Made by a program: the position numbers and the translations under genes
Part shown: positions 1-64,000 of the stretch, one piece after another
Layout: the number at the start of each line of letters is the position of its first letter
Position numbering within the stretch: position 1 is the first letter of the stretch
NCBI GenBank assembly: GCA_031271905.1
Contig: JAISUT010000056.1
Location: 1 to 64,000 of the forward strand
DNA length: 64,000 bases
DNA from: Acidobacteriota bacterium
GTDB taxonomy: Bacteria; Acidobacteriota; UBA6911
Reading direction: 5' to 3'
Notes under the pieces: generated by a model
Seen by the model: the letters and a program-made list of their open reading frames with translations, nothing else
Database searches by the model: none
Told to the model about the DNA's origin: nothing

Positions 1-210
1 CGCGAGGCGGGGGTGCGCGAATACTGGATCGTCTCGCCGGACGCGCGCGGCGTGCAGGCCTTCCTGCTGGACGGCGGGCGCTATTACGTGGCCGTCTACA
101 CGGACCAGGCCCCCGTCCAGACGCTCCCCGGCTGCGTGATCGACTTGAAGAGGGCCTTCGCCGCGCTGGCAGATGCTACTACATTTTTTGAAGTAGATTT
201 TCAGGCGTGA
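1..210 (+). CDS. Uma2-family (DUF820) protein, C-terminal end, altered by a duplication
   Basis: The frame is open from the window edge and reads REAGVREYWIVSPDARG, then a LLDGGRYY strand, then LPGCVIDLKRAFAAL. This is the C-terminal pattern of Uma2-family putative endonucleases of the PD-(D/E)XK fold (GV.EYW.V.P, followed by a closing V.DL..lF helix). The N-terminus lies outside the window, so activity cannot be judged. The last residues are abnormal. A 36-base segment occurs twice (134-169 and 205-240), and the 71-base offset shifts the frame, replacing the natural end (VIDLKRAFAALD, stop at 243-245) with a foreign tail ending at 210. The protein is still translated almost to its normal length. 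Family assignment rests on pattern recall only. Confidence 0.6.
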   Translation, partial: REAGVREYWIVSPDARGVQAFLLDGGRYYVAVYTDQAPVQTLPGCVIDLKRAFAALADATTFFEVDFQA

Positions 211-240
211 TCGACTTGAAGAGGGCCTTCGCCGCGCTGG
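134..240. repeat. 36-bp direct duplication flanking a 35-bp AT-richer insert
   Basis: Bases 134-169 and 205-240 are identical (36 bp). They flank 35 bp at 170-204 that contain a run of T and look poorer in GC than the surroundings. The second copy restores the normal C-terminus and stop codon of the Uma2-like gene. The structure looks like a recent insertion with a long target duplication, or a tandem slip plus foreign filler. An assembly artefact is also possible. Confidence 0.8.
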
Positions 241-352
241 ACTGACCGCCCCGGCGCCGTGCGTGCGCCTCTCGCGAGGGGCGTGATTGACTTGCCCGCT
301 TCGACTTGCTATGTTCCGCGTTTTGGCGCCGCCAACCGTAAAGGAGGTTCGT

Positions 353-691
353 ATGCGAGAAGTCCCGGAACGCTTCCGACGCTTCGGCGGGCGACACCCC
401 GAGGTGGCGGAGGCGTATGAGAAGCTCGCCGCCGCCTGCCGGCAGGCGGGACCGCTCGACGAGCGCTCCCAGGCGCTGGTGCGGCTCGGGGTCGCCGTCG
501 GCGCGCAGGTGGAGGGGGCGGTGCGCTCCCAGGTGCGCAAGGCGCTCGACTTGGGGCTGACGCCCGGGGAGGTGCGCCACGCCATGCTGTTGTCGCTGCC
601 CTCCATCGGCTGTCCGCGCATGATGGCTGCGCTCGGCTGGGCGGAGGATCTGCTCGACGCGCCGGGCGGGGGCGGGAAGGGGGAGGCGTGA
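353..691 (+). CDS. Carboxymuconolactone decarboxylase-family protein
   Basis: A 112-residue all-helical protein. Residues about 25-95 (ERSQALVRLGVAVGAQVEG, then R.ALDLGLTPGEVRHAMLL) match the CMD/AhpD-like domain. The CxxC redox pair of true AhpD is absent; a single Cys lies in SIGCPRM. A peroxidase role is therefore unlikely and the substrate is unknown. The start is ATG 353 because AAGGAGG at 341-347 is ideally spaced; an upstream in-frame start at 287 has no such site. The stop overlaps the GTG start of the next gene (GTGA), so the two are probably translationally coupled. CMD proteins often accompany dehydrogenases in small-molecule or quinone metabolism. Confidence 0.75.
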   Translation: MREVPERFRRFGGRHPEVAEAYEKLAAACRQAGPLDERSQALVRLGVAVGAQVEGAVRSQVRKALDLGLTPGEVRHAMLLSLPSIGCPRMMAALGWAEDLLDAPGGGGKGEA

Positions 692-1818
692 AAGCCCTTT
701 TCGTCGGGGGGACGGGCACCATCAGCGCCGCCGTCTCCCGCAAGGCGCTGGAGGCGGGGTGGGAGCTCTGGCTCTTGAACCGCGGGCGCCGCAACGCGGA
801 GCTGCCGCGAGGCTTCTCCGAGATCGTCTGCGACATCGACGCCGCCGGCGCCGAGGCGGAGGTCGCGTCCAAGATCCGGGGTGCGCTCGAACCCGGCGAG
901 AAGTTCGACTGCGTGGCGGACTTCATCGTCTTTTCGCGGGCGCAGGCCGAGCGCGACTGGCGGCTGTTCCGCGACCTGACGCGCCAATATTTTTTCATCA
1001 GCACCGCCTCGGCATACCAGAAACCGCCCGCAAACCACCTGGTGACGGAGGAGACGCCGCTCGGCAACCCCTTCTGGGCGTATTCCCGCGCGAAGATCGC
1101 CTGCGAGGAGTTCTTCATGGCGAAGCGTCGCGAGGAAGGCTTCCCGATAACCATCGTGCGCCCCAGCCACACTTACGGCGAACGGAGCGTCCCCTTGGGC
1201 GTCCACGGGGCGAACGGCAGTTGGCAGGTGCTGAAGCGGATGCTCGACGGCAAGCCGGTGATCGTCCACGGCGACGGGACGAGCCTCTGGACGATGACAT
1301 CGAGCCGCGACTTCGCCAAGGGCTTCGTCGGGCTGATGGGCAACGTCCACGCCCTGGGCGAGGCGGTGCAGATCACCTCCGACGAGACGGTCTCCTGGAA
1401 CCAGGTCTACGAGGCGGTCGCCCGCGCCCTCGGCGTGGAGTTGCGCGCAGTACACGTCTCCAGCGAGTTCCTGCACCTGTGCGCCCCCGCCGGCAAGGGG
1501 TACGACTTTTTAGGGAGTCTGATCGGCGACAAGGCGAACTCGGCGGTCTTCGACAATTCCAAGCTGAAGCGGCTGGTGCCCGGATTCTGCGCGACGGTGC
1601 GTTTTGACGAGGGCGTCCGCGAAACGGTCGCGCATGTGCTCGGCCACGAGGAATGCCAGAGGGGGGATCCGGAGTTCGACGCTTGGTGCGACCGCGTCAT
1701 CGCCGCCCTGGATGCCGCCCGCGAGCGGGTGCGGGACGAACCGGGCTGCGGGGGCGGTCATGGCTGCGGGGACGGCGGACCGGACGCCTCGGCGCCCACT
1801 TCCAGCCTCATGATGTAG
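688..1818 (+). CDS. NAD-dependent epimerase/dehydratase-family (extended SDR) protein
   Basis: A 376-residue extended short-chain dehydrogenase. The N-terminal Rossmann motif GGTGTIS (about residues 7-13) binds NAD(P). ISTASAYQ followed by the YSRAK sequence near 130-136 supplies the Ser/Tyr/Lys catalytic set. The middle carries VRPSHTYG, typical of nucleotide-sugar epimerase-like proteins. The start is GTG 688, overlapping the preceding CMD-family stop. The last about 25 residues are glycine-rich and overlap the convergent GNAT gene by 61 bp. The substrate cannot be read from sequence; chloroplast-stem-loop-binding-type atypical SDRs are similar in layout. Acts in the cytosol. Confidence 0.8.
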   Translation: MKALFVGGTGTISAAVSRKALEAGWELWLLNRGRRNAELPRGFSEIVCDIDAAGAEAEVASKIRGALEPGEKFDCVADFIVFSRAQAERDWRLFRDLTRQYFFISTASAYQKPPANHLVTEETPLGNPFWAYSRAKIACEEFFMAKRREEGFPITIVRPSHTYGERSVPLGVHGANGSWQVLKRMLDGKPVIVHGDGTSLWTMTSSRDFAKGFVGLMGNVHALGEAVQITSDETVSWNQVYEAVARALGVELRAVHVSSEFLHLCAPAGKGYDFLGSLIGDKANSAVFDNSKLKRLVPGFCATVRFDEGVRETVAHVLGHEECQRGDPEFDAWCDRVIAALDAARERVRDEPGCGGGHGCGDGGPDASAPTSSLMM

Positions 1819-2291
1819 TCGTTCATGTAAAAGCCTTGGCCGATGGGGAAGTCGCCCTGCCGGTCGATGACCATGCCCATGCGCCGGTAGAACGCGACCG
1901 CCGGGTTCTGCCGGTTCACGTTCAACTCCATGGCGCACGGCCCGGACGGGTGCTCCGCCCGGATGTGCTTCACGACCTCGCCGAACAGGAAGCGCCCCGC
2001 GCCGGTCCCCTGGAACTCCGGCAGCACGTAGATTTTCTGCAAGTGGAAAAGGTCGGGGCCCTGCCGTTCGACCGACGCATAGCCGCAATCCGCGCCGTCC
2101 TGGGACAGCAGCAGGTAGACGTGCCCCTCGTCCATCTGCCTGCGGAGGCTCGCGGGCGAGTACATCCAGTCCAGCATGAAATTGAGCTGTTCGGGCGAGA
2201 GCAACTCCCGGTAGGTGGCGGGGAACACCCGCGCCGCCAAAGCGTGAATCCGTCCGATGTCGGGAACACCCGCCCGCCTGACCGCAAACAT
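1758..2291 (-). CDS. GNAT-family N-acetyltransferase
   Basis: A 177-residue protein with the GNAT fold. It has an N-terminal FAVRRAGVPDIGRIHALA segment, motif A LQKIYVLPEFQGTGAGRFLF (the Q/R-x-x-G-x-A/G acetyl-CoA pyrophosphate loop) and motif B LNVNRQNPAVAFYRRMGM. It should transfer an acetyl group from acetyl-CoA to a small amine or a protein N-terminus; the acceptor is unknown. The start ATG 2291 follows GGGGAGG. Its 3' end overlaps the convergent SDR gene by 61 bp, so neither gene has a private terminator there. Confidence 0.85.
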   Translation of the reverse strand: MFAVRRAGVPDIGRIHALAARVFPATYRELLSPEQLNFMLDWMYSPASLRRQMDEGHVYLLLSQDGADCGYASVERQGPDLFHLQKIYVLPEFQGTGAGRFLFGEVVKHIRAEHPSGPCAMELNVNRQNPAVAFYRRMGMVIDRQGDFPIGQGFYMNDYIMRLEVGAEASGPPSPQP

Positions 2292-2338
2292 CCCGCCTCC
2301 CCGTGCAAACGTGCCGCCCGTCCCCGCGCGCCCGCCGG

Positions 2339-2824
2339 TCAGGCTGCGGAACGGTCCCGCATCGTCAGGCCGATGAGGACGCAGACGGCCAGGCCCAGGA
2401 TCGTCGCCGCCGCGCCATAGGGGCCTATCCCCTTCCCGGAGCTGGCGAGGTTGAAGTTGTGCGCGAACGCCGCGCCCGCCAGCAGACCGAGGACGAACAT
2501 GCCGGCGTCGGCGTCCCCCTCGCCCGAGAGGAACACCTGCCGCCCCGGGCATCCCCCCGCCAGGGTGAACGCCAGTCCCGCCAGCGCCATGCCGAGGAAG
2601 TTCCAAAGCCCGTCTGTGTGCGCGACCGGCTGGTCGGCAAACCCGGGATGGAATTGCCCTAACGCCACATTGGTCGCGAATGCCCCCGCCAGCAGCGCCG
2701 CCACGCCGAAGAGCATGTGCGTGTCTTTCAGGAGGATCAGGTCGCGGAACGCGCCCTCACAGGACGAACGAATACGTGACAAATAAGGTTTAGGGGCGGG
2801 AGGCTGCGACGATGGACTGCGCAA
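2339..2824 (-). pseudogene. C-terminal half of a YedE/FdhT-type (YeeE/YedE family) selenium-linked membrane protein
   Basis: The 161 codons match the second half of the about 400-residue YedE/FdhT family: LSRIRSSCEGAFRDL, LLKDTHMLFG, HTDGLWNFLGMALAGLAFTL, the signature AGGCPGRQ, and GAAFAHNFNLASSGKG. Four or five hydrophobic segments are visible. The first half is missing: the frame opens only at a TTG (2824) with a poor ribosome site, and lysA ends 46 bp upstream. Family knowledge links YedE to selenium or thiosulfate transport, and some members are half-size, so a functional short variant is possible. I favour a truncated remnant. It may be linked to the selenoprotein at 38.2 kb. Confidence 0.6.
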
Positions 2825-2869
2825 CCGCCATCCCGTCCGGGCGCGCCCCTTGGTGCGGCCGGACGGACG

Positions 2870-4114
2870 CTACCAGACGGCGGTGGCGAAATAGTCGTCC
2901 AAGGTCTCGGCGCGGCGGATGAGCCGGACGCTCCCGTCCTCCTCCAGCAACAGTTCGGCGGAGCGCAGCTTGCCGTTGTAGTTGAAACCCATGGCGTGGC
3001 CGTGCGCGCCGGCGTCGTGTATGGCGACGACGTCCCCGACGGCGATCTCGGGCAGCTCCCTCGCGACGGCGAATTTGTCGTTGTTCTCGCACAGGGAGCC
3101 GGTGACGTCGTAGACGCGCGTCTTGGGCGCGTCCTCCTTCCCCAGCACCGTGATGTGGTGGTAGGCGCCGTAGATGGCGGGGCGCATGAGGTCGGCCATG
3201 CTGGCGTCCAGCCCCACGTATTGGCGATAGATGTCTTTTTTATGCAACACCGTGGAAACCAGGTAGCCGTAGGGCCCCGTGATGTAGCGCCCGCACTCGG
3301 AGAATATCTTCATGGGGTGCAACCCCGCCGGGCGCACCAGGCTTTCATAGGCGTCGCGTATCTCCCGCCCCAGCGCCTCGACGTCCACGGCCTCTTGATC
3401 CGGGCGGTAGGGGATGCCCAGCCCCCCCGACAGGTTCACGAACTCGATGCGCACCCCCGTCGCCTCCTTCACCTCCGCCGCCAACTGGAACAGCATCTTC
3501 GCGGTCTCGAGGTAGTGCGAGCGGTCGATGTCGTTGGAGATGATGAACGAGTGCAGGCCGAAGCGCTTGACCCCGAGGTCGCGCAGGCGCGCGTAGCCCT
3601 CGAACACCTGTTCGTGCGTGAAGCCGTACTTGGCCTCCTCGGGGTTGCCGATGATGACGTTGCTCCCCGCGCGGCGCGGGCCGGGGTTGTAGCGGATGCA
3701 GATGACCTCGGGGATGCCTGCGTGCTCCTTGAGGAATTCGATATGGCTGATGTCGTCCAGGTTGATGATGCCGCCCAGCTCCCGCGCCTTGCGGTATTCA
3801 CCGGCGGGGGTGTCGTTGGATGTGAACATGACGTCCTCGCCGGTGACGCCGACGCGCTCGGACAAGACCAGCTCGGCGAGAGAGCTGCAATCGGCGCCGC
3901 ACCCCAGCTCCTTCAGCATCCTGACGATGGCGGGGGTCGGGCACGCCTTGACGGCGAAATACTCCTTGAACCCCGGCGCCCAGGCGAACGCCTTCAGGAA
4001 ACGGCGGGCGTTCTCGCGGATGGCGCGCGCGTCGTAGATGTGGAACGGGGTCGGGTGTTGCGCGATGATCCTCTCGATCTGCGCCTTGGTGAAAGGGAGC
4101 CTTTTCTCGTTCAT
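2870..4114 (-). CDS. lysA: Diaminopimelate decarboxylase-type PLP enzyme
   Basis: A 414-residue fold-type III PLP enzyme. An alanine-racemase-like barrel carries the Schiff-base lysine in FAVKACPTP (about K56). GCGADCSSLAEL follows, then the phosphate-binding glycines of NLSGGLGIPY and the active-site SECGRYITGPYGYL. The C-terminal part has TGSLCENNDKFA and a late HDAGAHGHAMGFNYNG, which contribute substrate contacts. The enzyme decarboxylates meso-diaminopimelate to lysine, the last step of lysine biosynthesis. The closely related carboxynorspermidine decarboxylases are the main alternative, but the length and the C-terminal motif favour LysA. The start ATG 4114 has no strong Shine-Dalgarno. 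The gene is divergent from ubiX across a region with two palindromes. Confidence 0.85.
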   Translation of the reverse strand: MNEKRLPFTKAQIERIIAQHPTPFHIYDARAIRENARRFLKAFAWAPGFKEYFAVKACPTPAIVRMLKELGCGADCSSLAELVLSERVGVTGEDVMFTSNDTPAGEYRKARELGGIINLDDISHIEFLKEHAGIPEVICIRYNPGPRRAGSNVIIGNPEEAKYGFTHEQVFEGYARLRDLGVKRFGLHSFIISNDIDRSHYLETAKMLFQLAAEVKEATGVRIEFVNLSGGLGIPYRPDQEAVDVEALGREIRDAYESLVRPAGLHPMKIFSECGRYITGPYGYLVSTVLHKKDIYRQYVGLDASMADLMRPAIYGAYHHITVLGKEDAPKTRVYDVTGSLCENNDKFAVARELPEIAVGDVVAIHDAGAHGHAMGFNYNGKLRSAELLLEEDGSVRLIRRAETLDDYFATAVW

Positions 4115-4170
4115 GATTCAAACATCCATGCCATGTGAATTGCCGTTTAACGAATCAAGAAAGATGCCAG

Positions 4171-4225
4171 TTGACGGCGGGCGCGTCAAATAATAACCGC
4201 ACCGCTGGCCGCTGGTGTTATTATT
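4171..4225. promoter_or_regulatory. Two palindromes in the lysA-ubiX divergent promoter region
   Basis: Within the 185 bp between the divergent starts lie TTGACG-7-CGTCAA (4171-4189) and a larger AT-rich inverted repeat, AATAATAAC...GGTGTTATTATT (4189-4225, with a short bulge). The AT-rich arms stand out against the GC-rich background. They could be operators for a regulator of one or both genes, or carry overlapping -35 elements. No regulator gene is adjacent. Confidence 0.4.
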
Positions 4226-4299
4226 TCCCCCGGCCGGTCTGCGGGACGGGGTGGTCGCGCCGTCGGTTTCGCAAAACGCCGCCGGGGAGGAGACGGAGC

Positions 4300-4872
4300 T
4301 TGAGGTTGTTGGTGGGGATAACCGGGACGACCGGGGTCGTCTACGGCATAAGGCTGCTGGAGGCGCTCGCGGAGACGCCCGGGGTCGAGACGCACCTGGT
4401 CGTGACGCCCGCCGGGGAGCGGACGATCGCCATCGAGGCGTCGCGCACGGTCGGGCAGGTCCGGGCGTTGGCGCACCGCGCCTACCGTTGCGACGACATC
4501 GCCGCCGCGCCCGCGAGCGGCTCCTTCCCCATCGACGGCATGGCCATCGCCCCGTGCAGCATGAAGACCCTGTCGGCGATCGCCAATTCCTACGCCGACA
4601 ACCTCCTGACCCGCGCCGCCGACGTCACGCTCAAGGAGCGGAGGCCGCTGGTGCTGCTGGCGCGGGAGACGCCGTTGCACGCCGGGCACATCGAGAACAT
4701 GCTCCGCGTCGCCCGGCTGGGGGGCGTCATCCTCCCCCCCATGCCCGCCTTCTACCACAGGCCTCAGACCGTGGGCGACATCATCGACCACACGGTGGGC
4801 AAGGCGCTCGACCTCCTCCACGTCGAGCACCGGCTCTTTGAACGCTGGCAGGGGTGCGATGAGGGGCGCTGA
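4300..4872 (+). CDS. ubiX: UbiX-family flavin prenyltransferase (LpdB-like)
   Basis: A 190-residue flavoprotein of the UbiX/Pad1 family. The N-terminal LLVGITGTTGVVYGIRLLE binds FMN phosphate. Later come the conserved MAIAPCSMKTLSAIA segment and LLARETPLHAGHIENM, ending in PPMPAFYHRP. It joins dimethylallyl phosphate to FMN to make prenyl-FMN, the cofactor of UbiD-type decarboxylases. The start is TTG 4300, 7 bases after GGGGAGGAG. The next gene begins within two bases of its stop and encodes the LpdD-like partner, which indicates the hydroxyarylic-acid decarboxylase branch of the family. No ubiD/lpdC gene lies within the window. Confidence 0.9.
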   Translation: MRLLVGITGTTGVVYGIRLLEALAETPGVETHLVVTPAGERTIAIEASRTVGQVRALAHRAYRCDDIAAAPASGSFPIDGMAIAPCSMKTLSAIANSYADNLLTRAADVTLKERRPLVLLARETPLHAGHIENMLRVARLGGVILPPMPAFYHRPQTVGDIIDHTVGKALDLLHVEHRLFERWQGCDEGR

Positions 4873-4873
4873 C

Positions 4874-5299
4874 ATGGCGGCGCCTCCGGTGCAGGCGTCG
4901 GCGCACGAAGGCGAGGGGCGGACCCGGGTCTGCCTTTCCCTCGGCCGCGTCGGCGCAGACTTGGTGGCATGCCTCTTCAACGATGCGGGGCACATCGGCG
5001 CGGTGGCGGTCGCCGACTACAGCGACAAGGACGGCAGGGCGTCCGTGTCGGTGGTCACCCGGCTCGGGCACAAGGAGGACGCCGTGGCGGCGGAGGCGGC
5101 GCGAAGGTTGTGCAAAGCCGTCCGGCGGCCGGTTTGCGCGATAGCCGGCATCCATCTGGACGACATCACCGACCGGGAGGTCGCGCAGGTCGTGGGGAAC
5201 TGCGAGAAACTGGTGGCGCGCGCCATCGGGCAACTGGCGGGCGGGGCGGTCGCGCCGCATCCGCCCGTCTTTGACTTTGACAAGGGGGAGGGAGCATGA
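4874..5299 (+). CDS. LpdD-like prenylated-flavin chaperone / hydroxyarylic acid decarboxylase subunit D
   Basis: About 141 residues. TRVCLSLGRVGADLVACLFN, HIGAVAVADY, RASVSVVTRLGHKEDAVA and CAIAGIHLDDIT match, from memory, the small D subunit of gallate/hydroxyarylate decarboxylases (LpdD/BsdD-like), proposed to handle prenyl-FMN for the UbiD-like C subunit. ATG 4874 is chosen because GAGGGG sits about 7 bases upstream, just after the ubiX stop; an in-frame ATG at 4859 overlapping ubiX is the alternative. The ubiX-lpdD pair implies a UbiD-type decarboxylase elsewhere in the genome. Confidence 0.75.
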   Translation: MAAPPVQASAHEGEGRTRVCLSLGRVGADLVACLFNDAGHIGAVAVADYSDKDGRASVSVVTRLGHKEDAVAAEAARRLCKAVRRPVCAIAGIHLDDITDREVAQVVGNCEKLVARAIGQLAGGAVAPHPPVFDFDKGEGA

Positions 5300-5994
5300 A
5301 GGCTCGATTTTTAGCCATCGCCGCAGCGGCGGCGCTTATGGCGGCGACGGCGTCGGCGCAAACCGCCAAGGCCCAGGCGGCGCCGCAGACCGAGAAGGAC
5401 AAGCGCAGCTACAGCCTGGGCGTGGACGCGGCGAAGAACTTGAAGGCGCGTGGGCTCGACCTCGATTTGGAGCTGTTGGTGCGCGGCGTGCGGGACGGGT
5501 ACTCCGGCGGCAGGCAGTTGATGACCGACGAGGACATCCGCGCCACCCTGCTGGCGCTCTCCAAGGAATTCCAGCAGAAGGCCGATGCGGTCGCCAAAGT
5601 CCAGGCGGACAAGGCGAAGGTCGATGGCGAGAAGTTCCTCGCGGCCAACAAGGCCAAGAAAGGGATCACCACGCTCCCCAACGGGTTGCAATACGAGATC
5701 CTGAAGGCGGGCGCGGGTGCCAAGCCGACCGTGGACAGCACCGTCACCGTCCATTACGTGGGGTCGATGATCGACGGCACGGTCTTTGACAGCACCCTGC
5801 GGAAGGGGGATCCGGTGGCGCTCCCCGTCAAACAGATCATCCCGGGCTGGCGGGAGGCGCTGCTGCGCATGCCCGCAGGTTCCAAATGGCGGATTTTCAT
5901 CCCTCCGGCGTTGGCATACAAGGAGCGCCGCACGGGGCCCATCCCGCCGAACTCCGTCCTGATCTTCGAGATCGAGCTGCTCGGCATCAAGTAG
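5296..5994 (+). CDS. FKBP-type peptidyl-prolyl cis-trans isomerase with signal peptide (FkpA/Mip-like)
   Basis: A 232-residue exported isomerase. Residues 1-21 are a signal peptide (positive start, Ala-rich core, A-x-A cleavage near ASAQ). Residues about 30-115 form the helical FkpA N-terminal dimerisation domain (KRSYSLGVDAAKNLK). A linker helix follows, and then the FKBP domain about 125-232 with VTVHYVGSMIDGTVFDST and IPGWREALLRMPAGSKW, ending IFEIELLGIK. It assists folding of periplasmic or outer-membrane proteins. The start overlaps the lpdD stop (ATGA), so it is the third gene of the operon, although no functional link to decarboxylation is obvious. Confidence 0.9.
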   Translation: MKARFLAIAAAAALMAATASAQTAKAQAAPQTEKDKRSYSLGVDAAKNLKARGLDLDLELLVRGVRDGYSGGRQLMTDEDIRATLLALSKEFQQKADAVAKVQADKAKVDGEKFLAANKAKKGITTLPNGLQYEILKAGAGAKPTVDSTVTVHYVGSMIDGTVFDSTLRKGDPVALPVKQIIPGWREALLRMPAGSKWRIFIPPALAYKERRTGPIPPNSVLIFEIELLGIK

Positions 5995-6096
5995 CCGGGG
6001 ACTGCCCAGGGGCTGTCCATGGACTGACGGATTTCCAATCGCCGGCGCGACAACCCGCCGTTTGTCGCGGAGGGTGGGTCCGCGTCCCACGGAGGC

Positions 6097-6126
6097 GGCG
6101 CTTCGCGCCAAACGGCGCGAAGCGCC
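6097..6126. terminator. Perfect 13-bp-arm hairpin between convergent genes
   Basis: GGCGCTTCGCGCC at 6097-6109 and its exact complement at 6114-6126 are separated by AAAC. It lies between the rightward fkpA operon and the leftward dsbA-like gene, so it is placed to stop both transcripts. There is no T-tract. Confidence 0.55.
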
Positions 6127-6132
6127 TGCCGG

Positions 6133-7287
6133 TCATTGGGCGGCGCCGTGCTCCGCCTTGCCCGCGCCGACTTTCGCCAGCTCCGCGTCGATCGCCGACG
6201 CCAAGACTTCGTAGGGCTGTCCGCCGCTCAAATGGATGCCGTTGACGTACAGCGTCGGCGTGCTGTCGGTCCCCGCCACGGCGCCGGCGCGCAGATCGGC
6301 CTGCACGTCGCCCCTGTGCCGCGCCCCGGCGAGGCATTCCTTGAACTTGTCCATGTCGAGCCCCGGCCGGCCGTCCCCCCCGACCTGCCGCGCCTGCGCC
6401 AAGATGCCCTCCTCGCCCAGCTCCCGCTGGTGCTCGAACATGAGGTCGTGCAACTCCCAGAAGCGCCCCTGGTCGGCGGCGCACAGCGACGCTTCCGCCG
6501 CCCGCTCGGCGTTCGCGTGGATGCTCGTGAGCGGGAACTGGCGGAACACGAGCCTCACCTTGTCGCCGTAGTTCTTCGCCACCTCCTTGAGGGTGACGGC
6601 GTAGTCGCGGCAATACGGGCATTGGAAGTCGGAGAAAAGCACCAGCGTCACCGGCGCGGAATCCGGCCCCAGCGCGGGATGCCCCTCGGCCTTCACGTCG
6701 AAGCGCAACGGCGCCATGGAGCGGACGACCTTGTACTCCTGCTCCAGCCGCCCCAGGAACGCCGCACGGACGCGCTGCTCGTCCCGGTCGCGGAGGAACT
6801 GGCGCATCTGATCCATCACCGCCTCCTTGGGGCGGTTTAGGCGCTCCCGGTTGGCCTCGTAGAGGTCGTCGATCTCCTCCTCTGTCGGCTCCGCCACCTT
6901 CCGCCCGACCTCCTGATCGAGCAACTGCTCCTTGGTGACGCCCCGTTTGGCGGCTTCCAAGCCGAGCAGCCGCTCCTCTATCAGCCGCTCCGCAGCCTTG
7001 GTCAGGATGTCGTGCTCCTCGCGCAACGCCGCCCCCTGCCTTTGCAACCGCTTCAGCTCCAGCGCCTCCAACTGCTCGGCGGCCTCGCCTCGCGCCTGCG
7101 CCTCGGTGATGGCGGCGCCTTCCACGGTCGCGACGGTCGCGACGGTCGCGGCGCTTTCCCCGCTTTTCACGTCTTGCCCATCCGCACCCTCCAGCCCCGC
7201 CGCGAACAGCGCCAAGGCGAGGGCGGCGGCGGCGGACTTTGCGCGACGTCCCGCCTTTGCAAAACCATGGTCGTGTGTAATCGTCAC
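6133..7287 (-). CDS. DsbA-family thiol-disulfide oxidoreductase with SurA-like N-terminal helical region
   Basis: 384 residues. A hydrophobic signal segment (about 18-32) leads to a helical region (about 50-190) reminiscent of the SurA/PpiC N-domain. A DsbA/thioredoxin domain follows with FSDFQCPYCRDYAV (CPYC at 223-226) and the cis-proline region GTDSTPTLYVNG. It probably oxidises or isomerises disulfides in the periplasm, like the DsbA/DsbG-like proteins found with a long N-terminal arm. The start is GTG 7287, 7 bp after dacB ends, so the two share an operon. Near residues 47-55 a 9-base unit is repeated three times (ATVATVATV), suggesting slippage. Confidence 0.8.
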   Translation of the reverse strand: MTITHDHGFAKAGRRAKSAAAALALALFAAGLEGADGQDVKSGESAATVATVATVEGAAITEAQARGEAAEQLEALELKRLQRQGAALREEHDILTKAAERLIEERLLGLEAAKRGVTKEQLLDQEVGRKVAEPTEEEIDDLYEANRERLNRPKEAVMDQMRQFLRDRDEQRVRAAFLGRLEQEYKVVRSMAPLRFDVKAEGHPALGPDSAPVTLVLFSDFQCPYCRDYAVTLKEVAKNYGDKVRLVFRQFPLTSIHANAERAAEASLCAADQGRFWELHDLMFEHQRELGEEGILAQARQVGGDGRPGLDMDKFKECLAGARHRGDVQADLRAGAVAGTDSTPTLYVNGIHLSGGQPYEVLASAIDAELAKVGAGKAEHGAAQ

Positions 7288-7294
7288 CTGGCGC

Positions 7295-8848
7295 CTACTT
7301 TCTGGAAAAGGCGGCGAGGCGAGTGAGGGCGCGGTTCTGCGCCTCCTCGGCGGCGGCCTTGGAAAAGGGGTAGTTGTTGGCGATCATGGAGAACGCCAGC
7401 AACTCCCCGTCGTTGGTCTTCATGTAGCCGGAGATCGCGGAGACGCCCGACATCGTGCCCGTCTTGGCGCGGACGTTCCCCTCCGCGACCGTCTTCTTCA
7501 AGCGGTTCTTGAGCGTCCCGTCCGTCCCGGCGACGGCTAGCGAGGCGTAAAAACGCGGAAATGTCGGCTGCCTGTGCATGAACCCGAGGACTTTGACGAG
7601 GATGTCGGCGCTGACCAGGTTCCGGCGCGAAAGCCCCGAGGCGTCCGCATAGACGTAACTTCCCTTGGGGACGCCGACGCCCGTGAGCATATCCTCGACG
7701 ACCCGCGCCCCGTCTGCCGCCGACGCCGTGCCATACGCCTCCCTGCCCATGGCGCGCAACACCGCCTCGGCGGGCAGGTTCAGGCTCTCCTTCATTATGG
7801 GGACGAGCAGCTCCCCGAGCGGCGGCGACTCGTGCGTCCAGAGCAGCGTCGCCGACTCCGGCGCGGACGCCTCCTCGACGGGGCAGCCGGAGACGTCCAC
7901 CCCCTCGCGCCCGAGCAGGTGTTTGAGGGCTTCGAGGTAATAGCGGACGGGGCGCTCGACGGCGACCTGCTGGTTGAACGCGGCGCCCTTGAGCGGGATC
8001 TCGCCGTCGATCCTCACCGACTCCACGCCCTGCGCCCCGTCCGCCCCGATGGTGGCGCCGGAGGCGCTCCCGAAGCCGGGGCGAGCGCGTCCGGCGGTGA
8101 CCTTCGCGCCTTTCGCCCCTTGGGCGCGCGTCGTGACCCCCCCCTCCACGCGCAGGTAGCCGGGCAACGGCTCCTGCCTGGTCAGGGCGGGGGCGCCCGC
8201 CTTCGCGCCCGGCTTGACGTCGAGCGAGACGAAGTTCTCGTTGAACTGCAACGCGCTCACCGGCGCGGCGTAGCCCTCGAACAGGTCGTCCCATTCCCAG
8301 CCGCGCCCGTACACGCCCCCCGTGAACGCCGTCGCGTCCCCCACGATGCGCCCCGATATGGCGCGGACGCCCCGCTCCTTCAGCCGCCCCGCCCATTCGC
8401 GGAAGACGGCGAAATAGTCCTTCTCCGCCATCCCCTTGCCATCCGCGTCTTTCATGCGGGGGGACGCCGAAGGGTCGCCGAAGCCTTGGATCACCAAGTC
8501 CCCGCGCAAAACCCCGCCCTCGATCGCGCCGGCGGCGAAGACCTTGGTCTTGAAGCGGTATTTGGGGTCGAGCCGCCACAGCGCGGCGGCGGCGGTGAGG
8601 AGCTTCACGTTCGAGGCGGGGGTGTAGAGCTTGCGGGCGTTGTGCTCGAACAAGGCCTCCCCCCGGTCGAGCGAGTAGACCTGGACGCCCCATTGCGCGT
8701 CCGCCATCCGGCGCTCGGTGAAGATCGCGGACAGGTCGCGGCGCAACGCCTCCACGGCGTCCTCGCCCTCGGCCGCCAGGGGCTGCCCCGCGCGGGGCGC
8801 GAGGCAGAGCAAAAGCGCGGCGAGGAGGCAGGCGGTGCGGGTTTTCAT
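7295..8848 (-). CDS. dacB: D-alanyl-D-alanine carboxypeptidase/endopeptidase (PBP4, S13 family)
   Basis: 517 residues with a signal peptide (1-25, ending near PLAAEG). The catalytic S-x-x-K is PASNVKL (S79-K82). The S-x-N-type motif lies in DASGLSRRN, and the K-T-G box is AKTGTMSG near the C-terminus. A large insert domain between the first two motifs is typical of class C PBP4. It trims or cleaves peptidoglycan cross-links in the periplasm. ATG 8848 gives a clean signal peptide; starts further upstream (to 8887) would overlap rpoD. It lies 23 bp downstream of rpoD and just upstream of the dsbA-like gene. Confidence 0.9.
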
Positions 8849-8871
8849 GCGGCGGCGCGAAGCGCACCGCG

Positions 8872-10569
<1,698 letters not shown>

Positions 10570-10589
10570 AACCCCTGGCTCCTTTCCCG

Positions 10590-12383
10590 CTATTTCCCTT
10601 CGTCCCGCAACCGCAGCAACTCCCTGTTGACGCGGGCGATCTCGCCTCCCAGGCGGGCGACCTCCTCCTCGTCGCCCCGCGCGCTCGCCTCGGCGACCTG
10701 CCGCTTGACGCGCCCCTTGTACTCCTCCAACCTTTTCGCCCACAAGGCGTTCAAACAGCTTTTCGCCGCCGGCAGCGCAGGCTCTTCCGGCAACTCCTCC
10801 ATCTCGAGCTGGGCCAGGAACGCCTGGTCCCGGTCTCCGGTGAAGCGGCGGCGCAGGCTCTCGAAGCTCTCGCGCCGCCCCTCCTTGAATCCTGCAAGAA
10901 TTATAGAGAATATTTCCCCGCCTGCCAGTCCCGCGAAATCTTCTTCATCGCAAAGCGGCAGGAGCTCGTCCTGAACCCCCCCGTCCTCCAGCAACAGGCG
11001 CAGGAGGCGCTTCTCCGCAGGCTTGCACACCAGGGCGTCGCCGACCGGCTCCCGGGGGAGCGTCGTCCGCCCCTCCTTCGCCGCCTTGCGCAACTCGGCG
11101 AGGAGCAGGTCGTCCTCGATGCCGAGCCTTCGCGCGCATATGGAGACGCGCTCCGAACGCTCCACCGGCGAGGGCACCAGCGCCAGGACTTGCAACACGG
11201 CGTTCATCGCCCGCACCTTCGCCCTGGGGTCGGCGGCGATCCCCCGGTCGCCCCCCTGTTCGGCGATCGCCTTCTCCAGCACGAAGTCCAGGTAGGGGAC
11301 GGCCTCCTGCTCCCGCCGCCGGTATTCCTCCACCCCCGCCCTGCGGATGTACTCGTCCGGATCCTTCCCTTCGGGCAGGCGCAGCACCCGCACCTGGAAG
11401 TCCCCCTCCAGGAAAAGCTCCAGCGACTTCTGCGCCGCGTTCTGCCCCGCCGCGTCCGCGTCGTAGCTCACCACCACGTCGCGGGTGTAACGCCCCAACA
11501 GCGCCACCTGCTCTCTGGTCAGGGCGGTGCCGCACGAGGCGACGATGTTGTCCACGCCGTGCTGGGAGGGGACGATGCAGTCCATGTACCCTTCCACCAA
11601 GATCGCGCCGCGCTTCCTGACCGCTTCGCGCGCATGGCACAACCCGAACAAATTGCGGCTTTTATTATAGAGCCGCGTTTCCGGTGAATTCAAATACTTA
11701 GGATTGCCGTCGTCCATGGCGCGCGCCCCGAAGGCGACGGGGCGCCCCTGGATGTCGGCGATGGGGAACATGACCCTGCCCCGGAAGTAGTCGTATGTCC
11801 TGTTCCCCTCCTCGGAGCGGCGGCACAACCCGCACTCCTCCATCATTTCGGCGGGATACCCCTTGTTCTGCAAGAGCGCGGTCAGGAACCTGCCGCCGGG
11901 CGGGGAGAAACCGAGCTGGAACTTCGCGATGGCGTCGAGCGAGACCCCGCGCCCCTGCAGGTATTGCAGCGCGGGCTTGCCCTCGGCGGAGGTCAGGAGC
12001 GCCTGCTGGTAGGCCGTCGTCGCCTCCGCCATCATCCGGTACATGTCTTTCTTGTTGGCGGCGGGCCGGTCGTCGGGCGCCCCTTCCGGCGCGGGCAGCT
12101 CGATGCCGGCCCGTTCGGCGAGGAACTCCAGCGCCTCCCTGGGCGACAGGTTCTCGATCTTGCGGACGAAGGCGATGACGTCGCCCCCTTCGTGGCAGCC
12201 GAAGCAGTAGAACGCCTGCTTCTCCTCGCTGACGGTGAACGACGGGGTCTTTTCGGTGTGAAACGGGCAGCACGCCTTGTAGTCCCTGCCTTTTTTACGC
12301 AACTCGACATAGCTGGAGACGACGGTGACGATGTTGTTGGCATCCCTCACCGTATCCCAGAAGCCGTCGTCGTACCTGGCCAT
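10590..12383 (-). CDS. dnaG: DNA primase
   Basis: 597 residues. The zinc ribbon uses C39, H42, C60 and C63 ([14 protein letters not shown] and [10 protein letters not shown]). The TOPRIM catalytic core has LVEGYMDC (conserved Glu) and [10 protein letters not shown] (DxD). The C-terminal helicase-binding region, ending [18 protein letters not shown], is poorly conserved as usual. It makes RNA primers for lagging-strand replication. The start ATG 12383 is favoured; GTG 12395 is in frame. It is the first gene of a dnaG-rpoD-dacB-dsbA-like run. Confidence 0.95.
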
Positions 12384-12495
12384 GCGAACATCCACCGTCG
12401 AAAAGAAGTCGAGAAAGAAACCGAGGATTATACGCCAACGCCATGCGCCGGGGAATGTCGGCGTCCGGGAAGCGGGCGGAAGGCGGCGGGGGGTG

Positions 12496-13296
12496 TCATA
12501 GGACGCGCAACTCGAACCCCAGCCCCAACAGCAGCAGCAACAGGCCGCCGACGGCGATGCGGTAATACCCGAACGCCTTGAAGCCGTGCCTGCCGATGAA
12601 GCCGATGAAGAACTTGATCGCCAGGAGCGCGACGGCGAAGGCGACGGCGTTGCCGAACAGCAGGACGCCTAGGTTGTCGGCGAGCGCTTGGCGGCTGGCG
12701 TCGTCGGAGACCAGCTTGAGCATCTTCCACGCCGATGCGGCGAACATGGTCGGCACCGCGAGGAAGAAGGAGAACTCGGCGGCGTTGGCCCGCGTCAGCT
12801 TCTGCGACATCCCCCCGACGATGGTCGCCATCGAGCGCGACACCCCCGGAACCATGGCGACGCACTGGCAGAGGCCGATGACGAGCGCCTTCTTGGGCGT
12901 GACCGTTTGATCTTCGGCCGTCTTTTCAAACAGCCTGTCCACGAAAAGCATCAGGACGCCGCCCACGACCAGCATCGCGGCGACCACCGCCACGTTCTCC
13001 AGCAGATCGTCGATCTTGTCGCTGAACAAGACGCCGAACACGGCGGCGGGAACGAAGGCTATGAGGAGCTTCAGGTAGAAGTCCCAGCCCTGGAAGAACC
13101 TTTTGAAGTACAGCGCCACCACTGAGAGGATGGCGCCGAACTGGATGACGATGGTGAACGCCTTGACGAACGGCGTCGGCTGCACGTCCAGCAGGCTTTC
13201 GCCGATGATCATGTGCCCGGTGCTCGAAACGGGCAGGAATTCGGTCAACCCCTCGATGACGGCGATGACCAGAGCCTGAAACCAAGTCAATTCCAT
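12496..13296 (-). CDS. uppP: Undecaprenyl-diphosphatase (BacA/UppP)
   Basis: A 266-residue polytopic membrane protein with about eight hydrophobic segments. Both family signatures are present: EGLTEFLPVSSTGH at about residues 15-28 and MVPGVSRSMATIVGG near 150-165. It dephosphorylates undecaprenyl diphosphate so the lipid carrier can be reused for peptidoglycan and surface polysaccharides; overproduction gives bacitracin resistance. ATG 13296 (MELTWFQAL) is chosen; the longer frame upstream runs into the repeat region and is not credible. Confidence 0.95.
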   Translation of the reverse strand: MELTWFQALVIAVIEGLTEFLPVSSTGHMIIGESLLDVQPTPFVKAFTIVIQFGAILSVVALYFKRFFQGWDFYLKLLIAFVPAAVFGVLFSDKIDDLLENVAVVAAMLVVGGVLMLFVDRLFEKTAEDQTVTPKKALVIGLCQCVAMVPGVSRSMATIVGGMSQKLTRANAAEFSFFLAVPTMFAASAWKMLKLVSDDASRQALADNLGVLLFGNAVAFAVALLAIKFFIGFIGRHGFKAFGYYRIAVGGLLLLLLGLGFELRVL

Positions 13297-13303
13297 AAAC
13301 CAA

Positions 13304-13510
13304 GCAACCGCGAAGCGGTTGCGCAACAAAGCCCAGGGTTGGACGTGCGAAGCACGGCCCGCCCTGGGTAGCGATCAAAATAAATCCCCAACCCCGAAGG
13401 GGTTGCGCCAATGGCAACCGTTTGATGCAGGGCGCAACCCTTGCAGGGTCGGATTCTTTCCCATCCCCCGCCCCCAGGGTTGGCGACGCTTGGCGTCCGC
13501 CAACCCTGGG
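13304..13510. repeat. Cluster of five palindromic hairpins upstream of uppP
   Basis: The 239 bp between uppP and the AOR gene are packed with hairpins: 13304-13322 (GCAACCGC-GAA-GCGGTTGC), 13331-13370 (CCCAGGG arms around CGTGC-GAA-GCACG), 13389-13405 (AACCCC-GAA-GGGGTT core), 13437-13449 (ACCCT-TGC-AGGGT) and 13473-13510 (13-bp perfect arms beginning CCCAGGGTTGG). The sequence CCCAGGGTTGG recurs in the second and fifth. They look like REP-type or transposase-mobilised palindromic units. No coding potential is seen. Confidence 0.75.
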
Positions 13511-13535
13511 CTTTGCCATGCGCCCCGGCGAGGCG

Positions 13536-15557
13536 CTACGTCTCGTCGCCCAGCCTGCCTTTCGCCCCCAGGGTCGCGGCGACCTTCGCAAGGCCGTACC
13601 CCTCCAAGGTCTTCTTCGTCGGCCAGCCGTGCTCCTTGTCCCAGCCCTCCAGCGCGTAGTAGTGGGACTTGAAGTCCTCCACCCCCTTGCGATCCATGTA
13701 CATGTCCGGTGCCAGGTCGTGCCGCCACTTGCCGTTCTCGTAGATCGGCACGCCGCCGTAGATCGCCATGCCCGAGGCGCCGGGCTTGTACATGTAGGGG
13801 TAGAACTCCTCCTGCTTGCGCGTCCTGCCGTAGGAGACGCGGATGCCGCGCTCCAGCGCCGTGACCTTCCTGCCCAGGCGCATGGTGTCCGCCATCGTGT
13901 CGCCCTTCCCCGTGACCGCCTTGTAATAGGCGACCTCGACGTCGGGGCTGACGCTCCCCAGCTCGGGCAGGAACATCTCGCACACGCCCATCGACTCGTT
14001 CCAGAACGCCGAGTAGTGGCGGCTCCACGCCACCTGCTTGGCCTTGTGCGCGGAGTAGATGCCGGTCTTCCACGCCTCCTCCCCCTTCCAGGCGTAGTTG
14101 AACATGAAGATGTCGTCGGTGTAGGGGATCGTCTTCTTGGACAGCCGCTCGAGCGACTGCTCGATGGTCAGCCCCTCCGGCGGCGTGCCGACCGGCGACA
14201 TGAAGCCGTGCCAGGTGGGGTCGCCCGCGCCGAGGATGTAGCTGTACGCCCATTCCACCCAAGGCATCGTCCAGTGGCTCGCCGCGCCCCAGGCGGGGAG
14301 GCGCAACGCCCCGCTCTCGCGGTCTTTCTCATAACGCCCCCACTTCTGCGCGGCGCGGCAGACGCCCTCGGCCAGCACGTCGCCTATCCCCTCGCGCTTG
14401 GCGATGCACTCCAGCAGCGCCAGGCGGAAGCTCAGGCTGCCCCACTGCTTCATCGGGAGCGGCGCGGAGTCGATCGCCTTCCCCGGCCCCAGCACCCCCT
14501 GCTCGTGCAGGGTCTGCAGGTACCAGCCGAAGCCGGAGTCGGTAGGGACCTTGCCGTGGAAGATCTTCGGCGCGTCGGGGACGTCGATGGTGAAGGCGTG
14601 GAAATGCACCGCCCAACTGCTGAGGCCGTATTTTATCAGCGCCTCGGTGGCCTTGTCGGCGTCGGTCGCGTTGCTGCCGAAGAACCAGCCCTGGTCGGCG
14701 CACATGGTCTCGCCGCCGTAGTAGTTGCTCCTGCGCCGGTCGCTGCGCAGGCAGGGGGAGCAGGACGCCGCGCCCGCGCCGACCTGCCCGGGGATGCCGC
14801 CGACGCCGTGCCGCAGATGGCTCAGGCGCGCCTCGACGATCCCCTTGGGATCCGCCACCGAGACGCCGCCGGTCCCGGTCACGCTGATCGCCTTGAGGTT
14901 CTTCGCGCCGAAGACCGCGCCGAAGCCGCCGACCCGCGCGCTGATGCCGCTGCCGGAGATCAGCGCCGCGAGGCGCGACTTCGTCTCCCCGATGGGGCCG
15001 ATGCAGACGATCTGCGGGCGGGCGGTGGTGAAGGCGTCGCCGATCTGCTGCCACTCCTCGCCGAAGCGCGTCCTGCCCCCCACCATCGCCGTGATCTTGT
15101 CCTGCGTCGCCCAGGTGTCCAGCCCCCAGAGCTCCTTGGCGTCCTCGACCTTCGCCTGGTCGTTGACGATGTTGATCCAGACCGGGTTTTCCGCCCTGCC
15201 CTCGACGACCACGCCGTCCCAGCCCGCCAGCTTCAGCGTGGTGCCGAAGCGCCCGCCGAAGTTGCCCCGCCAGAACTCGCTCCCCGGGTAGGTCTCCGAG
15301 GACATGCCGCAGATGCTGGTGCGCCCCGCGCCGGGGACTCCCGTTCCCGCCATAGGCCCCACCATGAGGGGGAGGACGTTGCGCGGGTCGTAGGGGTCTT
15401 TCAAGTCCCACTCGCCCGGCGCCACCGCGAGATCCCAGAAGATCGCCGCCCCCATGCCGTAGCCGCCCCCGAACTCCTCGTACTGCGCCGTGTCGATCAC
15501 GCCAGTCCGCCCGGTCGTCAAGTTGACCCTCAATATCTTCCCGGTGTATCCGTTCAT
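13536..15557 (-). CDS. Aldehyde ferredoxin oxidoreductase-family tungsten enzyme (BamB/AOR-like)
   Basis: 673 residues, the usual AOR length. The N-domain has YTGKILRVNLTTGRT, FGGGYGMGAAIFWD, PRNVLPLMVGPMAGTGVPGAGR and NFGGRFGTTLKLAGWDGVVVEGRA. The metal-pterin region includes GFGAVFGAKNLKAISVTGTGGV. The 4Fe-4S ligand region is unusual: SCSPCLRSDRRR lacks the third Cys of the normal CxxCxxxC, and the next Cys comes at ETMCADQGW. The family transfers electrons between aldehydes or acyl-CoA esters and ferredoxin using W-bis-pyranopterin; class II benzoyl-CoA reductase BamB belongs here. No bamC-I-like subunits are nearby, so the substrate is open. GGGAGGGAAGGG precedes ATG 15557. Confidence 0.8.
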   Translation of the reverse strand: MNGYTGKILRVNLTTGRTGVIDTAQYEEFGGGYGMGAAIFWDLAVAPGEWDLKDPYDPRNVLPLMVGPMAGTGVPGAGRTSICGMSSETYPGSEFWRGNFGGRFGTTLKLAGWDGVVVEGRAENPVWINIVNDQAKVEDAKELWGLDTWATQDKITAMVGGRTRFGEEWQQIGDAFTTARPQIVCIGPIGETKSRLAALISGSGISARVGGFGAVFGAKNLKAISVTGTGGVSVADPKGIVEARLSHLRHGVGGIPGQVGAGAASCSPCLRSDRRRSNYYGGETMCADQGWFFGSNATDADKATEALIKYGLSSWAVHFHAFTIDVPDAPKIFHGKVPTDSGFGWYLQTLHEQGVLGPGKAIDSAPLPMKQWGSLSFRLALLECIAKREGIGDVLAEGVCRAAQKWGRYEKDRESGALRLPAWGAASHWTMPWVEWAYSYILGAGDPTWHGFMSPVGTPPEGLTIEQSLERLSKKTIPYTDDIFMFNYAWKGEEAWKTGIYSAHKAKQVAWSRHYSAFWNESMGVCEMFLPELGSVSPDVEVAYYKAVTGKGDTMADTMRLGRKVTALERGIRVSYGRTRKQEEFYPYMYKPGASGMAIYGGVPIYENGKWRHDLAPDMYMDRKGVEDFKSHYYALEGWDKEHGWPTKKTLEGYGLAKVAATLGAKGRLGDET

Positions 15558-15693
15558 CGTCCCTTCCCTCCCTGGGCAAGTTTGGAAGTCGTTTTGCGCG
15601 GTCCGGCCGGGCGCGAGCGCCGCCGGGCTCCGTCACGGCGGCGATTCTACTACAACTCGGACGCCGGACCGCCAGTTTTTAGCGTCGGCGCGG

Positions 15694-16431
15694 CTATTTG
15701 GTGGCGAAAATCAGGCTGAACACACCCGGGTGCTTGGACGTGGGGGTGTTCAACTCCTGCACGACGACCTGCCGGAAGCCCGTGTCGAACAGCCACCGGA
15801 TGACGTCCTCGCGTCCGGGGTAGACCGCGTCGGCCTCCGCGGGGTTCTTCTCGATGTACCGCAGGCGGGCTTTGCGCCAGAGCCGGACGTGCTTGGGGGA
15901 TTTCTCCTCGGTGTACTCCGCCAAGATCAGCAACCCCTCCGGCGCCAGGATGCGCAACGCCTCCGCCAGGTATTGGCCGGGAGGATGCCGGTGCAGGTTG
16001 AAGATCGAGACGACCGCGTCCGCGAAGGCGTCCTCGAGGGGGACCTGCATCTCCTGGAACTGCCGGAACTCGATCGTCTGTTGCAGGTTCAACTGCGCCG
16101 CCCGCTGCTTGGCGCGCTCGGTCAGGGTGACGTTGCTGTCGAGCGAGCAGATGCGCCCGTTGAACGCCTTGAGCTGGGCGAGGCGCAGCGGGAAGACCGC
16201 CGTGTCGGTGAGCAGGTCCACCACCTTCGTCCGCCCCGTGGAGATGACGAATTTTATGATCAGATCCACCGTATGGTGGTAGTCCAGCCCGGTCTTGCGC
16301 TGGAAGGACGCGGCGACGTCCTCCTCGTAATCGTCTATCCGCGCGGGCAGCCTCGCGATGAGCGGCCGCGGCCGCGGCGGCGAGAAGTCGAACTCCTTTT
16401 GCGTCTTCTGTGTCTTCGTGTCCGGCGTCAT
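15694..16431 (-). CDS. Class I SAM-dependent methyltransferase-like protein
   Basis: 245 residues. The Rossmann-type methyltransferase core is visible as VVDLLTDTAVFPLRLA (motif I position), GRICSLDSNVTLTERAKQRA (motif II acidic residue) and DAVVSIFNLHRHPPGQYLAEALRILAPEGLLILAEY (motifs IV-VI). Motif I lacks the usual GxGxG, so SAM binding may be altered. The substrate is unknown. ATG 16431 overlaps the asnS stop by one base (TGATG), so it is translationally coupled to the tRNA synthetase. This start is chosen over longer frames because of that coupling. Confidence 0.65.
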   Translation of the reverse strand: MTPDTKTQKTQKEFDFSPPRPRPLIARLPARIDDYEEDVAASFQRKTGLDYHHTVDLIIKFVISTGRTKVVDLLTDTAVFPLRLAQLKAFNGRICSLDSNVTLTERAKQRAAQLNLQQTIEFRQFQEMQVPLEDAFADAVVSIFNLHRHPPGQYLAEALRILAPEGLLILAEYTEEKSPKHVRLWRKARLRYIEKNPAEADAVYPGREDVIRWLFDTGFRQVVVQELNTPTSKHPGVFSLIFATK

Positions 16432-17723
16432 CAGGGATATATCCTGTAAAGCGTGCGTGGGAAGGCGGCGGTCTCCCGCAGGTGGGTCAGCTTGCAGATC
16501 CATGCGACGACCCGCTCGATGCCCATGCCGAAGCCGGCGTGGGGGACCGTGCCGTATTTGCGCAGGTCGAGATACCACTTGAACGGCTCCTCGGAGAGCC
16601 CGTGCTCGCGGAGGCGCCGCGTCAAAAGGCCGTAGTCATGGATGCGCGCGCCGCCGCCGATGATCTCGCCGTACCCCTCCGGCGCCAGCACATCGACGCA
16701 CAGGGCGACCTCGGGCCGCTCCGGGTCGGGCTGCATGTAGAACGCCTTCACCGACGAGGGGTAGCGGTGCACCATCACCGGCGCGTCGTACCGCTCCGAG
16801 AGGACGGTCTCGTCGCCGCCGCCGAGGTCTCCGCCCCATTGTATCTCCGAGCCCTCGGCCTGCAACGCCTTCACCGCCTCGTCGTAGCTCAGGCGGGGGA
16901 AGGGCGGGGCGACCTTCTCCAGCGCGGCTGCGTCGCGCTCCAACGCGTCGAGCTCCGGGCGGCGCTTCTGCAGCACCCGCTCCAAGATGAAGCAGACGAG
17001 CCCCTCGGCCAGAGACATCGTCTCCTCCAGCGTGGCGAAGGCCACCTCCGGCTCCACCATCCAGAACTCCGTCAGGTGCCGGCGCGTCTTGGACTTCTCT
17101 GCGCGGAAGGCGGGGCCGAAGCAGTAGACCTTGCCGAAGGCCGCCGCCGCCGCCTCGCTGTAGAGCTGGCCGCTCTGGGTCAGGTACGCCTTCTGGTCGA
17201 AGTAGTCCGTCTGGAACAGCGTCGTCGTCCCCTCGCAGGCGTTGGGGGTGAAGATCGGCGTGTCGATCAAGGTGAAGTCCCGGTCGTCGAAATAGTCGCG
17301 GCACGCCTTGACGACCTCGTGCCTGATCTTCAGGACGGCGTGCTGGCGCGCGCTGCGCAGCCACAGGTGGCGGTGCTCCATCAGGAACGCCGTGCCGTGC
17401 TCCTTGGGGGTGATGGGGTAGCCCTCGGCCAGTTGCAGCACCTTGAAATCGGCCACGTCCATCTCGTAGCCGCCGGGGGAGCGCGAGTCCTTGCGCACCT
17501 GGCCGCTGACCTCCAGGGAAGACTCCTGCGTCAGGCGGTCCAGCTCGGCGAAGCGCTCCGGCGCGAAGTTGCCCTTGAACGCCACGCACTGCATGACGCC
17601 GGTGCCGTCGCGCAACAGGACGAACTGGAGCTTCCCGCTGCTGCGCTTGTTGTAGACCCATCCCCGCAACGTGACTTGCCCGCCTTCGTGCTTCCCGACG
17701 TCTTTGATGTAAGCGATTGGCAT
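16431..17723 (-). CDS. asnS: Asparaginyl-tRNA synthetase
   Basis: 430 residues, class II aaRS. The N-terminal OB-fold anticodon-binding domain (about 15-100) reads [26 protein letters not shown]. The catalytic domain carries motif 2 ([21 protein letters not shown]) and motif 3 ([13 protein letters not shown]), with [12 protein letters not shown] typical of AsnRS/AspRS. AsnRS is preferred to AspRS on length and on the absence of the bacterial AspRS insertion. It charges tRNA-Asn with asparagine. A palindromic repeat element begins immediately upstream of the start. Confidence 0.9.
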
Positions 17724-17738
17724 GTTCCCAGCCTTCAG

Positions 17739-17859
17739 GGAGCCTCTAAAAAACCCGGATGACGGCGCCGTCGCCTTGATCGAAAACGCCCGTTCATTTC
17801 AGTGGACTCCGCTTTTCGACCTGCGGCGACGCCTTGTCTGCGAGCTTTTTAGAGGCTCC
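17739..17859. repeat. Long palindromic repeat element (copy A, about 121 bp)
   Basis: The ends are perfect 14-bp inverted repeats: GGAGCCTCTAAAAA at 17739-17752 and TTTTTAGAGGCTCC at 17846-17859. The centre holds a second palindrome (CGAAAACG ... CGCTTTTCG) followed by GCGGCGACGCCTTG. Related copies lie at 25328-25389, 35090-35153 and 35169-35290. No ORF fits inside, so it is a non-autonomous MITE/REP-like element between asnS and the CYTH gene. The strong hairpin could also act on transcript ends. Confidence 0.85.
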
Positions 17860-17861
17860 TT

Positions 17862-18458
17862 TCAGTTTTCGGTTTTCGGTTCCGCTTCCAGCTCCGGTTT
17901 TTGAAACACCATGTCGCCGGCTGGCACCCCCCGCTCCCGGCAATGGGCGGCGTGCAGCGCGTGGTAGCTCTGACGGATGAACGCCGAGGCGTCCACCCCC
18001 AGCTTGCGCGCCACCCGCAATATCCCCTCTTGCGCCCCCTCGATCTCCGCATAGTCTCCGACAGGGGTCTCGTCCACCGCGACGTGCGTCCCGTCGAGCG
18101 CGAACTCCCGGCGGTATTTCTGGTAGCGGAAGCCCGGCGCCATCCCGATGCGCCGGACGATCTCCAGCGCCGCCGCGGGATCTCCGACCTCGGTCTCCAG
18201 CTCCTCGCGCGACTTGAACAGGCTGTCCTCGACCGGCGCGCCCTTGTAGGTCAACAGCCCCTTGCCGCCGGCGGAGCGGACGCGCAGGGCGCATTTCGCG
18301 GCGCGCAGGCGCCCGTCCGGAAAATCGACGAGGACGTTGTCCTCGAAGCTCCGCTCCGACACGCATTCTGCGCCCGCAGACAGCAGCCGTTGGCAGAACG
18401 CCTCGACGCCGGCGATGCCGCCGCCCAAACGAATTTTCACCTCGGTTTCCGTCGCCAT
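17862..18458 (-). CDS. CYTH-domain protein (class IV adenylate cyclase / thiamine-triphosphatase-like)
   Basis: 198 residues. The signature EVKIRL lies at residues 5-10 (ExExK-type start, here ETEVKIRL). Alternating charged strands follow: CALRVRSAGGKGLLTYKGAP, SREELETEV, RYQKYRREFAL, HVAVDETPVGDYAEIEG. These line a tunnel that binds triphosphate and divalent metal. Family members hydrolyse thiamine triphosphate or tripolyphosphate, or cyclise ATP (CyaB); which one is not determinable. ATG 18458 is chosen since it places the ExExK motif at the N-terminus. It ends at the repeat element and sits 11 bp after the dCMP deaminase gene. Confidence 0.8.
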   Translation of the reverse strand: MATETEVKIRLGGGIAGVEAFCQRLLSAGAECVSERSFEDNVLVDFPDGRLRAAKCALRVRSAGGKGLLTYKGAPVEDSLFKSREELETEVGDPAAALEIVRRIGMAPGFRYQKYRREFALDGTHVAVDETPVGDYAEIEGAQEGILRVARKLGVDASAFIRQSYHALHAAHCRERGVPAGDMVFQKPELEAEPKTEN

Positions 18459-18469
18459 GCCTCGCCCGC

Positions 18470-19471
18470 CTACTGTATCCTGTGCCGCCGCAATTTCACG
18501 CCGCATTCCTCCAGCAACGCCAATGCGCGTCCGTTCAGCGGGTAGTCCTGGTTGTAGACGACCTCGACGACGCCGCTGTTGATGATGAGCTTCGTGCATT
18601 GCAGGCAGGGGGCGTAGGTGGTGTAGAGCGTCGAACCCTTCAGGCTGATGCCGTGGTAGGCCGCCTGGGTGATGGCGTTCTCCTCGCCGTGCGAACAGAG
18701 GCACTCGTCCAGCGCCGTGCCGCTTTGCGCCATGCCGTTGCAGCGGGGGCACCCCCCCTCGTTGCAGTTGCGCGCGCCGCGCGGCGTCCCGTTGTAGCCG
18801 GTGGAGACGACCCGCCTGTCCTTCACGATGATGGCCGCCACCTTGCGCTTCATGCAGTTCGAGCGCGTGGCGACGACCTTGGCGATGTTCATGAAGTACT
18901 CGTCCCAGCCGGGGCGCACGAAACGGCTCATCAGCGGCGGCAGGAGCTCGCCCAGCCTCTTGTGCAAGTCGTCTATCGTGCCGTCGTTGGGGATGGTGAC
19001 GTCGGCCAGCCTCAAGGTCGCCTCGAGCTGCTGGGCGGCGGGGTTGTCCGAGGCGAGCTCGCGCCCCTCCTCGGCCATGAACTGCTCGAAGGTCGTCGCC
19101 GCGTGTTCGCGCGCCCGCGCCAGGCTGCGCTCGAAGCGCGTCCGGGCGTCCGCCTCCAGCGAGAACAGGGTGAAGTCGGGACGCTGCCGCAGCGCCGCGA
19201 CCTCGGCGGGGTTGCGGATGGAGTCGATGACGTAGTTGTGCTCGGACTGCAGCGCCGCCAAGACCCGCTCGGCGAGAACCCCCGCCCCGCTCCGCTCCCG
19301 CAGCTCCGTCCCGACCTCTATCAGCCGCTCCCGCGTGACATCGAGCCCGCGCGCGCGTATCTCCCCGCGGATGGCGTCGGACAGGGACGCATACTCGAAG
19401 CCGCGCTCCCGCAGATAGTCGCAAACCGCCGTCTTCCCAGCCCCGTTCTTTCCCGTCAATCCTATAATCAT
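18470..19471 (-). CDS. P-loop nucleotide-kinase-like domain fused to dCMP deaminase
   Basis: 333 residues. The N-terminal half (1-180) resembles dephospho-CoA or nucleoside-phosphate kinases, with Walker A GKNGAGKT at 7-14 and VIDSIRNPAEV. The C-terminal half (about 185-333) is a zinc deoxycytidylate deaminase with H261-x-E263 (SHGEENAI) and PCLQC (C289, C292); the ComEB-like extra cysteines CNEGGCPRC are also present. It converts dCMP to dUMP for thymidylate synthesis. Similar fusions occur in fungal Dcd1 and in the antiphage deaminase AvcD/DcdV. The latter are longer as I recall, and the housekeeping surroundings argue for metabolism. Confidence 0.85.
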   Translation of the reverse strand: MIIGLTGKNGAGKTAVCDYLRERGFEYASLSDAIRGEIRARGLDVTRERLIEVGTELRERSGAGVLAERVLAALQSEHNYVIDSIRNPAEVAALRQRPDFTLFSLEADARTRFERSLARAREHAATTFEQFMAEEGRELASDNPAAQQLEATLRLADVTIPNDGTIDDLHKRLGELLPPLMSRFVRPGWDEYFMNIAKVVATRSNCMKRKVAAIIVKDRRVVSTGYNGTPRGARNCNEGGCPRCNGMAQSGTALDECLCSHGEENAITQAAYHGISLKGSTLYTTYAPCLQCTKLIINSGVVEVVYNQDYPLNGRALALLEECGVKLRRHRIQ

Positions 19472-19551
19472 AGGTTGCCAATCTTACCATATCCCCGGCG
19501 GGAAGGCGGCGCGGCGATCGCCGGCGGGGCATCCCCCGCCCCGCCCCGTCG

Positions 19552-20958
19552 TCACTTTCGGACGGCGCGGCGACCCGCTTCGATGGCCTGCATGTTCGCC
19601 TCCACCAGCTTGGCCTTGACGCCCTTCTCGACGAGGGCGTCGTGGATGGACTTGGCGCCGACCGCCTTGGTGACCTCGATGTAGGCGCCGACCAAGACCA
19701 TGTTCGCGGCCTTGGGGTTGCCCAGCCCCTCGGCGATCTCGTAGGCCGGGACTTGGACGACCCGGATGTCCTGCCGGTCGGGCAGCCCTTTCACCAGCGA
19801 GGAGTTCACGACGAGCAACCCGCCCGGGACGATCGCCGGCGCGAACTTCTCCACCGAGGGCTGGTTGAAGGCGATCACATGCCCGGGCCTGGTGATCAGG
19901 GGCGAGGCGATGGCTTCGCGCGAAAGGCGCAGGTGGCAATGCGCCGTGCCGCCGCGCATCTCCGGCCCGTAAGACGGGATCCAGGTCGTTTCCAACCCTT
20001 CGTGCACCGCCCCCTCGGCGAGGCTGACGCCCGCGAAGAGGACGCCCTGCCCGCCGAAGCCGCTGAGGGTCAGGGCGATCTCCTTGAACTCGCCCGCCGG
20101 CGCCGCCGGTGCCGACGCCGCCTCGCCTCCAGCGGCTTCCGTCGCCGGCGCGGGTTGCGCGGGGGCCGGCGACGGGCGTATGTCGCCGCTGCGGTCGATG
20201 TCGCGGAAGACGCCGGGCGGGAAGACCGGCACCATGTTCTGCTCGACCCAGCGGATGGCGTCCGGCGGCGACGCCTTCCAGCCGCTCGGGCAGGCGGAGA
20301 GCACCTCCACCAGCGAAAAGCCCTTCCCGTCGATCTGGTTCTGGAGCGCCTTGCGCACCGCCTTGCGGGTCGCCATGTGGTTCTTGGCGTCGGTCAGCGC
20401 CACGCGCTCGATGTATGCCGGACCGTCCAGCGTGGCCAGCAGCTCGCAGACGCGCATCGGCGGCCCTTCGACCGCGAACGAGCGCCCCCGGGGCGAGGTG
20501 GTGGTCTTCTGGCCGAGCGGCGTCGTGGGCGCCATCTGCCCGCCCGTCATGCCGTAGATGCCGTTGTTGACGAAGAACACCGTGATGTTCTCCCCCCGGT
20601 TCGCGGCATGGAGGATCTCGTTGCCGCCGATGGCCGCCAAGTCGCCGTCCCCCTGGTAGGAGATCACGACCGAGCCGGGCCTGACCCGCTTGACGCCGGT
20701 GGCGACGGCGGGGGAGCGCCCGTGCGAGACCTGGATGTTGCCGACGTCCAGGTAGTAGTACATGAACACGGCGCAGCCCACCGGGCTGAGCAGGATGGTG
20801 CGGTCGGCGATGCCGAAGTCGTCGATGGCCTCGGCGATCATCTTGTGGAGCACGCCGTGGCCGCACCCCGGGCAATAGGTCGTCACCTCGGGGTCGCCGT
20901 TCTTGCGCTCGAACTTGTCGTAGAAGCAGGCTGCCCTGCCGTATTTCGTCTCAAACAT
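19552..20958 (-). CDS. 2-oxoacid:ferredoxin oxidoreductase, fused beta (TPP) and gamma subunits
   Basis: 468 residues in two parts. Residues about 1-270 are the thiamine-diphosphate beta subunit: TTYCPGCGHGVLHKMI, ISYQGDGDLAAIGGNEILH and VFFVNNGIYGMTGGQMAPTTPLGQKT. A proline/alanine-rich linker (about 275-305) leads to the gamma subunit domain: LTLSGFGGQGVLFAG, SYGPEMRGGTAHCHLRLS, FNQPSVEKFAP. The enzyme oxidatively decarboxylates a 2-oxoacid to acyl-CoA, reducing ferredoxin; the closest pattern is 2-ketoisovalerate/2-oxoglutarate oxidoreductase (VOR/KOR). ATG 20958 follows GGGGAAAG. It is last in a ferredoxin-alpha-beta/gamma operon. The fusion is less common than separate subunits. Confidence 0.85.
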   Translation of the reverse strand: MFETKYGRAACFYDKFERKNGDPEVTTYCPGCGHGVLHKMIAEAIDDFGIADRTILLSPVGCAVFMYYYLDVGNIQVSHGRSPAVATGVKRVRPGSVVISYQGDGDLAAIGGNEILHAANRGENITVFFVNNGIYGMTGGQMAPTTPLGQKTTTSPRGRSFAVEGPPMRVCELLATLDGPAYIERVALTDAKNHMATRKAVRKALQNQIDGKGFSLVEVLSACPSGWKASPPDAIRWVEQNMVPVFPPGVFRDIDRSGDIRPSPAPAQPAPATEAAGGEAASAPAAPAGEFKEIALTLSGFGGQGVLFAGVSLAEGAVHEGLETTWIPSYGPEMRGGTAHCHLRLSREAIASPLITRPGHVIAFNQPSVEKFAPAIVPGGLLVVNSSLVKGLPDRQDIRVVQVPAYEIAEGLGNPKAANMVLVGAYIEVTKAVGAKSIHDALVEKGVKAKLVEANMQAIEAGRRAVRK

Positions 20959-21002
20959 ATTCTTTCCCCGGCGGGGCGGCTTGCCGCCCCCCGCCGCGTC
21001 CC

Positions 21003-22061
21003 TCACCGTATGTTCGTTTTCGCCATCTGCAGTATCTTTTCAGCGACGTCTTCCGCAGTCGGCATCATGCCGCCGGTGCGCCGGAGCAGCTCTATCGGGG
21101 TGATGCCGCCGGTGAACAGGCGCACGTCCTCGACCATCTGCCCGCTGCTGAGCTCCACCGCCAGGATGCCGTAGGCCTTGCCCGCGACCTGCCGGAGCCG
21201 CTTGGACGGGAACGGGTAGAGGCTGACGGGGCGCAGGAGCCCGGCGCGCACCCCCTCGGCGCGCGCCTGCTGCACGGCGGCGCGGGCGATGCGGCTGCTG
21301 ATGCCGTATGCCACGACCAGTATCTGGGCGTCCTCGACCAGGTATTCGTCGAAAAGGACCTCGTCCTCCTCGATGCGGGCGTAGGTCTCCTCCAGCCCGG
21401 TGATGTGCGCCTCCTGCTTCTCGTGCTCCAGGATGATGGACGTGATCAGGTTCTTGCGCGTCTCGGCGGTGCCCGCGACCGCCCAAGGCGTCTTGTCGGG
21501 CTCCTCGACCGCGACCTTGTGCAAGTCCACCGACTCCATCATCTGCCCCAGGGCGCCGTCCGACAGCACGAAGACCGGCGTGCGGTAGCGGTCCGCCACG
21601 TTGAAGGCGTGGGCCGTCAGGTCGTACATCTCCTGCACGCTGCCGGGGGCGAAGACCGGCGTCTTGTAGCAGCCGTGCCCGCCCCCCTTGACGGCCTGAT
21701 GGTAGTCCCCCTGCTCCACGCCGAGGTTCCCCAGGCCCGGGCCCGCGCGTTGCACGTCCACGATGACGCTCGGCAGGCGGGCGCCCGCCAGGTAGGAGAT
21801 GCCTTCCTGCATCAGGCTGACGCCGGGGCCGGAGGACGCCGTCATCGTGCGCACCCCCGCCGCCGCCGCGCCGTAGACCATCTCGATGGATCCGATCTCG
21901 CTCTCGGCGGGCACGAAGACGCCGCCGGCGTCCGGGAACATCCACGCCGCCAGCTCCGCGATCTCGCTCGCCGGGGTGATCGGGTAGCCGAAATAGGCCT
22001 TGCAACCTGCGGCGAGCGCCCCGCGCACCACCGCCTCATTCCCCTTCAACAATCGGCGCAT
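21003..22061 (-). CDS. 2-oxoacid:ferredoxin oxidoreductase alpha subunit (VorB/KorA-like)
   Basis: 352 residues. The start LLKGNEAVVRGALAAGCKAYFGYPITPASEIAE is diagnostic of the alpha chain. TASSGPGVSLMQEGISYLAGARLPSVIVDVQRAGPGLG and VLSDGALGQMM follow. The C-terminal half (about 255-352) is the transketolase-C-like domain. It supplies half of the TPP site and the CoA pocket. ATG 22061 is preferred because AGAGGGGG lies at proper distance; ATG 22067, two codons earlier, touches that site. It sits between the small ferredoxin subunit (30 bp upstream) and the beta/gamma fusion. Confidence 0.88.
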   Translation of the reverse strand: MRRLLKGNEAVVRGALAAGCKAYFGYPITPASEIAELAAWMFPDAGGVFVPAESEIGSIEMVYGAAAAGVRTMTASSGPGVSLMQEGISYLAGARLPSVIVDVQRAGPGLGNLGVEQGDYHQAVKGGGHGCYKTPVFAPGSVQEMYDLTAHAFNVADRYRTPVFVLSDGALGQMMESVDLHKVAVEEPDKTPWAVAGTAETRKNLITSIILEHEKQEAHITGLEETYARIEEDEVLFDEYLVEDAQILVVAYGISSRIARAAVQQARAEGVRAGLLRPVSLYPFPSKRLRQVAGKAYGILAVELSSGQMVEDVRLFTGGITPIELLRRTGGMMPTAEDVAEKILQMAKTNIR

Positions 22062-22091
22062 GGCCATCCCCCTCTAAAAATTACGCGAAAA

Positions 22092-22325
22092 TCACGCATC
22101 CGCCTTGCGCACCCGGACGGTGATGACGCCCGGTTCCGGGCAGACGTAGAAACAGACGCCGCAACCGCGGCAGCCGGCGCCCGTGTAGACGGCGGCGCGG
22201 TAGCCTTGGCGGTTGAGCGCCTCGCCCTGCGACAAGACCTTCGCCGGGCACGAGGCGACGCACAACAGGCATCCTTTGCAGAGATGAGAGGCGATCACCA
22301 CGTCGCCGCGATCCGATGTAGCCAC
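22092..22325 (-). CDS. Ferredoxin-like delta subunit of 2-oxoacid oxidoreductase (two 4Fe-4S clusters)
   Basis: 77 residues with two cysteine sets: HLCKGCLLCVASCP (residues about 14-27) and AGCRGCGVCFYVCP (about 51-64). This is a dicluster 4Fe-4S protein. It passes electrons from the TPP site to soluble ferredoxin. The start is GTG 22325, 8 bases after CGGAGG. It is the first gene of the three-gene operon with the alpha and beta/gamma subunits. Confidence 0.88.
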   Translation of the reverse strand: MATSDRGDVVIASHLCKGCLLCVASCPAKVLSQGEALNRQGYRAAVYTGAGCRGCGVCFYVCPEPGVITVRVRKADA

Positions 22326-22515
22326 AGCAAGACCTCCGAAACACTCGCCGGCGCGGAGCGCGCCCGCGGAAAACCATTAAATTTAGTATCTCTCCCCCGC
22401 ATAGGCAAATTTTTGTTCAGGGGCGCGTCATAGGGGCGCCGCGGCGGTGCGCGAAAGCGCGCGCGGGCGGATGGGGGGCGCACTCGCCCCGGGCGGAGCG
22501 CCGCCGGAGGGCCGC

Positions 22516-23274
22516 CTACAGGAAATACGCCTGCCGCAACCGCTCCAGCAGCCGCACGGAACGCGAGACGAGCTTGTACGGCAACAAGACCGGGTAGCGC
22601 AACGACGCGAGGGAAAGCAACGGGTAGCGCCCCTTGCGCCCCGTTATCGTCGTCTCCCCGCACAAAGCCGCGTCCAGCGCGACGGGGAAGGGGTGGACGG
22701 TCATCTCCCTGACGCCGAAGGGGAAGCCGTAAAACAACGCCACGTCGTAGGGCAGGCGCATCGGCAGCATGTGCTCGACGATCAGCCCCGCCGCCCGCCG
22801 GTTCACCACGAAGCAGCCGTCGCCCGAGGCGGTCCTCACGTCCCGGACGAGGCGGTAGCCGTGGCACAGTTGCGCGACCGTCCTCCCCCGCGTGGGATGG
22901 ATGGCGTTGAGCCGCAGCAGATCCCACATCCCCCTGTGTCGCGGACGGAGGCACTCCCGCAACACCTCGGGCAGCTCCTCGGCGGGCGAGACGTCATCCT
23001 CGCAAACCATCGCCGACTCCTCGCCGGTCGCCAAGAACGCCTTCAACGCCTTGATGTGCGAAAAATAGCAGCCGATCTCGCCCGCCGCGACGGGCCTGCC
23101 GTAGAAGAAAAAATACCGCCGGCGGGCGAAATCCCCCAATTCCCCGGCGGAGAGCGCGCCGCCGTCAACCGCCGCCACGCGGACGACGTCGAAACCGCAT
23201 CGCGCGAACCGGCCGGAGCAGGCGTCCCAACGGTCTTTCGCCCGGTCGAGGTTGATGATGTAGCAGGGCAACAT
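22516..23274 (-). CDS. Glycosyltransferase family 25-type LPS biosynthesis enzyme
   Basis: 252 residues. The N-terminus LPCYIINLDRAKDRWDACSGRF is the GT25 start. GEIGCYFSHIKALKAF follows, then the metal-binding acidic motif in AMVCEDDVSPAEEL, and later GDGCFVVNRRAAGLI. Family members add galactose or related sugars to LOS/LPS core using UDP-sugars at the cytoplasmic face. No other sugar genes are adjacent, so the acceptor is unknown. ATG 23274 removes an unrelated N-terminal extension. It is transcribed away from paaK across a 315-bp gap. Confidence 0.82.
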   Translation of the reverse strand: MLPCYIINLDRAKDRWDACSGRFARCGFDVVRVAAVDGGALSAGELGDFARRRYFFFYGRPVAAGEIGCYFSHIKALKAFLATGEESAMVCEDDVSPAEELPEVLRECLRPRHRGMWDLLRLNAIHPTRGRTVAQLCHGYRLVRDVRTASGDGCFVVNRRAAGLIVEHMLPMRLPYDVALFYGFPFGVREMTVHPFPVALDAALCGETTITGRKGRYPLLSLASLRYPVLLPYKLVSRSVRLLERLRQAYFL

Positions 23275-23589
23275 TTGCAACGCAACTCCCTTCCCGCGAG
23301 CCTGCGCCTCCGCGACCGCGCCACGGCGGCCCACGCCGCCACGGCACCCTTCCCGCATCGCCCATCCCGCCTTGGAAGATATTGTGGCAACTCTTGTTGC
23401 GGGGCAACAACAATCTGTGCTAAAGTGCCGCTTTCAGGTCTTCGGCAACGGTTCGTGCAGTGACGGGGCGGCGCAAGCCGCGAGGGCGGCGGTGGTTGCG
23501 CCGCATGGCCGCCGCCCCGGCGCGGTACGGCGCGGTACGGCGCGGACGCCATGCCGGAAGGCGTCCGGAGCAAAGAAAGGACGGGAGAG
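23275..23589. promoter_or_regulatory. Divergent intergenic region between the GT25 gene and paaK
   Basis: This 315-bp gap should carry promoters in both directions. It contains TTGTTGC-GGG-GCAACAA (23394-23410), a perfect 7-bp-arm palindrome, followed by TGCTAAAGT (23418-23426), which resembles an extended -10. Near 23520-23550 there are tandem copies of a CGCGGTACGG-like unit. No gene is seen. Promoter assignment is weak. Confidence 0.3.
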
Positions 23590-24885
23590 TTGGCATACTA
23601 CCAAGAGAAAGAAGAACTGATGTCGCGGGACGAGATGACCGCCCTCCAATCGGAAAGGCTCGTCAAGCAGGTGGCGCACGTGTACGCGAACGTCGCCCCC
23701 TATCGGAAGAAGATGCAGGACGCCGGCTTGGAGCCCGGCGACGTCAAGGGGATCGAGGACCTGCACAAGCTGCCCTTCACGACGAAGGACGACCTCAAGG
23801 AAGCCTACCCTTACGGCTACCTCGCGCTGCCGCTGTCGCAATGCGTGCGCATCCAATCGACGAGCGGCACGACGGGGCGGCGCGTCGTCGCCTTCTACAC
23901 GCAGCACGACATCGACCTGTGGGACTCCTGTTGCGCGCGCTCGATCGCCGCGGCGGGCGGCACGAACGAGGACGTCGTCCACGTCAGCTACGGCTACGGC
24001 CTGTTCACGGGCGGGCCGGGGCTCAACGGCGGCTCGCACCTGGTCGGCTCGCTCACGCTGCCGATGAGCTCGGGCAACACCGAGCGGCAGTTGCAGTTCA
24101 TGACCGACCTCGAATCGACCATCCTCTGCTGCACGCCGTCCTACGCGGCGTTTCTGGGCGAATCGGCGCACGACACGGGCGTCATCGACAAGATCAAGCT
24201 GAAGGCGGGCATCTTCGGCGCGGAGGCGTGGAGCGAGGAGATGCGCCGCGACATCGAGAAATCGCTGGGCATCAAAGCATACGACATCTACGGCCTGACG
24301 GAGATCAGCGGGCCGGGGGTGAGCTTCGAATGCTCGGAGCAGACCGGCATGCACGTCTGCGAAGACCACTTCTACCCGGAGATCATCGACCCGGCTACGG
24401 GTGCGGTTCTGCCCGAGGAGTCGAAGGGCGAGCTGGTCTTCACCTGCCTCACGAAGCAGGCGTTCCCGCTGTTGCGCTACAGGACGCGTGACATTACCAT
24501 GCTGACGCGCGCGCAGTGCTCGTGCGGACGGACGCTGGTGAAGATGAAGCGGCTCATGGGGCGCACGGACGACATGCTCATCATCCGCGGCGTGAACGTC
24601 TTCCCGTCGCAGATCGAGACCGTGCTCATCAACTCGGGCTATCCCGCCAACTACCAGATCATCCTCGACCGCGTCAACCACACCGACACCTTCGAGGTGC
24701 AGGTCGAGATGACCGACGAGATGTTCTCGGACGAGGTGCGCGTCATCGAGCAGAAGGAGAAGGCGCTGCTCGCGGCGCTGAAATCGATGCTCGGCATCTC
24801 GCCCAAGGTGAAGCTGGCCGCGCCGCGCTCCATCACGCGCAGCGAGGGCAAAGCCGTCCGCGTCATCGACAAGAGGAAGATCTAG
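23590..24885 (+). CDS. paaK: Phenylacetate-CoA ligase-family AMP-forming enzyme
   Basis: 431 residues of the ANL superfamily. The N-terminus YYQEKEELMSRDEMTALQSERL is PaaK-like. The P-loop is QSTSGTTGRRV (about residues 97-107), with DIYGLTEISGPGVSFEC as the A5 motif and RYRTRDITML as the A7 Asp/Arg region. The C-terminal domain has GRTDDMLIIRGVNVFPSQIE and the late catalytic Lys in RSEGKAVRVIDKRK. It activates phenylacetate or another arylacetate to its CoA thioester. TTG 23590, 7 bases after AAAGGA, matches the family's N-terminus. An ACT-domain gene follows at 9 bp, a pairing common in anaerobes with aryl-pyruvate oxidoreductases. Confidence 0.9.
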   Translation: MAYYQEKEELMSRDEMTALQSERLVKQVAHVYANVAPYRKKMQDAGLEPGDVKGIEDLHKLPFTTKDDLKEAYPYGYLALPLSQCVRIQSTSGTTGRRVVAFYTQHDIDLWDSCCARSIAAAGGTNEDVVHVSYGYGLFTGGPGLNGGSHLVGSLTLPMSSGNTERQLQFMTDLESTILCCTPSYAAFLGESAHDTGVIDKIKLKAGIFGAEAWSEEMRRDIEKSLGIKAYDIYGLTEISGPGVSFECSEQTGMHVCEDHFYPEIIDPATGAVLPEESKGELVFTCLTKQAFPLLRYRTRDITMLTRAQCSCGRTLVKMKRLMGRTDDMLIIRGVNVFPSQIETVLINSGYPANYQIILDRVNHTDTFEVQVEMTDEMFSDEVRVIEQKEKALLAALKSMLGISPKVKLAAPRSITRSEGKAVRVIDKRKI

Positions 24886-24894
24886 GAGGCCGAC

Positions 24895-25317
24895 ATGATA
24901 CTTGACCAGATTTCAGTGTTTGTGGAAAACAAGCCGGGCGCGCTTTCGGACGTGACCGCGCAGCTTTCCGAGGCGGGCATCGACTTCAAGGCGTTCACCG
25001 TCGCGGACACGGCGGAGTTCGGCATCCTGCGCTTCATCGTGGACGCGCCCAAGAAGGCTCTCACGCTTTTGAAGCTCAACGGATGGGTCGCGTCGCTGAC
25101 CCCGGTCGTGGCCGTGAAGATGAACGACGAGCCGGGCAGCCTTGCGCGCATCTTGAAGCTGCTCTCGGACAACTCCGTGCAGGTGGAGTACATGTACGCC
25201 TTCGTGGCGCAGGAGGAGGGGCGCGCCTACGTGGTGTTCCGCGTCGCCGACCCGGCGGCCGCGGCGGCGCTGCTGGAGGCGTCGGGCTTCGCCACCTCCG
25301 CCTCGATCGTGCGGTAG
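24895..25317 (+). CDS. Tandem ACT-domain protein associated with paaK
   Basis: 140 residues forming two ACT domains: about 1-68 (ISVFVENKPGALSDVTAQLSEAGIDFKAFTVADT) and about 70-140 (VVAVKMNDEPGSLARILKLLSDNSVQVEYMYAF). ACT domains bind amino acids or related ligands and regulate partner enzymes. No catalytic domain is attached. The gene starts 9 bp after paaK and most likely senses an aromatic amino acid to tune the ligase. It ends just before a short palindromic repeat. Confidence 0.85.
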   Translation: MILDQISVFVENKPGALSDVTAQLSEAGIDFKAFTVADTAEFGILRFIVDAPKKALTLLKLNGWVASLTPVVAVKMNDEPGSLARILKLLSDNSVQVEYMYAFVAQEEGRAYVVFRVADPAAAAALLEASGFATSASIVR

Positions 25318-25327
25318 TGGCAAACCA

Positions 25328-25389
25328 GGGGGCCTCCAAAAACCCGGACGCTGGGTTGCGTCTTGGCTGCGGGGTTTTCGGAGGCTCCC
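25328..25389. repeat. Short palindromic repeat element (copy B, about 62 bp)
   Basis: Left arm 25328-25345 (GGGGGCCTCCAAAAACCC) pairs imperfectly with right arm 25371-25389 (GGGGTTTTCGGAGGCTCCC). The middle CGGACGCTGGGTTGCGTCTTGGCTGC corresponds to the outer parts of the long copies, but the central palindrome is absent. It lies 10 bp after the ACT gene stop and could double as a terminator hairpin. Confidence 0.75.
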
Positions 25390-25523
25390 ATCAAATGATG
25401 AAGCGCCTGGAAACGACGCGGCGACGCCGTGGGCGCAAGGTCGCGGGACTGTGTCGCGCCCACGTCCCTACGCGGTTGCGCCGACCGTGTTGCGATTCAC
25501 CTAAAACACCTTGATCAAAACAG

Positions 25524-25552
25524 TTGCTTTTTCTTGAAGGCGCGTGTATAGT
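25524..25552 (+). promoter_or_regulatory. Sigma-70-type promoter for the cold-shock gene
   Basis: TTGCTT (25524-25529) and TATAGT (25547-25552) are separated by exactly 17 bp. The predicted start near 25559 leaves a leader of about 168 nt before the cspA ATG, similar to the long thermosensing leaders of cold-shock genes. The 25395-25523 stretch upstream shows no gene. Confidence 0.65.
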
Positions 25553-25726
25553 CGCTGACAATTCGAGGTTTCCCTGGGATGGGGAGGCTTTGGAGCGTCT
25601 GGTTGTGGATCGGAATCCACGACTGGTTTCGGCCCTTGCGGGATTCGAATGTTGCGAAAACAGACTGGTCAGTAACTGCATCCCGCCGCCATGCGCGCGG
25701 GTTTTGAGTATGAGCAAAGAGGTAAA

Positions 25727-25936
25727 ATGAAAGAGCAAGGCGTGGTAAAGTGGTTCAACAACGAAAAGGGTTATGGCTTCATCCGGCGCGAAAGCGGGGA
25801 TGATGTTTTCGTGCATCATTCCGCGATCCAGGGAAGCGGCTTCAAGTCCTTGGACGAGGGAGACAAGGTCGAGTTCACCGTGACGCAGGGCCCCAAGGGC
25901 TACCAGGCCCAGGATGTCGTGAAGTTGCAGGATTAG
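25727..25936 (+). CDS. cspA: Cold-shock protein (CspA family)
   Basis: 69 residues forming a single cold-shock OB-fold. [14 protein letters not shown] contains RNP1 (KGYGFI) and DVFVHHSAI contains RNP2 (VFVHH). It binds single-stranded RNA/DNA and melts mRNA structure. ATG 27 of this block (25727) follows AAAGAGG; a longer in-frame start at 25691 adds unrelated residues. A good promoter lies 175 bp upstream and a strong terminator follows, so this is a monocistronic unit. Confidence 0.95.
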
Positions 25937-25963
25937 TTCTTCATCGTGGTTTTCTCCTTTTGA

Positions 25964-25991
25964 GGGGCGGGTGGTTCCCGCCCCTTTTTTT
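25964..25991 (+). terminator. Rho-independent terminator after cspA
   Basis: GGGGCGGG (25964-25971), loop TGGTT, CCCGCCCC (25977-25984), then seven T (25985-25991). It is the clearest intrinsic terminator in the window. Confidence 0.92.
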
Positions 25992-26031
25992 GTCTTCGAA
26001 CCCCCATCACGCATGGAGCCGGGAGGGGACT

Positions 26032-26592
26032 ATGGACGGGGAAGAGTTGGTCGCGCTCGCGCTCGACGCCGGAGCCGCCGCCGCCGCAGTCATCGACACC
26101 GCAGCCATCGGTTTTTACGAGGACTTCAGGAAGGCTTGCGAAAAGAACGTCTGCCGCAAGTTCGACAGCAACTGGATGGGGCCGCCCGCCATCGGCGCCA
26201 TCGCCGAGTTGCAAAAACGGGTGCGGGCGTTCCCCCATGGGATGCTGTTCCAGACGCGGCGACCGCTCAAAAGCAACTTCGACTGGAAGGGGATGGAGGC
26301 GGGGGCGAAAGTCCACGGCGAGGTCTTCCAGAACCTGCGGGCGCAGATCCGCCGGCGATTCCCCGACGAGGAGACCCTGCCGCTGAACGCCGGCTGCTGC
26401 AACGTCTGCGAGCGGTGCGCCTACCTGGACAAGGCGCCTTGCCGCCGCCCCGACCTCGCGTTCTCCTCCGTGGAGGCGTACGGCATGAACGCCATCGCCC
26501 TGCAAAAGGCGGCGGGCATCCCCTGCAACCTCGGCAAGGAGACCGTCTGCTTCGTCGGCATGGTGTTGTTCGGGAAGGCGCGACCGGCGTGA
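26032..26592 (+). CDS. DUF2284 putative metal-binding protein
   Basis: 186 residues. The C-terminal half carries the cysteine pattern AGCCNVCERCAYLDKAPCRRPD (about residues 120-143), and an NVCRKF segment lies near residue 35. LAFSSVEAYGMNAIALQKAAGIPCNLGKETVCFVGMVLF closes the protein. This is the DUF2284 family, predicted to bind a metal or Fe-S cluster; its function is unknown to me. ATG 26032 follows GGGAGGGGAC. It stands alone between the cspA terminator and the convergent GGDEF-EAL gene. Confidence 0.75.
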   Translation: MDGEELVALALDAGAAAAAVIDTAAIGFYEDFRKACEKNVCRKFDSNWMGPPAIGAIAELQKRVRAFPHGMLFQTRRPLKSNFDWKGMEAGAKVHGEVFQNLRAQIRRRFPDEETLPLNAGCCNVCERCAYLDKAPCRRPDLAFSSVEAYGMNAIALQKAAGIPCNLGKETVCFVGMVLFGKARPA

Positions 26593-26656
26593 TCCGCGAT
26601 GAGGGCGGAGCCCCCTCTGCGCTTGTCGCGCCGCGCCGGCGGCGCCTGGGGCGTGG

Positions 26657-28795
26657 CTACCGCATGGCGTCGGCGGTGACGGCGGCCTCCCCGGCCAGGG
26701 CGTCGGCGGGCGGGATGAACGAGAGCCCGCTTTGCGCCTCGAGCAGCGCCGTCGCCTCGCGCGTGGCGACCGGCTTGGAGAAGTAGTAGCCTTGGCCGTA
26801 GTCGCACTCCATCTCCTTGAGCTTGTCGACCTGGCTGAGCGTCTCCACGCCTTCGGCGACCACCTTCAACCCGAGGTTGTGCCCCATGGTCAGGATCGTG
26901 CGCACGATCTCGTCGTCCTCCATGAGCCGGATGATGAACGAACGGTCGATCTTCAAGTTGTCGAAGGGGAACTGGTGCAGGTACGAGAGCGACGAATAGC
27001 CCGTGCCGAAGTCGTCCATCGCGATGCGGATGTCGAAGTCCTTGAGCTTGCCCATCAGCTCGATGGAGGCGTCGTGATCCTTCATCAGGGTGCTCTCGGT
27101 GACTTCGAGGACGAGGCTGCGGCGCGCGAGCGGCATCTTCTTCATGATGTCGGTGCATTGTTGCAAGACGTCGCTTTGCAGGAAATGCCGCGCGGAGAGG
27201 TTCACGCTGATCGACAGCGGCGGGTCTTGCGGGAACCGTGCCTGCCATTGGCTTGTCTGGCGGCAGGCGGTTTCCAGCACCCACTGCCCCAACGGGATGA
27301 TCAGGCCGGTCTCCTCCGCCATCGGGATGAACTCCATGGGGGGGACGATGCCCCGCGTCGCGTTGCGCCAACGCACCAGCGCCTCGAAGCCGTAGATGCG
27401 CCCGGTCTTGAACGAGACGATGGCCTGGTAGTAGTTCTCGAACTCGTTGCGCTCGATGGCGCGGCGGAACTCGGTCTCCAATTGCAGGCGGGCGACCGAG
27501 GCGGCGCGCATCTCCGTGTCGAAGATCTCGTAACGCCCCTTGCCCGCCACCTTCGCGCTGTACATCGCCATGTCGGCGTCCTGCAAGAGCGCGTCGGGGC
27601 TCTGGTACGAATGGTTGTAGACGGCGATGCCGATGCTGGCGGTGGGGAACAGCTCGTGCCCGTCCACGACGAAGGGGGCGCCCATGTCAGAGATGATCCT
27701 GTCCGTGACGCGGATGGCGTCCAAGGGGCCCGCGACGTCCTCGAGCAACACGGTGAACTCGTCGCCGCCTATCCTGGCGATGGTGTGGTGCTCGATGCGC
27801 GCCACCGAGTCGCTGGAGCGCACGGTGCTCTCCAGGCGCCGCGCGATGGCGACCAGCAACTGGTCGCCGACCATGTGCCCCAGGCTGTCGTTGATCAGCT
27901 TGAAGTTGTCCAAGTCCATGAAGATCAGCGCGAACGTGCGGTCCCTCCGGCGGCGCACCCGCTCGAAGGAGCGCGACAGCCGGTCCATGAACAGCACGCG
28001 GTTGGGGAGCCCGGTCAGGAAATCGACCACCTTCCCCCGCGTGATGTCGGTCTGCGAACCCGCCATGCGGTACGCCTTGCCGTTCTTGTCCCGGATGGCG
28101 AGGCCCCGTCCGAGCATCCAGAGGTAGGTGCCGTCCTTGTGCAGCACCCGGTACTCGTCCTCGTAGTGCGGCGTCTGGCCGTCGATGTGCGCCTGGATGT
28201 CCGCGCGCACCCGCTCCACGTCGTCCGGGTGGATGCGGCCGAACCACTCTTCGGGGCTGTCGCCGAGGGCGTCCTCCTCCTCGCCGACCATCGATTTCCA
28301 CCGGGGGGAGAAATAGATCGCGCCCGACTGCAAGTCCCAATCCCAGAGCCCGTCGTTGGCGGCCCGCATCGCCAGCGCGTAACGCTCCTCGCTCTTGCGC
28401 AAGGCGTCCTCGGTGTGCTTGCGTTCGATCTGGGTCTGGATGCGCGCCAAGACGACGGGGAAGTCGATGGGCTTGGTCACGTAGTCGTTGGCGCCGGCGT
28501 CCAGCGCCGCCACGATGTCGGAGCTGTCGGCCTTGCCGGTCACCATGATGACGGGGAGTTGCGCGGCGGTGAACTTCTTGCGCACCTCTTTCAGGACGTC
28601 CATGCCGCCCAGGCCCGGCATCTCGACGTCCAGCAGCACCAAATCCACCGGGTTGGCGTCTATCCACGCCAGCGCCTCGTTGCCGTCGCCCACGCTGAAG
28701 GTCTGGAAGCCGCGTTTGTTCAAACGACGGCCCATCAGTTCGCGATTCCTGGAGTCGTCGTCAACAATCAGCAGAGAATCGGGGTTTTGCATCAT
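26657..28795 (-). CDS. Response regulator with PAS, GGDEF and EAL domains (c-di-GMP turnover)
   Basis: 712 residues. The receiver domain (1-125) has phospho-acceptor D56 (LVLLDVEMPG). The PAS/PAC sensor (about 135-260) contains ANDGLWDWDLQSGAIYFSPRW. The GGDEF domain (about 270-440) has an intact ARIGGDEF active site. The EAL domain (about 455-700) has FEALVRW, EVTES, MDDFGTGYSSL, LKIDRSF and EGVET, all consistent with an active phosphodiesterase. It may both make and degrade cyclic di-GMP under control of a histidine kinase. ATG 28795 lies 64 bp after the HDOD gene, probably one operon. Confidence 0.92.
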   Translation of the reverse strand: MMQNPDSLLIVDDDSRNRELMGRRLNKRGFQTFSVGDGNEALAWIDANPVDLVLLDVEMPGLGGMDVLKEVRKKFTAAQLPVIMVTGKADSSDIVAALDAGANDYVTKPIDFPVVLARIQTQIERKHTEDALRKSEERYALAMRAANDGLWDWDLQSGAIYFSPRWKSMVGEEEDALGDSPEEWFGRIHPDDVERVRADIQAHIDGQTPHYEDEYRVLHKDGTYLWMLGRGLAIRDKNGKAYRMAGSQTDITRGKVVDFLTGLPNRVLFMDRLSRSFERVRRRRDRTFALIFMDLDNFKLINDSLGHMVGDQLLVAIARRLESTVRSSDSVARIEHHTIARIGGDEFTVLLEDVAGPLDAIRVTDRIISDMGAPFVVDGHELFPTASIGIAVYNHSYQSPDALLQDADMAMYSAKVAGKGRYEIFDTEMRAASVARLQLETEFRRAIERNEFENYYQAIVSFKTGRIYGFEALVRWRNATRGIVPPMEFIPMAEETGLIIPLGQWVLETACRQTSQWQARFPQDPPLSISVNLSARHFLQSDVLQQCTDIMKKMPLARRSLVLEVTESTLMKDHDASIELMGKLKDFDIRIAMDDFGTGYSSLSYLHQFPFDNLKIDRSFIIRLMEDDEIVRTILTMGHNLGLKVVAEGVETLSQVDKLKEMECDYGQGYYFSKPVATREATALLEAQSGLSFIPPADALAGEAAVTADAMR

Positions 28796-28859
28796 GAAAA
28801 TAGTTCCGCCGGTACCGAAAGCCGCACGACCGTGTCCGCCAACAACATCGAATATTGTA

Positions 28860-29705
28860 TCATGCGGCAGTAGCCCTGTGCCCTTCAAGAGTTTCCTGCA
28901 ATTCAGACAAAAGATTTTCACCGACCCCCAGGCGTTGAGCCTCGGGCGTCGCCGCCAGACGGGGCAGCGGGTCTTCGCCGTCATCCTCCGCGAGCAACCG
29001 CCGGCTGTTGTTGGCAAGGCGCACGATGGCCAAGGTCAAGTCGTCGCCCGGGACGTCCCGCTTCTGGTGGTCGCGGGCGATCTGGCAATAGACGTCGGGG
29101 ATGGCCCAGCTTTTGAGCACATCGTAGCCGACCTGGCAATGGCTTGCGGTGATGAACGCCCGCAACGTCTCGGCGGGCGGCACCGTCACGACGTCCCCGT
29201 TTTTGCGCATCTCGTCGATGGCGCGCAGGATGACCAGTTTTCCGATGTCGTGCAACAACCCGCCCAGGAAGCAGACCTCCCGGATGCCGGTCAGCCTCAG
29301 GCGCTGCGACAGCCACTGCGCCGAGAGCGCCGTCGTGCTGACGTGGTGCCACAACCCCGTCAGCAGCTTGTCCAGGTCCGGGTATTGCGACCGGTAGCGC
29401 ATGCGCTCGGAGACGAGGATGACGATGCGCCGCACATTCTGCATCCCCAGGCGCACGATGGCGTTGCGAATGGTGTCTATGGTGGAGATCGTGCAGTAGA
29501 ACGGGGAGTTGGCGGCGCGCAGCACCTCCACGGCGAGCACCTGGTCGCTGGAGATCAACTCCTCGATGGCGACGATGTCCCCGGCGTAATCGTCCATGTA
29601 TTGCTGCATCCTGATCGTGGTGGGGCTGTAGACCGGAAGCTTCAGCCTCCCGGATTTGACCCAGCCGATCACACGGTCGAATGCCAATTTCTCGCCAGCC
29701 TCCAT
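28860..29705 (-). CDS. HDOD-domain signalling protein
   Basis: 281 residues. The HDOD core (about 20-220) shows LPVYSPTTIRMQQYMDD, LISSDQVLAVEVLRAANSPFY, TIDTIRNAIVRLGMQNVRRIV and FLGGLLHDIGKLVIL. The HD pair is retained in LLHDIGKL, unlike many HDOD proteins, so weak hydrolase activity is possible. HDOD proteins usually act as regulatory scaffolds in chemotaxis, motility and c-di-GMP networks. ATG 29705 follows GAGGGGAG. It is the first gene of a pair with the GGDEF-EAL regulator. Confidence 0.85.
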   Translation of the reverse strand: MEAGEKLAFDRVIGWVKSGRLKLPVYSPTTIRMQQYMDDYAGDIVAIEELISSDQVLAVEVLRAANSPFYCTISTIDTIRNAIVRLGMQNVRRIVILVSERMRYRSQYPDLDKLLTGLWHHVSTTALSAQWLSQRLRLTGIREVCFLGGLLHDIGKLVILRAIDEMRKNGDVVTVPPAETLRAFITASHCQVGYDVLKSWAIPDVYCQIARDHQKRDVPGDDLTLAIVRLANNSRRLLAEDDGEDPLPRLAATPEAQRLGVGENLLSELQETLEGHRATAA

Positions 29706-29904
29706 CGCGCTCCCCTCGTCCAGACGGCCGTTGCACCTTGACGGACTGTTCCCGTCTCCGTTTCTATCGGCACGTCGGAGTGAAAACTTTTGAGAAACCT
29801 TGGGAAAAGACGAATTGCCTAGCGCCCTGTCCGCAAAGCGGGGTTCGGGGCGCCGGCGCAAAGACAGTTGGCCGTCAGACCTACCCATGTCACGTCCGGG
29901 CGGG

Positions 29905-29910
29905 TATAAT
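29905..29910 (+). promoter_or_regulatory. Consensus -10 box immediately before the SNF2-helicase start
   Basis: A perfect TATAAT lies 10 bp before the first candidate ATG (29920). The position 17 bp further upstream (TACCCA) is a poor -35. Transcription would start near 29917, leaving a leader of only about 3-9 nt. No Shine-Dalgarno precedes either ATG, so a leaderless mRNA is suggested. Confidence 0.4.
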
Positions 29911-29919
29911 CTCCGGTTT

Positions 29920-32900
29920 ATGCCTATGTCTGGATTGGAAACGCTGGGAAAACAGGTGGCGCGCCGGGTCAGGGACCTCGCCAAGAACTACATCGACCTT
30001 GGCGCCGTCCGCGTCCGCTTCATCGACGAGGAGTTCGCCGACGTGCAGATTTCCGGGACGCGGCGCTACAACGTCGACCTGGAGCGCGACGGCAAAGACC
30101 TCGTCTGCTCCTGCGACTGCCCCCGCTTCAACAGCGACCTCGAGATCTGCAAACACATCTGGGCGGCGCTCTTGGCGCTGGAGAAGTCCGGGGACATCAA
30201 AAAATGGGAGAAGGGCTTTCCTTCCCGCCTCGTCCCCCTGTTCTTCCCCGAAGACCCCGGGGCGGATGCGGCGGACGGCGGTTGCGACCTCCCGGGGCGG
30301 GACGTGCATGGCGAGGCGCGCCCCCCGGCGCCGAGCGCCCCGCACGGCGCCCCGTCCGACTCCTGGCGACGGGTCTTGGACCGGCTCCGCTCCGCGCACA
30401 CCTCCGAAAAACGCCAGACGCCATGGCCGGAGGATCGCGAGCTCCTCTACGTCATGGACAGGTCGCGCCGCTTCACCGAAAAGAACATGGTGATCCGCAT
30501 CGACGTCAGGGATCGCAAGAAAAACGGCGACTGGAGAAAGCCCAAGCCGCTCTCGATCTCGACCGACGCCCTGCCGGAACTCCCCGATCCGACCGACCAG
30601 GAGATCATGGACCGGCTGATCGGCGCCAAGCGCGACACCTGGTATTTCACCCCGGCGCACGACACGCAACTGCGCTTCCACCTCGAACGGCGGGCGCTGG
30701 AGGCGCTCCTGCCCGCCATCGCCCGGACCGGGCGTCTGTACGTCGGCGACGAGGCTGCGGGCGAGTTGCACCCGGTCGCCTGGGACGGGGAAGGGCGGTG
30801 GGAGTTCTGCATAGACGTCGTGCCGTCGCCCCGTGCCGCCGGCGCGCGCGACCGGGGGCGCTATATGGTGAGAGGCGCATTCCACCGGGGCGGGGAGCGA
30901 ATCGACGCGGCGCAGCCGGAGTTCGTCTGCGCCGAGGGCTTCCTGGTGTGCGACGGGAAGGTCGCGCCGTTTTCCGGCGCGTTCGCCTGGGTGGACTTCT
31001 TCCGCGTGGAGGAGGCGTTCTCCGTGCCTGAGGCGGAAGCCGACGAATGGCTGGAGTCGATGCTCCGCCTGCCCGACGCGCCGCCGCTCCGCCTGCCGGA
31101 GCAGTTGCGCATCGCGGACGTGCGCGTCGCCCCGCGCGCCGTCGTCCGCATCGACTCTGGAAAGGCGCATTGGGGGGGGGCCTACCTCGCGGCGTCGCTC
31201 CATTTCGACTACGGGGGGAACCAGGTCGCGGCGGGCGACGGGACGCCTTGCCTGGCGGATGTCGCGGCGCGGAGGCGCATCCTGCGCGACTTCGCCGCCG
31301 AGGAGCGGGCGCGGCGGAAGTTCGAGGACGCGGGGTTCAAGCCGCGCGCCGACTTTAGGGGCGCCCCCGTCTGGACGCTTCCCCAGGCGCGCCTCGCCGC
31401 CACCGTGCGGGAGTTGGTCGCGGAGGGCTGGCACGTGGAGGCGGAAGGCAAGGTGTTCCACGCCCCCGGCGCGTTCACCATGCGCATCGCCTCGGGCATC
31501 GACTGGTTCGAGCTGCACGGGGACGTGGAGTTCGACGGGGCGCGGGTCAAGCTCCCCCGGTTGCTCGCCGCGTTGCGCCGGCGCGAGGGGACGGTGCGGC
31601 TGGAGGACGGCAGCTACGGCGTGATCCCCGAAGAATGGCTGGAGAGATACGGCGTCCTGGCGGGGCTCGGGAAGGCGGAGGGCGACCATGTCTGTTTCAA
31701 GCGCCACCAGGCGGGGTTCCTGGACGCGCTGCTGGCGGCCCGCCCCGAGGTGGGGTGCGACGAGTTGTTCGAGCGCGTGCGCGCCCAGTTGCGCGACTTC
31801 TCCGGCGTGGAGGGGGTGGACGCGCCCGCCGGGTTCCAGGGCGAGTTGCGCGCCTACCAGCGGGACGGCCTCGGCTGGATGCACTTCCTGCGGAAGTTCG
31901 GGCTGGGGGGGTGCCTGGCGGACGACATGGGGCTCGGCAAGACCATCCAGGTGCTGGCGCTGCTGGAAGCGCGGCGCGCGGCGCGCGCCGCGGCCCCGGA
32001 CGAGGTCCCGCCCTCGCTGGTGGTCTTGCCCCGCTCGCTGGTCTTCAACTGGCGCAGCGAGGCGGCGCGATTCACCCCGGGCTTGCGCGTGCTGGAGCAC
32101 ACCGGCACGGAGCGCATCCGCGGCCACGAGCACTTCGACGGGTACGACGCGGTGTTCACGACCTACGGCACGTTGCGGCGCGACGCCGCCTTCTTCAAGG
32201 ATCGGGAGTTCGACTACATCGTCCTGGACGAGTCGCAGGCGATCAAAAACGCCTCCACGGAGTCGGCCAAGGCGGTGCGCCTCCTGCGCGGGCGGCACCG
32301 GCTGGCGCTGTCCGGCACGCCGATCGAAAACCACCTGGGGGAGCTTTGGAGCCTGTTCGAGTTCCTCAACCCCGGGATGCTCGGGGCGGCGTCGGCATTC
32401 AACCCGGGGCGGGGGGGCTTGGGGGACGAGAGGCGCGAGTTCCTCGCTCGCGCCCTGCGGCCGTTCATCCTGCGGCGCACCAAGGCGCAGGTGGCGCGCG
32501 ACTTGCCGGAGAAGGTGGAGCTCACGCTCTACTGCACGTTGGAGCCCGCGCAGCGCGCCCTGTACGACGAGTTGCGCGACCACTACCGCCAGGCGCTGCT
32601 GGGGCGCATCCAAGGCGCGGGGCTCGCCAAGTCGAAGATGCACGTCTTGGAGGCGCTCCTGCGGCTGCGCCAAGCGGCAATCCACCCGGGGCTGATCGAC
32701 CCGAGGCGCGCCGGGGAGCCGAGCGCCAAGATGGATCTCCTGCTGCCGCAGGTGCGGGAGGTGGCCGAGGCGGGGCACAAGGCGCTCGTATTCTCCCAGT
32801 TCACCTCCATGCTCGCCCTGGTGCGCCAACGGCTGGACGAGGAGGGCGTCCGCTACGAATACCTCGACGGCAGGACGCGCAACCGCGCCGCCGCAGTCGA

Positions 32901-33228
32901 GCGCTTCCAGTCCGACCCGGAGACGAAGCTGTTCCTCATCAGCCTGAAGGCGGGGGGGCTCGGCTTGAACCTGACCGCCGCCGAATATGTCTTCCTGCTC
33001 GACCCCTGGTGGAACCCGGCGGTCGAGGCGCAGGCGGTGGACCGCACGCACCGCATCGGCCAGACGCGCTCGGTCTTCGCCTACCGGCTCATCGCCAAGG
33101 ACACGGTCGAGGAGAAGGTCCTCGAGCTGCAATCGTCCAAACGCCACATCGCCGACGCCATCATCGGCCAGGACAACAGCGTGCTGGGGAGCCTGAAGGC
33201 GGAAGACCTGGAGATGCTTCTGGGGTGA
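29920..33228 (+). CDS. SWIM zinc-finger SNF2-family DNA helicase/ATPase
   Basis: 1102 residues. A SWIM zinc finger (C63, C65, C77, H79; LVCSCDCPRF and EICKHIW) precedes a long middle region. The two RecA-like lobes occupy about 640-1100: DDMGLGKTIQVLALLE (Walker A), VVLPRSLVFNWRSE, YIVLDESQAIKN (Walker B as DESQ), LSGTPIENHLGELWSLFEFL, FILRRTK, LVFSQFTSML, LKAGGLGLNLTAAEYVFLLDPWWNPAVE and RTHRIGQTRSVFAYRL. It is a double-stranded DNA translocase of the HepA/bacterial SNF2 group, probably in DNA repair or transcription recycling. ATG 29920 or 29926 is used; both lack a ribosome-binding site. It is monocistronic. Confidence 0.92.
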   Translation: MPMSGLETLGKQVARRVRDLAKNYIDLGAVRVRFIDEEFADVQISGTRRYNVDLERDGKDLVCSCDCPRFNSDLEICKHIWAALLALEKSGDIKKWEKGFPSRLVPLFFPEDPGADAADGGCDLPGRDVHGEARPPAPSAPHGAPSDSWRRVLDRLRSAHTSEKRQTPWPEDRELLYVMDRSRRFTEKNMVIRIDVRDRKKNGDWRKPKPLSISTDALPELPDPTDQEIMDRLIGAKRDTWYFTPAHDTQLRFHLERRALEALLPAIARTGRLYVGDEAAGELHPVAWDGEGRWEFCIDVVPSPRAAGARDRGRYMVRGAFHRGGERIDAAQPEFVCAEGFLVCDGKVAPFSGAFAWVDFFRVEEAFSVPEAEADEWLESMLRLPDAPPLRLPEQLRIADVRVAPRAVVRIDSGKAHWGGAYLAASLHFDYGGNQVAAGDGTPCLADVAARRRILRDFAAEERARRKFEDAGFKPRADFRGAPVWTLPQARLAATVRELVAEGWHVEAEGKVFHAPGAFTMRIASGIDWFELHGDVEFDGARVKLPRLLAALRRREGTVRLEDGSYGVIPEEWLERYGVLAGLGKAEGDHVCFKRHQAGFLDALLAARPEVGCDELFERVRAQLRDFSGVEGVDAPAGFQGELRAYQRDGLGWMHFLRKFGLGGCLADDMGLGKTIQVLALLEARRAARAAAPDEVPPSLVVLPRSLVFNWRSEAARFTPGLRVLEHTGTERIRGHEHFDGYDAVFTTYGTLRRDAAFFKDREFDYIVLDESQAIKNASTESAKAVRLLRGRHRLALSGTPIENHLGELWSLFEFLNPGMLGAASAFNPGRGGLGDERREFLARALRPFILRRTKAQVARDLPEKVELTLYCTLEPAQRALYDELRDHYRQALLGRIQGAGLAKSKMHVLEALLRLRQAAIHPGLIDPRRAGEPSAKMDLLLPQVREVAEAGHKALVFSQFTSMLALVRQRLDEEGVRYEYLDGRTRNRAAAVERFQSDPETKLFLISLKAGGLGLNLTAAEYVFLLDPWWNPAVEAQAVDRTHRIGQTRSVFAYRLIAKDTVEEKVLELQSSKRHIADAIIGQDNSVLGSLKAEDLEMLLG

Positions 33229-33312
33229 GGCCCGTGGGGCGCGGCGGTTGAACCTTGCGCGGTTTCAAGGCATCATATCTTATTTTGCGCTGGGAGATCA
33301 TCGGCAAGTCAT

Positions 33313-34635
33313 ATGGAAGTCCTGACCAAAGTGGCGCAATTCGTCCTGAGCCTGTCCATCCTCGTGCTAGTCCACGAATTCGGGCACTTCGTCTTCGCCC
33401 GCCTGTTCAAAGTCCGCGTGGATAAGTTCTACCTGTTCTTCGATCCTTGGTTCTCGCTGTTCAAGTTCAAGCCCAAAGGGGGCGAGACGGAGTACGGCGT
33501 CGGCTGGCTGCCGCTGGGCGGCTATTGCAAGATCTCCGGCATGATCGACGAGTCGATGGACAAGGAGCAGTTGGCGCAGGCGCCGCAACCGTGGGAGTTC
33601 CGCTCCAAGCCCGCCTGGATGCGCCTGCTGATCTTGGTCGCGGGGGTGTTGCTCAACTTCCTGTCGGCGCTCCTCATCTTCTCCATGATCCTCTTCAAAT
33701 GGGGCGACTCCTACCTGCCGCTGCGGAACATGCAGATGGGGTTGAAGTACAGCGACACGTTCAAGGACGCCGGCTTCAAGGACGGCGACATCATCCTCGA
33801 CGCCGACGGCAAGGATCTGGAGCGCCTCAACAGCGGCGCCATCCGCGCCGTCATCGAAGCCAAGACGGTCACCGTCATGCGCGACGGCGCCCCCTTCGCC
33901 ATCGACATGCCGAAAGGGATGATGCAGCGGATGCTCGCCGGCAAACAGGCGTTCCCGTCCCCGCGCTTCCCGATGATCGTCCAGAAGCTGGCGGACGAAA
34001 CCGTGCCTGCGGCGCGCGCCGGGCTCCGTCCCGGCGACCGCATCGTCTCCATCGACGGGGTGCCCGCCCCCACCTACGACGACGTCACGGAACTGCTCGG
34101 CAAGAACAAGGGCGAGACCGTCCAGGTCGGGTTCCTCCGCGACGGCGCCGCGCTGGAGGCGCCGCTCGCCGTGGGCGCGGACGGCAAGATGGGCGTCTAT
34201 GTGAAGTCCTACGTCGACCTCTACCAGACCGTCCACGTCACCTACGGTTTTCTCGACTCGTTCCCGGCGGGGATCCGGCTGGGCTGGGACACGCTGACCG
34301 GCTATGTCGGCGACATGAAGTACGTTTTCACGAAAGAGGGCGCGTCCAGCATAGGCGGCTTCGGCACCATCGCCAGCCAGTTCCCGTCGATGTGGGATTG
34401 GCGCTCGTTCTGGATGATGACCGCGTTCCTGTCGATCATCCTCGCCTTCATGAACATCCTGCCGATACCGGCGCTGGACGGCGGACACGTGCTGTTCATC
34501 CTGTATGAGATCGTCACGCGGAGGAGGCCGAGCGAGAAGTTCCTGGTCTACGCGCAGATCGCCGGCATGGCGCTGTTGCTCGGGCTGATGCTGTACGCCA
34601 ACGGCAACGACGTGTTCAAGCTTTTGGGGAAGTAG
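33313..34635 (+). CDS. rseP: RseP-type site-2 membrane metalloprotease (M50)
   Basis: 440 residues. The zinc motif HEFGH is at 21-25 in the first transmembrane helix, and the third ligand is in MNILPIPALDGGHVLF near 390. Two PDZ-like regions lie between (SDTFKDAGFKDGDIILDADGK; AARAGLRPGDRIVSIDGVPA). Four hydrophobic helices are visible. It cuts transmembrane anti-sigma factors or remnant signal peptides within the membrane. The W-G-x-x-YLPLRNMQ stretch after helix 2 resembles, in my memory, Bacteroidota/PVC-type RseP rather than the E. coli one. No dxr, bamA or cdsA neighbour is present. Confidence 0.9.
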   Translation: MEVLTKVAQFVLSLSILVLVHEFGHFVFARLFKVRVDKFYLFFDPWFSLFKFKPKGGETEYGVGWLPLGGYCKISGMIDESMDKEQLAQAPQPWEFRSKPAWMRLLILVAGVLLNFLSALLIFSMILFKWGDSYLPLRNMQMGLKYSDTFKDAGFKDGDIILDADGKDLERLNSGAIRAVIEAKTVTVMRDGAPFAIDMPKGMMQRMLAGKQAFPSPRFPMIVQKLADETVPAARAGLRPGDRIVSIDGVPAPTYDDVTELLGKNKGETVQVGFLRDGAALEAPLAVGADGKMGVYVKSYVDLYQTVHVTYGFLDSFPAGIRLGWDTLTGYVGDMKYVFTKEGASSIGGFGTIASQFPSMWDWRSFWMMTAFLSIILAFMNILPIPALDGGHVLFILYEIVTRRRPSEKFLVYAQIAGMALLLGLMLYANGNDVFKLLGK

Positions 34636-34659
34636 GGGCGGAGGCGGTCGGGGACATGC

Positions 34660-34718
34660 GCAAGCCGCCGTCGGTCGCGGCGCCAGACCACGTGACGGCG
34701 CGACCGGCGGCGGCTTGC
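34660..34718. terminator. Long hairpin between convergent rseP and the STAS gene
   Basis: Bases 34660-34679 and 34699-34718 form 20-bp arms with one mismatch around a 19-nt loop. The 96-bp gap lies between converging genes, so a bidirectional terminator role is plausible. There is no T-tract. Confidence 0.55.
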
Positions 34719-34731
34719 CTCGGAGATGGGG

Positions 34732-35070
34732 CTAGCCGAAGCTGGCGATGGCGGCCTGCTCGTCCTCGAACACTTGGAAGACGGTCAGGAGTTTCGTGAT
34801 CGCCAGCAGCTCTTGGATCTTCTTGGTCAGATGCAACAGCTTGAGCTGCCCGCCGCCGTTGGTCACCGTGGTGTAGGTGCTGACCAGCTCGCCGATGCCG
34901 GAGCTATCGACGTAATTCACATCCCCCAGGTTGAGGATGATCTTCTTCCCCCCCGCGTTCAGGATGTCGCGCACCGTGTTGCGCACCGTCATCGTCCCCT
35001 CGCCCAGGGTGATCTTGCCGCTGCAATCCAATATCCGAATGTCACCGACCTCGCGTTTCTTTATCTCCAT
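34732..35070 (-). CDS. STAS-domain anti-sigma factor antagonist (SpoIIAA/RsbV-like)
   Basis: 112 residues, the standard size. The phosphorylatable serine lies in [17 protein letters not shown], and the fold ends [19 protein letters not shown]. In partner switching the unphosphorylated form binds an RsbW-type kinase and frees a sigma factor or other target. The start ATG 35070 follows AAGGGGGGA. The RsbW-like kinase is encoded just upstream, but two palindromic repeat elements now separate the two genes. Confidence 0.88.
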
Positions 35071-35089
35071 AACAATCCCCCCTTTGTTT

Positions 35090-35153
35090 GGGCGCCTGCA
35101 AAAAACCGGATACTGCGTCGCGCCTTGTCTGCGGGCTTTCACCAAGGGCGCCC
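35090..35153. repeat. Short palindromic repeat element (copy C1, about 64 bp)
   Basis: The ends are GGGCGCC (35090-35096) and GGGCGCCC (35146-35153). The inside ACCGGATACTGCGTCGCGCCTTGTCTGCGGGC matches the outer module of the long elements without the central palindrome. Its ends differ from the AGAGGCTCC ends of other copies, so it is a variant. Confidence 0.7.
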
Positions 35154-35168
35154 TTCGATTAATTAGAA

Positions 35169-35290
35169 AGGGAACCTCGGAAAACCCCGGACGCTGCGTC
35201 GCGCCTTGGTCGAAAACGCTCATTTACCTCGGTAAACTCCGTTTTTCGACCTGCGGCGACGCCTTGCCTGCGAGGTTTTTAGAGGCTCCC
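35169..35290. repeat. Long palindromic repeat element (copy C2, about 122 bp), overlapping a CDS end
   Basis: It starts GGGAACCTCGGAAAACCCC and ends GAGGTTTTTAGAGGCTCCC. The central palindrome GGTCGAAAACG ... CGTTTTTCGACC is followed by TGCGGCGACGCCTTG. Its right end supplies the last codons and the TAA of the anti-sigma kinase gene (35279-35290), which suggests insertion into the 3' end of that gene. Confidence 0.85.
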
Positions 35291-35713
35291 AGAAGTCCCT
35301 CTCTTGAGCATCTTGACCATATGGACTTCCGTCCCCCCTGTGGCGAGGGGTCGGAAGTCGACTTCGTCCATGAAAGTGCGCATATAAAAAATCCCGCGAC
35401 CGCTCGGCTTCAGGAGGTTGTCCCCCTCCAGCGGGTTCGGTATCGCGTCCGCCTGGAAGCCGCCCCCCTGATCCCGGACGGTGACCGTCAACCGCTCCGG
35501 CTCCATCCCGTAACTGATCTCGACCTTTTTGTCCAAGTCCAGCTTGTTGCCGTGCTGGATGGCGTTGGTGACCGACTCGCGCACCGACATGCCGACCCAG
35601 TGCGCCGCGTCTTCGTCGAACTTCATGAAGGCGGTGACGCTGTCCGTCAGCGCCTGAACCAGGTCGAGATTGTCCAGCGCGCTGCCGATCATCACCTCAA
35701 TCGCGTTCACCAT
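35279..35713 (-). CDS. RsbW/SpoIIAB-like serine kinase (GHKL ATPase) anti-sigma factor
   Basis: 144 residues. The GHKL ATP-binding fold shows the N-box VRESVTNAIQHGNKLD, the G1 box VRDQGGGFQ, and the G2 region SGRGIFYMRTFMDEV. It should phosphorylate the STAS protein encoded downstream and sequester a sigma factor or other effector. ATG 35713 is chosen with GGGAAG upstream. The last few residues (GTSGSL) come from the palindromic element that ends at 35290, so the native C-terminus may have been replaced. No cognate sigma factor is adjacent. Confidence 0.85.
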   Translation of the reverse strand: MVNAIEVMIGSALDNLDLVQALTDSVTAFMKFDEDAAHWVGMSVRESVTNAIQHGNKLDLDKKVEISYGMEPERLTVTVRDQGGGFQADAIPNPLEGDNLLKPSGRGIFYMRTFMDEVDFRPLATGGTEVHMVKMLKRGTSGSL

Positions 35714-35854
35714 GCTTCTTCCCGACTTCCGGTTCACGTCCTTCGTTAACAGCACCCACCTCCGCAGCCGTTCGCCCGGCCATGCGGCTCCGGCCCGCGA
35801 CTGCTAGAAAAACTACCGCTTTCCGGCGCAACTCTCAAGAGCCGGATCGTGTAA

Positions 35855-38107
<2,253 letters not shown>

Positions 38108-38194
38108 ACGGAATCCGTCGCAGGTTTCGCCCGGCCCGTCCGGGCGGTGGGGCGGAGGTTTCAACGACATGAGCCAAGATTGGAGGACAACTTT

Positions 38195-39952
38195 ATGAAA
38201 CGGCGCAATTCCGTGATGATCGTGATCGCGGCGCTGTGCCTCGCCCTGTTTTGCACATATTCGACCCGGAACAGCGAGGCGATCGCACAGGGCAAGGCGT
38301 CGGCGGAGAAGATCACGGTGCTCAACCCGTTGGGCACACCCCCGCCCATCAAACTGAAAACCATGGCGCCACGCCTGGACACCCTCGACGGCAAGACCAT
38401 CTACCTGGTCGATGACGGCTTCATCGGAGGCGACAACCTCCTGTACGAGATCCAGGATTGGTTCAAAGCCAACCATCCCAAGACCACGACCATCTTCAAA
38501 CGCAAAGGCGGCGGCGGCTTCGACGCCGAAGACCCCGCCCTGTGGGCGGAAATGAAGGAAAAAGCCGACGGCATAATCATCGCCTTGGGCCATTGAAGCC
38601 AGTGTGCCCCGGCAGTTGTCGGGCACTCCATCACCTTCGAGACCACGATGGGCATCCCTTCCGTCCCCATCGTCATCTCCGACTTCTACCAGCAGGAAAC
38701 CGAAAAAGCCCTCAACGAAGGCCTGCCCGGCTTGCGCACCCAGTGGATACGCGGCCCGGTCTGGGCGAAGACGCGCGAAGAACTGCGCCGCGACGTCATC
38801 GGCGGCAGGAACCCGATCACGAACCAGCCGGTGATGCAGGAGATCGTGGAGAAGTTCACCAAGCCCTTGACCGCCGAGGAGAAGCGCTCCGGCGAGATCG
38901 TCCGCGACAAGGGGCCGGCGACCTTCACCGACACGGAGGAGAACCTGCGCAAGATGTTCGAGGAGAAACGCTGGACCGACTTCCTCCCCATCGTGCTGCC
39001 GACCCCGGAGCGGGTCGATGAGATGCTCAAGGGGACCAGCCACGAGCCGGACGAGATCGTCGGCAAGATGTCGCCCACCAACACCGGGACTTATTTCGAA
39101 TACTGGACCTACACGGTCAAGGACGTCGCGGTCAACGCCGTGATGGCGGGCGCCAAGCCGGAATACTTCCCGCTGCTGCTGGCGGTGGCGGCGACGGGCA
39201 AGGAGTCGATGTCGGTCTCGGACAACTCGTTCGTGGCGGCGCTGGTCGTCAACGGCGCCATCCGCGATGAGATCGGCATCAACTACAAGGTCGGCGCGAT
39301 GGGGCCCTACTCGCACGCCAACACGACCATCGGACGCGCCTGGACGTTGATATCGATCAACCTCGGCAACTGCGGCAAGGTCGGCACGACCTACATGGGC
39401 GTGGTCGGCAACCCGATGAACCTGATCAACATCGTGATCGGCGAGAACGAGGAGGAATCCCCGTGGCAACCCTTCTCGGTGCGCAAGGGCTTCAAGAAGA
39501 ACGAGAACGTCGTCAGCCTGTTCGAGGGCTGGGGCGTCCTCTCGGCGGCGAACTGGAGGGCGGCGTCCTGGGGCAAGGAGATGGACTACCCCAAGATCAT
39601 CAAGGACATCTTCGACCAGCAGGGGATGCTGTTCGGGGCGTGCGCCATGTTGAGCCCGCCCATCGCCAACTTCGTCAAGAACGCGGGCTACGACACGGTG
39701 GAGAAGTTCGAGCAGTACCTCTCCCCGCCGATGCAGTTCCCAGGGATGCCTCCGGGGGCGAAGCCGAATGCGGGCGGCGCGCCGAAAGACCCCGCGCCCA
39801 AGGGCGACGGCGCGGCGGCGAAGGGGCCGATGCCCAAGATGCCGGCGATGTCCAACACGGCGATCCTCGTGACCGGCGGGACGAACAACAACTACTACAG
39901 CATCGGCGGCATGCGCTATTTGCAGAGCGTGCAGATCGACAACTGGCGGTAG
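38195..39952 (+). CDS. Secreted UGSC-family selenoprotein (in-frame TGA read as selenocysteine)
   Basis: 585 residues if TGA 38594-38596 encodes Sec134. The frame before it (38195-38593) and after it (38597-39952) is the same, with no other stop. The motif is H-U-S-Q-C (Sec134, Cys137), followed by a conserved-looking VVGHSITFETTMGIPSVPIVISDF. This matches the UGSC (seleno)protein family, where UGSC appears here as USQC. The C-terminal domain (about 280-500; VNAVMAGAKPEYFPLLLA, NGAIRDEIGINYKVGAMGP, NEEESPWQPFSV) is also that family's. Residues 1-33 look like a signal peptide, so it is probably exported. A Pro/Gly-rich stretch precedes the last 45 residues. GGAGG lies 8 bases before ATG 38195. 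The function is unknown; a thiol/selenol redox role is inferred. Confidence 0.82.
38594..38626 (+). promoter_or_regulatory. Candidate bacterial SECIS element after the Sec codon
   Basis: After TGA (38594-38596) the mRNA can fold GTGCCC (38604-38609) with GGGCAC (38621-38626) around an 11-nt loop CGGCAGTTGTC. The loop begins 13 nt after the TGA, slightly closer than typical bSECIS hairpins, and has G at its second position. Fold strength was judged by eye only. Confidence 0.55.
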
Positions 39953-40055
39953 TCGCGGTTCCCCCCCGTCCCGCCTCGCCATGCGGCATGACGGCGTTAC
40001 GCCGCCGCCGACCGCATGGCCCGGCGGGCGCGGCGCGTGACGCCGACGTTGAAAG

Positions 40056-40085
40056 ACAGGGGGCGTGGTTCGCCGCGCCCCCTGT
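40056..40085. terminator. Hairpin between the convergent selenoprotein and hybrid kinase genes
   Basis: ACAGGGGGCG (40056-40065) and CGCCCCCTGT (40076-40085) are perfect 10-bp arms around a 10-nt loop. They sit in the 220-bp convergent gap, so they can serve both strands. There is no T-tract. Confidence 0.55.
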
Positions 40086-40172
40086 GCGTTCGGTCGCGCC
40101 ATGTCGCGCCGCGTCGAAACCCCGGCGTGCGCCGACGCATGACGCCGGGGCGGGTCCCCTCCCGTCACCCGG

Positions 40173-41918
40173 TCACTCCCCGACGGGCGCCTCCCTGGTC
40201 AGGTATTTCCGCAACCGCACCTTGATCTCGCCGAAGTCCACGGGCTTGCCGATGTGGTCGTTCATGCCTGCGCGAAGGCAGTTCTCGATGTCGTCCTTGA
40301 ATACGTTGGCGGTCATGGCGACGATGGGGACGGTCTTCGCCTTGGGCGCATCCAGCGCCCGGATGCGTTCCGTGGCCGCGTAGCCGTCCATCTCCGGCAT
40401 CTGCACGTCCATGAAGATCATGTCGTAGCGCGCGGGGTTCGCGGCGAACTTGCGCAGCGCCACAAGGCCGTTCTCCGCGCAGTCGATGCCCAGGCCCGTC
40501 GGCTCAAGGACGGTGATGACGATCTCGCGGTTGATCTCCACATCCTCGGCCAGCAGCACGGTGAACCCCGAGAAGTCGTCGCCCCCCCCGTCCGCGCCTG
40601 CGGCGACGTGCGCGCCCGCCTCCGCCGGCATCCCTTGCGCCGGATCCCCGTCCCGACCGTCGCTGTCGTCGCTGTCGTCCGCGCGCTCCATCACGACGGT
40701 GAAGGCGAACGACGCCCCCCGGCCGGGCGTCGATTCCAGGCGGATGGTCCCGCCCATCAGCTCCACGATGCGCTTGGAGATGGCCAGGCCCAGCCCCGTG
40801 CCGCCGAACTTGCGAGAGGTGCCGCTGTCGGCCTGCGTGAAGGATGAGAAGAGGTTGCGTTGCTGCTCCGGGGCGATGCCGATGCCGGTGTCCGTCACCG
40901 CGATGCGCAGGGAGCAGCGGCGCCCGTCGTCCTCGTCGAGTTGCGCCCGGAGGCCGATCTCGCCCCCTTCCGGCGTGAACTTGACCGCGTTGGACAAGAG
41001 GTTGGCGACGACCTGGGAGAGGCGCTGGTCGTCGCCTCTCAGGCGGCGGGGGATGCGTTCGTCTATGTGGAGCGAGAACCGATGCCCCTTCTCGTCCATG
41101 CGGAACTGGACTACGGCGACCACCTTGCGCAGCATCTTCCCGAAATCGAAATCGACGGCGGAGAGTTCGAGCTTGTTGGCCTCGATCTTCGATATGTCCA
41201 GGATGTCGTTGATGACCCCCAGCAGATGCGCCGAGGCGTTCTCGATCTTGTCGAGGCAGTAGTCCTTCTTCTCCGCCTCCTGGGAGGTCTTGGCGATGGC
41301 GGTCATGCCGATGATGGCGTTGATGGGGGTGCGTATCTCGTGGCTCATGTTGGCGAGGAACACGCTCTTGGCCACGCTCGCCTGCTCGGCCTCCTCGCGG
41401 GCGCGCACCAGCTCCGATATGTCGTTCAACACCACCACGACGCCCTGGCACCGCCCGTCGTCCTCCGTCGCGGGGCTGATGGTGACCTGGAACACCGCGT
41501 CCTCGCCCCGGAAGGCTATCCGCTCCCGGTAGTGCAGGTCGCGTCCGCCGGCCATGACCTCGCGGCACCTCGCCTCCGTCTCCCGTATCCAGCGCCCGTC
41601 GGTGCGCGCGGCGAACAGGTCTTGGAACGGCACATCGACCATCTCCCGCATCTCGGCGCACCCGAGCAGGCAGACGACCCTGTCGGTCCCCAGGACGAAG
41701 CGGAGCCCCGCGTCCAACATGAACATCATGCCCGACGTGTTCTTCAGCAGGAGGCGGTTGTAGAAGTTGGACTGCTCCTTGGCGGCTTCGTTGAAGCTGC
41801 GGAGCCGCTCGGACTGCTCGTACATGAGCGACAGGGCGCGGTGATCCCTGTCCAGCTTCTTATGCTGCCGCGCCAGCCGGTTGTATTCCTTTTTCAGGGA
41901 TGTGACGTCGTCCGACAT
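40173..41918 (-). CDS. Hybrid sensor histidine kinase with PAS and receiver domains
   Basis: 581 residues, no transmembrane segment. A coiled-coil start (1-50) precedes a PAS domain (about 52-170) and a short helix into HisKA ([17 protein letters not shown] with the phospho-His). HATPase_c follows ([43 protein letters not shown]). A low-complexity Asp/Ala linker leads to a receiver domain with [20 protein letters not shown]. It is a cytosolic kinase that may phosphorylate itself and then a downstream Hpt or regulator. It is the last gene of the chemosensory cluster, 12 bp after the FIST gene, suggesting the FIST protein is its input or partner. Confidence 0.9.
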
Positions 41919-41930
41919 GTGCCGTCCCGG

Positions 41931-43109
41931 TCAGAACATGCAAAAGGTGATCGAACAGTTGTGGAAGCGGTTGGAGACCTGCCCGTCCTTGTAGCGGGCG
42001 GGGCATATCTCCCCCAGGCAGTAGGCGCCGAACAGGGTCAACCCCGGCGGAAGCATCTCCGAGAGGATGCGCCCCTCGGCGTCGCCGTCCGAACCGAGGA
42101 TCATCGCCCGTCCGCCGCAGGAGATGCACATGGCGGTCGAGTAGGAGTAGCCTGGATGCGCCTCCCCGGCATCCAGCAACACCCGCATCGACTCGCGGCA
42201 TGCCGCCATGATGTCCTCCTTCTTGATCAGGCAGATGTTGGCAAGCGTCCCGACCGGCACGTCGCCAACGCACGTGCCGGAACCGTCCGCGAGGTCGAGC
42301 TTCGAGATGTGGCGCATCAGCGGGGTCTCGTCCTCGCCCTCGCGCGTCAGCATCATGGGGTACGAGGCGAACGCCAGCAGCGGGTCGTCCACGTCGGTCT
42401 TGAAGCCGAAGCCCTCCAGGTATCGGACGAAGGTTTCGTCGCCCACCATGCGGACGACGTTCTTCTCCGCGGCGGTGACGCGGCGGATCCTCTCGGCGAA
42501 GCGCGATGTGGCGTGGCGCAGCGAAAACACCGGGTGGACGTCGCCCCGGATGCCGCAAAGGACCAGGCGGTCCCTGTACTCCCCGCCGGAGAAGAACACG
42601 CGCGGATGCTTGTGGTCGTAATCGTTGGAGGACATGCCGCCGATGACCGGCACGCCGGGGGCGACGCGCGAGATCACGTCGGGGTACTGGTCGCCGGAGA
42701 AGTCCAGCCCGGAGGGGCAAAACGCCAGCAGGACGCCGGGAGGCGCGCCCTCCGCGACGATCCTGCCGCAGGCGCCGGCGATGCGCTCCTCGCAATTGCC
42801 CGCGTCGAGCGGTTCGGAGACGGCGACGGGGAACTCGCAGTCGTCCGCAGTCAGGACGGTCAACACCGCGCCGCCGTCCTGCCGCCCGCCGGAGTCGAGG
42901 GCGGCGAGCGTGGTCATGCCCGCGACCTCGAAGCCCAGGATGCCTTTCAATTCGCCGGTCAACGCCGCGCCGTCGGTGTCGGCGTCGCACAGGAGCAGGC
43001 CGATGGAGTTCTTCTGGAAGGCGATCTTCCCTTTGACCGACTCGGCGAGTTCGCGGGCGAGCCCCGCCGTGTCGTCCAGTTCGAAGCTGACAGCCGATGC
43101 GCTTTTCAT
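41931..43109 (-). CDS. FIST-domain sensory protein
   Basis: 392 residues. FIST N and C domains are recognised from GLLLCDADTDGAALTGELKGILGFEVAGMTTLAAL, VLLAFCPSGLDFSGDQYPDVISRVAPGVPVIGGMSSND and the C-terminal GYSYSTAMCISCGGRAMILG, GLTLFGAYCLGEICP and FHNCSITFCMF. FIST proteins are thought to sense small ligands, including amino acids, and are linked to signalling kinases. The C-terminal 70 residues hold at least six cysteines, which is unusual and could mean metal or redox sensing. ATG 43109 is chosen. It lies between cheD and a hybrid kinase. Confidence 0.8.
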   Translation of the reverse strand: MKSASAVSFELDDTAGLARELAESVKGKIAFQKNSIGLLLCDADTDGAALTGELKGILGFEVAGMTTLAALDSGGRQDGGAVLTVLTADDCEFPVAVSEPLDAGNCEERIAGACGRIVAEGAPPGVLLAFCPSGLDFSGDQYPDVISRVAPGVPVIGGMSSNDYDHKHPRVFFSGGEYRDRLVLCGIRGDVHPVFSLRHATSRFAERIRRVTAAEKNVVRMVGDETFVRYLEGFGFKTDVDDPLLAFASYPMMLTREGEDETPLMRHISKLDLADGSGTCVGDVPVGTLANICLIKKEDIMAACRESMRVLLDAGEAHPGYSYSTAMCISCGGRAMILGSDGDAEGRILSEMLPPGLTLFGAYCLGEICPARYKDGQVSNRFHNCSITFCMF

Positions 43110-43215
43110 GGTCGTTCCTCTCGTTCGTCCGGGGCGCGGCAAGACCGTGACGGGCGGTGCCTGCGCAGCCGCCGCCGTCGGAAGGCGCCGGGGAAACCGC
43201 CGGTGCGGGAAGACA

Positions 43216-43704
43216 TCACAGACGCCAATGGCCTTTGCCTGCGGAATAGATTAGCACTTCGCCGCTGCCCACGTCGATGGATACCGTGCGGCTAATCGTG
43301 CCTCCGACGTCCTCCGACGCGATGGACAGCCCCTGGGCCCAGAGGATGCTCCGCACGGCCTGCACGTTGCGCTTGCCGATGTTGAAGACGTCGTTCTTGT
43401 CCATGATGACGGCGCCGCCCGCCAGCTTCACGGACACGCCCAGCCCCTTGGCGCGGAAACCGATCCCGGACATGGCCTGGAAAAGGCGCGGCAACCCCGT
43501 GTCGGCGAAAAAGCCCGGTTTCTCGAGGGCGCGCTCGGGGTTCACGGCGGAGTCGGGCAGCGCGATGTGGATCATCCCCGCCGCAGGCAGGGCGGGACAG
43601 TGCATGATGACGGCGACGCAGGAGCCTAGCGCGTACGTCTTGATGGATGACGCGGCGTCCCTGGACACCCCGAAATCCCCGACCCCAAGGACGAGCTCGC
43701 TCAT
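43216..43704 (-). CDS. cheD: Chemoreceptor glutamine deamidase CheD
   Basis: 162 residues. The catalytic Cys29 is in TYALGSCVAVIMHCP and His46 in GMIHIALPDS; NIGKRNVQAVRSILWAQGL is the conserved CheD middle segment. It deamidates glutamines on chemoreceptors and may bind a CheC/CheY partner. The start overlaps the cheB stop (ATGA), giving tight coupling. Confidence 0.92.
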   Translation of the reverse strand: MSELVLGVGDFGVSRDAASSIKTYALGSCVAVIMHCPALPAAGMIHIALPDSAVNPERALEKPGFFADTGLPRLFQAMSGIGFRAKGLGVSVKLAGGAVIMDKNDVFNIGKRNVQAVRSILWAQGLSIASEDVGGTISRTVSIDVGSGEVLIYSAGKGHWRL

Positions 43705-44762
43705 CTGGACATCTCTTTCAACAGGCAGATGATCTCCACCGGCATCTTGTCCAGGGGGACGAGCCTTTCCGCCCCCCCTTTTTCAAATGCCACCTTGGGC
43801 ATGCCGAAGACGACGCAGCTCTCCTCGTCCTGGGCGATGTTGCGCCCCCCCGCCTGGCGCATCCGCAACATCCCCTCGGCGCCGTCCGACCCCATGCCCG
43901 TGAGCATCACGCCGACGGCGTTGGGGCCCACCTCGTGGGCGACCGAGTCCATCATCACGTCCACCGAGGGGCAATGGCCGCTGACTTTCGGCCCCTCGTG
44001 GCACGCCACCTGGTAAGTCCCGCCGCTGCGGATGACCTTGAGCTGCTTCCCGCCGGGGGCGATCAGGACATGGCCGGAACGCACCCGGTCGCCGCTCACC
44101 GCCTCCTTGACCTTCATCGCGCACAGATCGTCCAGGCGGTCGGCGAACATCTTGGTGAACCCCGCCGGCATGTGTTGCACCACCACCACCCCCGGCATGT
44201 CGGCGGGGAAGCGGGTGAGCAGCGCCCTGAGCGCCTCGGTGCCGCCGGTGGAGGCGCCGATGGCGATGACCTTGTCGGTCGAGCCCGCCAGCCAGGTCTT
44301 CTGCTCGGCGGTGACGTTCCTCGCGACCGCCTGCCGGTCTTTCTTCCAATGGGAGACGTTGGCGCGCGCCGCGATCTTGACCTTCTCGCACAAGGTGGCG
44401 ATCATGCCCTGTAAACCGGCGGCCATGTTGGCGGTCGGCTTGGTGACGAAATCGACCGCGCCCGCGTCCAGGGCGTCCAGCGTGATCTGGCCGCCCCTCT
44501 GGGTCAGCGAGCTGACCATGACGACCGGCAGGGGGTGCTGCGGCATCAGCCGCCGCAGGAACTGGACGCCGTCCATCTTGGGCATCTCCACGTCCAGCGT
44601 CAGGACGTCGGGCCGCAACTCCATGATCTTGTCCCGCGCCATGTACGGGTCGTTCGCCGTGCCGACCACCACGATGTCGGGGTCCATGCCCAACCCCCGC
44701 GAGAGTATCTGCCGCACCAGCGCGGAGTCGTCGACGACCAGGACGCGAATCTTACCTTGCAT
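43701..44762 (-). CDS. cheB: Chemotaxis response regulator methylesterase CheB
   Basis: 353 residues. The receiver domain has phospho-acceptor D57 (VLTLDVEMPKMDG). The methylesterase domain carries the Ser in VIAIGASTGGTEAL, the His in VVQHMPAGFTKMFADRL and the Asp in LTGMGSDGAEGM. It removes methyl groups from receptor glutamates after phosphorylation by CheA. It overlaps cheR by 11 bp and cheD by 4 bp. Confidence 0.95.
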   Translation of the reverse strand: MQGKIRVLVVDDSALVRQILSRGLGMDPDIVVVGTANDPYMARDKIMELRPDVLTLDVEMPKMDGVQFLRRLMPQHPLPVVMVSSLTQRGGQITLDALDAGAVDFVTKPTANMAAGLQGMIATLCEKVKIAARANVSHWKKDRQAVARNVTAEQKTWLAGSTDKVIAIGASTGGTEALRALLTRFPADMPGVVVVQHMPAGFTKMFADRLDDLCAMKVKEAVSGDRVRSGHVLIAPGGKQLKVIRSGGTYQVACHEGPKVSGHCPSVDVMMDSVAHEVGPNAVGVMLTGMGSDGAEGMLRMRQAGGRNIAQDEESCVVFGMPKVAFEKGGAERLVPLDKMPVEIICLLKEMSR

Positions 44763-45636
44763 CTGAAACCACCGCCTTCTGATACAACGCAGGCTGGATG
44801 TACCTGTACGCCTGCTGCTTCCTCCCCAAGGTCTCCGAATGGCCGATGAACAGGTATCCGCCCGGCTCGGTCACCTCGTAGAAGCGGTTGACCACCTTCT
44901 GCTTGTCGTTCTCGTCGAAATAGATCATGACGTTGCGGCAGAAGATGACGTGGAACGGCTTCCGGAACGGGTAGGATCTGTTCATCAGGTTGAAGCGCCG
45001 GAACGTCGCGTCCCGGCGCAGACGGTCTGCGATCCTGTAGCTGCCGTCGCCGAGGCGCGACGTGTATTTTTCGCGCAAGCGCGGCGGCAACGACGCGATC
45101 TTGTCCTCGCTGTAGACCCCCTCCTTGGCGACATCCAGCACCTGCTCCGAGATGTCGGTCGCCAAGATCCCCGCCTTCCAGTCGCTGGCGCCGGCGCCGA
45201 AGAACTCCGCCATGAGCATCAGCAGCATGTACGCCTCCTCGCCCGTGGAGCAGCCCGCGCACCAGACGCGCAGGTCGTTCTCGCCCTTGGCGCGCAACGA
45301 CGCCGTGATCGCAGGCAACGCCACTTTGGAGAAATACTCGAAGTGGTCGTTCTCGCGGTTGAAGAAGGTGTGGTTGGTCGAGATGCGGTTGACCAGCTCC
45401 TGCACCTGCCGCCGGTCGCTGCTCTTCGTCAGATGGTCGTAGTAGTTCTGGAAGGAGCCGAAGCCGGAGTCGCGGATGATCTTCTGCAGCCGCGAGACCA
45501 GCAGGGAGCGTTTCTTGTCCGTCAAGTGGATGCCGAACCGCCGGTGGATGTAGGTGCGGAAGAGGTCGAACTCCGCACCGCTGATGTCCATCAGGTAATG
45601 GTTGTTGAGGTTGGCTTCCATGGCCGGACCCGTCAT
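44752..45636 (-). CDS. cheR: Chemotaxis protein methyltransferase CheR
   Basis: 294 residues. The N-terminal helical domain (FRTYIHRRFGIHLTDKKRSLLVSRLQKII, FQNYYDHL, LVNRISTNHTFFNRE) is followed by the SAM domain (VWCAGCSTGEEAYMLLML, FNLMNRSYPFRKPFHVIFCRNVMIYF, GGYLFIGHSETL). It methylates receptor glutamates with SAM. The start ATG 45636 has GGAAGG at 9 bases. It lies between the MCP gene and cheB. Confidence 0.95.
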   Translation of the reverse strand: MTGPAMEANLNNHYLMDISGAEFDLFRTYIHRRFGIHLTDKKRSLLVSRLQKIIRDSGFGSFQNYYDHLTKSSDRRQVQELVNRISTNHTFFNRENDHFEYFSKVALPAITASLRAKGENDLRVWCAGCSTGEEAYMLLMLMAEFFGAGASDWKAGILATDISEQVLDVAKEGVYSEDKIASLPPRLREKYTSRLGDGSYRIADRLRRDATFRRFNLMNRSYPFRKPFHVIFCRNVMIYFDENDKQKVVNRFYEVTEPGGYLFIGHSETLGRKQQAYRYIQPALYQKAVVSDAR

Positions 45637-45660
45637 CTCCGCACGCCTTCCATTTTCAAA

Positions 45661-47547
45661 CTAATAGCGTCCGAACTCGCTGTCATCCAGCGCGATGAAA
45701 TCGTCGGACGCCTTCGTCTGCTTCTGCACCTCCCGCGCCGCCAGGTGGGGCGGGAACTCGTCGGCGAAATCCTCCGCCGTCTTCGGCCAGTTGCGCTCGT
45801 CCCCGCGCTTGCCGGGGCGTTTGGCGGGCGGTTCGGCGACCCCCCTGTCGCCTTCGCCCTGATGGGGCTGCCCCTGGTTGCGGAGCTTGAACCGGTTGAG
45901 GAGCTTGCGCAGATGCTGCGCCTGGCTCGCCAGCTCTTCGCTCGCCGCCGCGCTCTCCTCGGCGTTGGCGGTGTTCTGCTGGGTGACGCTCTCGATCTGG
46001 CTCAACCCCTGGTTGATCTGGCCGATGCCCTGCGACTGCTCGTTGGAGGCGGCGGCGATCTCCGCCACCAGATCCGTGGTCTTGGTGATGCCGGTGACGA
46101 TCTCGGACAGGGCCGCAGCCGTGCGCTTGGCGATGTCCACGCCGTGCTCGGCCTTGCCGACCGAGCCTTCGATCAGGTCGGCGGTCTCACGCGCCGCCTG
46201 GGCGCTGCGGGCGGCGAGGTTGCGCACCTCCTCCGCCACCACGGCGAAGCCCTTGCCGTGCTGCCCCGCGCGGGCCGCCTCCACCGCCGCGTTCAACGCC
46301 AGGAGGTTGGTCTGGAAGGCGATCTCGTCGATCACCTTGATGATCTTGGAGATGTTCTGGCCGGAGGCGTTGATGTCGTCCATGGCGGCCATCATCTCCT
46401 TCATCTGCTCGTTCCCTTTCTCCGCCGCGCTCCGGGCCTGGGTGGAGAGCTGGTTGGCCTGCGCCGCGTTCTCGGCGTTTTGCTTGGTCTGGGCGCTGAT
46501 CTCCGTCATGGAGCTGGTGATCTGCTCCAGGGAGCTGGCCTGCTCGGTGGCGCCTTGCGAGAGCGACTGGCTGGAGTCGGAGACCTGCGTGGAGCCTCCG
46601 GCGATCTGGTTGCCCGCGGTCTGCACCTGTTCGAGGATGCCGTTGAGCGTCTCGGTCATGGACTTGAGGGCGCGGCCGAACTGGTCTTTCTCCGAGCGCA
46701 CCGGGACGTCCACGTCCAGGTTCCCCTTGGCGATCTCCTCCGCAACGCCCGCCGCCGCCCCGAGCGTCTCCGCGATGCTGTCGAAGTTCTGGATGAGCAC
46801 GCCGAGCTCGTCCTTGCGGTCTTCGGTGATGCGCACGCTGAAATCGCCCTTGACGATCTCCGTCGCCATCCCCAGGACTTTTTTGATCGGGACCGTGATG
46901 CTCCGCTCCAGGAAGAAACCCAGGACGATGGCGGCGACGAAGACGGCGCCGAAAGTCAGCGAGATCATCAAGAGGACGAAGTTGTACGTGGACGCCTCCT
47001 CCGTCTCCAGGTCGGAGACGAGCTTGTCGTTGATCGCCTGGATCTTCGCCATGTCCTCGCGCATGGATTCGAACCTGTCCGCGCCGGTGCCCTCGTCCAG
47101 CATCTTCAAGGCGGCGGAGCGATCCGAGTTGCGGAGGGCGTCGATGCGCTTCCTGGAACTCTCCACCCAGGCGTTCAGATGGGTTTGGAACACCGGGTCG
47201 ATGGCCCTGGACTCGTCGCTTACGAATGTCGCGACCGCCTTCGCCCAGCTCTCTTTCGCCTGCGCCACGTTCTCTTCATACTCCTTGTTCAGCTTGTCGA
47301 ACTTCTCCGTGCCCGGCTCGGTGAAGGTCATCGTCCGGAGCGCCACGCGGGCCTGTTGGAGGTCGCGGTCTGCGCTCAGGATGCCGTTCGTGACGGGGAG
47401 CCGGTGGTGGATGGCCGTGTCGCACAACGTCTTTATGATGCCCAGCCCCCTGTAGCTCATAAAGGCCAGGACCCCCGTCAACAGCAACACGACGGCGAAG
47501 CTGCTCAGCAACTTCATTCCGATCTTGAGATCTCTAAACCACTTCAT
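45661..47547 (-). CDS. Methyl-accepting chemotaxis protein with 4HB-type sensor and HAMP
   Basis: 628 residues. TM1 is at about 10-34. A helical periplasmic region of about 150 residues ([31 protein letters not shown]...) follows, resembling a four-helix-bundle MCP sensor. TM2 is at about 188-210, followed by HAMP ([23 protein letters not shown]). The signalling tip reads [29 protein letters not shown]. There is no C-terminal NWETF-type tether. ATG 47547 ([13 protein letters not shown]) is the natural membrane start. It is the only receptor in the cluster and is presumably the input for this CheA/CheW. Confidence 0.93.
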
Positions 47548-47659
47548 AGCACTCCCCTCCACAACGCAAAGTAATTCCAAAACCCGTCTGCAAGGCCCGC
47601 CGCCCGCCGCGCCGACGCGACGGCGTGGGCTCGACGCCCCGCGGCCTTACGCGCGCCCC

Positions 47660-48169
47660 TCAGTCCGCGGCCTGCGCGTGTTCCGCGGCATCCTCGTACA
47701 GCAGCCGCCGGACGTCGAGGAGTATCTTGACCTCGCCCCCCGCCTTGCCGATGCCCTGTATGTAGCTGGGGCCGCCCTTGCCCGTGTGGGGCGCGGGCTC
47801 GATCTGGTCTTCGGGGATGGACGCCACCTCGTTGACCTTGTCCACCACCAGCCCCACGGCCTTGTCCTCGACGTTGACCACCACGATGCATGTGCGCTCG
47901 TCGTACTCCCGCTCCGGGAGGTTGAAACGGATGCGCACGTCCATCACCGGGATGACCTTGCCGCGCAGGTTGATGACCCCTTTGACGAAGCGGGGCAGGT
48001 CGGGGACGTCGGTTATCTTCTGGATGCCGATGATCTCCGTGACGTAGCGGATCTCGAAGCCGTAGTCCTCGTTCGCCAGGCGAAAGGTGAGGAACCGCCC
48101 TTTCAGCGTGTCCTCCTCGACGCCCATGACATCCTCATCGACCGTTTTCTCTGCCAGCGCACTTCCCAT
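47660..48169 (-). CDS. cheW: Chemotaxis coupling protein CheW
   Basis: About 169 residues. The CheW fold is clear: FLTFRLANEDYGFEIRYVTEIIGIQKITDVPDLPRFVKGVINLRGKVIPVMDVRIRFNL and VVNVEDKAVGLVVDKVNEVASI. It links the MCP to CheA. The start is uncertain (ATG 48169 or 48178; both are near a GGATGGGGA stretch). It sits between cheA and the MCP gene. Confidence 0.92.
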   Translation of the reverse strand: MGSALAEKTVDEDVMGVEEDTLKGRFLTFRLANEDYGFEIRYVTEIIGIQKITDVPDLPRFVKGVINLRGKVIPVMDVRIRFNLPEREYDERTCIVVVNVEDKAVGLVVDKVNEVASIPEDQIEPAPHTGKGGPSYIQGIGKAGGEVKILLDVRRLLYEDAAEHAQAAD

Positions 48170-48338
48170 TTTCCCCATCCTGTTTTTTTTCGGCCCGTGG
48201 CACGCCGCCCGTGGCAAGTATCCATACCCTGTGTGACGCGACCGCGTCACGCCTGCCGCCACGGCGCCCCGTCTGCGGCATCCCATCCCTATCGCCCCTT
48301 CCCGGCCCCCGGTTCGCCGCACCGGTCGCGACGCCCCG

Positions 48339-50828
48339 TCACACGCCCGCCGCCTGCAACTCCCGCTCGTACTCCAGCTCCACCAGCGAACCGATGTCCA
48401 GGATCAGGCAGACCTCGCCGTTGCCCAGGATGGTGCAGCCGGAGATGCCCCGTATGTTGCCGATGTAGTCGGACAACCCCTTGATGACGGTCTGCTGCTG
48501 CCCCAGGATCTCGTCCACCTGGAGGCAGAAGCTGACCCCCTGGTCCTCCATCACGACCAGGACGCCATCTTCGACCTGCTCGAAGTCGTCCTGTTCCTGG
48601 AGCAGGTCGGCGAGCCGCCGGATGGGGAAGAACTTGTCCCGTATCTGCGCCATCCGCCGCCCGTCGGGCATCACGGTGATGTCGCCCGCCGTGGGGCGTA
48701 TGATCTCCCGGATGGCGATCAACGGCGCGATGCACTTGGTCTTGCCCACCCGTATGAGCATGCCGTCGATGATGGCGAGCGTCAGCGGGATGCGCAGCTT
48801 CATCTGCGTGCCCTTGCCCGGCTTGCTCTGGATGTCGATCTTCCCCTTGATCTTCTCCAAGTTCTGCTTCACGACGTCCATGCCGACGCCGCGCCCGGAG
48901 ATGTCGGTGACCTTCTCGGCGGTGGAGAAGCCGGGCTGGAAGATCAGCCCGAACACGGCCTTCTCCGACAGGTCGGCGCCGTCGCCTTGGACGAGCCCCT
49001 TGCCGCGCGCCTTCTCCAATATCTTCTCCTTGTCCAGCCCCCGCCCGTCGTCCTCGACGGTGATCCAGATCTCGCCCTCCTCGTGGCGCGCCGAGAGCCT
49101 GACCACGCCCGTCTCGGGCTTGCCCGACTTGACCCGCTCGTCCGGGGTCTCCAGGCCGTGGTCGAGGGAGTTGCGCAACAGGTGCACCAAGGGGTCGGTG
49201 ATGGTCTCGACCACGGTCTTGTCCACCTCCGTCTCCTCGCCCGACAGTTGCAGGTCCACCTTCTTGCCCGACTTGACCGAGAGGTCGTGGACCAGGCGGA
49301 TCATCTTTTTGAACAGGCCGGATACCGGGATCATGCGGATGGTCATCGCCATCTCCTGCAACTCCCGGATGAGCTTCTCCATCTGCTGCGCCGCCTTGTT
49401 GAAGTTCTCCAGGTGCAGACCCGCCAGGTCGGGGTTGTTGACCAGCATGTTCTCGGCGATGACCAGCTCGCCGATGACGTTGATCAGGTCGTCGAGCTTG
49501 CCGAGGTCCACGCGGATGTCCTGGCGCTTGAGCTGGGCGGGCTTCGCGCCCCCCGAAGACGGCGGGAGGATGGGGGGGGTGTTCTTCCGCTCCTCCTGCT
49601 CGTGCAGGGCGGCCTCGACCTGCTCCGGCGTGACCTTCCCCATCTCCACGAGCCGTTCGCCGATGGGGCCGGGCTGCTTGGAGAGCGCCTCGTCCACGGC
49701 CTCCTTCTCGACCAGCCCCTGGCGCACCAGTATCTCCCCGACGCGGGGCACGGTCAGGTTCTTGATGGCGTCGACGAACTGGTCGATGTCGGCGATCTGC
49801 CCTGCGCCCCCGCGCCCGATGTCGGCGATGGAGTTTTTCAAGGCGTCGATGTAGCCGAGGAGGAACTCGGCGGGGTTGTCGATGTTGGTCGGCACCCCCT
49901 CCCGCACCTCGTCCAGCAAGCTCTCCATGTTATGCGCGAGCCGCTCCGGATCCTTGTACCCGAAGAAACCGCAGTTGCCTTTGAAGCTGTGGACGTTGCG
50001 GAACACGTCCGAGACCAGGTCGATGTTCTCCGGGCTTTCAGACCAGAGCAGCAACCCCTGTTCGATGGCGTGCAACAGGTCGTCGGACTCTTGGACGAAG
50101 GCGCCGAGCATCTCGGGCGGGATGAGGTCGGCGGGGTCGTCCGCCACATCTCGCCCCCCGTCCCCCCCTGCGCCGTCCGCCGGCGTCGCCGCGCCGGGGG
50201 CGGGTTCGGCGGCCGCCGCGTCGCAGCTTTCCGCAGCCTTCTCTGCGGCGGCGATGGCCGCCTCCAGGAGTTGCTTCATCTGCGCGGACTTCTCCTGCAT
50301 GGCCTCGTCGTTGCCGTCATGCTCCAGCCTGTCGAGGGACTCCTTTGCGAAATCGCAGGTCTGGCAGAGCAGATCCACGTGTCCGGGCTGCATCTTCACC
50401 TTGCCCGAACGGATGCGGTCGAGCAGGCTTTCCGCCGCGTGGGCGGAGGCGACGATGTTGTTGAGCCCGAGGAAGCCCGCGCTCCCCTTCATGGAGTGGA
50501 AGAGCCGGAAGATGGCGTTCATGGTCTCGCCGTCGCCGTTGATCTGCGCGAACACCCGGCACTGCTTGCACCCCGCCTCCGAGCTCGCATAGGGGCAGGT
50601 CTGGTCGCCACCGCCGACGTACCCCTTGTGCAGCCAGCACGGGTAGTCGATCCTGTTGCCGTGGCGCGGGCAGCCGGTGTTCTCGCAACCGAGCGTCGCC
50701 CAGCAGTCGGCGTCGTGGCAGTGCTGCCCCAACTCGATGATGGTCGGTTCGAGCTGTTCGATCATCTCACGGTTTTCCTGGATGAAATCGACCAGTATCT
50801 CGTCTAACTCGTTGAAGACTTCGCTCAT
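48339..50828 (-). CDS. cheA: Chemotaxis histidine kinase CheA with two Hpt domains and a cysteine-rich insertion
   Basis: 829 residues. The first Hpt has its phospho-His at H111 (RLFHSMKGSAGFLG). Residues 36-93, between its first two helices, are an insertion with eight cysteines (37, 42, 48, 53, 64, 78, 87, 90) and two CW pairs (42-43, 64-65), recalling a two-CW domain. A second Hpt has H280 (RNVHSFKGNCGFFG). Residues about 360-412 (VGEILVRQGLVEKEAVDEAL) look like a GspE-N/MshEN-type helical repeat. Dimerisation, HATPase (VETITDPLVHLLRNSLDHGLE, DDGRGLDKEKIL, GRGVGMDVVKQNLEKIKG) and CheW domains complete it. Candidate starts are ATG 50828 or 50834. Confidence 0.92.
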   Translation of the reverse strand: MSEVFNELDEILVDFIQENREMIEQLEPTIIELGQHCHDADCWATLGCENTGCPRHGNRIDYPCWLHKGYVGGGDQTCPYASSEAGCKQCRVFAQINGDGETMNAIFRLFHSMKGSAGFLGLNNIVASAHAAESLLDRIRSGKVKMQPGHVDLLCQTCDFAKESLDRLEHDGNDEAMQEKSAQMKQLLEAAIAAAEKAAESCDAAAAEPAPGAATPADGAGGDGGRDVADDPADLIPPEMLGAFVQESDDLLHAIEQGLLLWSESPENIDLVSDVFRNVHSFKGNCGFFGYKDPERLAHNMESLLDEVREGVPTNIDNPAEFLLGYIDALKNSIADIGRGGAGQIADIDQFVDAIKNLTVPRVGEILVRQGLVEKEAVDEALSKQPGPIGERLVEMGKVTPEQVEAALHEQEERKNTPPILPPSSGGAKPAQLKRQDIRVDLGKLDDLINVIGELVIAENMLVNNPDLAGLHLENFNKAAQQMEKLIRELQEMAMTIRMIPVSGLFKKMIRLVHDLSVKSGKKVDLQLSGEETEVDKTVVETITDPLVHLLRNSLDHGLETPDERVKSGKPETGVVRLSARHEEGEIWITVEDDGRGLDKEKILEKARGKGLVQGDGADLSEKAVFGLIFQPGFSTAEKVTDISGRGVGMDVVKQNLEKIKGKIDIQSKPGKGTQMKLRIPLTLAIIDGMLIRVGKTKCIAPLIAIREIIRPTAGDITVMPDGRRMAQIRDKFFPIRRLADLLQEQDDFEQVEDGVLVVMEDQGVSFCLQVDEILGQQQTVIKGLSDYIGNIRGISGCTILGNGEVCLILDIGSLVELEYERELQAAGV

Positions 50829-51098
50829 CCCCATCTCCCGCCTGGCGGCTCAGGTTTGTCCGGGTCTACATATCGTCGCCGCGCCCCCGCACCGTAATTT
50901 TTTTCGGGCGAAACGCGGCAAAAAACGCTGTAGCCGTCGTCGGTTTCGCTTTCGGCGCAGGCGGGGGATGCAAGGGGGGGGGCCAAGGGGGGCCATGGAA
51001 GGCCTATGGATGGAATGGGGACGCCGCCCGCCGGGGTCGTTTCAAATCATGCGTGGATGTTGCAGGGAAGCCCGCCGGGGTCGGCGGACGCGCCGGTT

Positions 51099-52025
51099 TC
51101 AGCCCATGAGGGCGACCAGCACGGCCTTCTGCGCGTGGAGGCGGTTCTCCGCTTGCTGGAACACGACCGAGTGGGGGGAGTCGATGACGCCGGCGGAGAC
51201 CTCCTCGCCGCGGTGCGCGGGCAGGCAGTGCATGAAGACGTAGTCGTCCTTCGCCCGCGCCGTCACCCCGTCGTCGATCTGGTAGCCTGCGAAATCCCTC
51301 TGGCGTTTCTCGTTCTCCGCCTCCTGCCCCATGCTGGTCCAGACGTCGGTGTAGAGCACGTCGGCGGCCTCGGCGGCCTGCAGCGGGTCGCGCACGACCT
51401 CGATCCTCCCGCCGGAGGCGTCGGCGTGCTCCCGCGCCCAGGCGACGACGCCCGCGTCGGGCTCGTAACCCTCGGGGGTGGCGACCGCTATGTGCGCGCC
51501 GAATCGCGCCGCGCCGAAGATCAGCGAGTGGGCGACGTTGTTGCCGTCGCCGATGTAGGCGATCTTGACGTTGTTCAGGTCGCCTTTCGTCTCCAGGATC
51601 GTCAGGTAGTCCGCCATCGCCTGGCAGGGGTGTGTGAAATCGGTCAAGCCGTTGATGACCGGGATGGCGGCCTCGCGCGCCAGCTCCTCGACGACGGCGT
51701 GGGCGAAGGTGCGGATCATGATCCCCTGCACCATGCGCTCCAGGTTCTTCGCCACGTCCCGGATGGGCTCGCGCTTGCCGAGGTTGATCTCCTGCGCGGT
51801 CAGGTGTATGGCGAAGCCCCCCAGTTGCCGGACTCCCACCTCGAACGAGACGCGCGTGCGCAACGAGGGTTTTTCAAAGATCAGCGCCAGCGCCTTGCCG
51901 TCCAGCCGGCGGCTGTACTCCCCGGGCGCCGCCTTGAGGGCGCGCGCGGAAAACAGCAATTCCAGCAAGTCGGCCGTCGGCCAGTCCCGCAACGTCAGAA
52001 AATCCCGCTGTCCAGTGTCACCCAT
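51099..52025 (-). CDS. argF: Ornithine carbamoyltransferase
   Basis: 308 residues, normal for the family. The carbamoyl-phosphate loop is FEKPSLRTRVSFEVG, further binding is in DFTHPCQAMADYLT (HPCQ), and the ornithine loop with the reactive Cys is FMHCLPAHRGEEV. It makes citrulline from ornithine and carbamoyl phosphate in arginine biosynthesis, in the cytosol. No other arg gene is adjacent. The start ATG 52025 is used. Confidence 0.93.
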   Translation of the reverse strand: MGDTGQRDFLTLRDWPTADLLELLFSARALKAAPGEYSRRLDGKALALIFEKPSLRTRVSFEVGVRQLGGFAIHLTAQEINLGKREPIRDVAKNLERMVQGIMIRTFAHAVVEELAREAAIPVINGLTDFTHPCQAMADYLTILETKGDLNNVKIAYIGDGNNVAHSLIFGAARFGAHIAVATPEGYEPDAGVVAWAREHADASGGRIEVVRDPLQAAEAADVLYTDVWTSMGQEAENEKRQRDFAGYQIDDGVTARAKDDYVFMHCLPAHRGEEVSAGVIDSPHSVVFQQAENRLHAQKAVLVALMG

Positions 52026-52201
52026 CTCTCCGCCCCGCGCCTTCCAAAGAAACTCCCATAATCTACCGCAAATCCACTGCGAATCAAGTGCGCGCTTTCC
52101 TTATCCTCCCGTGTTCCCGAAGCGATCCTCCTTGGGGCCGCAAACCCCCGCCTGCACGAACCGCCCGGCCGGTGCGAACGGCGGGAGCGCCGCCCCCGCC
52201 G

Positions 52202-52597
52202 TCACGCCCCCATCACCTTGACATGGAATTTCCTGTTCCTCGGCGGGTCGAACTCCGTGAAGTACACGCCTTGCCACGTCCCGAGGACAGGCTTGCCGTT
52301 TTCGATCACCACGGTCACGCTCGAACCGATGCAGCTCGCCTTCAGGTGCGCCGCTGAATTGCCCTCCGCATGACGGAACTCCGGGCGGTCGGGAAACGCC
52401 TTGCCCAGTGCAAAGATCAAATCCCGCACCACGTCCGGGTCGGCATTCTCGTTGATTGTTATGCCCGCCGTGGTGTGTGGGCAATAAACCACGGCGATGC
52501 CGCTGGTCACGCCGCTCTTGCCGATGGCTTCCCGGACTTGCGCCGTGATATTGTAAAAATCCTCTTTGGATGCGTTGAGTTGGTATTCGTAGGTCAT
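52202..52597 (-). CDS. yjbQ: YjbQ-family protein (UPF0047, secondary thiamine-phosphate synthase)
   Basis: 131 residues. The diagnostic VVYCPHTTAGITINENADPDVVRD (HTTAG.TINE) is present, followed by FRHAEGNSAAHLKASCIGSS and WQGVYFTEFDPPRNRKFHVKVMG. The family has weak thiamine-phosphate synthase activity; its true role is unknown. ATG 52597 (TYEYQLNASKEDF) is chosen. It stands alone, leftward, after a decayed region. Confidence 0.9.
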   Translation of the reverse strand: MTYEYQLNASKEDFYNITAQVREAIGKSGVTSGIAVVYCPHTTAGITINENADPDVVRDLIFALGKAFPDRPEFRHAEGNSAAHLKASCIGSSVTVVIENGKPVLGTWQGVYFTEFDPPRNRKFHVKVMGA

Positions 52598-52639
52598 GGC
52601 CGCGTCCCCCGCTCGTTGGTGGCGATGTGCATTGCCGAT

Positions 52640-53150
52640 CGTCCTATCGCCGCCTCGTCGATTTGGTGATTTCGGGGGGAATGGCCATGCCGTCGATATC
52701 ATCTGGCGGACGCCGCCGCGTCACGCGGCGCTTGCCGCCGTGGCTGTGCTCCCAGCCCATGCCGCCGCCGTCAGGCTCGCGCGGGAGCCTGTTGCCCCGC
52801 AACGCCCCCCCCTCCGCCGCGCCGGACACCGCCGTGACGCGGCCTGCGAGGTCGCGCGCGTAGCCCATGCGGCAGTCGTCAGGATACCATATCCCCCGCA
52901 GGTCTTTGCGCCCGCATCCGCACCCGTCGTCCGAGTAGTCTGAGTCCACGTGTATTCCGTGCGCGTCGTGTTGCCCCTTGCATCCTTCGATACGGCTTGG
53001 TAGGCGTAGCCGGCGCCGCCGCTCAACCCTGCAATGGTCATCGTGTGCGCCGTCGTCCGGCTGGAGTTGGCTGCGAGGAGCGAGCACCCGCGGGTCGCGA
53101 TGAACCTTCGCCACGCGGAGCTCGCCGAGGCCGACGACCTCGCGCCCAAG
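52640..53150 (-). pseudogene. Decayed remnant of a secreted repeat (Fn3/YD-like) protein
   Basis: In the 633-bp gap before the ECF sigma gene, the minus strand encodes HTMTIAGLSGGAGYAYQAVSKDARGNTTRTEYTW. This resembles the closing strands of a fibronectin-III domain in large surface proteins. After a frame shift comes RGIWYPDDCRMGYARDLAGRVTAV, which resembles a YD/Rhs-type repeat. Neither frame has a convincing start. I read it as the 3' relic of a large exported protein gene, but chance similarity cannot be excluded. Confidence 0.3.
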
Positions 53151-53230
53151 CGAATTTTTTTCCTAAGAAATCATGCGGCGGATCGTTATGCCGATCAGAG
53201 AGTCGGAAAACACACGGAGGTCGAACGGGC

Positions 53231-53758
53231 ATGATGGACTCTGACTGGATCACGGCGGCGCTGGCGGAATACGAACAGCCGCTGATACGTTACGCAGCCC
53301 ACATCCTCGGCAGGGCGGGGGATGTCGAGCGGGCGCGCGAGGTCGTCCAGGACGTGTTCCTCAAACTCTGCCGGCAAGACCGTGCCGAACTCTCCGACCA
53401 TCTGGCGCAGTGGCTCTATTCCGTGTGCCGCAACCGTGCGCTGGATGTCCTCAGAAAGGAGAGACGCATGACAGGACTAGGCGAAGCGCAATTAAACATG
53501 CCCGACCGCAACGGGTCGGAAATCATGTCGGCGCTGGAGCGGGAGGAGCGATACTCGGGAGTCCTGGGTATCTTGCAAACCCTTCCCCATAACCAGCAGG
53601 AGGTGATCCGGCTGAAATTCTCGGGCGACCTCAGCTACCAGGAGATCAGCGCGATCACCAAGCTTTCGGTGAGCAACGTCGGCTTTCTTATCCATACCGG
53701 GCTTAAAACCATCCGCGAAAAATCGCAAAAACGCGAGGCGCAAAGGAGGACGAAATGA
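53231..53758 (+). CDS. ECF-type RNA polymerase sigma factor
   Basis: 175 residues. Region 2 spans about 15-80 (LIRYAAHILGRAGDVERAREVVQDVFLKL, YSVCRNRALDVLRKERR). Region 4 spans about 110-160 (LQTLPHNQQEVIRLKFSGDLSYQEISAITKLSVSNVGFLIHTGLKTIRE). It directs transcription of a small regulon. ATG 53231 lies 10 bases after CGGAGG. The stop overlaps the start of the VWA gene (ATGA), so that protein is very likely its regulator or main target. Confidence 0.92.
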   Translation: MMDSDWITAALAEYEQPLIRYAAHILGRAGDVERAREVVQDVFLKLCRQDRAELSDHLAQWLYSVCRNRALDVLRKERRMTGLGEAQLNMPDRNGSEIMSALEREERYSGVLGILQTLPHNQQEVIRLKFSGDLSYQEISAITKLSVSNVGFLIHTGLKTIREKSQKREAQRRTK

Positions 53759-56013
53759 ACATAGACATGAATGATCCCCGCCTGACCGCCTACGCGCTCG
53801 GCGAAATCACCGATGAAAAAGAACGCGCGGAGCTGGAAGCCGCGATTGGCGAGGCGCCGGAACTCGCCGTTTTCGTGGAGGAGGTTCGCGAGACCGCAGG
53901 CTGGCTCTCCGCCGAGCTCCATGCCGAGCTCGGCGCCTCGGCCGACGGGGCGCTGACCCCCGCGCAGCGCGGTAACATCGAAGCCCGCGCCGCCAAGGCC
54001 GCCTCCGGCGGAATCTTGGCCAAGCTGTTCGGACATGAAGGATTTTTTGGCAACAAACTGGCTTGGATGCCCGTGGGCGCGGCGGCGGTGCTGGTGCTGG
54101 CGTTTTTCACCTTCAGACAGTTCCAGCCGGAGGCGGTTCACGACGGGCAGACGGCTGGGCTCGTCGAAGACGCCGGTCATGAACCGGACGACCTGGCGAC
54201 GCCCGTGCTGACGGCGCAAGTTGAAGAACCAGTCGCCGAGCAACGAATCGCCGAGCAAGCGACGGCGCAGGTTGACGAACAGGTCGCCAATCAGGCGACG
54301 ATGCAAACGTTTGTCGCGCCAACGGCAATTCCCATGGAAATCCCGCCGCCGGCGCCGGGGGAGCTGTCGATGTTGCGCTCCCAGGAGTCTATCGCCCGGC
54401 TCGCGCAGATGGAGGCGGAAATCCGCGCGGGGAAGAAGGTGAACAGCATCATCGCCGCCGCAGCACCTGCGGCACGCGACGACATAATGGAGCTCATCCC
54501 GACCATGTCGGGGAGCGTGGCGCAACCGGACGGATATCCGTTCCCGAGTCCGGACGATTGGAACGGCAATCGACCGCCAGCGGGAAAAAGGAGCCGGTTC
54601 AACACCGAAGACTATGCGTCCGTCGTTGACAACCCGTTCCTCGACGTCGTGCAGAATCCGCTCTCGACCTTCTCCATCGACGTGGACACGGCGTCCTATT
54701 CCAACGTGCGGCGCTTCCTCGAAGGCAACCGACGTCCGCCCAAGGACTCCGTCCGCATCGAGGAGCTGGTCAACTACTTCGACTACGACTACAAGGCGCC
54801 GACGGACGGCAAGCCGTTCGCGGTGAACGCGGAGATGGCCGAGGCGCCGTGGAACCCGAAGCACAAGCTGCTCCGCGTCGCGTTGAAGGGGCGTGAACTC
54901 GCCAAGGGGAAGCGCCCGCAGAGCAACCTGGTGTTCCTGGTCGACGTGTCCGGTTCGATGACCGACTACAACAAGCTGCCGCTGGTGAAAGAGTCGATGA
55001 AGATGCTGGTGGACAGGCTGGCCGCGTCCGACCGCGTCTCCATCGTCGTCTATGCCGGCAGCAGCGGCCTCGCGCTCCCTTCGACCAGCGGCGAGCAGAA
55101 GGACGTCATCCGCCGCGCCATCGACAACATGAGGGCGGGCGGGAGCACGGCTGGCGCCGCCGGCATCCAGTTGGCATACAAGGTCGCCGAGGAGAATTTC
55201 ATCAAAGGCGGCGTCAACCGGGTGATCCTGGCGACCGACGGCGACTTCAACGTCGGCGTCACCAGCAAAGGCGACCTGACGCGCCTGATCGAGGAGAAGG
55301 CGAAGAAGAACGTCTTCCTGACCGCCCTCGGCTTCGGCATGGGCAACTACAAGGATCCGACGCTGGAGCTGCTGGCCGACAAGGGGCACGGCAACTACGC
55401 CTACATCGACACCGCCAACGAGGCGCGCAAGGTCTTGGTGGAGCAGATGGACGCCACGCTGGTCGCCATCGCCAAGGATGTGAAGATCCAGGTGGAGTTC
55501 AACCCGGCGCGGGTCAAGTCGTACCGGCTGCTCGGCTACGAGAACCGCATCATGGCTAAGGAGGATTTCAACGACGACGCCAAGCAGGCGGGGGTCGTCG
55601 GCGCGGGGCACGCGGTGACGGCGTTCTACGAGCTGGCGACGGAGGACGACGCCGCCGACACGCGCCCGGTCGATCCGCTCAAGTACCAGGCCAAGCCTGC
55701 GGCTTCGGCGCAAGCCGACAGTTCCGAGATCGCCACGGTGAAGATCCGGAGCAAGGCGCCGGAGGGGGACAGGAGCGTCCTGACCGAGTTTGCAGTCCAT
55801 GACGGCGCAAGGGGATTCGCCGCCGCCTCGCGCGACTTCAAGTTCGCCGCCGCCGTTGCCGCCTTCGGCATGGTGCTACGCGACTCGCCGCACAAGGGAA
55901 GCGCGGATTATGACCGCATCCTGCAATGGGCGAACGAAGGGAAGGGGGATGACCGGTTCGGCTACCGCGCGGAGTTCATCCGCCTGGTCCACCGCGCCGT
56001 CTCCATCAAATAG
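53755..56013 (+). CDS. YfbK-like von Willebrand factor A protein with anti-sigma-like N-terminus
   Basis: 752 residues. The first about 90 residues (DPRLTAYALGEITDEKERAELEAAI) resemble the cytosolic N-terminus of anti-sigma factors, without a zinc motif. One transmembrane helix follows at about 102-120. A flexible Pro/Ala/Gln region leads to NPLSTFSIDVDTASYSNVRRFLEG, the YfbK/DUF3520-type start. The VWA domain then has a full MIDAS: DVSGSM, GGSTAG and ATDGDFNVG. The C-terminal region (KYQAKP..., YDRILQWANEG) is family-typical. It is probably anchored in the inner membrane with the VWA outside, controlling the coupled ECF sigma. The ligand is unknown. Confidence 0.85.
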   Translation: MNIDMNDPRLTAYALGEITDEKERAELEAAIGEAPELAVFVEEVRETAGWLSAELHAELGASADGALTPAQRGNIEARAAKAASGGILAKLFGHEGFFGNKLAWMPVGAAAVLVLAFFTFRQFQPEAVHDGQTAGLVEDAGHEPDDLATPVLTAQVEEPVAEQRIAEQATAQVDEQVANQATMQTFVAPTAIPMEIPPPAPGELSMLRSQESIARLAQMEAEIRAGKKVNSIIAAAAPAARDDIMELIPTMSGSVAQPDGYPFPSPDDWNGNRPPAGKRSRFNTEDYASVVDNPFLDVVQNPLSTFSIDVDTASYSNVRRFLEGNRRPPKDSVRIEELVNYFDYDYKAPTDGKPFAVNAEMAEAPWNPKHKLLRVALKGRELAKGKRPQSNLVFLVDVSGSMTDYNKLPLVKESMKMLVDRLAASDRVSIVVYAGSSGLALPSTSGEQKDVIRRAIDNMRAGGSTAGAAGIQLAYKVAEENFIKGGVNRVILATDGDFNVGVTSKGDLTRLIEEKAKKNVFLTALGFGMGNYKDPTLELLADKGHGNYAYIDTANEARKVLVEQMDATLVAIAKDVKIQVEFNPARVKSYRLLGYENRIMAKEDFNDDAKQAGVVGAGHAVTAFYELATEDDAADTRPVDPLKYQAKPAASAQADSSEIATVKIRSKAPEGDRSVLTEFAVHDGARGFAAASRDFKFAAAVAAFGMVLRDSPHKGSADYDRILQWANEGKGDDRFGYRAEFIRLVHRAVSIK

Positions 56014-56028
56014 ACGACGGCCGACAAA

Positions 56029-56059
56029 GGCAGGGCGCTCGCGCTGCGGACGCCCTGCC
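56029..56059 (+). terminator. Hairpin after the VWA gene
   Basis: GGCAGGGCG (56029-56037) and CGCCCTGCC (56051-56059) are perfect 9-bp arms, starting 16 bp after the stop codon. There is no T-tract. The rest of the 304-bp gap up to the tRNA gene shows no gene. Confidence 0.55.
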
Positions 56060-56317
56060 CTGAAACCCCGCTCCACCACTCCTGCACTTTGAATCCGCCG
56101 GATATTTGAACCGCCGGCACGACGCACGCGCTGCCGAAAGTCACGCTGGACATATTCCCGAATCAGAAAACGCGGGTGCCGGAAGATGCGGGTGTTCCAG
56201 ACGGTCTCGGACTGCCGCAGAACAAGTCGCGGGCAAACTATCCCCACTGTCACCTGCCTGCCACCTGATTTTTTTTGATTCGGATTTTCGAAAATCAATG
56301 CAAGTCGTTGATTTGAT

Positions 56318-56393
56318 TGGTGGAGCTAACGAGGATCGAACTCGTGACCTCCTGACTGCCAGTCAGGCACTCTCCCAGCTGAGCTATAGCCCC
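56318..56393 (-). tRNA. tRNA-Ala (anticodon GGC), CCA encoded
   Basis: Read on the minus strand, it begins GGGGCTATAGCTCAGC and ends GCTCCACCA. The acceptor stem GGGGCTA pairs with TAGCTCC (one G-T). The anticodon arm CCTGA-CTGGCAG-TCAGG gives anticodon GGC. The T arm contains the GTTCGATCC loop. The 3' CCA is encoded (56318-56320). This reads GCC/GCU alanine codons. Confidence 0.95.
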
Positions 56394-56435
56394 ACGCTTT
56401 CAAACACCTCCGACCCTTGCGATCGGCACGCTGCC

Positions 56436-56465
56436 CTTATCGGCAGGGCAACGTAAAGACGTCAA
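56436..56465 (-). promoter_or_regulatory. Likely sigma-70 promoter for tRNA-Ala
   Basis: On the minus strand TTGACG (56465-56460) and GATAAG (56441-56436) are 18 bp apart, 42 bp before the tRNA 5' end. A CTGCC...GGCAG palindrome covers the -10. The remaining sequence up to 56666 holds no evident gene. Confidence 0.5.
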
Positions 56466-56666
56466 TGGATCCCGGATGTTTTCCCGTTTCGCCAACGGGT
56501 GCGCATCTGTTGATCCACACGGTCAAATAAAATATGGGATCATCCCCGTCTTTTCAAGTAAAACTTGCCCGTAACCCTTGAGTCCTGCGGCTCTGCCCCG
56601 CATCTTCAAAAACGCGCCTGAAACCGCGCCCGTGCGACCGACCGGCGGCGCGCGGGACGCGCCCCG

Positions 56667-57608
56667 TCACCGTGCGGCCGCACTCCCGCCAAGCCGCAAC
56701 GGCGGCGGCGGCGCGCAAACGACCTCCAGCCGCTCCCCCGTCGCAGGATGTTCCAATTCCAGGGACAGGCTGTGCAGGTGATAGCCGAGGTCTCCGGGGA
56801 GTGCGCCATGGCCTGGCAGGGGGACGCCTCCGACGCCGTACAGCGGGTCGCCGACCAACGGATGTCCCGCCGCCGCCAGATGGATGCGTATCTGATGCGG
56901 CCGCCCCGTCGTGATCCGCACGTCCACCAAGGCGCAACCGTCCCGGCGCTCCATCACCGCGACATGGCTGTGCGCCGCCTTTCCCGACGGGTCGCCGGGA
57001 AAGGTTGCGGCGTGAACCGTCCCCAACGCGCGGTGGGGGATGCGTCCGACGGGGACGTCGATGTCGAACCCGTCCGCCGATGGCTCGCCCGCCACCAGCG
57101 TCCTGTACGCCTTGCGCACCTCGCCGCGCCGCCACGCTTGCGACACTCGCGCAAACGCCTCCGCCGAGCGGGCGAAAAGCAGGACGCCCGACGTCCCCCG
57201 CCCCAGCCGGTGCACGGGGTTCGCCTCCGGGAACCTCCGTCGCACCAGCGCCCACAGGGTGTTTCGCATGAAGCGCCCGCCGCCGGGCAGGGTCGGCAGC
57301 CCCGTCGGCTTGGCGACCGCCAGCAGATGCTCGTCCCGGTGCAGGATCGCATAGGCGAGCGGCGCGTCCGGCTCCACCCACGGGGGGCGCAGCCAACTCA
57401 GCCTTTGCCCCGGACGCAACACGGCGTTCGCCGCCGCCGGAGCCCCGTCGAGCAGGACGCGCCCCGCTTCGATGCGCTCCAGCCACTCCCCGCGTCCGGC
57501 GGACGGATGCCTCCCCGCGAGGTATTCCACGACGTTGCATCCCGCCGCCGCCGCGCCCAGCTCTTCGCGATATTCATATCCGTCGTTGAGATCGTCTTTG
57601 TGGGGCAT
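56667..57608 (-). CDS. RluA-family pseudouridine synthase-like protein with altered catalytic motif
   Basis: 313 residues. An S4-like N-terminal part (EWLERIEAGRVLLDGAPAAANAVLRPGQRL) precedes the RluA catalytic domain with ILHRDEHLLAVAKPTGLPTLPGG, VHRLGRGTSGVLLFARS, TGRPHQIRIHLAAAGHPLVGDPLYG and LHSLSLELEHPATGE. The usual HRLD.xTSG has Gly (G136) where the catalytic Asp is expected, so pseudouridylation activity is doubtful. HRLG-type relatives may exist as a subfamily; I recall some but cannot verify them. ATG 57608 gives a natural start. Confidence 0.82.
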   Translation of the reverse strand: MPHKDDLNDGYEYREELGAAAAGCNVVEYLAGRHPSAGRGEWLERIEAGRVLLDGAPAAANAVLRPGQRLSWLRPPWVEPDAPLAYAILHRDEHLLAVAKPTGLPTLPGGGRFMRNTLWALVRRRFPEANPVHRLGRGTSGVLLFARSAEAFARVSQAWRRGEVRKAYRTLVAGEPSADGFDIDVPVGRIPHRALGTVHAATFPGDPSGKAAHSHVAVMERRDGCALVDVRITTGRPHQIRIHLAAAGHPLVGDPLYGVGGVPLPGHGALPGDLGYHLHSLSLELEHPATGERLEVVCAPPPPLRLGGSAAAR

Positions 57609-57897
57609 GGCGGCATTGTAGCATTTTCCAAATCCCCCAATTGGTCGGTTTCTTCGGAAAGATGGGCGTCCCGGGTCATCGACGCGGCTCGCGAGATGGT
57701 TTCGACGACCTCGCCGATGCACGACGGCGTCGTCACGGTGACGGGGCGTCCGGCCTGGTCGCAATCTTTTTCTTGAGCCCGCCCCGTCCTCCCCTGTCCA
57801 TGGAAAGGCTTTCGGCTCCCAAGAGGGGATCTGGCATAATGTCCGGCATCGGCGTCTATGGATGGGGCGTGACGGATGAAACGGAGGCCGTGAACGT

Positions 57898-58740
57898 ATG
57901 CTGGGGGCCATAATCGGGGATGTCGCAGGTTCGCGCTTCGAGTTTCACAACCACCGGAGCAAGGATTTCGACCTGTTCGGCGAAGGTTGCTTCGCCACCG
58001 ACGACAGTATCATGTCCTTGGCCGTCGCCAAGGCGCTCATGGATGCCGTCGAGGACGCATCCCCGTCCTCCCGGGGGGGCGCCTGCGGGTACGACGAGGC
58101 ATTCCACGCGCGCCTCGCGGAGCTGACGGTCGAACGGATGCGGGAGATCGGGCGCAAGTATCCGCGTTGCGGCTTCGGCGGCAGGTTCTACGATTGGCTC
58201 TTCAGCGACGCCCCCGCTCCGTATGGCAGCTTTGGCAACGGTGCCGCCATGCGGGTCAGTCCGGCGGGGTTCGCCGCACGGACGGAGCGGGAAGCCGGAC
58301 GTCTGGCGGAGACGGTGACCGCCGTCACCCATGACCACCCCGAAGGCGTCAAGGGCGCGCAGGCGACAGCCATGGCCATCTTTTGGGCGCGGCGGGGCGC
58401 GACGAAAGACGACATCCGCCGCCGCATCGCCCGCGACTACTATGCGTTGGATTTCACGGTGGACGCCATCCGCCCCACCTACCGTTTCAATGAGACCTGC
58501 CAAGGGACTGTGCCGCAGGCGATAGAGTGCTTCCTCGAATCCAGTTCTTTCGAAGACGCCATCCGCACGGCGATCTCCCTGGGCGGCGACAGCGACACCG
58601 TCGCCGCGATCACCGGCTCGATAGCCGAAGCCCATTACGGCGTGCCGGAGGAAATCCGGGAGACGGCGCTCTCCTACTTGGACGCGGAGTTGCGGGCGAT
58701 CTATGACCGGTGGACGGAGTTTGTCGCAGTCCACGCCTGA
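57898..58740 (+). CDS. ADP-ribosylglycohydrolase (DraG-like)
   Basis: 280 residues. Motifs appear in order: LGAIIGDVAGSRFEF, CFATDDSIMSLAVAKAL (metal ligands), GNGAAMRVSPAGF and AISLGGDSDTVAAITGSIAEAHYG (second metal pair). It hydrolyses ADP-ribose from proteins or small molecules using two Mg ions. It may reverse regulatory ADP-ribosylation, but no DraT-like transferase is nearby. The start ATG 57898 is used. The gene is divergent from the RluA-like gene across 289 bp. Confidence 0.92.
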   Translation: MLGAIIGDVAGSRFEFHNHRSKDFDLFGEGCFATDDSIMSLAVAKALMDAVEDASPSSRGGACGYDEAFHARLAELTVERMREIGRKYPRCGFGGRFYDWLFSDAPAPYGSFGNGAAMRVSPAGFAARTEREAGRLAETVTAVTHDHPEGVKGAQATAMAIFWARRGATKDDIRRRIARDYYALDFTVDAIRPTYRFNETCQGTVPQAIECFLESSSFEDAIRTAISLGGDSDTVAAITGSIAEAHYGVPEEIRETALSYLDAELRAIYDRWTEFVAVHA

Positions 58741-58841
58741 CATCCCCGTGGCAACCCAAGCCCTTGCATTGATATTCAGAGCGCGTGAACCTGAGCGCGC
58801 GAAACTGTTGCGGCAATGGCTGTGTGCGGGTTGACTGCATT

Positions 58842-58861
58842 CGTACGTTTCATCCCGTACG
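58842..58861 (+). promoter_or_regulatory. Tandem CGTACG palindromes before a short antitoxin-like frame
   Basis: CGTACGTTT occurs at 58842-58850 and 58856-58864. The CGTACG palindromes are 14 bp apart, directly upstream of a GGAGG and the ATG at 58874. The layout resembles an autoregulatory operator of a toxin-antitoxin gene. Confidence 0.3.
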
Positions 58862-58873
58862 TTTGGAGGCGTC

Positions 58874-58966
58874 ATGTCTGTGTTGGGCGTTCCAGCCCAT
58901 CGATTCCGTGACAACTTCTCCCACTATGCCGAACTTGCGGAAGGCGGTGTGGATATTTTGGGTCGT
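58874..58966 (+). pseudogene. Possible truncated Phd/YefM-type antitoxin N-terminus
   Basis: After TTTGGAGGCGTC, ATG 58874 opens SVLGVPAHRFRDNFSHYAELAEGGVDIL, which resembles the start of prevent-host-death antitoxins (FRDN.s.Y...a..G). After about 30 codons the similarity stops; the frame then runs antisense into the hydroxylase FAD-subunit gene and no toxin follows. I treat it as a remnant cut off next to the hydroxylase cluster. Short length makes this uncertain. Confidence 0.28.
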
Positions 58967-59005
58967 CCGTCCTCGCCGGGCGACCGCCGAGACCGCCGTG
59001 CGCGG

Positions 59006-59989
59006 CTACCGCAGGCAGGCGAGGACGGCGCGCTTGGCAAGCGTCCGCGCGATCTGGATCTTCCACTTGTTGCGGTCGCCGGGCAGCGCCCGCGCCTCGG
59101 CGACCGCCGCCGCCCCCGCCGCCTCCGCCGCCTCCTCGGCGGTCGAATTTCCTTTCAAGGCGTCTGCCGCCGCCGCCTCTGCCCGCGCCGCGCGGTACGG
59201 CTTGCCGTGAACCGCGTTCAGGCAGATGCGCGCCGTGCCGCCGGCCTTGTCCACCAGCGCGGCGCAGTTGACGACGGGGAAGTCGATCGACTTCCTGACG
59301 GCGAATTTGAGGAACGCGCTTTTCGCCCCCTCGGGCGGCGCGGGAACCTGCACCTCCATCACGATCTCGTCGTCGGCGAGGACGGTGCTCCCCGGAAACG
59401 CCACGTCCCAGAACCGCTCGGCCTCGATGGTGCGGCGGTTGGTGTGGATTTTCGCGTCGAGCGCGACCAGCGCGGGCGCCAGGTCGCCGGGGTTGACCGC
59501 CAGGCACGATTTCACCGCGCCGAAGATCGAGTGGTAGCGGTTGTCGCCCGACATGGCGAAACACTGCCCGCCCCCTTTGCGGACGCAGTTGAAGCGGTTG
59601 TCGGGGGTGCGGAAATACCAGCAGCGGGGCAGCTGGCAGATGTTGCCGCCTATCGTCCCCATCTCGCGGATGTGCGGCGTCGCCGTGCGGTGCGCGGCTT
59701 CGCCGAGGGCGGCGTACCGTTCTTTGACAAGCGCGGAGCGCGCGATGTCCTCCAGGCGCGTCAGCGCGCCTATCCTGAGCGCGCCGCCGTATTCCTTGAT
59801 GTAGTCGAGGAACGGGTCGGCCTTGAGGTTGACCACGGTCTCCGGATGCGTGGGGAGGATCTCGAAGCGCAACGTCCCCAAAAGGTCGGTGCCCCCGGCG
59901 ATCAGCGCCGCCCGGCCCGATTTCAGTATGGCCGCGGCCTCCTCGGCGGTCTTTGCGTCCACATGCGCGAATTTCTTCCAAGTCTTCAT
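59006..59989 (-). CDS. Molybdenum hydroxylase FAD subunit with extra 4Fe-4S loop (PaoB/HcrB-like)
   Basis: 327 residues. The FAD-binding fold has AALIAGGTDLLGTLRF and ATPHIREMGTIGGNICQLPR. A loop at about 118-145 holds Cys118, Cys123, Cys135 and Cys143 (ICQLPRCWYF, FNCVRKGGGQCFA). This matches the position of the additional 4Fe-4S cluster in E. coli PaoB and 4-hydroxybenzoyl-CoA reductase beta, as known for those enzymes. The C-terminal CO-dehydrogenase-like domain follows (FLKFAVRKSIDFPVVNCAALV). ATG 59989 overlaps the stop of the 2Fe-2S gene (ATGA). It is the last gene of the cluster. Confidence 0.88.
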   Translation of the reverse strand: MKTWKKFAHVDAKTAEEAAAILKSGRAALIAGGTDLLGTLRFEILPTHPETVVNLKADPFLDYIKEYGGALRIGALTRLEDIARSALVKERYAALGEAAHRTATPHIREMGTIGGNICQLPRCWYFRTPDNRFNCVRKGGGQCFAMSGDNRYHSIFGAVKSCLAVNPGDLAPALVALDAKIHTNRRTIEAERFWDVAFPGSTVLADDEIVMEVQVPAPPEGAKSAFLKFAVRKSIDFPVVNCAALVDKAGGTARICLNAVHGKPYRAARAEAAAADALKGNSTAEEAAEAAGAAAVAEARALPGDRNKWKIQIARTLAKRAVLACLR

Positions 59990-60723
59990 GCGCGCGCCCC
60001 TTTCGACGGCTTCGGTTCCCCCCCGCTTCTTTTCTGGAATTCCGGCAGCGCCTTGGCCGCCTGCAACACCGCCGGGGGGTGCTGTTGGTAGGTGGCGCAA
60101 CGGCACAGGTTGCCGCCGAGGGCGTCGCGGACGTCCTCCTCGGTCGGGTCGGCGTTCCTGTCCAGCAGCGCCTTGGCCGAGACCACGAAGCCGGGGGTGC
60201 AGTAGCCGCATTGGAAGGCGTTGTGGTCGATGTAGGCTTGGATGAGCGGATGCCCCGCCTTGGCGATGCCTTCGGCGGTTTCGACCACCGCGCCGCCGCA
60301 CTCGCACGCCAGCGTCATGCAGGAGAGGACCGGCCTGCCGTTCATGATGACCGTGCAGGAGCCGCACGCCCCCATCCCCCCGCACCAGTCCTTGGGCGAG
60401 GTGAAGCCGAGCCGGTCGCGCAGGAGCTGGCGCAGCGTCCAGTGCGGCTCGACCGCCTGGGTGTATTTGTCGCCGTTGACCGTCAGCGTGACGGTCGCCA
60501 TGCCGGAGGCGCAAACCGCTTCGGAGGCGACCGGGACGGCGCGCGCGTTGTATGGCTGGGCGGCCTCGGCGTCGGGCGGGGCCGAGATCGCCATCGCGCC
60601 GCCGAGCACCGCAGGCGCCCCGGCGGCAAGGCCCGCGTCCTTCAGGAAATTCCGGCGCGACATCTTCCCGGCGTTTTCCGCGCCCTTGTTCCCCTCATCC
60701 CCAAAGTTCGGTTCGTCCGGCAT
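59986..60723 (-). CDS. Molybdenum hydroxylase 2Fe-2S subunit with Tat signal
   Basis: 245 residues. A twin-arginine signal SRRNFLKDAG lies at about 24-33, followed by an Ala-rich hydrophobic stretch. The plant-type 2Fe-2S domain has CGGMGACGSCTV, and the second 2Fe-2S domain has AFQCGYCTPGFVV and NLCRCATY. It is the electron-transfer subunit (PaoA-like) and its Tat signal probably carries the assembled complex to the periplasm. ATG 60723 is preferred over GTG 60729 because GGAGGGGAG is correctly spaced. Confidence 0.9.
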   Translation of the reverse strand: MPDEPNFGDEGNKGAENAGKMSRRNFLKDAGLAAGAPAVLGGAMAISAPPDAEAAQPYNARAVPVASEAVCASGMATVTLTVNGDKYTQAVEPHWTLRQLLRDRLGFTSPKDWCGGMGACGSCTVIMNGRPVLSCMTLACECGGAVVETAEGIAKAGHPLIQAYIDHNAFQCGYCTPGFVVSAKALLDRNADPTEEDVRDALGGNLCRCATYQQHPPAVLQAAKALPEFQKRSGGEPKPSKGARA

Positions 60724-61051
60724 CGTCACTCCCCTCCATCGAACGTACGCAAATCGTGGTCCACATTAGTTTGCATACATAGAGTCTGTCCACTTATCGC
60801 ACCCGCCGCACAACCGCGAAGCGGTTGCCGGCGGGGCTTCGCCCCACACCCTGCGACATCCCCGCGACAAACCGGCGATGCGGCGAAGCCGCGAGCCGCC
60901 AGCACCCGCCATCGTCCACGGTCGCACGGGCGCAGGGTGGTGTGGATGCAAGGCGCGCGCAGGGCAGGCTCCGCAGGCGCGCTCACGCGCGTCGAGGAAG
61001 CCCGCCCAAGCAGCAACGCGGCAGACGCGCCGCCATGCGCCCGTGCGACAG
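60724..61051. repeat. 328-bp gap with GAA/TTC-loop hairpins inside the hydroxylase cluster
   Basis: Between the Mo and 2Fe-2S genes lie CAACCGC-GAA-GCGGTTG (60811-60827; the same unit as at 13304-13322), GGGGC-TTC-GCCCC (60833-60845) and GCGGC-GAA-GCCGC (60880-60892). No gene is seen. They could process or attenuate the polycistronic RNA, or be inserted palindromic units. Confidence 0.6.
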
Positions 61052-63538
61052 CTAGATTTTCCCGAGCGCCCTGAGCACGCGGTCCGGCGTGGTCGGGTAG
61101 TCCATCACCCACTTGCCGGTGGCGTTGAAGATCGCCGACGCCGTGATGCCCGACATCGCCGCCGCCGGGTTCTCGCCAAGGCCGTAGGCGCCGAAGGCGG
61201 CGTAGCCCAGATGGCTCTCGTTGACGATCCCCGTCGCCCTCGGGTAATCGTTCATGGTTCCGATGTGGTAGCCGACCAAGTCCTTGTTCAGCGCCACCCC
61301 CGTGCGCGGGCACCAGACGTGCTCCTCGGTGCCGCTGCGCCCCAAACCCATGATGGCGCCGCCGTACTGTTGCGCCTCCGCGCCCTTGGGGTTGAAAAGG
61401 TGCCCCACGTCGTTGACGCAGACGATATCGGTGACATCGACCATGCCGGTCTCGTCGTCCACCTCCACCTCGATGAAATGCGCCTGTCGCGCCATCGTGT
61501 AGTAGGTGTCGTCGGGTTTGCCGTCCACCGTCAGCCCCTGGACCGTCCCGGTCACCGGGTAGGCGATGGCGGGATCCACGTCCCAGAAGATGTCCGCCAC
61601 CTCGCGCAGCGTCTTGCGGTTCGAGGGGTTCGCCTTCTCGAAGACCACGCTGTCCTTGATGTCCAGATCCTCCGGCCGCTTGCCGGGGAAGGCGGGCGGC
61701 TGCACCGTCTTGTAGAAATGGCTCGTGTTGTACGGAGGCGTCGGCTTGACGGCGCAGGAGAGGAGCTTGCGCTTCAGCTCCCGCGCCGCCATGACGAGCT
61801 GCGTGTTGATGAAGGCGGTGGAGAAAGAGCCGCCCGGCTGCCACATGTAGAAGCTGCTGTTGTCCGAACGCCGCTGGTGGACGATGACGTCCTCGTAACG
61901 CAACCCCAGCTCGGCGGCGACGGTGTGGCGCGCCCCCGACTCGGAGTCCGAGCCGATGTCGCTGCGCACCCCGACGATGGCGCAGATGCCGTTGCGCAGC
62001 ATCAGGCAGGCGTGCGACTTGGCGGGGGCGGGGGCTTCGCATGTCCACTCGACCGACTGCATGAAGCCGAGTCCGTGCAGCCTGCCGTTGGGCAGCCGCC
62101 GCGCGCCGGGCTTGTGCCATTTCCCGTCCCAGCCGATGGCGGCCTTCCCCTTGTCGATGACCTCCTTCAGGCTCCAGCGCTGCGGGAAGCCGTTCTCCTC
62201 CTGGTAGCGCGTCACCCACTCCCAGTCGTGCCCCCGGCAGCCGTCGTTTTTGAGCGCCACCTCCGTGGGATCCAGGCCCAGCTCTCCCGCCACGCGGTCG
62301 AACATGACGTTGTGCGGCACGCAGGAGTTGGCGCCGTGGCGGAAGCAGATGAAATGCCCCTTGTTGGTCAGCGCCCATTCGAACGTCCCGAGGATGTTGG
62401 GTATCTTCGTCCCTTCGTAGGTCTTCTCGACGGCGGCGTTGCGCGGGCCGACCACATGCCAGTGGTAGGCGGTGATGGTGCCGTCCTTCTTCGCGCCGAC
62501 CTTGCAGGTGTACGTCCCCGCGTCGTCGCCGAGGACGTAGAAGGGGTTCTCGTCAAACAGCAGCTTCACCGGACGCCCCCCGGCGCGGCGGGCGAGGATG
62601 ACGGCGAGGCGGTTGAAGCATGTGGAGTATTGCTGCCACGAGAAGCCGCCGTACATGGCGCCCTGGAAGGGCATGGTCACGGTGATCTTCGACCACTCGG
62701 CCAGGGGCGGGCGCGGCTTGCCCTCGGCGTCCGCGCCGATGGAGGAGATCAACCCCCACTGGGGGATGTCGTGGTGGTGGACCCAGATGTCGAGGAAGTC
62801 GCCGTCGCCCCCCTGCCCCCCGCGCCACTGCGCGACGCACACGGCGGGTTCGGGGCCCGCGGAGGAGTTGACCTCGCGCGTGACCTTGTATTCGATGACA
62901 ACGTCGGCCTCGGCGAAGCCCTTAGCCACGTCGCCATACTCGGCGCGGTCGGCGACGATGATGTTCGGCTCCCGCGCCTTGGCGTTGGTGCGGTCGGCAT
63001 CCGCCATGACCTTGACGGCGTCGGGCTTGGCAGCCTGCTCCATGTCGAGGACGAAGGGGCGCTCCTCCCACTCGATTTCGACGAGGCGCAGGGCGCGGTC
63101 GCACGTCTCCTCGTCCTCGGCGACGACCGCCACGCCCATCGGGTGCTGGTAGAAGTCGCCGCCCCCGGGCAGGGTGAGGATGCTGTAGTTGCCGGCGATC
63201 TCGTACCAGTAGCCGGTCGCCCGGTCGCCCGCGATGTCGGGGTCGGTGTGTTCCAGCACGTCGCGCACCCCTTCCAGGGCGCGCGCCTTGGAGGTGTCCA
63301 TGCGCTTGATCCGCGCGTTGGCGTAGGGCGACAGGAGGATCTTGGCGTAGAGCATCCCCGGCAGGTGGATGTCGCGGGTGAAGACCGCCGTGCCGCTCAC
63401 CTTCTCGTAGGCGTCCTGCCGCGTGATGCCGGGCAGGGTCTTGGAGAAATCCTCCGGCGGCGTCCAAGTCCACGGCCTGTAGTCCAGATCCTCGTTTTTT
63501 TCGCTTCCCCCGGCTCTTTCGACCTTGTCTCCATCCAT
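61052..63538 (-). CDS. Xanthine dehydrogenase-family molybdopterin-binding subunit
   Basis: 828 residues. The N-terminal domain has GITRQDAYEKVSGTAVFTRDIHLPGMLYAKILLSPYANARI. Mo-cofactor contacts include PFQGAMYGGFSWQQYS, GARHTVAAELGLRYEDV and SSFYMWQPGGSFST, and the catalytic Glu lies in GAYGLGENPAAAMSGI. It hydroxylates an aldehyde or heterocycle using water and Mo-MCD. The substrate is unknown; with the Tat-bearing 2Fe-2S partner and 4Fe-4S FAD subunit the complex is closest in layout to PaoABC. No signal peptide is visible, so it would hitch-hike through Tat. ATG 63538 follows GAGGGGAG. Confidence 0.9.
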   Translation of the reverse strand: MDGDKVERAGGSEKNEDLDYRPWTWTPPEDFSKTLPGITRQDAYEKVSGTAVFTRDIHLPGMLYAKILLSPYANARIKRMDTSKARALEGVRDVLEHTDPDIAGDRATGYWYEIAGNYSILTLPGGGDFYQHPMGVAVVAEDEETCDRALRLVEIEWEERPFVLDMEQAAKPDAVKVMADADRTNAKAREPNIIVADRAEYGDVAKGFAEADVVIEYKVTREVNSSAGPEPAVCVAQWRGGQGGDGDFLDIWVHHHDIPQWGLISSIGADAEGKPRPPLAEWSKITVTMPFQGAMYGGFSWQQYSTCFNRLAVILARRAGGRPVKLLFDENPFYVLGDDAGTYTCKVGAKKDGTITAYHWHVVGPRNAAVEKTYEGTKIPNILGTFEWALTNKGHFICFRHGANSCVPHNVMFDRVAGELGLDPTEVALKNDGCRGHDWEWVTRYQEENGFPQRWSLKEVIDKGKAAIGWDGKWHKPGARRLPNGRLHGLGFMQSVEWTCEAPAPAKSHACLMLRNGICAIVGVRSDIGSDSESGARHTVAAELGLRYEDVIVHQRRSDNSSFYMWQPGGSFSTAFINTQLVMAARELKRKLLSCAVKPTPPYNTSHFYKTVQPPAFPGKRPEDLDIKDSVVFEKANPSNRKTLREVADIFWDVDPAIAYPVTGTVQGLTVDGKPDDTYYTMARQAHFIEVEVDDETGMVDVTDIVCVNDVGHLFNPKGAEAQQYGGAIMGLGRSGTEEHVWCPRTGVALNKDLVGYHIGTMNDYPRATGIVNESHLGYAAFGAYGLGENPAAAMSGITASAIFNATGKWVMDYPTTPDRVLRALGKI

Positions 63539-63922
63539 GCGGAACTCCCCTCGGGTTGCCGTGCCGTCCGTTTCGGACTGGCAAGCGGGCATTTTAGCGC
63601 GGTTCAGGGCGATTTCGTACAAAAAACCTCGCACTTCGGGCACTTCGGGGCGCTTCGGGGGCCGCGGGCGGGTTCGGGGGCGGTTCCGCCAAGCCGCCGA
63701 TGCCGTCAATTATTTGACGTTCGCGTCGCCGCATTGCCGTCTCGTCGGACGCGCGGAGGTCTTGAAAGCCTCGAAATGGCGCGCATGGGCGGATTTCGGG
63801 CGGGTTTCGGCGCCGGGGCGTTGGCATGGTTATTGCTCTTGCCCTTCTGAGGGGCGGGTTTCCGCCGCCGAATTTGCCGCGTTTGCCTCACAGGCGGCAT
63901 TTGTCCGAGGGGGGATTGTCGC
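63539..63922. other. 384-bp divergent intergenic region
   Basis: It lies between the hydroxylase operon start and the partial gene at the window end and presumably holds both promoters. It contains short direct repeats around CACTTCGGG/GCTTCGGGG (about 63630-63665). No clear promoter or gene is recognised. Confidence 0.5.
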
Positions 63923-64000
63923 ATGGCGTCCGAGACTGTTGATTTTGACGATATCTATGAAAGCGCCGCCGTGCTGCCCGGGCGCCCGCTTGAGGGCGAA
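63923..64000 (+). CDS. Partial gene, N-terminal 26 codons only
   Basis: ATG 63923 follows GAGGGGGGA at a good distance and opens ASETVDFDDIYESAAVLPGR, running off the window. The protein is not recognisable from this fragment. The start is supported by the ribosome site and normal codon use only. Confidence 0.5.
   Translation, partial: MASETVDFDDIYESAAVLPGRPLEGE

Follow-up and report, generated by a model that had tools for sequence, protein, structure and literature searches.

The question raised by this locus is whether two open reading frames that are interrupted by a TGA codon encode one selenoprotein, and what such a protein would do. The locus lies in a stretch of 64,000 nucleotides from an Acidobacteriota bacterium (contig JAISUT010000056.1), which is called the window here. 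As the first-pass annotation had proposed, the two open reading frames form one frame, 38195-39952, when the single in-frame TGA at 38594-38596 is read as selenocysteine (Sec, U). The parts of this gene, hereafter the window gene, and its upstream neighbour are listed below together with the evidence for each.

35981..38107, plus strand: upstream neighbour, which we take from its sequence to be an NAD-dependent DNA ligase-like gene; stop TGA at 38105-38107
38182..38186, plus strand: Shine-Dalgarno-like GGAGG, with the ATG 8 nt downstream (sequence)
38195..39952, plus strand: whole gene, predicted selenoprotein with a UGSC domain and a C-terminal domain, 585 codons and TAG
38195..38287, plus strand: predicted signal peptide, aa 1-31 (MKRRNSVMIVIAALCLALFCTYSTRNSEAIA, followed by Q; N-terminal features, with the cleavage site placed by eye from the A-x-A pattern)
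38318..38794, plus strand: UGSC domain (PF24696), aa 42-200, predicted Rossmann/flavodoxin-like alpha/beta sandwich (Pfam, model)
38594..38596, plus strand: in-frame TGA, residue 134, predicted selenocysteine in H-U-S-Q-C context (frame, family rows, orthologues)
38603..38605, plus strand: codon of Cys137, the partner to Sec134 in U-S-Q-C (sequence, alignment)
38604..38626, plus strand: predicted SECIS hairpin of bacterial type, at +8 to +30 from the TGA, with a bulged C (folding)
38648..39952, plus strand: orphan open reading frame of 434 aa, with its ATG 3' of the TGA, as expected from automatic annotation (ORF list)
38900..39949, plus strand: C-terminal domain, aa 236-585 (split-gene relatives, structure searches)
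39719..39853, plus strand: variable Pro/Gly/Ala/Lys-rich linker, about aa 509-553 (alignment; pLDDT <50 at 515-552)
39854..39949, plus strand: conserved C-terminal segment, ILVTGGTNNNYYSIGG...SVQIDNWR (alignment)

The Pro/Gly-rich stretch had been taken for a C-terminal tail, and this was wrong; it is an internal linker, and a conserved segment follows 3' of it, with the family pattern IIVTGGxNNNY...SVxIDxWR in the alignment. The suspicion of mis-annotation was well founded, and ordinary annotation cuts genes of this kind in two at the TGA. Among the 120 matches listed of 4703, almost all are fragments: 119 of these database proteins cover 66-75% of the query, and the one long match (P0112) carries Leu at the Sec position. 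Downstream of the window gene, a chemotaxis-like cluster lies on the minus strand at 43216-50834; from their translations, we take its genes to be CheD-, CheB-, CheR-, MCP-, CheW- and CheA-like.

Decoding of the TGA codon

The reading of TGA as selenocysteine had been made to depend on the decoding machinery, and selA, selB, selD and tRNA-Sec (UCA; gene anticodon TCA) are all present in the source genome, an assembly of 3.4 Mb in 67 contigs with an estimated completeness of 99.8%. The selD gene (locus L010, contig C3) has one in-frame TGA of its own, like the known Sec-containing SelD proteins. In the same genome TGA doubles as an ordinary stop codon, as at the end of the upstream gene (38105-38107).

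Orthologues of the window gene were found in eight separate genomes of the genus, and all eight have TGA at the aligned codon. Because the TGA recurs in separate assemblies, a sequencing error is very unlikely. With the leader left out, the dN values of the orthologues are 0.07-0.22 against dS values of 0.6-2.0, which are partly near saturation, on both sides of the TGA, and purifying selection acts on either side of it. The closest named match among the matches listed, L071 from an Acidobacteriota MAG, is 81% identical. Over the wider family, the homologues also align at residue 134 as anticipated: of the 142 rows left after deduplication, one of them the window's, 110 show TGA, 16 Cys and 16 another residue at this position. 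Ser, Thr, Leu, Asn and others replace Sec in some family rows, which shows that the scaffold can be retained in its absence. In a quick tree built from 133 rows, the Cys forms are nested among the Sec forms, which points to Sec-to-Cys changes. Seven of these forms, from Pseudomonadota and one actinobacterium, read HCSTC, and three come from Acidobacteriota (L079 twice and L080); L080 is without the second Cys, too.

Two further loci of the family were recorded. At L057:5221-10974 (contig C67 of the source genome), three paralogues of the UGSC type lie in tandem, with leaders that are Tat-like and with Ser at the Sec position; the aligned residue of one of them varies with the alignment, and all three fall in Sec-poor branches of the tree. 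On plasmid pFER4 of Paracoccus ferrooxidans (L159), selA, a TGA-cut UGSC gene, DsrE/TusA genes and selB lie within about 15 kb, and this stretch is possibly a mobile Sec-decoding island.

A hairpin with the apical loop AGUU at +18 to +21 (centre +19) was predicted 3' of the TGA. The stability of 27-nt windows was compared with that of protein-preserving shuffles, in which codons were drawn by the gene's own usage. The excess stability was maximal at +19, with a mean of -2.63 kcal/mol for the 39 genus-set rows with TGA. The genus set consists largely of the top matches to the window and so leans to its close kin; one row in it comes from another genus of the same taxonomic family (G014). For the 71 TGA rows outside the genus set the value at +19 was -3.85 kcal/mol. 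One row of the named set described below, L073, also comes from the window's genus. The control values at +19 were -0.10 (16 Cys rows), -0.13 (9 other-residue rows) and +0.30 kcal/mol (7 other-residue rows). The z values were lower in TGA than in Cys rows, with a p value of 8.9e-5 that is optimistic because the rows are related. Taken singly, p 0.05 was reached by only 6 of the 39 genus-set rows with TGA, by 19 of the 71 other TGA rows and by none of the 16 Cys rows. The window's own hairpin was not significant against its shuffles (z -0.97, p 0.195), and a search of Rfam gave no relevant match for it. The SECIS signal emerges from the TGA genes taken together. In seven distinct hairpins of the orthologues, nearly all inner pairs are kept, with one pair broken at 12-27, and compensating changes are seen between C12-G27 and G12-C27 and between G15-C24 and A15-U24.

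We regard the decoding of TGA134 as selenocysteine as close to certain, and the gene is very likely that of a real selenoprotein, with a predicted U-S-Q-C motif. A true stop, with which the gene would be truncated, decayed or split into two open reading frames and no selenocysteine would be inserted, is suggested by the TGA that ends the upstream gene and by the 3' half that stands alone in the databases, but it has a negligible probability against the TGA held by all eight orthologues, the purifying selection on both sides, the Sec machinery in the genome, the Cys homologues at the same residue and the group signal of the hairpin.

Domains, leader and relation to GrdB and PrdB

The resemblance to the UGSC family noted at first reading stood at the level of Pfam, and not at that of the NCBIfam equivalog. 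The Pfam family PF24696 matches aa 42-200, spanning the TGA, with 78.9 bits against a cut-off of 25, whereas NF041046 gives 51.9 bits against a cut-off of 125, and the gene is not filed as this equivalog; the plasmid relatives P0123 and P0124 also stay under the NF041046 cut-off. The family position is occupied by the predicted Sec with C at +3, namely U134-S-Q-C137. The literal UGSC motif is not present in the window protein, and HUSxC and GUxGC are common in its clade. The protein shares with the family (PF24696/NF041046) the homologous UGSC domain over the TGA and U or C at the same residue, and it differs by its USQC, its leader, its NCBIfam score below the cut-off and the many paralogues per genome.

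Haloarchaea, Roseovarius and Variovorax encode the UGSC protein in one gene and the C-terminal part in another, adjacent to it. The predicted window protein joins this UGSC domain and a domain of about 350 residues, which are products of separate neighbouring genes elsewhere. The UGSC family and its fusion to a conserved domain, Unknown_1, were reported in 2008 (PMC2398784), and the fusion in the window gene is apparently the same, judging from the text and the legend of Fig. S1 of that paper. A predicted model of the whole protein had a mean pLDDT of 84. In this model, strands and helices alternate in the UGSC part to form a sandwich, and residue 134 falls between the strand 126-132 and the helix 137-150. 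Structure comparison matched the model to Rossmann-like and receiver-like chains of a generic kind, most of them at Z 8-10. The fold predicted for the UGSC domain is Rossmann/flavodoxin-like, and as a model it disagrees with the Trx-like fold that was guessed for UGSC in the accessible part of PMC2398784. The C-terminal domain alone (model pLDDT 82) gave no convincing fold match in the PDB searches run. Selenoproteins with a thioredoxin fold (DsbA-, Trx- and Prx-like) have the UxxC pair in common with the window protein, which differs from them in its predicted fold. DsbA-like thioredoxin-fold selenoproteins have an extracytoplasmic place, and formate dehydrogenase-N/O is an exported bacterial selenoprotein of unrelated fold, a molybdopterin enzyme that is translocated by Tat with its partners.

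By composition, the N-terminus is a signal-peptide-like leader, as the first-pass annotation had described it, with a positive n-region, a KD10 of 3.3 and an A-x-A site. By our own composition rule, which is not SignalP and leaves unscored the rows without a domain start in the fetched frame, 37 of the 38 genus-set rows with Sec have an N-terminal extension that contains a hydrophobic core. Among the other Sec rows, a hydrophobic leader was found in 18 of 70 and a Tat-like motif in 12 of 70, and these two counts overlap. When the rule was applied to the rows without Sec, it found leaders in 4 of 9 other-residue rows of the genus set, and, in the named set, in 3 of the 16 rows with Cys and in none of the 7 with other residues. 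Many proteobacterial and Chloroflexota rows begin at the UGSC domain itself. Since leaders are also present in other family members, predicted export is not a peculiarity of the window gene, as it had been thought to be. We predict with good confidence that the window protein is exported.

The relation to known selenoprotein reductases was examined by profile comparison. The UGSC profile (20 rows) matched the GRDB profile (PF07355; 15 Acidobacteriota rows) with 80% probability and E 1.4e-5, with the strand, UxxC, the helix and GIP in register. The controls were pairs with the C-terminal domain (0.6% and 0.2%) and ten column shuffles (2.0% at most), other Rossmann-type families not being among them, and the match may also stem from a shared fold of Rossmann type in proteins that are not closely akin. 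When every Cys was masked, the match fell on the same alignment to 19% (E 0.0012), which indicates that part of the signal comes from the UxxC common to both. The PF07355 profile gave no match to the window protein up to E 10, and the protein is not filed as GrdB/PrdB; one stand-alone UGSC homologue matches PrdB weakly (E 0.066). The glycine/sarcosine/betaine reductase selenoprotein B and the D-proline reductase PrdB resemble the predicted window protein as redox selenoproteins with UxxC and GIP, while the latter has no PF07355 match, another second domain and a predicted export. From this comparison of sequences, the window protein may work like the GrdB/PrdB-type reductases. In Acidobacteriota, GRDB-like genes above the Pfam cut-off were found in 62 of 247 genomes; an in-frame TGA opens a UxxC-like motif in at least 15 of the 30 GRDB-like loci read (L160-L189), and the genes with this TGA also look like selenoprotein genes.

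Neighbour genes and a candidate chemistry

Neighbour genes were read in the named set, which is the best 80 of at least 577 confirmed loci. A TrxR-like flavoprotein is encoded in 19 of these 80 loci, 15 times within 300 bp and 18 times on the same strand, and in none of the 20 genus-set loci. When the named loci were divided by hand according to leader type, with L135 and L139 counted among the others, the TrxR-like gene occurred in 0 of 23 exported and 19 of 57 other loci (p 9e-4), a contrast that is confounded by phylogeny. L135 has an exported and a cytosolic copy, and its TrxR-like gene lies at a distance of 2.1 kb on the opposite strand; L139 has a leader and no TrxR.

At L097, from a Terriglobia bacterium, a WCPPC thioredoxin gene lies directly downstream of an exported copy and a rhodanese-like gene 0.5 kb on, and relatives of these two genes lie 1.6 and 0.3 kb from the copy at L100, on the opposite strand. 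All four genes (L097:7661-8682 and L100:4151-5688) have leaders and come from two phyla; L097 and L100 are sister rows on the tree, so they are not independent. Genes that we take from their sequence to be PQQ-dehydrogenase-like lie 0.1-1.5 kb from the family gene at L074, L081, L082, L075 and L111, which have Tat-type copies, and 3.5 kb from the cytosolic copy at L119. Next to the window gene, no thioredoxin-, TrxR-, rhodanese- or PQQ-dehydrogenase-like partner was found; the source genome encodes one DsbD-like protein. Transporter and CoA-transferase genes lie near the plasmid relatives, which suggests a small organic compound as the substrate. Exported HUSSC copies from two phyla, at L053:7238-8348 in the source genome and at L085:5385-6423, have a common leader-bearing neighbour, which is 53% identical between them and is encoded on the same strand at distances of 173 and 264 bp.

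The resemblance of UGSC to GrdB/PrdB, together with the TrxR-like gene that often lies beside cytosolic, not exported, relatives, argues for a substrate reductase that was relocated. We consider it somewhat probable on balance that the locus is a single UGSC frame with TGA as Sec, whose exported product is predicted to be a selenol/thiol reductase of a small substrate. In this mechanism, SelB and Sec-tRNA would be recruited by the hairpin 3' of the TGA, and the leader would route the chain outward via the Sec pathway. Sec134, which the model places at the strand-helix junction of the Rossmann-like domain, would make the attack on the substrate in the manner of GrdB/PrdB-type reductases, and the intermediate so formed would be resolved by Cys137. 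Forming the substrate site, or gating it, would fall to the C-terminal domain. Extracytoplasmic thiol donors of the DsbD/TlpA type would re-reduce the Sec-Cys pair, and would replace the TrxR-like partner of the cytosolic relatives. The reductase chemistry as drawn, with attack by Sec134 and resolution by Cys137, is tentative, and we give it slightly under an even chance.

The UxxC pair and the TrxR-like or thioredoxin neighbours in relatives would also suit an exported general thiol oxidoreductase, or a thioredoxin- or peroxiredoxin-like antioxidant acting on peroxides or disulfides, rather than a specific reductase. We hold this to be rather unlikely, since the predicted fold is Rossmann/flavodoxin-like, the large second domain and the many diverged paralogues suggest substrate specificity, and the plasmid loci of relatives, with their transporter and CoA-transferase genes, are like catabolic loci. 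As for the place of the enzyme, the leader could be an uncleaved anchor that tethers it to the inner membrane instead of leaving it free in the periplasm. The leader core is strongly hydrophobic, and two recurring Cys, at aa 15 and 20, are each present in 55% of 40 rows, but many rows, judged by eye and uncounted, have an A-x-A-like site ahead of the mature start, and no lipobox was flagged in the window protein, and we judge such an anchor improbable. Finally, there is a small chance that the role of the Sec-Cys pair outside the cytosol is to bind a metal, metalloid or sulfur species or to pass it on, as the rhodanese-like genes near L097 and L100 and the DsrE/TusA genes near the Paracoccus copy could indicate; however, such neighbours are few, with rhodanese in 2 of 110 sources screened and DsrE/TusA in 0 of 80 named loci. 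An exported reductase of a small substrate is the reading that we prefer.

Paralogues and significance of the family

The source genome has 11 matches to the family, and the 10 copies read comprise 6 with Sec and 4 with Ser or Thr. Two congeneric genomes have more: all 18 copies read in G005, of 19 matches, have Sec, and G007 has 18 Sec and 3 Ser among 21 copies read, of 22 matches, although these copy numbers could shift by a few, as the assemblies are fragmented and the estimated contamination of G005 and G007 is 2-3%. With the automatic choice of start codons, 12 of the 18 Sec copies of G005 have a clear leader, which suggests that exported and apparently cytosolic paralogues coexist.

Such an expansion, with 18 Sec genes of one family per genome, may be set against the 33 UGSC selenoproteins from 26 organisms given in Table 3 of a survey of >5200 bacteria (PMC5029168); in the accessible part of that survey, the largest bacterial selenoproteome named has 39 genes, all families included. 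For the one Acidobacteriota genome tested in PMC12013277, the accessible part reports 3 known selenoprotein genes. UGSC-like selenoprotein families are still largely uncharacterised according to a 2026 review (PMC13188914), in whose accessible text the words 'signal peptide', 'exported' and 'extracytoplasmic' are absent. In the open-licence literature, which was the scope of the search, with subscription journals outside it, no mention was found of exported UGSC proteins or of a UGSC expansion. What is new here is the predicted Sec- and Tat-type leaders in the UGSC family, and the expansion to 18 Sec copies each in two congeneric genomes, with 6 in the source genome.

A broader proposal, which we offer as possible but somewhat doubtful, is that one genus relocated a GrdB/PrdB-like selenoreductase outside the cytosol and multiplied it into an extracytoplasmic set with differing substrates, which has been hidden by mis-annotation at the TGA. 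This proposal is based on the presence of 18 diverged paralogues with Sec in each of two genomes (3.8 and 5.4 Mb), on leaders in most copies of the one genome examined for leaders, and on the fused second domain, whose fold is unrecognised. With a partner gene, the link to GrdB/PrdB, an exported branch and the paralogue expansion, the UGSC proteins would become a testable enzyme family.
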